A stretch of 20,567 bases of DNA, from the IMG/VR virus record IMGVR_UViG_3300035701_001451, positions 1 through 20,567 of that record, one strand, 5' to 3'. The position numbers and the translations under genes were made by a program. Position 1 is the first letter of the stretch, and the number at the start of each line of letters is the position of its first letter. Shown here piece by piece: positions 1 to 20,567 of this stretch. Source of the stretch: a virus. The notes beneath the pieces were generated by a model. It saw nothing but the letters and a program-made list of their open reading frames with translations. It did no database searches and was not told where the DNA came from.

Positions 1-2
1 GT

Positions 3-122
3 TGCAAGGATTATTACGTCGAACTTCAAAAAGAAGAGGATATGAATTTTTGCACTTCTAAGTGTAGAAAAGAATGGTCTAATTATCTTGAATCATATCA
101 AGATAGAACTGCTGGTGAATAA
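3..122 (+). CDS. 3' end of a small cysteine-rich (zinc-finger-like) protein, partial
   Basis: Only the last 39 codons are in the window; the start lies beyond the left edge. The frame is open from base 3 to the TAA at 120-122. The visible part begins with Cys-Lys and has FCTSKCRKEW about 16 residues later. This spacing resembles the second half of a treble-clef or FCS-type zinc finger, in which a CxxC knuckle lies upstream and a CxxxC knuckle follows. The first cysteine could be the end of such an upstream knuckle. Its stop overlaps the next ATG as TAATG, so it is probably translationally coupled to the 42-residue gene. The function is unknown; zinc binding is an inference. Confidence 0.6.
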   Translation, partial: CKDYYVELQKEEDMNFCTSKCRKEWSNYLESYQDRTAGE

Positions 123-250
123 TGGAACTCAATCACACTCAAAAACTAGTAATTATAGAAACTATTAAGTCTTGGCCTAAAGAAATTACACCAAGACAAT
201 TACTTGAAATCTTGGATAAATTAGCCAAGAAAATAAATGAGGCAAAATAA
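122..250 (+). CDS. 42-residue hypothetical protein
   Basis: A short open frame of 42 codons fills exactly the gap between the preceding gene and the helicase gene. It starts within the TAATG overlap at 120-124 and ends in another TAATG overlap at 248-252. The product (MELNHTQKLVIIETIKSW...) is predicted to be mostly helical and charged, with no cysteines and no membrane segment. The SD is weak (GGTGA at 114-118), so translation may rely on coupling to the upstream gene. I do not recognise a family. It is called a gene because of the tight double overlap, which is the norm in this operon. Confidence 0.6.
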   Translation: MELNHTQKLVIIETIKSWPKEITPRQLLEILDKLAKKINEAK

Positions 251-2418
251 TGAATAGGCATGTAGCATCTAAACTATGCCGGGACGAATTAGATAAGCAT
301 GGCTTATCTGATTGGCACGTCCGTCTAACTTCAGACCCTAATCAACCATTCCTAGGATTGTGTGTATACAAGGATAAGTGCATCATAATCAATGCACATC
401 ATGTAGACATACATCCTTACGATGAAGTAGTCTGCACAATTAAACATGAAGTAGCCCACGCGCTTTGTCCCGGTCAGGCTCATAATGAAATATGGGCTGA
501 TAAAGCTAGGGAAATTGGTTGTGATAATACTCAGCCTTGCTCACATCTCAACATTCCTGAATATGTATTAGATGCCATTAGGTCTGGCGCTACTGTTGAG
601 ATGACAGTAGAAGTTAAAGAAGTAGTTAATGTCATCAGAACTCCGAAGTTCTCAGTCACTCGCCTACAAGAGAAATGTCCCGATTGTGGTAAGGTAGCAA
701 TTGAGAAGTTTGCAATTGAGACAGTAGATAAAGATGGAAATACTGTTAAATTGATTACTCTCGAATGCTTCCATATCATTAAGAAAGTATTACCCAAACA
801 GACCCCGTATGAAACAATGGTTTCTAATGATTGGAAACCAGAGATTAAGAATTGCAAACACACTTGGGATAAGAACAGGTGTGAAATCTGTGGTGAATAC
901 AAGCTATTCAATTTCCAGACTGTAGGTGCTAGGGCTGCTGAGATTGCACTAGCTATGCAGAAAGGGTTTGGATTCTTCGATGATATGGGACTGGGTAAGA
1001 CTGTAGAAGCTCTCGCATTATTGAGATTCCACGCGAAACTCTACACGCCTACTCTCATTGTCACCAAATCAGCTATTAAATTTCAATGGTTTAAGCAGCT
1101 GATTCGATGGTTAGGCCCAGACTTCCTAGCACAGATTATCACAACCTCGAAAGATTTTGTGATGCCCAATCTCAAGTGCTACATCATTCCCTACGATTTA
1201 CTTCGTAGATTCCCACGTGAGAAACTTGAGAAACTCAACATCAAATTGGTGATTCTCGATGAATGTCAACAGATTAAGAATGTTGATAGTGCGAGGACTC
1301 AAGAAGTTCGCAAGTTGGTCAACAACAATGGTTGTAAGGTTATTCCTCTATCAGGGACACCGTGGAAAAACCGGGGGAGTGAATTCTTCCCTGTTCTAAA
1401 CATGATTGACCCTATCAAGTTCTACTCTAATCAAGCATTTCTTGATACTTGGGTAGATTATTACTGGCAGGGTAACAAAAAGAAGATGGGTGGTATTCGC
1501 CGTCCTGAAAAGTTCAGGGAATATACTGCTAATCTATTAATTCGTCGTGAATACAACGAAGTAATGGATGAATTTCCCGATATCAATCGAACGAAACTGA
1601 ATATGCAGCTTGATGAATTATCACAGGATACCTATGATGATTCTGTATCAGATTTCGTTGAGTGGTATAATGACGCAGTAGCAGAAAAAGATGGTAATGA
1701 GGACGCATTATCAGGTATCGAAGTTGTAGCTAAAATGGCTAGAATGAGGCATATAGTGGGCCTCGCCAAAATCCCTGCTACACTTGGATATGTCGAAGAA
1801 TTCATTGAGGACACAGATAAGAAATTAGTCATCTTTGTTCATCATAAGGATGTTGGACAATTAATGATTAGTGCCCTCAGGAATACCGACAAGGCATCTA
1901 ATCCTAATTGGTATCAATTAGCACAGAGATTAGTTGACGAGGAAATTCCTGTGTATCAGTATACCTCAGAACATACTGGTAAACCTGAAGGATACCAAGT
2001 TCAAGAAGATTTCTTGAAATCGAAGCGTTGTGTCATGGTAGCGTCTACACTAGCTTGTGGAGAAGGTATTGACCTCCAAAGTTGTGCAGACTGTATTCTA
2101 CATGAGAGACAGTGGAATCCACAGAATGAGGACCAAGCCGCACCGGGCCGATTCAGGAGAATTGGACAATTATCTAATGTTATCAATATCATTGTTCCCG
2201 AAGCCGAAGGAACAGTAGATGAACATCTAGATAATACCATCGAAACTAAGCGTAGACAGTTTCATGTAGTAATGAACAAGGGTTCTATGCCTAAATGGGA
2301 TGAAGGTGATATTGGACGCGCCGTTGCGAAAAGAATAGTTCAGAAACATCAGGAGAAGCGTGCTAGACAGGGTAAAGTTGCCAAGACTAACATCACTTCA
2401 ATGGTAGGAATGAGGTAA
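250..2418 (+). CDS. SprT-like zinc metalloprotease domain fused to SNF2-family helicase
   Basis: Predicted 722-residue protein with two parts. Residues 1-105 look like a SprT-like domain: HEVAH at 66-70 is an HExxH zinc site, and H78 in GQAHNEIW is a plausible third ligand. Residues 140-220 hold two possible zinc ribbons (C143/C146 with C173/H175, and C202/H204 with C211/C214). Residues 225-670 form an SNF2-type superfamily 2 helicase: motif I DDMGLGKT (244-251), motif II LDECQ (336-340), motif III LSGTPWKN (367-374), motif V around VASTLACGEGID (597-608) and motif VI QAAPGRFRRIGQ (629-640). The SNF2 engine should be a DNA-stimulated ATPase or translocase. SprT domains of the Spartan family cleave proteins crosslinked to DNA, so the fusion could clear protein blocks during replication, which is inference. 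GAGG at 239-242 supports the ATG at 250. Many phages carry SNF2 helicases; the fused N-terminus is the unusual part. Confidence 0.9.
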   Translation: MNRHVASKLCRDELDKHGLSDWHVRLTSDPNQPFLGLCVYKDKCIIINAHHVDIHPYDEVVCTIKHEVAHALCPGQAHNEIWADKAREIGCDNTQPCSHLNIPEYVLDAIRSGATVEMTVEVKEVVNVIRTPKFSVTRLQEKCPDCGKVAIEKFAIETVDKDGNTVKLITLECFHIIKKVLPKQTPYETMVSNDWKPEIKNCKHTWDKNRCEICGEYKLFNFQTVGARAAEIALAMQKGFGFFDDMGLGKTVEALALLRFHAKLYTPTLIVTKSAIKFQWFKQLIRWLGPDFLAQIITTSKDFVMPNLKCYIIPYDLLRRFPREKLEKLNIKLVILDECQQIKNVDSARTQEVRKLVNNNGCKVIPLSGTPWKNRGSEFFPVLNMIDPIKFYSNQAFLDTWVDYYWQGNKKKMGGIRRPEKFREYTANLLIRREYNEVMDEFPDINRTKLNMQLDELSQDTYDDSVSDFVEWYNDAVAEKDGNEDALSGIEVVAKMARMRHIVGLAKIPATLGYVEEFIEDTDKKLVIFVHHKDVGQLMISALRNTDKASNPNWYQLAQRLVDEEIPVYQYTSEHTGKPEGYQVQEDFLKSKRCVMVASTLACGEGIDLQSCADCILHERQWNPQNEDQAAPGRFRRIGQLSNVINIIVPEAEGTVDEHLDNTIETKRRQFHVVMNKGSMPKWDEGDIGRAVAKRIVQKHQEKRARQGKVAKTNITSMVGMR

Positions 2419-2421
2419 ACT

Positions 2422-2625
2422 ATGTTTCAAATGTTTCAAACACGTTCAGAAGATGGCACACTACAGAATTTCAAAACACTTCAAGATGCTTTAGAAGCTG
2501 GTAGAAATGACTTAACAATTTGGAGAATTTCTTTTGAAATTGCAGACGGAACTCGTATCCGTTTGTTAAGAACCAATGAAGGTTGGACTTATGAAAATGT
2601 AATGACAGGAATGAGGGATAATTAA
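2422..2625 (+). CDS. Hypothetical protein, 67 residues
   Basis: Small gene three bases after the helicase stop, with GAGG just upstream of the ATG at 2422 (a second in-frame ATG follows at codon 4). The product has a helical stretch rich in Leu and Ala (residues 16-30) followed by alternating hydrophobic and charged residues that suggest beta strands (TIWRISFEIADGTRIRLLR). It has no cysteines and no membrane segment. It is followed directly by the next ATG, consistent with one operon. I do not recognise a family. Confidence 0.7.
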   Translation: MFQMFQTRSEDGTLQNFKTLQDALEAGRNDLTIWRISFEIADGTRIRLLRTNEGWTYENVMTGMRDN

Positions 2626-2901
2626 ATGAATAGAGTAGATTTAAGCCCACGCAATCTGACTACACCGATTGGACCCACTACATTCTTCAATAACATGGAA
2701 GAAGTAGTTATCACTGATGAAGATATCAACATTCTACACACCGTATCTACTTTACATAGATATGCACTTCAAACAGTTAAAACACTCAATATCAGTCTCA
2801 AGATTCTGAAAATCAGAATTATTAGAAATTCCCATAGGGGAATGAGTCTCAAACTCGCAAAGGATATCGTTGAATATTTGGATGGAACTCTTTTGAAGTA
2901 A
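2626..2901 (+). CDS. Hypothetical protein, 91 residues
   Basis: The ATG follows the previous stop without a gap, and GAGGG lies upstream inside the previous gene. The N-terminal 25 residues look loose; the rest is predicted mostly helical and rich in Ile, Leu and Lys, with basic patches near RIIRNSHRGMSLKLAK. It is soluble, with no visible motif. It lies among small early genes between the helicase and the nuclease. No family recognised; the call rests on gene packing and the SD. Confidence 0.68.
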   Translation: MNRVDLSPRNLTTPIGPTTFFNNMEEVVITDEDINILHTVSTLHRYALQTVKTLNISLKILKIRIIRNSHRGMSLKLAKDIVEYLDGTLLK

Positions 2902-2913
2902 AGGATGAATGAA

Positions 2914-3165
2914 ATGACTGACGAAGAAAAAGACTTGTATAAAGTAGTAGAAATCTTACTAACCATGAGAGAGATGGAAGTTGTAAAGGCTTGCGTAGCT
3001 GCTGAACTTCCATATGATGTCGTTACTGCAACAGCCTTAATCCATCAGGGCTACAAAATGTTAAGGGCAGTAGGTTTAGATGGAGATACTATGGAAAATA
3101 TCTTTCTGAAAATTACAAGTGATTGCAACAATATGAAAAAGGAGAATGACAATGAAACTCTGTAA
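2914..3165 (+). CDS. Hypothetical protein, 83 residues
   Basis: The frame can be extended to an ATG at 2905, but the SD-like AAGG at 2901-2904 directly abuts that codon and is well placed for the ATG at 2914, which is preferred. The product starts MTDEEKDLYKVVEIL and is acidic and helical throughout, with an Ala/Val-rich centre. It resembles small helical phage proteins but has no diagnostic motif. Its 3' end overlaps the next gene by 14 bases, and an SD for that gene (GGAG at 3141-3144) lies inside it, so the two are likely coupled. Confidence 0.65.
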   Translation: MTDEEKDLYKVVEILLTMREMEVVKACVAAELPYDVVTATALIHQGYKMLRAVGLDGDTMENIFLKITSDCNNMKKENDNETL

Positions 3166-3535
3166 AGACTGCAAACACCTGGGCGGAATAAGTGGGTCAG
3201 GGGTTTGCATTCGCCCAATCCCTTTAGGATACATAGATTATGTCTATGGAAGGGAAGAAGAATCATTAGCTCGATTTTGTGCTGATGAACGAACAAGTAA
3301 AAGTGAACATGCTTGTGGACCTGATGCTGTATTCTTCGTATCAAAGATTCAAGCTAATGACACACATCAGGCTGATGTTCCTCTTCTTTTTGAAAAAAGC
3401 TGTTCTCAGTGTGGAAAAGGTTTTGGATTTGGGTCTAAAAGAATTAGATATTTTCATTGTGATGACCATTTCGGAATAGCAGGAATAGAAACAGATTTGA
3501 TGAATATTGCACATAACCCCGACCCTCGCGATTAA
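3152..3535 (+). CDS. Phage zinc-finger-like protein with two cysteine clusters, 127 residues
   Basis: Two ATGs are available (3146 and 3152). GGAG at 3141-3144 is one base from the first and seven from the second, so 3152 is chosen, giving MKLCKDCKHLGG at the N-terminus. The first cluster is C4/C7 with C19 and C43 (FCADER). This pattern, a CKDCKH opening followed by a single Cys and then CADER, is shared by many small unnamed phage proteins. The second cluster is C84/C87 with C103 and H106. Zinc binding is likely for both. The role is unknown; it could bind nucleic acid or another protein. Confidence 0.75.
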   Translation: MKLCKDCKHLGGISGSGVCIRPIPLGYIDYVYGREEESLARFCADERTSKSEHACGPDAVFFVSKIQANDTHQADVPLLFEKSCSQCGKGFGFGSKRIRYFHCDDHFGIAGIETDLMNIAHNPDPRD

Positions 3536-3547
3536 TTGGAGAAACTA

Positions 3548-3769
3548 ATGCCCAAATCAAGAAATCGTTCACGTGACATTCGTAAGAGAGCTGCTAAGAA
3601 AAGAGCTAATAAAGAGAGACTTGAACGTAGAATGTTAGAAGATAGAATCAAAACTGCTGAACTACACAAAGAAGCAGAACTATTAGCTAATTGTAATAAA
3701 GCTCCTAGTGACTTAGCTACATATCCAATCGAAGTAGTTAAAGTCTATGAAAACGAACTACACAAATGA
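3548..3769 (+). CDS. Small very basic helical protein, 73 residues
   Basis: The frame opens at a TTG (3536), but GGAG at 3538-3541 is spaced for the ATG at 3548, which is taken as the start. The N-terminal half is rich in Arg and Lys in a helical pattern (residues 3-35, for example RKRAAKKRANKERLERR) and could contact nucleic acid. The C-terminal half is neutral, with one cysteine. There is no membrane segment. It lies directly upstream of the nuclease gene. DNA or RNA binding is only inferred from charge. Confidence 0.65.
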   Translation: MPKSRNRSRDIRKRAAKKRANKERLERRMLEDRIKTAELHKEAELLANCNKAPSDLATYPIEVVKVYENELHK

Positions 3770-3783
3770 TGGAGTAAGTCACG

Positions 3784-4785
3784 ATGACTGACGAACGAAC
3801 TATCAGTGAAACTAATATCCATGATATAGTGGATATACCCATAGGTGGCAAGAAGAATGTCATCCTAGATGCGACTGTCTTAACCAGTCTAATGAGTTGT
3901 GCTCGTCTTACTGACTTGAGATTTAATCATAATTTCATGTCATTAAGCGGAAAGTCTAATTCTCTTGAATGTGGTTCTATAACCCATAAGTTCATGGAAG
4001 TATATTATGGGTCTATAATCAAGGGAATTAAACGTGAACAAGCCTTCGGATTCGGTATAACTGCTGCTGAGTTATACATTCGAGGTTGCCCATCTTGCAC
4101 TAACTTCATATCATCTCCTGAAATTCCTAAACCAGAATGCGGACATCCACCTAATGAATACCCCGGAGTATTTAATACACCAAAGGATTCAGTCGAATAT
4201 AAGACTGGATGGCAATTCGTATTAGATACTTGCGATGAGTATCACCGATTCTATATTAGTGACCACTGGGTTCCATTAGAAGTAGAAGTAGTTAAGGGTG
4301 AAGTTCTTTATGAGGATGATGAGATTCGTGTTCTATGGAAAGCTAAACTAGATTTAGTTGCTGATACTAATCAGGGTATCTTTCCAATCGACCATAAGAC
4401 AATGAAACAGAGGAGAGAGACTGTTTCATTGAATAATCAATTTATAGGTCAATGCTTAATAATGAAAACAAGAAACATTTTCATTAATAAGATTGGCTTT
4501 CAAAAGACTCTCAAACCTGCTGAAAAATTCCTTCGACCTCCAATCTCATATAGTGCAGCTAGATTACTTGAATGGCAGAGTGAAACACTTCCATTCTATG
4601 CAAAGTTACTGCTTATGTATGCAGAAGTAGGACACTTTCCTCCAAACTTTGACCATTGTGAAGGAAAGTATGGTAACTGTGCATTCATCAAGGTATGTGA
4701 ATCCGACCCTGGTATGCGTGAAGAAGAATTGAAACTTCACTTCATCGTAGGACCATCTTGGAATCCAACTAATGAGGATGAATAA
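3784..4785 (+). CDS. PD-(D/E)XK nuclease, Cas4/RecB-like with predicted Fe-S cluster
   Basis: 333-residue predicted nuclease. GSITH at 64-68 matches the His-containing first motif of RecB/Cas4 nucleases. Acidic E166/E168 follow, then D190 in KLDLVAD and D203-H204-K205 in PIDHKT as the catalytic D...(D/E)xK core, then Q219 in NNQF as the usual downstream Gln motif. C39 (SCARLTDLRF) near the N-terminus and C292, C299 and C305 near the C-terminus have the arrangement of the four cysteines that hold a 4Fe-4S cluster in Cas4 and AddB. Such enzymes are single-strand exonucleases or resect DNA ends. With the Sak4 ATPase and SSB downstream, this is probably the exonuclease of a phage recombination module. 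GGAG lies upstream. It is not a CRISPR gene: there is no array and no cas1 nearby. Confidence 0.85.
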   Translation: MTDERTISETNIHDIVDIPIGGKKNVILDATVLTSLMSCARLTDLRFNHNFMSLSGKSNSLECGSITHKFMEVYYGSIIKGIKREQAFGFGITAAELYIRGCPSCTNFISSPEIPKPECGHPPNEYPGVFNTPKDSVEYKTGWQFVLDTCDEYHRFYISDHWVPLEVEVVKGEVLYEDDEIRVLWKAKLDLVADTNQGIFPIDHKTMKQRRETVSLNNQFIGQCLIMKTRNIFINKIGFQKTLKPAEKFLRPPISYSAARLLEWQSETLPFYAKLLLMYAEVGHFPPNFDHCEGKYGNCAFIKVCESDPGMREEELKLHFIVGPSWNPTNEDE

Positions 4786-5018
4786 TGATAGTTCAACTAG
4801 TAAGACATACATTCCCAGATAGACCTGATTGGGAAATTATAGGTAGACACGTTCCACTTGGAACTAAATATGAAGTATTAGGTTTTGAGAGTAGGGGAAG
4901 AATTCTAAACCTAAATACTGGAGAAGTTAGAGATATGTCACTCTATTTAGTAGGTGGTAACGAAGATATAGGATGGCTACCTGCAATTTGTTTTGAAGTA
5001 GATTTAAAAGAGAGTTAG
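4785..5018 (+). CDS. Hypothetical protein, 77 residues
   Basis: Starts in a one-base overlap (TAATG) with the nuclease stop; GAGG at 4774-4777 is well spaced. The product is predicted beta-rich, with short strands and turns (KYEVLGFESRGRILNLNTGE), which could be a small barrel or SH3-like fold. No catalytic motif or membrane segment is visible. It ends with TAG at 5016-5018, so amber serves as a normal stop in this part of the phage. Function unknown. Confidence 0.7.
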   Translation: MIVQLVRHTFPDRPDWEIIGRHVPLGTKYEVLGFESRGRILNLNTGEVRDMSLYLVGGNEDIGWLPAICFEVDLKES

Positions 5019-5019
5019 T

Positions 5020-5352
5020 ATGGCTAGTAAAAATTCGGCCAATCATGTGCATAGATATAAGAAGATGAATATTGCTGCGTATGGCAATCCTGCTTATTAT
5101 GTTTATAAGTGTATGAAACCAACATGTTCACATTATACTCCTACTGCCCTCGCGGAAGGAAAACTATGTGAATGTAATCGGTGTGGTGAACCAATGATTA
5201 TCGGAAAGCAAGTAATGAATCAGTCTAGTGGGAAACCAATGACTCTACCTCATTGTGGTGAATGCACCAAGAAAAGGAAAACTAATGATGCAGAAAGTAT
5301 TGAAGCTCTCGCAGAATTTTTGGATGGGGCTTTGGATAGAACTAAGGCTTAG
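5020..5352 (+). CDS. Zinc-ribbon-like protein, 110 residues
   Basis: Starts one base after the previous stop with an AGAGAG purine run upstream. Cysteine pairs occur at C31/C36, C50 or C52/C55 and C79/C82, and His at 9 and 11 may add a ligand. The spacing suggests a zinc ribbon plus a second metal site. The C-terminal 25 residues form an acidic helix. Small zinc proteins of this kind are common between phage replication genes; some act as transcription or replication cofactors, but nothing here shows which. It lies just upstream of the Sak4 gene and ends with TAG. Confidence 0.7.
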   Translation: MASKNSANHVHRYKKMNIAAYGNPAYYVYKCMKPTCSHYTPTALAEGKLCECNRCGEPMIIGKQVMNQSSGKPMTLPHCGECTKKRKTNDAESIEALAEFLDGALDRTKA

Positions 5353-5362
5353 ATTCCAAACT

Positions 5363-5449
5363 ATGAGTCATCCTTGGATGTTTGATAGGGTGACGAGAAA
5401 AACACTAATGCCCTACTTAATCAAAGAGGACACTAATGTCAACGCTTAA
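5363..5449 (+). CDS. Possible 28-residue peptide, doubtful
   Basis: An open frame of 28 codons (starting MSHPWMFDRVTRK) would fill the 83-base gap between the zinc-ribbon gene and the Sak4 gene and overlaps the Sak4 start by 14 bases. The gap is long for this operon, which is the only support. There is no SD before the ATG, and the frame includes the SD of the next gene. It may equally be a short untranslated leader. Confidence 0.3.
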   Translation: MSHPWMFDRVTRKTLMPYLIKEDTNVNA

Positions 5450-6281
5450 TGATGTCAACGTAGAAGTTCTATTCTCCATGTTTAAGGGAGAGCCGGGACT
5501 TCGCAAATCTACTGCTGCTCTGTCATATCCAACACCACAGTTCTGGATTTCGACAGACCAAAAGATGGAAGCCCTAGTATTACCTGCAAAGCGTTGGGGT
5601 ATTTCATTAAAGGACATTAACTTTGAGGACTATACTGATTGGGATAAGCCTCGCAACCAATTAGAGAAGATGCAAGTTAACTGTCCATACAAGACTATCA
5701 TAGTCGATTCAATTACATCAATTGGTGATGTTATGACTCGGCAAGTTCGCAAATCAAAACAACAGGATAATACAGGTAAGAAGATAGGCGGTATACCTGT
5801 ATCTGGTTTTGAGGAATTTAATGCTGAGTCTGCTGCATTTCAGGAGATGATTGCATTACTAAAAGATATTCACAAATTTCATCATGTGAATATAATCCTA
5901 ATCGCTCATATCCTTGGCGCACGTAAGGATAATGATGCAAATAAGCTCACACATCACTCGCGCATCATCGTAACTGGTGCGGAGAAAATCTCAGCTAAGA
6001 TTGCTGCTTATATGACTGAGGTATACCACTTCAACATTAAGCCAGCATTCGAGGCTGACAAGGAGGGGCAGTATGGATTGATGACGGTGCATACAGGTAA
6101 TGATTACGCTAGAACATCATTACCCTTACCTCAAGAGATTGTATTCAATGATAAGCCGTTATATGAGAAGTTCATATCACCGGCTATCGAGAAACTAAAG
6201 GCTGAAAAGCCAATAGAGAGAATTCAATCTCCACCAACAACACTCGTAACATCCACAACATCATTCACACCAACAAAGTAG
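5436..6281 (+). CDS. Sak4-type RecA-like ATPase (recombination)
   Basis: 281 residues. Walker A is GEPGLRKST at residues 18-26; the usual Gly before the Lys is replaced by Arg, which I recall as a variant in phage ATPases of this type. Walker B is TIIVD ending at D91, followed by SITSIGD. A later strand (NIILIAHI) fits the core of a RecA fold. The C-terminal tail (residues 255-281) is Thr/Pro-rich and probably disordered. Sak4 proteins are short RecA relatives that bind single-stranded DNA and promote annealing together with an SSB, and the next gene looks like that SSB. AGAGGA at 5425-5430 supports the ATG at 5436. A stand-alone DnaB- or RadA-like ATPase is the main alternative. Confidence 0.82.
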   Translation: MSTLNDVNVEVLFSMFKGEPGLRKSTAALSYPTPQFWISTDQKMEALVLPAKRWGISLKDINFEDYTDWDKPRNQLEKMQVNCPYKTIIVDSITSIGDVMTRQVRKSKQQDNTGKKIGGIPVSGFEEFNAESAAFQEMIALLKDIHKFHHVNIILIAHILGARKDNDANKLTHHSRIIVTGAEKISAKIAAYMTEVYHFNIKPAFEADKEGQYGLMTVHTGNDYARTSLPLPQEIVFNDKPLYEKFISPAIEKLKAEKPIERIQSPPTTLVTSTTSFTPTK

Positions 6282-6292
6282 GAGTGCAGACA

Positions 6293-6712
6293 ATGCCAGT
6301 TATTACATTCAGTGACCGAGACTTGATGCGCGGTAAGATTATCACCCCCGCGTGGTATCGAGTCAAGATTGATGCTATTGGTGAAGCCCCCGCGAAACAG
6401 TCTGAGAAGGGGCCATCTACTAACTATCCCGTTGAGGCTACTATTCTGTTCAACGGTGATAATGGTGACACTGAGTTTGCAGGAGTTCCGTTGGATTGGA
6501 ATTTTAACTCAAAAGCCATTGGCTTTGCAGTTGGATTCCTCCAGTCTTTCGGCGTAGATGTCAAGTCGGGAACTCGTTTTGATTTGAAGTCTGCCGAAGG
6601 TAGGGAAGTTGATGTGTTTGTCGAAAACGATACTTACCAGAACCGTCTGGTAAATCGTTGCAACCACAAGTATCGTCCTGCTAAGGCAGATGTTACTGCT
6701 GTAGCTAAGTAG
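6293..6712 (+). CDS. Predicted phage single-stranded DNA-binding protein
   Basis: 139 residues if started at the ATG at 6293, which has GGAG eight bases upstream; the frame also reaches a GTG at 6284, but that overlaps the SD. The product has alternating strands and turns suited to an OB-fold: an early AWYRVKIDAIGEAP segment, a STNYPVEATILF strand, and WNFNSKAIGFAVGFL with aromatic residues that could stack on bases. Similar small proteins follow Sak4-like ATPases in other phages. Function is inferred from fold pattern and neighbourhood rather than a diagnostic motif. It ends with TAG; a folded non-coding segment follows. Confidence 0.65.
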   Translation: MPVITFSDRDLMRGKIITPAWYRVKIDAIGEAPAKQSEKGPSTNYPVEATILFNGDNGDTEFAGVPLDWNFNSKAIGFAVGFLQSFGVDVKSGTRFDLKSAEGREVDVFVENDTYQNRLVNRCNHKYRPAKADVTAVAK

Positions 6713-6718
6713 TTTCAA

Positions 6719-6781
6719 TTTGCTGGTGTCTATTTTTAAACTATCGGACATAAAACTAGCGAAAGCGTCCGAGCCAGCAAT
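6719..6781 (+). ncRNA. Folded RNA candidate in the leader of the 6799 gene
   Basis: Nested inverted repeats lie in the 86-base gap after the SSB gene. Stem 1 pairs TTGCTGG (6720-6726) with CCAGCAA (6774-6780). Stem 2 pairs TCGGAC (6744-6749) with GTCCGA (6767-6772). A GC-GAAA-GC hairpin (6759-6766) with a GNRA tetraloop stacks directly on stem 2. On the 3' side the three helices are almost continuous, while the 5' side has bulges of 17 and 9 bases. TTTTA (6734-6738) in the first bulge can pair with TAAAA (6751-6755) in the second, making a possible pseudoknot. The SD (GGGAG, 6789-6793) follows soon after. It could be a cis-regulator, a processing site or a small RNA. No known class recognised. 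Confidence 0.5.
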
Positions 6782-6798
6782 CTATTCAGGGAGAAACA

Positions 6799-7014
6799 AT
6801 GAGTATTTTCAATCAGATGATTCGCGGGGCTACATGTGAACCAATTTCACAATATGACTCTGCCAAGACTATAGGAAAACCACGAACATTAAGAGAAACT
6901 ATTCAGGACCAGATTGCTTATCATAAGTCTAAGATTGCAGATTTAGAGGCTGCGAGAGATAGTCTAACTCCTGAAGTTGAGAGTTTTGTGGAAGCCTTTC
7001 AGAAACTAGGATAA
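6799..7014 (+). CDS. Small helical (coiled-coil-like) protein, 71 residues
   Basis: GGGAG at 6789-6793 precedes the ATG. Residues 28-70 are predicted as a helix with heptad-like spacing (IQDQIAYHKSKIADLEAARD), so a coiled coil is likely; the N-terminal third is less ordered. It sits between the two folded RNA candidates and is preceded by one of them in its leader, so it may be regulated after transcription. Small coiled-coil proteins of this type occur in many phages without known function. Confidence 0.7.
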   Translation: MSIFNQMIRGATCEPISQYDSAKTIGKPRTLRETIQDQIAYHKSKIADLEAARDSLTPEVESFVEAFQKLG

Positions 7015-7042
7015 TTAACTCAGTAACTAGTGGAGACTTACA

Positions 7043-7183
7043 ATGGACGAATCACCGAAGGTCGAAGAAGTAGTGGACATGGATGAATATTCTAAGTCTG
7101 ATGAGACTTTGGATGAATCTGAAATCGAAGAAGATGATGATGATGAGCCGGAACTAGATGAAATTCCGGAACCAAGAGTGTAA
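7043..7183 (+). CDS. Highly acidic 46-residue protein
   Basis: GGAG at 7032-7035 lies seven bases before the ATG at 7043, and the frame ends with TAA at 7181-7183. The product is about 45% Asp plus Glu, with a run EIEEDDDDEPELDE, three Lys and one Arg. It is probably disordered and strongly negative. Small acidic phage proteins can mimic DNA and inhibit restriction, nucleoid or repair proteins, but this is speculation from charge alone. It lies directly upstream of the folded RNA at 7191-7376. The opposite strand carries a longer open frame rich in Ser, which is a by-product of the Asp/Glu codons here. Confidence 0.65.
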   Translation: MDESPKVEEVVDMDEYSKSDETLDESEIEEDDDDEPELDEIPEPRV

Positions 7184-7190
7184 TTGAAAC

Positions 7191-7376
7191 TCATTAGAAT
7201 AACTGGAAAAGTATCTTCATTCACTTATCTGGGGCGATAAGAGCTAAACCCACTTTAGCGAGAATGATTAGCCCAGAGAGGCCATAAAGTTATTCTGATG
7301 ATAGGGAGTCCATTCGACTTAGTTCCTTGGATTAAAACCAAGAACCGTATATACAGAATGGACTCCCGCCCTTTTT
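7191..7376 (+). ncRNA. Candidate structured RNA: three-way junction plus long hairpin and U-tract
   Basis: The 204-base gap 7184-7387 has no believable gene but folds strongly. P1 pairs 7191-7204 with 7288-7301 (14 pairs, one G-U). Inside it, P2 pairs TCATTC (7217-7222) with GAATGA (7262-7267). P2 encloses two hairpins separated by one base: P3, CTTATC/GATAAG (7224-7229/7236-7241, loop TGGGGC), and P4, GCTAAA/TTTAGC (7243-7248/7254-7259, loop CCCAC). The loops can kiss through TGGG and CCCA. A second domain follows after two bases: 7304-7315 pairs perfectly with 7356-7367 (12 pairs) and carries an inner 8-pair stem with one bulged C. It ends GCCCTTTTT at 7368-7376. This could be a phage small RNA with its own terminator or a long leader for the gene at 7388. 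It matches no family I know. Confidence 0.7.
7304..7376 (+). terminator. Long hairpin followed by a short T-run, possible intrinsic terminator
   Basis: The perfect 12-pair stem (GGGAGTCCATTC with its complement ending at 7367) is followed after GCCC by five T. The strong stem plus T-run fits an intrinsic terminator or attenuator, but the four-base spacer and the short T-run are imperfect, and the 40-base apical region with its own stem is larger than usual. It sits just before the SD (GGAG, 7377-7380) of the next gene, so it could reduce read-through into the downstream operon. Confidence 0.35.
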
Positions 7377-7387
7377 GGAGAATCATA

Positions 7388-7513
7388 ATGACTGATGAAC
7401 AATTCACTGAATTACTAAAAGTGTTACATTCTATTGATAGTGATTTAATTGTAATGATTGTAATTCTTGCCTGTATAGCAGGAACATTTCTTGTAAAGAA
7501 AATGGGAGATTGA
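7388..7513 (+). CDS. Small one-pass membrane protein, 41 residues
   Basis: The open frame extends upstream to an ATG at 7298, but that stretch lies inside the 12-pair hairpin. GGAG at 7377-7380 is spaced for the ATG at 7388, so the shorter form is chosen. Residues 1-19 are polar and acidic; residues 20-36 (LIVMIVILACIAGTFLV) are one strong transmembrane segment, followed by KKMGD. By the positive-inside rule the C-terminus probably faces the cytoplasm. It could be a holin-like or membrane-targeting protein, but early position and tiny size do not decide this. Confidence 0.65.
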   Translation: MTDEQFTELLKVLHSIDSDLIVMIVILACIAGTFLVKKMGD

Positions 7514-7514
7514 A

Positions 7515-7715
7515 ATGAAACTAAAAGAACTCATTAGGCAGCTACAGGAATACGCGAAAATCTACAATGGTGATATGGAAGTTATTACTCGTTATCAACG
7601 ATTAGACCCTATGAACGAAATTGGTGAAGATTTTAAGATTGATATAGATGGGATAGTGGATGGATTAGATTACATTGGTGATTCACAAATTCTAATCACC
7701 AGTCATGAGGAATAA
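7515..7715 (+). CDS. Hypothetical phage protein, 66 residues
   Basis: GGGAG at 7504-7508 precedes the ATG at 7515, which lies just after the previous stop. The opening MKLKELIRQLQEYAKIYNGDMEV resembles a common small phage protein type in which a short helix (KELIxxLQ) is followed by a strand with GD and a final ILITS strand. That family has no known function. No metal or membrane motif. Its end overlaps the upstream region of the cold-shock gene, whose SD (GAGG) lies in its last codons. Confidence 0.7.
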   Translation: MKLKELIRQLQEYAKIYNGDMEVITRYQRLDPMNEIGEDFKIDIDGIVDGLDYIGDSQILITSHEE

Positions 7716-7716
7716 C

Positions 7717-7977
7717 ATGTCAGATACAATTGAAGAAACTAGAGCACATGGCAAGATTATCAAAGTCTCTGAAAGTGGATGGGGCTTCATATCCTCAAAG
7801 GACATTAAGTTTACTCGTATCTTCTTTCATTGGACTTCTTTGAAACAAGATACACTTAAGTTTCAAGAATTAAAGAATGGAATGAAAGTTGAATTTACTC
7901 CAATTGAAGTTGAGGGTAAAGGGTTTAGGGCTATCAAAATTGAGGTTATTCCGAATGACCTTCAAACAGAAGTATGA
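7717..7977 (+). CDS. Cold-shock-domain-like nucleic-acid-binding protein
   Basis: 86 residues from the ATG at 7717, chosen over the ATG at 7705 because GAGG at 7706-7709 is correctly spaced. Residues 10-77 follow the cold-shock OB-fold pattern: HGKIIKVSESGWGFISS with GWGFIS at 21-26 corresponding to RNP1, RIFFHWTSL around 34-42 corresponding to RNP2, then LKNGMKVEF and a final KGFRAIKIEV strand. Cold-shock domains bind single-stranded RNA or DNA and can melt RNA structure. A phage version could act on mRNA folding or host transcription termination. It lies about 340 bases after the folded RNA, which is suggestive but not evidence of a link. Confidence 0.82.
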   Translation: MSDTIEETRAHGKIIKVSESGWGFISSKDIKFTRIFFHWTSLKQDTLKFQELKNGMKVEFTPIEVEGKGFRAIKIEVIPNDLQTEV

Positions 7978-8197
7978 GGAGTGTAAAGATTGGCGTGGCA
8001 AAGTAACAATAATGGAAATCTATCACTTAGCCATGTATCATAGAGAACCGAATTGGACAGTAACTAAAACAGCTAATGATTTTGGAGTCTCAGTAGGATT
8101 GGTTAGTGAGAATCTTAGACTCGCGAAAGAAATCCACGCGAATGATAAGATTCTAAAATGTGAATCGCGACAGGAAGCACTTAGGAAATTAAAATGA
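7955..8197 (+). CDS. Small helix-turn-helix protein, 80 residues
   Basis: The frame is open further upstream, but the ATG at 7955 with GAGG at 7942-7945 gives a sensible protein and a 23-base overlap with the cold-shock gene. The N-terminus is helical (MTFKQKYEECKDWRGK). Residues 34-58 (WTVTKTANDFGVSVGLVSEN) form a clear helix-turn-helix of the ParB/KorB type: a TA pair, Gly-Val-Ser at the turn and a recognition helix. This pattern is common in unnamed phage proteins of the same length. DNA binding is likely; regulation of phage genes is inference. It overlaps the next gene as ATGA. Confidence 0.72.
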   Translation: MTFKQKYEECKDWRGKVTIMEIYHLAMYHREPNWTVTKTANDFGVSVGLVSENLRLAKEIHANDKILKCESRQEALRKLK

Positions 8198-8409
8198 AAT
8201 ATATACATGGATATAATTTTGTAAGTCAACATAATGGTGTGCTAGATTTCTCATTCTGTCCAGAAGCAGATGCTTACTATATAGGACGAGCATCATCAAT
8301 TCTCGTAGTAGATAGAATTGATTTTGATAGGTTTCTTCTCTGGCTTACACAACAAGCTACAATGACATATCATATAGATACTGTTAATAGATTGACAAAA
8401 CATGAGTGA
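8194..8409 (+). CDS. Hypothetical protein, 71 residues
   Basis: Starts in an ATGA overlap with the helix-turn-helix gene; AGGA at 8183-8186 serves as SD. The product has alternating strands and turns in the first half (YNFVSQHNGVLDFSFCPEADAY is cut here for length at its most polar part) and a helix in the second half (DFDRFLLWLTQQA). One Cys, no membrane segment, no motif recognised. It overlaps the next tiny gene by eight bases. Confidence 0.65.
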   Translation: MKYIHGYNFVSQHNGVLDFSFCPEADAYYIGRASSILVVDRIDFDRFLLWLTQQATMTYHIDTVNRLTKHE

Positions 8410-8503
8410 AACTATTGGTGTTATTGCGTTTATAGTAATGCTTATTGGCGGAGCTATGATTGGTAGTATTGTTTATGATTTAACACATAAGAAAACAAAA
8501 TGA
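8402..8503 (+). CDS. Tiny one-pass membrane protein, 33 residues
   Basis: A short frame from the ATG at 8402 to the TGA at 8501-8503 links the two neighbouring genes with an eight-base overlap on the left and an ATGA overlap on the right. The sequence is dominated by a glycine-rich transmembrane helix at residues 5-24 (IGVIAFIVMLIGGAMIGSIV) followed by a polar, basic tail (THKKTK). No SD is visible, so coupling to the upstream gene is likely. Function unknown. It is accepted because the tight overlaps on both sides match the rest of the operon. Confidence 0.6.
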   Translation: MSETIGVIAFIVMLIGGAMIGSIVYDLTHKKTK

Positions 8504-11034
8504 GTGAACATAAATATGTCCCCGGAATGGGGTCCATAGGTGCGAAACTAATGATACTAGGGGACTGTCCAAGTCCTCAAGATACAGTTGCAGGTAGACC
8601 CTTTACAGGTTCATCTGGTAAGGAATTAGACCATCTTCTAGTAGATGCTGGAGTATCTCGTTCAAACTGTTGGATAACCAATGTATGTAAATATACAGTT
8701 CCACCTAACTTTCCTGGTAAGAAGATACCCTTCGCAATTCGAGCCAGAAATGCTGGAATAGATATGGAGGTTCAACTACATGAATTGCAAGAAGAAATTA
8801 ATAGTATTAAACCTAACTGTATCCTCGCTCTTAGTAGCACTTCTCTTTGGGCTTTATCCGGAAAAACAAAAATTGGAGACTATCGTGGTAGTATTATGCA
8901 CGGTATGGGGATTAAGTTTATACCCACTTATCATCCTGCCCATTTACTACATCAAACGCAAGGAGTAGAATTTAAGGGATATTGGAATCGACAAGTGATG
9001 GCATTCGATTTCAAACGTGCTTATGCTCAATCGAAGTTCTCCGAACTAATACTTCCAAGTAGAACATTAGAGATATGCCGAAATTCGGCCCAACTAGCTG
9101 AGTTTCGCGATAGATACAAGGATAAAATTCGTATGGCTGTAGATATTGAAGCCAACGGAACTTGTATCCCTGTATGTATCGGACTTTCATTAGTTAAACA
9201 TCATGGAATGACAGTTCCACTATGGAATTGTGATGGTATTAGTTCAATACCGGATTCTGATTTAGTTCAATGCTGGATTATTTTAAGTGAGATGCTATAT
9301 GAAAAAGAAATCGTTGGGCAGAATTTCAATTACGATAGAGATAAAATCAAAAGACTCGGATTCATTATCCGATATCTTGCCTCGGATACCATGCTCAAAG
9401 CTCATGCTATTAATCCCGAATTACCCAAAGGACTTGCGTTCAACACCAGTCTATATACCGAGGAACCTTTCTATAAGGATGAGGGCATGTATCATGGAAG
9501 CATTACGGATTTACTTACCGGATGTGCCCGTGATTCCTGCGTTACGCTCGAAGTAGATGAGAATATGGACCAAGACCTAGACGAATTAGGTATGCGTCCA
9601 TTCTATGAAAACTTCTTAATGAAACTACCTGAGGTTTACTGGAGTATTGAGAATCAGGGATTTAAAGTTGATACAAATGAACGTGATAGACTGTTAAGAA
9701 AATACGTTGAATGGGATGAAAGGGTTAGATATGAGTTATTTAAGCTTATTGGGGCAGAAGTTAATGTCAATTCTCCCACGCAAGTTGCTGTCTTACTTTG
9801 GGATAACCTCAAGTTACCTCGTAAGGACACCACTGGAGAAGAAGATATCACAGCCTTACTCAATAGTCCCTCTGCTATTAAAAAACCAGAACACCGGAAA
9901 ATATGTGAGCTTATACTCGAAGGTAGACGGGTTAGAAAGAGTATCTCTACATACCTCATGGCCCTCCCTGACTATGATGGAAGAATGCGAACTACCTACT
10001 TCCCCTGTTTGGATACTGGCAGAACGTCAACGGGACAACAAGACCCTCCAATTAGACCCCAAGTTGAAGTTATTGACGAGAATGGAAAGAAGAAAAATAA
10101 AGTATTAGGAACAGCTTTTCAGACCATGACTAAGCATGGTGATATTGGTCAGGATATTCGAGGAATGTATATCCCAGATAATGAAGATGAGATATTCGTT
10201 CAAGCTGATAGTTCACAAGCAGAAGCTAGAGTAGTAGCATTATTGGCTGATGATGAAGATACATTAAGGATGTATGATGAACACGACATACACGCTCTTA
10301 CTGCTTCTTGGTTTTTCGGTGGGGTTGAATCTGATTATTCTAAAAAGATACTTGGTTACGAGCATCCTATTAGATTCGCTGGCAAGACTCTTAGACATGC
10401 AGGACACCTTGGCGCGGGAAAGCGTAGGGCATCTATTGAACTCAACACTCAAGCACGAAAGTATAAGATACCTCTACAAATTTCGGAAGCGGTTGCAGAA
10501 CAAGCACTAAAGATATTCCACGCGAAATCACCTAAAGTTCAGGGAGTATTTCAAGCTGGAGTAATTGAGGCTCTCAAGAAGAATCGTCAGTTAATAGCAC
10601 CATTACCATATGGTATAGATGCACCTATAGGTGGTAAACGAACCTTCTATGAACGCTTTGGAGAAGAACTGTTTAGACAGGGATTCTCTTATATGCCTCA
10701 GAGGGCTGTATCGGATAACACCAAAGCAGCGGCCATACGAATACGTGCGAAGATACTTAACATTAAGATTGTAATGGAGTCACATGACTGTTTACTATTC
10801 TGTATACCTATTGTGAAGCAAGCTGAGTGGATTCCTATTATTAAGGAGGAAATGGAACGTCCTATCAATTTCTCACAATGCACATTACGCCGACATGAAT
10901 TAATCATTCCATGTGATATAGAAGTAGGAATGAATTACATGAACTTGAAGAAATTCAAATTTGAAGTTCCATTTACACCAAAACCCATCCCATCATTTAA
11001 ATCAATCACCGAACAATTCATGGTGAAAAAATGA
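8500..11034 (+). CDS. Family A DNA polymerase with N-terminal uracil-DNA-glycosylase-like domain
   Basis: 844 residues, three parts. Residues 10-170 resemble family 4 uracil-DNA glycosylases: GDCPSPQDTVAGRPFTGSSG at 21-40, WITNVCKY at 58-65 and YHPAHLL at 144-150. The usual GE at the start of motif 1 is GD here, so glycosylase activity is uncertain. Residues 205-355 are a 3'-5' exonuclease with D215/E217, N277-Y278-D279 and D345, all intact. The rest is the polymerase: TGRTSTG (506-512), motif A DSSQAEAR (570-577, catalytic D570), motif B R625...K629...G638, and motif C SHD (761-763). In the O-helix, the position of T7 Tyr526 (E. coli Phe762) is His633, and the T7 Tyr530 position is Leu637. 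This is the main replicative polymerase. UDG-polymerase fusions occur in some phages such as SPO1 relatives. It starts in an ATGA overlap. Confidence 0.93.
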   Translation: MSEHKYVPGMGSIGAKLMILGDCPSPQDTVAGRPFTGSSGKELDHLLVDAGVSRSNCWITNVCKYTVPPNFPGKKIPFAIRARNAGIDMEVQLHELQEEINSIKPNCILALSSTSLWALSGKTKIGDYRGSIMHGMGIKFIPTYHPAHLLHQTQGVEFKGYWNRQVMAFDFKRAYAQSKFSELILPSRTLEICRNSAQLAEFRDRYKDKIRMAVDIEANGTCIPVCIGLSLVKHHGMTVPLWNCDGISSIPDSDLVQCWIILSEMLYEKEIVGQNFNYDRDKIKRLGFIIRYLASDTMLKAHAINPELPKGLAFNTSLYTEEPFYKDEGMYHGSITDLLTGCARDSCVTLEVDENMDQDLDELGMRPFYENFLMKLPEVYWSIENQGFKVDTNERDRLLRKYVEWDERVRYELFKLIGAEVNVNSPTQVAVLLWDNLKLPRKDTTGEEDITALLNSPSAIKKPEHRKICELILEGRRVRKSISTYLMALPDYDGRMRTTYFPCLDTGRTSTGQQDPPIRPQVEVIDENGKKKNKVLGTAFQTMTKHGDIGQDIRGMYIPDNEDEIFVQADSSQAEARVVALLADDEDTLRMYDEHDIHALTASWFFGGVESDYSKKILGYEHPIRFAGKTLRHAGHLGAGKRRASIELNTQARKYKIPLQISEAVAEQALKIFHAKSPKVQGVFQAGVIEALKKNRQLIAPLPYGIDAPIGGKRTFYERFGEELFRQGFSYMPQRAVSDNTKAAAIRIRAKILNIKIVMESHDCLLFCIPIVKQAEWIPIIKEEMERPINFSQCTLRRHELIIPCDIEVGMNYMNLKKFKFEVPFTPKPIPSFKSITEQFMVKK

Positions 11035-11174
11035 AAATTAACGATTTGTATGAATTACTTGGATTACTCGCATATTATAAGAGAAAAGAAATAGACGAAC
11101 TAGTAACACATGAATTAGATAAAATGATTAAAATCATTAGAGAGTTAATAGATGAAAGGATAAAAAATGACTAA
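11031..11174 (+). CDS. Small helical protein, 47 residues
   Basis: Begins in an ATGA overlap with the polymerase stop and ends eight bases into the next gene. The product (starting MKINDLYELLGLLAYYKRKE) is a charged amphipathic helix pair rich in Leu, Ile and Lys, with no cysteine and no membrane segment. The SD is weak, so coupling is likely. No family recognised. The call rests on packing between polymerase and primase genes. Confidence 0.6.
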   Translation: MKINDLYELLGLLAYYKRKEIDELVTHELDKMIKIIRELIDERIKND

Positions 11175-11340
11175 AATTCTTTTTTATCACCTAACACCAG
11201 AAGAAATCCTCGCGCTGTATAAGTTCTTTAGAAATGAGTATGTGAATCCTAAGAATAGAGGGTTGATAGATGTTATTGACCACATCAGTAAAATCGTAGA
11301 ATCACATGAATTTCCTAACAGAAATAATCAAGCAACATGA
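11167..11340 (+). CDS. Small hypothetical protein, 57 residues
   Basis: AAGGA at 11156-11160 lies six bases before the ATG at 11167, a good SD. The product starts MTKILFYHLTPEEILALYKF and is mainly helical, with a TPEE helix cap. Its 3' end overlaps the next gene by 35 bases in another frame. No motif or family recognised. Like its neighbour it is short but has proper start signals and fits the operon. Confidence 0.62.
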   Translation: MTKILFYHLTPEEILALYKFFRNEYVNPKNRGLIDVIDHISKIVESHEFPNRNNQAT

Positions 11341-12577
11341 GGAATTAGAATCACCAGTCTCATTCTGGTATTGGAGTGCTATAGCTGCTATATCGGCAGT
11401 AGTTAAGGACCAAGTATGGCTTGATAGACAAATCTATAATTTGTATCCTAATATCTATGTCATGCTTCATGCTGATTCAGGATTGAAGAAAGGTCCACCT
11501 ATCAGTATGGCTAGACAATTAGTGAAGCCTGTTAATAATACTCGAATTATTTCAGGTAGGTCGTCAATTCAAGGTATTCTAAAGGATTTAGGAACAGCAT
11601 TTACACAACCGGGAGGAAAGGTAATATCTAAGTCTGTTGCTTTCATATGTTCATCAGAATTATCCTCTAGTATTGTTGACGATAAGGTAGCTACAAAGAT
11701 ACTTACAGACCTATATGACAGACAGTATAATGTGGGAGAGTGGCGAAGTCTACTGAAAATGGAGTCGTTCGAGTTAAAAGACCCAACAATTACCATGCTT
11801 ACTGCCACTAATGAAGCTATGTCTGAGGACTTTTTCACACGTAGCGCAATTCAGGGAGGCTATTTTGCTAGAACATTCATTGTTTATGAAAAAGAGAGTA
11901 AAGTATCAAACAGTCTTATATATCCTTTGTCTCATCCTCCTAACTATGTTGAGTCTGCCAATTATCTCAAACAAATTTCAAAGTTATCTGGACAGTTTCA
12001 TCCAATCGCTCAAATAGAACAAACTGAAGAATATAAGTATAGAAAAAGGAAACATGGTAGGGATGTCTACTTTAATGAAGTAGGAATCATATATGATGAT
12101 TGGTATGAAAACTTCAAGGAGGTTGTTAAAAGTTCAGAGAAGGATGAAACAGGCACACTCAACAGATTCGGAGATAGTGTATTAAAGGTGGCTATGTTAC
12201 TATCCCTCGCGTATCATCCCGAATTAGTTCTAACTCCCGAGGCTATGACTGATGCTATCACTGAATCAGAAAAGTTACTAGGTAATGTCCGAAAGACTAC
12301 TTTAGGAAAGCATGGAATCAGTCAATCTGCCTTACTGAAAACTACAATTATTATGGAACTATTGAATCGTGATAATCATCAAGTCACTAGACTTCTTCTA
12401 ATGAAGAAAATGTGGCAGCATTACGAAAGTTCACAAGAGTTCGATGATATCATGCAATCGTTTGATGCAACTGGAATGATTAAGACTAACTCAATAGGTA
12501 ATCAGATTGTGTATACCATGCCTCCAGACCAAGTTCAAGAATTAAAAGTGTATATGGAAGGGAAGTCAAAAAAATGA
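11306..12577 (+). CDS. DUF3987-like phage primase/helicase ATPase
   Basis: 423 residues. The opening FLTEIIKQHEELESPVSFW, followed by a hydrophobic helix and YNLYPNIYVMLHADSG, resembles the DUF3987/phage helicase-primase family. The P-loop is ADSGLKKGPP at 56-65: the Lys is present but the following Ser or Thr is Gly, so it is degenerate. E118 in FICSSEL may be the Walker B acid. A TMLTATNE segment and GGYFARTFIVYE (sensor and Arg-finger-like) follow. The C-terminal third looks like winged-helix segments. DUF3987 proteins are thought to help replication as helicases or primase partners; with a polymerase next door this role fits. No SD is seen before the ATG at 11306, so coupling is assumed; an internal start cannot be excluded. 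Confidence 0.72.
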   Translation: MNFLTEIIKQHEELESPVSFWYWSAIAAISAVVKDQVWLDRQIYNLYPNIYVMLHADSGLKKGPPISMARQLVKPVNNTRIISGRSSIQGILKDLGTAFTQPGGKVISKSVAFICSSELSSSIVDDKVATKILTDLYDRQYNVGEWRSLLKMESFELKDPTITMLTATNEAMSEDFFTRSAIQGGYFARTFIVYEKESKVSNSLIYPLSHPPNYVESANYLKQISKLSGQFHPIAQIEQTEEYKYRKRKHGRDVYFNEVGIIYDDWYENFKEVVKSSEKDETGTLNRFGDSVLKVAMLLSLAYHPELVLTPEAMTDAITESEKLLGNVRKTTLGKHGISQSALLKTTIIMELLNRDNHQVTRLLLMKKMWQHYESSQEFDDIMQSFDATGMIKTNSIGNQIVYTMPPDQVQELKVYMEGKSKK

Positions 12578-12948
12578 TTGGAAGCACAACGATGTTCAAT
12601 TTACTATTAAGTCAAGCATCCGAGTTACATGCTAAGAAAAGTCATGATTATGCGTCCGAAGGTAACCCTTATGGAAATTACCATTTCGCGGGGCAAATGG
12701 GTCAATTATTCGATGATTGTAGAGATGCAGGATTCGTAGCTAGAATGGGAGAAAAACTCTATCGCCTCGCAAATCTAGAGAATGACGGTAAGGTTCCAAA
12801 GAATGAATCAGTTGAAGATACAGAGATAGACCTCATCGTTATTATGGTCCTCTGGATGAGTGACCGTAGGGAGAGAAGGGAAAGAATAAAATTACTCCCT
12901 TTAAAAAAGGGAATAATAACTAATATCGAAATTCCCGAAGGATATTAA
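12574..12948 (+). CDS. DUF1599 (Nmad1) nucleotide-related protein, 124 residues
   Basis: Starts in an ATGA overlap with GGAAGGGAAG about eight bases upstream. Diagnostic pattern: KKSHDYASEGNPYGNY (21-36), then RMGEKLYRLANL (57-68), then NESVEDTEIDLI (77-88). The first block, the K-x-x-RL block and the E-x-x-ED-T-x-x-D block match DUF1599 (PF07659), which is found in phages and named nucleotide-modification-associated domain 1. It resembles MazG-type all-alpha pyrophosphohydrolases. A role in trimming or modifying nucleotide pools is inferred. It is the last + strand gene and its TAA directly abuts the stop of the - strand gene. Confidence 0.72.
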   Translation: MIGSTTMFNLLLSQASELHAKKSHDYASEGNPYGNYHFAGQMGQLFDDCRDAGFVARMGEKLYRLANLENDGKVPKNESVEDTEIDLIVIMVLWMSDRRERRERIKLLPLKKGIITNIEIPEGY

Positions 12949-15900
12949 TTATTTAACACCCCCATAAGTTTGAACACCCATTCCAAGTGCTGCTGGAATA
13001 GCGAGTGGTAGCAATTCAGGACTTTCTTTTGCAAGTTGATAAACATCTTGCATAAGAATAGGGATAAATCTTTGTGCAATTGCATTTTCCATTGGATTCA
13101 TAGTTTTAAAATTCATCTTCTGACCAGACATTTCTTTCTTACCTGTCAAAAGTGCCCAACCAAAGTTTATTACTGGATGAGTCTTACCACGTAGAAACCG
13201 CGTGGCAATTGTAGCAGGTGATGGGTCAAACGGACCAGGACGTTCATTCCACAAGTCATATTTTCTTCCACTAGTAGAACTAGATACTGTCTGTCCTCCC
13301 TTACCCATAAATCCAGTAGCAAGGTCCAATGGAACTGCACCAGTATCAGTTCCTTCTTCTAATCCTGGAACTCTAGCAAAGGTAGGTCTAATTAATCTAT
13401 TCGCAGCTACGACATACTGTTGAAATCCTGCCCAAGGGTCAAGTCGAGTATTTCCAATTTTAGCTTTTCCAAAGTCTGAATTATTAGGGTCAGTTTCTAC
13501 TTCTGCTCCTGCCATCTTAGCAAGTTGAAGAACTGAATTACCTACAGCAGTAATCGCAAATAAACTCTTTAAGGCTTCTTTACGAACCATTGGAGTAGCC
13601 ATAATATAATATGCAGGATTAAGTATCTTAACTCTAGATGCAATTAGTCTAGGTGCAAATAGTCCGGTATTCAATAGAACAGCAGAGGATTCCAAACTCA
13701 ATTCAGTTTTACCACCAAATAGTTTTTGAAATCTATCAGGAATATCTACTGATAATTTACCTCGTCCGGAAGCAGTATTAACGAAGTCTGCTAATGCACG
13801 AGCCAGGGGAAGATTTCCTTTAGTATTACTACCTAGAATATCTGCATTTTTAATTAGATTTTCAAATACATCTGCTCTAAGATTATTCAAGAATGCTGTA
13901 TAGGCTCTATTAGATGCTCTCACTACAGGCACCTTCTCAGCCCATGTAGACATAATAGCTTCTTCACGTTTACTTAGGTCAGTCAAATCAGTTAATTTCA
14001 AACCAGCGTCATCAGCAAATGATGGAAGTTTATTTCCTAAATCATCAAAACGCTTCTTAAATAGTGGTCTTTCTGCAATAGCAGCTTGACTAGCTTGAAA
14101 TCCTTCTTCTGAAGCCCATGATTTCATCATAGGATTTAAAGCAGTCCAAAATTCCTTTTTATGAATTAATGGCAATCCCTGTCTTAATGGAGCAGATAAG
14201 TCCCATGATGCCATGATACCGCGAGGAAGATTAAATACTTCCGCTACAATAGAAGATTTCTTAGCATCTTGAATTGCACCTAATTCACCCCTAGCACCCT
14301 GTTTAGTTGGACGTTGTTTACCTACTTCTTCTTCAAGAATAGGAGCCTTTGTAGTAGTTTCTGTCTTCTTAAATCTAAAATCTCCAGCTTCATTTTTACC
14401 TTCAAATCTAAATCCTGCATCAAATAGTTTCTTAACATTTCTCGGAATAGCTTGAGCACTTTTAACTACGACTATTTCTCCTATAGGAAAGTCATGAAGA
14501 AACTTTTCTGGTTTTCCCTGTCTAATGAGAACTTCGCCCTTTTCACCCTTAAACCGACTACCAAATCCTGTAGGTTTATCAGCTTCGGCTTGTTTCTTTC
14601 CTGCTAATTCAATAAACTTTAGAACCTTACCACGCCAAGTCTGACCTTCTTTTAATGGATTCTTTGCAGCCGTAGATAGAATACTTTGATACTCTATATC
14701 TGGAGCATTTGCAGCATCTAATTCAGCTACTCTTGCAGCCCAAGTTTCTGCGGCTGTTTTAGGCGTAATCTTAGTAGGTGTAACTGGTGTAACTGGAGTC
14801 TCAACTGTAGGAGTAGTAACCACAGGTTCAGGTGGAGAAGTAACTACATCCCACGCAGCTTTCATATCAGGAGGTAAATCAGGATGATTCTTAATACTCT
14901 CCAGTAATCCTCTATATGTAATAGCTTCTTGTTCAGTATACTGATTAATACCCTTCCTTCGACGCATAGCCCGCAAATCATTAACCATTCCATTAAGGTC
15001 AGCACTACCAGTCTCAGTGATAGGAATTCCTATGCTACTTGTTTTGACCTTCGCAGGTTTAGTCACTTTAGGAGCAGGTTCATTAACAAGTTCTGGTGGT
15101 GCCTCAAAGACTGGAGGAGCTTCTCTAAATACAAAATCTCCATTCTCAGTTAATGAATCATATTCAAATCCCTGAGCGCGAGCATTACGAATAAAGTCTG
15201 GAGTAACCTTCTCTTTAGGAACAACTGCTTTACCTGTTGAAACTTCTGGAGCTGCTGCTACGGGTGCCTCAATAGGTGCCTCAATAGGTTTAACAGGAAC
15301 AGGTCCAACCCCCGGTTGTTTAATTGGAAGTTCTGTAACTCCACCTATCTTACGAGCAGTTTGTATCTCACCATATTCTTTAGGTCCAATTACATCCTTA
15401 GCCTTATTCCAAATTACCCTAGTTAGATTAAAATTAACTCCAAGTTCTTTCTGCAATCCCGCCATATTCTTTACTTGACCACTTCGCATTAATTCCACTA
15501 CTTCTGGAATTCCAAGTTTAGGCACTTGAACTTTTGGTTCACTAGCCAATACAGATTCAGTGAATGGGGTTGATTTAACTGGAGTAGGTTCAATAGGTGG
15601 AGTAGATTCAATTACAGGTTTTGAAACAACAGGTTCAATAACTGGAGTATCAGTCATTTGAATTCCTGCCATTGAAACAGGGGCAGGAGGTTCAGTAGTT
15701 TTCTTAAATTTCCAGTCACCATTATCATCTAATCCCTGGAATTTATATCCCTGCTGTTTAGCCTTTTCAATAAATTCGGGATTAACTTGTTCCTTCCCAA
15801 ATACATATGTAGGTTCAATGACCTTACCAGTTTTAGTTTTAGCAACAGGAGGTTTAACTTGTTTAGCAGCAGCTTTCTGTTCAGCTTTATAAATCTTTTC

Positions 15901-16710
15901 CAGTAACTTTAATGCGTGTTCTTGATTTATTTTACCATCATTAAATGCAGTATGGACTTCTTCTGGGGTAGTGAGAAGTGCATCAATCGAAGTAAATACA
16001 GGTTTAGTCTCAATACCTTGTGGCTCGGTTTTCAGTGGCTCGATTACAGGCTTCGAGACAGCCGGGTTTACTGCGGGTCGAATCGGGAGTGAAAGTTGCT
16101 CCCCGGTCGATTTTGTAGCTTCTGGACCGTGTTCTATATCAAACCATGCTGATTCTGGAACTTCCGAAATAGTAGGTTTGACTGAAGGTTTGGTAATATT
16201 AAGTTTAACTTTCGGAACATGTCCACCCGGTCTTATTCCTGCAAGTCCACCTAATAGTTCTAATCCACCACCTATACCTTGTGCCCAATTACCCTCTGTA
16301 GCTCCACCATAAATATTTTCTGCACCTTCATAAGCTACAGGGAGAGATAGTCCTTGCCTACCATACTGTAATCCTTTAGCAATAGCAGGTAATCCATACT
16401 TCGCGGCTACTACTTCACCTGCACCTAATCCAGCAAATGCAAGATTTAATGGAGATGATAATCCAGATACCATATCAGCTAAGAAATTCGCACCCCCTCC
16501 AATGACAGGATGTTCCTTCGCGAATTCATCTGTAGCTTGCCTAATAGCAGGATTTCCACGAATATCTGCAATAGGCGTGGATATAGCAGCCCACCCTTTT
16601 CTAAGTAAACCGGGGTCACGTTCTTCAGTAGATTCATCTATAGTATCAGGAATGAATCTAGGGTCTCTTTTCGGCTTATCTGGAGTAAATCGTGAATCTT
16701 TTTGTGGCAT
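12949..16710 (-). CDS. Very large virion-type polyvalent protein with LPD38-like C-terminus, 1253 residues
   Basis: The N-terminal 170 residues include glycine-rich hydrophobic stretches (70-110 and 120-160) that could be membrane-active. Residues 170-800 are Pro/Val/Thr/Lys-rich linkers holding three copies of a 30-residue motif (about 309-337, 502-530, 755-782). Residues 820-1253 are a long helical region that starts EVFNLPRGIMASWDLSAPLR, a pattern typical of the LPD38 domain of large polyvalent proteins in phages. Polyvalent proteins are often injected with the DNA and carry several effector activities. The neighbouring GNAT and long coiled-coil genes fit an ejection-protein module like T7 gp14-16, although no transglycosylase motif is visible. 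GGTGAG precedes the ATG on the minus strand. Function is inference; the fold assignment is moderately supported. Confidence 0.78.
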   Translation of the reverse strand: MPQKDSRFTPDKPKRDPRFIPDTIDESTEERDPGLLRKGWAAISTPIADIRGNPAIRQATDEFAKEHPVIGGGANFLADMVSGLSSPLNLAFAGLGAGEVVAAKYGLPAIAKGLQYGRQGLSLPVAYEGAENIYGGATEGNWAQGIGGGLELLGGLAGIRPGGHVPKVKLNITKPSVKPTISEVPESAWFDIEHGPEATKSTGEQLSLPIRPAVNPAVSKPVIEPLKTEPQGIETKPVFTSIDALLTTPEEVHTAFNDGKINQEHALKLLEKIYKAEQKAAAKQVKPPVAKTKTGKVIEPTYVFGKEQVNPEFIEKAKQQGYKFQGLDDNGDWKFKKTTEPPAPVSMAGIQMTDTPVIEPVVSKPVIESTPPIEPTPVKSTPFTESVLASEPKVQVPKLGIPEVVELMRSGQVKNMAGLQKELGVNFNLTRVIWNKAKDVIGPKEYGEIQTARKIGGVTELPIKQPGVGPVPVKPIEAPIEAPVAAAPEVSTGKAVVPKEKVTPDFIRNARAQGFEYDSLTENGDFVFREAPPVFEAPPELVNEPAPKVTKPAKVKTSSIGIPITETGSADLNGMVNDLRAMRRRKGINQYTEQEAITYRGLLESIKNHPDLPPDMKAAWDVVTSPPEPVVTTPTVETPVTPVTPTKITPKTAAETWAARVAELDAANAPDIEYQSILSTAAKNPLKEGQTWRGKVLKFIELAGKKQAEADKPTGFGSRFKGEKGEVLIRQGKPEKFLHDFPIGEIVVVKSAQAIPRNVKKLFDAGFRFEGKNEAGDFRFKKTETTTKAPILEEEVGKQRPTKQGARGELGAIQDAKKSSIVAEVFNLPRGIMASWDLSAPLRQGLPLIHKKEFWTALNPMMKSWASEEGFQASQAAIAERPLFKKRFDDLGNKLPSFADDAGLKLTDLTDLSKREEAIMSTWAEKVPVVRASNRAYTAFLNNLRADVFENLIKNADILGSNTKGNLPLARALADFVNTASGRGKLSVDIPDRFQKLFGGKTELSLESSAVLLNTGLFAPRLIASRVKILNPAYYIMATPMVRKEALKSLFAITAVGNSVLQLAKMAGAEVETDPNNSDFGKAKIGNTRLDPWAGFQQYVVAANRLIRPTFARVPGLEEGTDTGAVPLDLATGFMGKGGQTVSSSTSGRKYDLWNERPGPFDPSPATIATRFLRGKTHPVINFGWALLTGKKEMSGQKMNFKTMNPMENAIAQRFIPILMQDVYQLAKESPELLPLAIPAALGMGVQTYGGVK
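14365..14448 (-). repeat. Internal protein repeat, copy 3
   Basis: Residues 755-782 of the 1253-residue protein: IPRNVKKLFDAGFRFEGK followed by NEAGDFRFKK. More diverged than copies 1 and 2 but keeps the helix ending in a Gly-Phe and the GDFRF hairpin. Confidence 0.55.
15121..15207 (-). repeat. Internal protein repeat, copy 2
   Basis: Residues 502-530 of the 1253-residue protein: TPDFIRNARAQGFEYDSL followed by TENGDFVFRE. Shares the helix and the NGDF hairpin with copies 1 and 3, separated by Pro-rich linkers. Confidence 0.6.
15700..15786 (-). repeat. Internal protein repeat, copy 1
   Basis: Residues 309-337 of the 1253-residue protein. The core is an alpha helix (PEFIEKAKQQGYKF) followed by GLDDNGDWKFKK. 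It matches copies 2 and 3 at the pattern F-x(n)-A-x-x-x-G-[FY]-x-[FY] followed by N-x-x-GDF/W-x-F. Confidence 0.6.
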
Positions 16711-16711
16711 G

Positions 16712-17953
16712 TTATCTCACCACTTTAAATCCAGCCGCAATAGCTTCAGCTTCAGTTCCTTCAAAAGTTCCAGTTTCACCATCTTTACTAACTCGAATAG
16801 TTCCAGGTTTAAGATTCAATGAAACTGAGGGCATTTCACCATAAATGTAGTCTTGTATTTTATTATATTGTTCTCTAGTAGGACCACTATCTCCAGTTAT
16901 TTTATTAGTTTTAGGGAAATCTAATGTAAATGAATTTGGTCCACTATTGTCTAGGTGAATAAAATCTCTAAGTTTGGGATTAGAATTAAACAATTCACGT
17001 GCAAGTAGATATTCTCTAACCTTCTTATTTGCAGCAGTTTCAGGTTTACCTGTAGTAGAACTAGAAGGTGTAGCCTTAGTATCTCTAGCTTGTGTTCCGC
17101 GTTCCTTAACTACAGCCATTCTACCAGTTTGTCTTTTATCTTCAGTTTGTCTTGCCTGTTTTCCAGTTGCTTCAATTGTTTCTAATTTATATTCTTGTAT
17201 TACATTCAATTCATCAGTTTTAGTTAAACTACCAGTTGGAATATCCAGGTCATGAACTTGGTTTGTAATGGGGTCAATAGCATGAACATTTCCACCCTTA
17301 GTGGGAATAATTTTCCAACCCGGATGCCTAGCCTTAAACTCATACAAATCAGCACGCTGTTGCTGTATCTTTGCTTGAACTTCATCCTTACGTTCTTTAG
17401 CTAATTGTGCCCTATCGCGTAATTCAGCAGAAATAGTCTGATATGCTAGAGTTCTCGAATTGACATTTTCCTGACGTTCAAGATTAGCTGACTGTTGCGC
17501 GGGGCCAATCTTATTTTTCCAATCTTCCTGTTTTCGGTCAAAAGGTTCATTATAAAGTGCTTGACCCTCTTTTGAACCCTTTGTATAGTCTACAACCATA
17601 GAACCGATACGACGTAACCAACTAGGATTTTCACGTTGTGGATATTGATTAATTAAATCTTCGAATCTATTAGTTGCATCAGTAGTAGGCTGATACATCT
17701 CTCTCATTCGAGCATTCACATCATAATCAGGTGATGGTGGAATCATAGGTGGAGGCTCAGAAATACCTTGTGGATTAGCCACACCCATATCTGCACTTGG
17801 ACCATACACTCCAGACATATCCAATTGCGCTGGATTATATAATTCTGGAGGTATAGGCATACGTCCAGTTATACCTCCTTGTGATGGTAAATCATTACCA
17901 TAAACAGGAGGAAATAAATTCTTCAATCTCATGGATTCAAGAAAGCTAGGCAT
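16712..17953 (-). CDS. Long coiled-coil virion-type protein, 413 residues
   Basis: AAGGAAATTAAA precedes the ATG on the minus strand. Residues 1-80 are Pro- and Gly-rich and probably disordered. Residues 80-240 are mostly helical with charged, Gln/Arg-rich heptads (RDRAQLAKERKDEVQAKIQQ) that suggest a coiled coil. A beta-rich segment follows around 205-245, and the C-terminus (about 375-413) ends in a small strand and hairpin region (GTIRVSKDGETGTFEGTEAE). The stop overlaps the leader of the 1253-residue gene, so the two are co-expressed. It resembles internal or ejection proteins of podoviruses in composition, but no named family is certain. Confidence 0.68.
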   Translation of the reverse strand: MPSFLESMRLKNLFPPVYGNDLPSQGGITGRMPIPPELYNPAQLDMSGVYGPSADMGVANPQGISEPPPMIPPSPDYDVNARMREMYQPTTDATNRFEDLINQYPQRENPSWLRRIGSMVVDYTKGSKEGQALYNEPFDRKQEDWKNKIGPAQQSANLERQENVNSRTLAYQTISAELRDRAQLAKERKDEVQAKIQQQRADLYEFKARHPGWKIIPTKGGNVHAIDPITNQVHDLDIPTGSLTKTDELNVIQEYKLETIEATGKQARQTEDKRQTGRMAVVKERGTQARDTKATPSSSTTGKPETAANKKVREYLLARELFNSNPKLRDFIHLDNSGPNSFTLDFPKTNKITGDSGPTREQYNKIQDYIYGEMPSVSLNLKPGTIRVSKDGETGTFEGTEAEAIAAGFKVVR

Positions 17954-17970
17954 TTTAATTTCCTTCTAAC

Positions 17971-18057
17971 TTACCAACCACTATTATTAAAGAAGTTAGT
18001 TCCTTGACCTTCAGTAATACCAACACCCGGTTGATTATAGTAACTTGGACTATTCAT
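17971..18057 (-). CDS. 28-residue hypothetical peptide
   Basis: Starts in an ATGA overlap with the stop of the 324-residue gene and ends with TAA at 17971-17973, just before the SD of the 413-residue gene. The product starts MNSPSYYNQPGVGITEG and is rich in Asn, Gly and aromatic residues, ending in Trp. It looks like a small virion or exposed peptide. It is too short for the usual gene finders. Support comes from the overlap and the exact fit into the gap; there is no SD of its own. Confidence 0.5.
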   Translation of the reverse strand: MNSPSYYNQPGVGITEGQGTNFFNNSGW

Positions 18058-19028
18058 ATAAGATAAGGAGCCACACTACCTACAGCACCTAATACTTGCT
18101 GCCACCAGGGTTTAGATTCAGTCATACTACTGGCTGCACCACGTTGAGTATTAAGATAACCAAGACCGAGATTATTACGTGCATCTTCAGCACCAAATCT
18201 TTGACCATAAGCATTTAATGCCTGATTGCCAAATGTAGCCGCCATAGCAGGAGTAGTTCCATACAGATTAGCTTGACCCCCTAATGAAGATAGTTGGGCA
18301 CCTTGCCAATCTCTTAGTGATTGTGCATTTAATCCCTGAGCCTGTAAATCTGCACCCTGATTAGCAATTCCAGCCTGTAACTGTCTACCTGATTCATCAC
18401 TAGCTAATCCACCCATTGTTCCGCCAATACCTGTCAATCCTGCTAATCCAGAAAGTTTACCCTGTCTAATAGCATCAGCTAGACTAGCATTAACACCAGT
18501 CATAGCTCCTGCCATTTGTTCAGGCATATCTCTCTGCATCTTACTAAGTGCAGCGATATAATTAGGCGAACCACCCGCACCACCTAATGACCTAGCACGA
18601 TTTAATTCCATCATGCTATTACTATATGCAGAACGAATGGGACTAACACCACGCGCTCTGAGTTCTTGAATATCAGTAGGTGAATATCCACCAGTTTCCG
18701 CGAAGTTACGATACCCTGGTGCAGCTTCGCGAAGATATCCATAACCTTCTGTCAATTCAGCAGGTCTATTGACACTCACTGATTGAGCACCATAACTCCT
18801 AGGTCCGTTGACTAGAAGATTCTTATTAAAATCTTGATAACCACCCATAATGTTACTATAATCACCCATCTGCTGACCTACACCCTGACGATAGGTATTA
18901 TAGAAATCCTGACTAATGGGTGTAAATTCATTCTCCGTAGCAGTCGGAGCCTTAGTAGAAGCGTATCCTGCACTAGAGGTATTCGCTACATTACTAAGCT
19001 GTTGCTGTCGCGACTTATCTTTCCCCAT
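18054..19028 (-). CDS. Gly/Ala/Gln-rich virion-type protein, 324 residues
   Basis: AAGGTG lies upstream of the ATG at 19028 on the minus strand. The product has few charged residues in its second half and many Gly, Ala, Gln and Asn. Helix-forming stretches such as RARSLGGAGGSPNYIAALSK are followed by a long Ala/Gly/Gln-rich repeat-like region (residues 180-300). The C-terminal 20 residues (WWQQVLGAVGSVAPYL) are hydrophobic. This composition is typical of phage internal or tail-tube-associated proteins that pass through membranes. The first 43 bases overlap the GNAT gene. Exact role not determined. Confidence 0.68.
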   Translation of the reverse strand: MGKDKSRQQQLSNVANTSSAGYASTKAPTATENEFTPISQDFYNTYRQGVGQQMGDYSNIMGGYQDFNKNLLVNGPRSYGAQSVSVNRPAELTEGYGYLREAAPGYRNFAETGGYSPTDIQELRARGVSPIRSAYSNSMMELNRARSLGGAGGSPNYIAALSKMQRDMPEQMAGAMTGVNASLADAIRQGKLSGLAGLTGIGGTMGGLASDESGRQLQAGIANQGADLQAQGLNAQSLRDWQGAQLSSLGGQANLYGTTPAMAATFGNQALNAYGQRFGAEDARNNLGLGYLNTQRGAASSMTESKPWWQQVLGAVGSVAPYLI

Positions 19029-19405
19029 GTTGGCACCTTTATACTAAATGCTGAGCTACGAGGATGAAACCCATGTTTTACAAGATGACTAGCGTATTCG
19101 TTGTCTTTTACAAATGCAATCAATTCATCAAGGTTAAATCTACTACCCAGATAAAGTGATATTCTTTGTGCTTCTCTTAATGCTTTACCAATTTTAATCC
19201 TATTCTTATCTTTATCAGTAACGAGTATAATTTCACCAATGGGTTGAACTCCACCAGCTACAATTATATCATCTTTATCATCTGTAACCACAAAACCACA
19301 AAGAAAGTTATTCAAAAAATCAGGAAATTCTAAATCAGAATAGAAATTCTCATGTAATTTCCTGATTTTCTCAATATCTTCTGGTTGTAATGCACGAGTT
19401 TTCAT
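18986..19405 (-). CDS. GNAT-fold acetyltransferase-like virion-module protein, 139 residues
   Basis: The frame extends upstream to an ATG at 19426, but the ATG at 19405 forms an ATGA overlap with the peptidase stop and gives a natural GNAT N-terminus (MKTRALQPEDIEKIRKLHE). Later segments fit the GNAT core: FVVTDDKDDIIVAGGVQPIG (strands beta 2-4), a helix, and LIAFVKDNEYASHLVKHGFH near the end. The canonical acetyl-CoA Q/RxxGxG/A loop is not obvious, so activity is uncertain. GNAT-like genes sit among virion or ejection genes in T7-like and other podoviruses. It ends with TAG 43 bases inside the next gene. Confidence 0.65.
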   Translation of the reverse strand: MKTRALQPEDIEKIRKLHENFYSDLEFPDFLNNFLCGFVVTDDKDDIIVAGGVQPIGEIILVTDKDKNRIKIGKALREAQRISLYLGSRFNLDELIAFVKDNEYASHLVKHGFHPRSSAFSIKVPTWGKISRDSNSLVM

Positions 19406-19746
19406 TTGCTCTGTCCAGTATCCCATTCAATATGAATATGGTCTACTTCTACTATTACTTGATAAGGTGCCAGAAGTCTTAATTGAAGATATTTAGCTAA
19501 ATCTTTATAATCTTCAGACAAGAAGGTGGTGGGACTTATATCCCAGGCAAGAGATTTACCATGAAATGTAAACTTTGTCCCACCACTTCCATGAACTCCA
19601 TTATCTATAGCATTAATATTGACTGATTTCTTATTGAGTTGACTCCAGTTATCTATAACTACTAATAAGTTATAGGTTCTAGAGTTAAACATCCCTATTT
19701 TAACATAGGGGTCTGACGTTCCCGGCAAACCTCTAAATATTAACAT
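19402..19746 (-). CDS. M15-type peptidase (D,D-peptidase-like), 114 residues
   Basis: TFHGKSLAWDIS at residues 60-71 follows the M15 SxHxxGxAxD pattern, giving H62 and D69 as zinc ligands. EVDHIHIEW at 100-108 supplies the E-x-x-H end (E100 and H103, with H105 nearby). This is the size of a stand-alone catalytic domain without a cell-wall-binding part. M15 enzymes cut peptidoglycan peptide bonds. In the middle of a virion module it may open the cell wall during DNA entry, or it may be the lysis enzyme; no holin is seen next to it. The first helix before the pattern is short. Start ATG at 19744-19746 with a weak AGAG upstream; stop overlaps the next start as ATGA. Confidence 0.72.
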   Translation of the reverse strand: MLIFRGLPGTSDPYVKIGMFNSRTYNLLVVIDNWSQLNKKSVNINAIDNGVHGSGGTKFTFHGKSLAWDISPTTFLSEDYKDLAKYLQLRLLAPYQVIVEVDHIHIEWDTGQSK

Positions 19747-19759
19747 ACATCACTCTTAA

Positions 19760-20086
19760 TTAGCCAAGAACAATTCTATCACCGTCGATAGTGAGAGTCA
19801 AGATGTTATTAGTTCCCGCATATGCTTGAAAAATCTCTGCTGCATCCACAATATAGTAGCAAAAATGGTCAAGCACAGCACCAGCAGCGATACTATACAC
19901 ATCAAAGATTCTAGTTCCCGCCGCGTCTGCTCCGATGGATGCAGTAAATGTCACGGCAGCACCAGATGGATTCTGAACATGAATATGTCGCACAATAACC
20001 TTTTCAAGTGCAGCAACAGTAAATTTAGTAGCAGCAGCATTAGTAACTAGAGCAGGTCCAGCAAGTCTCGTTGCAATCCTAGCCAT
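19760..20086 (-). CDS. Small beta-rich virion-type protein, 108 residues
   Basis: A strong SD (AGGAG) lies upstream of the ATG at 20086. The product opens MARIATRLAGPALVT and is rich in Ala, Thr, Val and Ile, with strand-forming stretches (KVIVRHIHVQNPSGAAVTF) and a Thr/Ile/Asp-rich end. This is the composition of small phage beta-sandwich proteins found near tail genes (baseplate, receptor or decoration type). It shows no enzyme motif. Its gene directly follows the amber-interrupted gene, whose stop codon overlaps this gene's SD. Confidence 0.65.
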   Translation of the reverse strand: MARIATRLAGPALVTNAAATKFTVAALEKVIVRHIHVQNPSGAAVTFTASIGADAAGTRIFDVYSIAAGAVLDHFCYYIVDAAEIFQAYAGTNNILTLTIDGDRIVLG

Positions 20087-20098
20087 TGTTATTCTCCT

Positions 20099-20305
20099 TT
20101 ACACTTTGGTAACTTCAATCCTTGTGCATTTATGTTTACGTGAATAAGTCGCACATCCAACTACAAAATCTGTATGCTCTTTCAAATGTTCAAATGGTTG
20201 AACAACAGGAGCACTAATTCTTTCTATTGCATTATTATCCCATATATAAAATTCCTAATTACCTTCAGTAGAAGTAGCTTGGTATTTATACTCTCTAACT
20301 GCCAT
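20099..20305 (-). pseudogene. Small gene interrupted by an in-frame TAG (amber), 68 codons plus stop
   Basis: A perfect SD (AGGAGG, complement of 20311-20316) precedes the ATG at 20305. Sixteen codons (starting MAVREYKYQATSTEGN) are followed by TAG at 20255-20257, then 51 more codons in the same frame to TAA at 20099-20101. The downstream part (EFYIWDNNAIERISAPVV...) has no start of its own, and its end abuts the SD of the next gene, so it fits the operon as one protein. A C-to-T change (CAG to TAG, Gln) would explain it. Alternatives are amber suppression or recoding in late genes, or sequencing error. Amber is a true stop in several other genes here. Confidence 0.6.
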
Positions 20306-20317
20306 AATAACCTCCTA

Positions 20318-20567
20318 TTAAAAGATTTTCTTCAACCTAAAATACGAACCTTTATATACAGTAACAATACGACCAGCAGCAGCAGCAAATAGTGCAAAAT
20401 AAAACCTTATCGCACTTTCTGCCGCAAATGCAGCGGGAGTCGTAAGATTTATTCTTCCCCATATAACTAATTTAGTATCTGCTGCATCAGTTCCGGATTG
20501 AAATCCATTTACTGTAGGATAATAAGTATAATTTCCACTTATTGCTGATGGTCTAGCAGTTAAAGCT
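20318..20567 (-). CDS. 3' end of an unknown virion-type protein, partial
   Basis: Open frame of 82 codons from the right edge (first base 20566) to TAA at 20318-20320. The visible part is beta-rich, with GNYTYYPTVNGFQSGTDAAD, a strand WGRINLTTPAAFAAESAI and a final RIVTVYKGSYFRLKKIF. The composition is like tail or receptor-binding-associated proteins, but nothing diagnostic is visible. The start lies beyond the window. Followed by the SD of the amber-interrupted gene. Confidence 0.6.
   Translation of the reverse strand, partial: ALTARPSAISGNYTYYPTVNGFQSGTDAADTKLVIWGRINLTTPAAFAAESAIRFYFALFAAAAGRIVTVYKGSYFRLKKIF

Follow-up and report, generated by a model that had tools for sequence, protein, structure and literature searches.

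What does the structured stretch between two small genes in the replication block of this uncultured phage do, and is it selected as RNA? The virus record comprises 20,567 bases, all of which were analysed (the window). The element lies on the plus strand between a gene for an acidic 46-aa product and an ORF for a 41-aa membrane-type protein. The surrounding same-strand replication genes code for an SNF2 helicase, a nuclease-like protein (with only a weak PHROG exonuclease match), a Sak4-like ATPase, a 142-aa protein, a cold-shock-domain protein, a UDG-PolA polymerase and a primase-like DUF3987 protein. The features used below are the following, with P1 and P2 denoting the first and second hairpins.

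5436-6281, plus strand: Sak4-like ATPase gene (AAA_24), upstream anchor
6284-6712, plus strand: conserved 142-aa gene, upstream anchor; no family match, SSB-like by position only
7043-7183, plus strand: ultra-acidic 46-aa gene; its stop codon is just 5' of P1
7187-7376, plus strand: whole RNA element, new family; model R1 and R2 matches at 7189-7376; z -4.88
7191-7204, plus strand: P1 5' strand, pairs with 7288-7301
7205-7287, plus strand: variable apical domain of P1, from the minimum-energy fold; not conserved in relatives
7288-7301, plus strand: P1 3' strand, pairs with 7191-7204
7302-7303, plus strand: UA linker between P1 and P2; 1-2 nt in the family, consensus GAUAGGGG
7304-7315, plus strand: P2 5' strand with a GC clamp at its base, pairs with 7356-7367
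7316-7355, plus strand: P2 internal loop and apical stem, from the minimum-energy fold
7356-7367, plus strand: P2 3' strand, pairs with 7304-7315
7368-7376, plus strand: conserved tail GCCCUUUUU, family form GCYUUUUA
7388-7513, plus strand: 41-aa small membrane-type ORF, first gene 3' of the RNA in the window
7717-7977, plus strand: cold-shock-domain gene (PF00313, E 3.8e-10), downstream anchor
8500-11034, plus strand: family A DNA polymerase with an N-terminal UDG domain (UDG, E 1.2e-18; DNA_pol_A, E 3.2e-26), downstream anchor

In the window copy, P1 comprises 14 pairs, one of them G-U, and P2 has 12 perfect pairs. Both helices, as well as a 6-pair helix within the P1 apical domain (7217-7222/7262-7267), lie exactly where an earlier sequence-only reading of this DNA had placed them. 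The minimum-energy fold also contains the two inner hairpins proposed for this domain (7224-7229/7236-7241, loop UGGGGC, and 7243-7248/7254-7259, loop CCCAC), together with a GCC/GGC mini-hairpin at 7271-7282 that had been missed. The P2 apical stem is formed by GUUC/GAAC (7322-7325/7342-7345) and UUGG/CCAA (7327-7330/7338-7341). The computed energy of 7187-7376 is -61.4 kcal/mol, compared with -39.9 +/- 4.4 for dinucleotide shuffles, none of which was as good (0/200). The expected free-energy excess is thus present, and in terms of fold energy so many nested pairs are indeed unlikely by chance. Helix length alone is less exceptional: in a scan of the 20 kb window for adjacent helix pairs, the element reaches 25 pairs but one other site reaches 27, the best in 20 whole-window shuffles being 18-23. 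Moreover, the minus strand of the element is also stable (z -4.49), so the strand cannot be read from energy alone. With a stable opposite strand and a moderately unusual helix length, one sequence alone is indecisive, and the decisive evidence for the observation is covariation in relatives.

Relatives were gathered via the neighbouring Sak4 and polymerase genes. A covariance model (R1) built from a MAFFT alignment of eight of them was run on 100 loci and gave 54 matches, every one of them on the coding strand. With a second model (R2), built on 43 distinct matches, we obtained 77 distinct members from uncultured phage contigs, reaching down to ~60% DNA-polymerase identity, and no minus-strand matches in the syntenic loci. 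R2 matched 26 of 30 long records (~44-49 kb), with a single match in nearly all; two long records gave an additional weak match, at E 0.01 and 0.08, and one of the two carries both of its matches at the contig ends. This constancy across genomes implies a function that these phages seldom lose. In the four long records that R2 did not match, the RNA has possibly been lost or has strongly diverged; in three of them, the gaps were scanned with a simple descriptor of two helices, which gave no match. R2 did not match the distant phages L206-L210, which have only 24-27% polymerase identity.

In viral contigs, the pattern GTGATAGGGG-N-CCCCGCCTTT retrieved nothing but family members; its five matches in bacterial genomes were treated as chance, and the best of them by R2 (L204, E 0.011) is devoid of the neighbouring genes. 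Ten weak R1 matches (E 0.02-0.12) in 22 loci drawn by DNA pattern were also ascribed to chance; R2, applied to two of these, gave E 0.29 for L153 and no match for L157. A search of 50,697 deposited phage records returned nothing for either neighbour protein, Sak4 or the 142-aa protein, and bacterial genomes likewise gave no match for Sak4.

A phage structured RNA outside the known families had been proposed, and the searches agree with this. Rfam 15 gave no match over the whole window, and only two chance-level snoRNA matches, far under threshold, for the element at E<=10. In six relatives, Rfam returned only a tRNA of L005, away from the element, and a match under threshold that overlaps this tRNA on the other strand. 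This tRNA gene (L005:652-725; 58.4 bits) belongs to the early block of a close relative, and a tRNA search of the window found none. The titles and abstracts returned from open PMC papers contain no description of this two-hairpin RNA family.

The covarying pairs anticipated in related phages were found. In the eight-sequence MAFFT alignment, made without structure, 16 of 38 consensus pairs have compensatory double changes. Over 30 modelled pairs in the 77 members, standard pairs make up 94.3% of cells, both sides have changed in 621 cells and the covariation score is 0.723 (0.217 when shuffled, at most 0.112 with slid partners); the fitting of this alignment to the structure biases the counts, but the slid controls give the same picture, as does the eight-sequence alignment, which was not fitted. 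Both-side changes occur at all 14 family P1 pairs. All 77 members beat their own dinucleotide shuffles (40 each), with a mean z of -6.5 and a weakest value of -3.1. The arms can vary widely in sequence, and pairing alone is kept. The maintenance of the helices by compensating mutations argues that the RNA is functional.

The family also indicates the strand. The 24 inner pairs of P1 and P2 comprise 192 G-U and 6 A-C combinations, a strong asymmetry that identifies the plus-strand RNA as the selected molecule; the ratio would be reversed if the minus-strand RNA were selected. A coding explanation was rejected, as had been expected for this gap, because lengths vary from 101 to 228 nt over all three frames, with free indels. 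The element is thus a member of a conserved plus-strand two-hairpin structured RNA family in the replication gene block of an uncultured phage lineage. Sequence comparison indicates a new family of phage intergenic structured RNA, with a function that can be proposed from its context.

The conserved core consists of P1, the short linker, P2 with its GC clamp and internal loop, and GCYUUU. P1 has up to 14 pairs and an A-U rich base. Its apical part can be as small as a mini-loop (in L122, L108 and L136) or can exceed 100 nt and consist of other hairpins, and a GGANAAAUAYC motif and a GCC..GGCC mini-hairpin co-occur in only 20/77 members. Thus, the three-way junction that the sequence-only reading had taken as a defining feature is not conserved. 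The UGGG and CCCA loops are complementary in the window, as that reading had noted, but their kissing is not a family feature; a new phage structured RNA stands, whereas a conserved three-way junction with kissing loops does not. Packaging RNA of phi29 (Rfam Phage_pRNA) is likewise a phage RNA, and the window copy shares a junction-like fold with it; in contrast, the new family has no Rfam match, is located among replication genes and does not conserve the junction.

P2 has 12-13 pairs, beginning with the GC clamp (G-C at the first four pairs in 75/77, 73/77, 62/77 and 57/77 members) and followed by the internal loop and the apical stem. The internal loop falls into two main classes, with 33/77 and 20/77 members, and contains conserved unpaired bases. 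In the tail, positions 4-6 are U in 58/77, 63/77 and 49/77 members. The T-run that had been pointed out is therefore real but short (consensus GCYUUUUA), and it begins 2-3 nt past the P2 stem. Pairing of the tail with the Shine-Dalgarno sequence or with a loop, checked by eye, is inconsistent across members.

The RNA is linked more tightly to its upstream than to its downstream neighbours. In the family, it is found 3' of the Sak4 ATPase gene, its 142-aa neighbour and usually the small ultra-acidic gene, and 5' of the cold-shock-domain (csp) gene. An acidic ORF, defined by at least 35% D/E over its last 40 residues, ends beside P1 in 68/77 members, with a median gap of 4 nt; in L104 and L143 this gene is absent and the 142-aa gene directly precedes the RNA. 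Downstream, the Shine-Dalgarno sequence of the 41-aa ORF (GGAG, 7377-7380) directly adjoins the RNA tail in the window, and different genes hold this slot in relatives. The csp gene is at most 100 nt from the RNA in 34/75 loci, with inserted genes intervening elsewhere. The distance ranges from 4 to 1572 nt, showing that extra genes enter 3' and not 5' of the RNA, a pattern that an mRNA 3' boundary would predict.

The acidic products are ~44-95 aa long across relatives, and a VDMDE motif recurs in those of the closer relatives. A PHROG search gave no match for this small family, whose product might be a DNA mimic or a leader. Two contigs break at this locus: L003, 98.9% identical, ends right before the element (near window position 7164) and L015 ends inside it. 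These assembly breaks may mark strain variation.

The RNA most likely controls the amount of the downstream replication genes made. We tentatively favour, with a probability of about 0.42, a role in cis, as an attenuator or as an mRNA 3'-end boundary, at the junction of the upstream genes with the csp-polymerase genes. Four features make this reading the most likely: the linkage to the stop codon, the restriction of insertions to the downstream side, the GC clamp and a short, conserved U-run. The location of the clamp at the base of P2 while that of P1 is A-U rich was also counted for it, and the single copy in nearly all genomes, at one position on the coding strand, for action in cis. The RNA would act within a polycistronic mRNA, as a boundary between the Sak4, 142-aa and acidic genes and the cold-shock, polymerase and primase genes. 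The GC clamp of P2 and the short U-run might cause partial RNA polymerase pausing or termination, and P2 might shield the upstream mRNA 3' end from exonucleases. P1, placed right after the acidic stop codon and against P2, could make the effect depend on the ribosome, RNA polymerase or a bound protein. One transcript would thereby yield much upstream protein and less polymerase.

The similarity to intrinsic terminators and attenuators lies in a GC-rich stem base followed by a U-run. In contrast with terminators, the new family has a long stem with an internal loop, a spacer before the short U-run and an obligatory second hairpin. A terminator scan requiring at least 5 T in 8 did not call P2. 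The shortness and offset of the U-run speak against an attenuator, and a plain terminator or end-shield would not need the conserved unpaired bases of the P2 loop.

An unlikely alternative is an RNA-only processive antiterminator of the HK022 put or EAR type, in which the nascent two-hairpin RNA would bind RNA polymerase and allow read-through of terminators or pauses in the rest of the block. The put RNA of HK022 binds the beta' zinc-binding domain and suppresses termination. The idea is attractive because put RNA (putL and putR) also consists of two stem-loops with bulges, on one strand only, that bind RNA polymerase, its copies sitting near early promoters (PMC9378689). The new family similarly has two long adjacent hairpins separated by 1-2 nt, bulges in the second, strand specificity and one copy per genome. 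However, put is ~70 nt long, compared with 101-228 nt here, and has neither the variable first-hairpin domain nor the conserved GCYUUU tail. R2 run on the early region of HK022 (positions 22000-40700) gave a best E of 4.5, which is not significant. In six long genomes, the element lies ~9-12 kb inside the same-strand block and not near its start, although an internal promoter may lie closer to it. In addition, the downstream part of the block showed no strong hairpin ending in a canonical U-tract for such an RNA to suppress. It is unlikely that the family represents a second, unrelated class of phage RNA-only processive antiterminators, in which a two-hairpin nascent RNA, kept lineage-wide, would reprogram the RNA polymerase of the host across the distal half of this block.

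Doubtful to a similar degree as a put-like function is a discrete trans-acting small RNA, either released from the 3' UTR of the operon or transcribed from a promoter within the acidic gene, and ending with P2 and the U-run. The compact structured unit of 101-228 nt, its U-rich tail and the strongly conserved fold would suit such an RNA. Nevertheless, the alignment has no long conserved single-stranded seed, and the promoter evidence consists of weak consensus matches only. An operon position that stays the same in deeply diverged phages is more readily explained by a cis element, and the tight linkage to the upstream stop codon together with this one position favours action in cis.

The proximity of the acidic stop codon to P1 could also point to a leader gated by the acidic peptide, in which ribosome destabilisation on the D/E-rich ORF would alter the occupancy of P1 and hence downstream expression. 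With a median gap of 4 nt in 68/77 members, a ribosome at the stop codon would cover the P1 5' strand. There is a precedent in Salmonella, where a small ORF of acidic codons (mgtQ) lies between mgtC and mgtB (PMC8092293); in both cases an acidic ORF is directly followed by an RNA structure and then by the next gene. However, the phage ORF is longer, and its conserved motif and length of ~44-95 aa suggest that it may simply encode a protein. It can also be absent, the RNA persisting in L104 and L143, and no alternative, switch-type pairing was noticed in the single consensus fold examined. We consider this explanation quite unlikely.

An RNase III processing site is improbable. Phage T7 has several early RNase III hairpins per genome, which are intergenic and have internal loops, and the new RNA similarly contains a long hairpin with an internal loop between genes of one same-strand block. 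In contrast with those of T7, it is a single two-hairpin element per genome, in a conserved context and with fine structure conserved in both hairpins. Finally, a DNA-level or replication element (an origin, a priming site or a single-stranded DNA hairpin) would fit the location among replication genes but is highly improbable, as the tolerance of G-U and not of A-C marks one strand, pairing alone is kept in arms of largely free sequence, and no GC skew switch is seen at the element in the six long genomes, which were treated as circular and rotated (G001 alone gave a terminal repeat). The asymmetry and the lack of a skew switch also led us to reject a minus-strand RNA as a leading idea.

For phage biology, these 77 distinct members at a fixed operon position add a well-supported and previously uncatalogued RNA family, and the covariance model is a ready means to find more of them.

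Other inverted repeats were observed in further phages. Strong GGGGAG...CTCCCC repeats are present in the late-gene block of L180 (near 14900-14970) and L183 (near 16090-16145), with an ATG within ~10 nt on their 3' side and no obvious Shine-Dalgarno sequence. L188 (4033-4072) and L190 (8825-8864) have, at corresponding sites close to where the early block starts, perfect-stem hairpins that share the apical sequence GGACTGCAAACC and differ in their stem sequences, possibly representing another conserved RNA or an operator.
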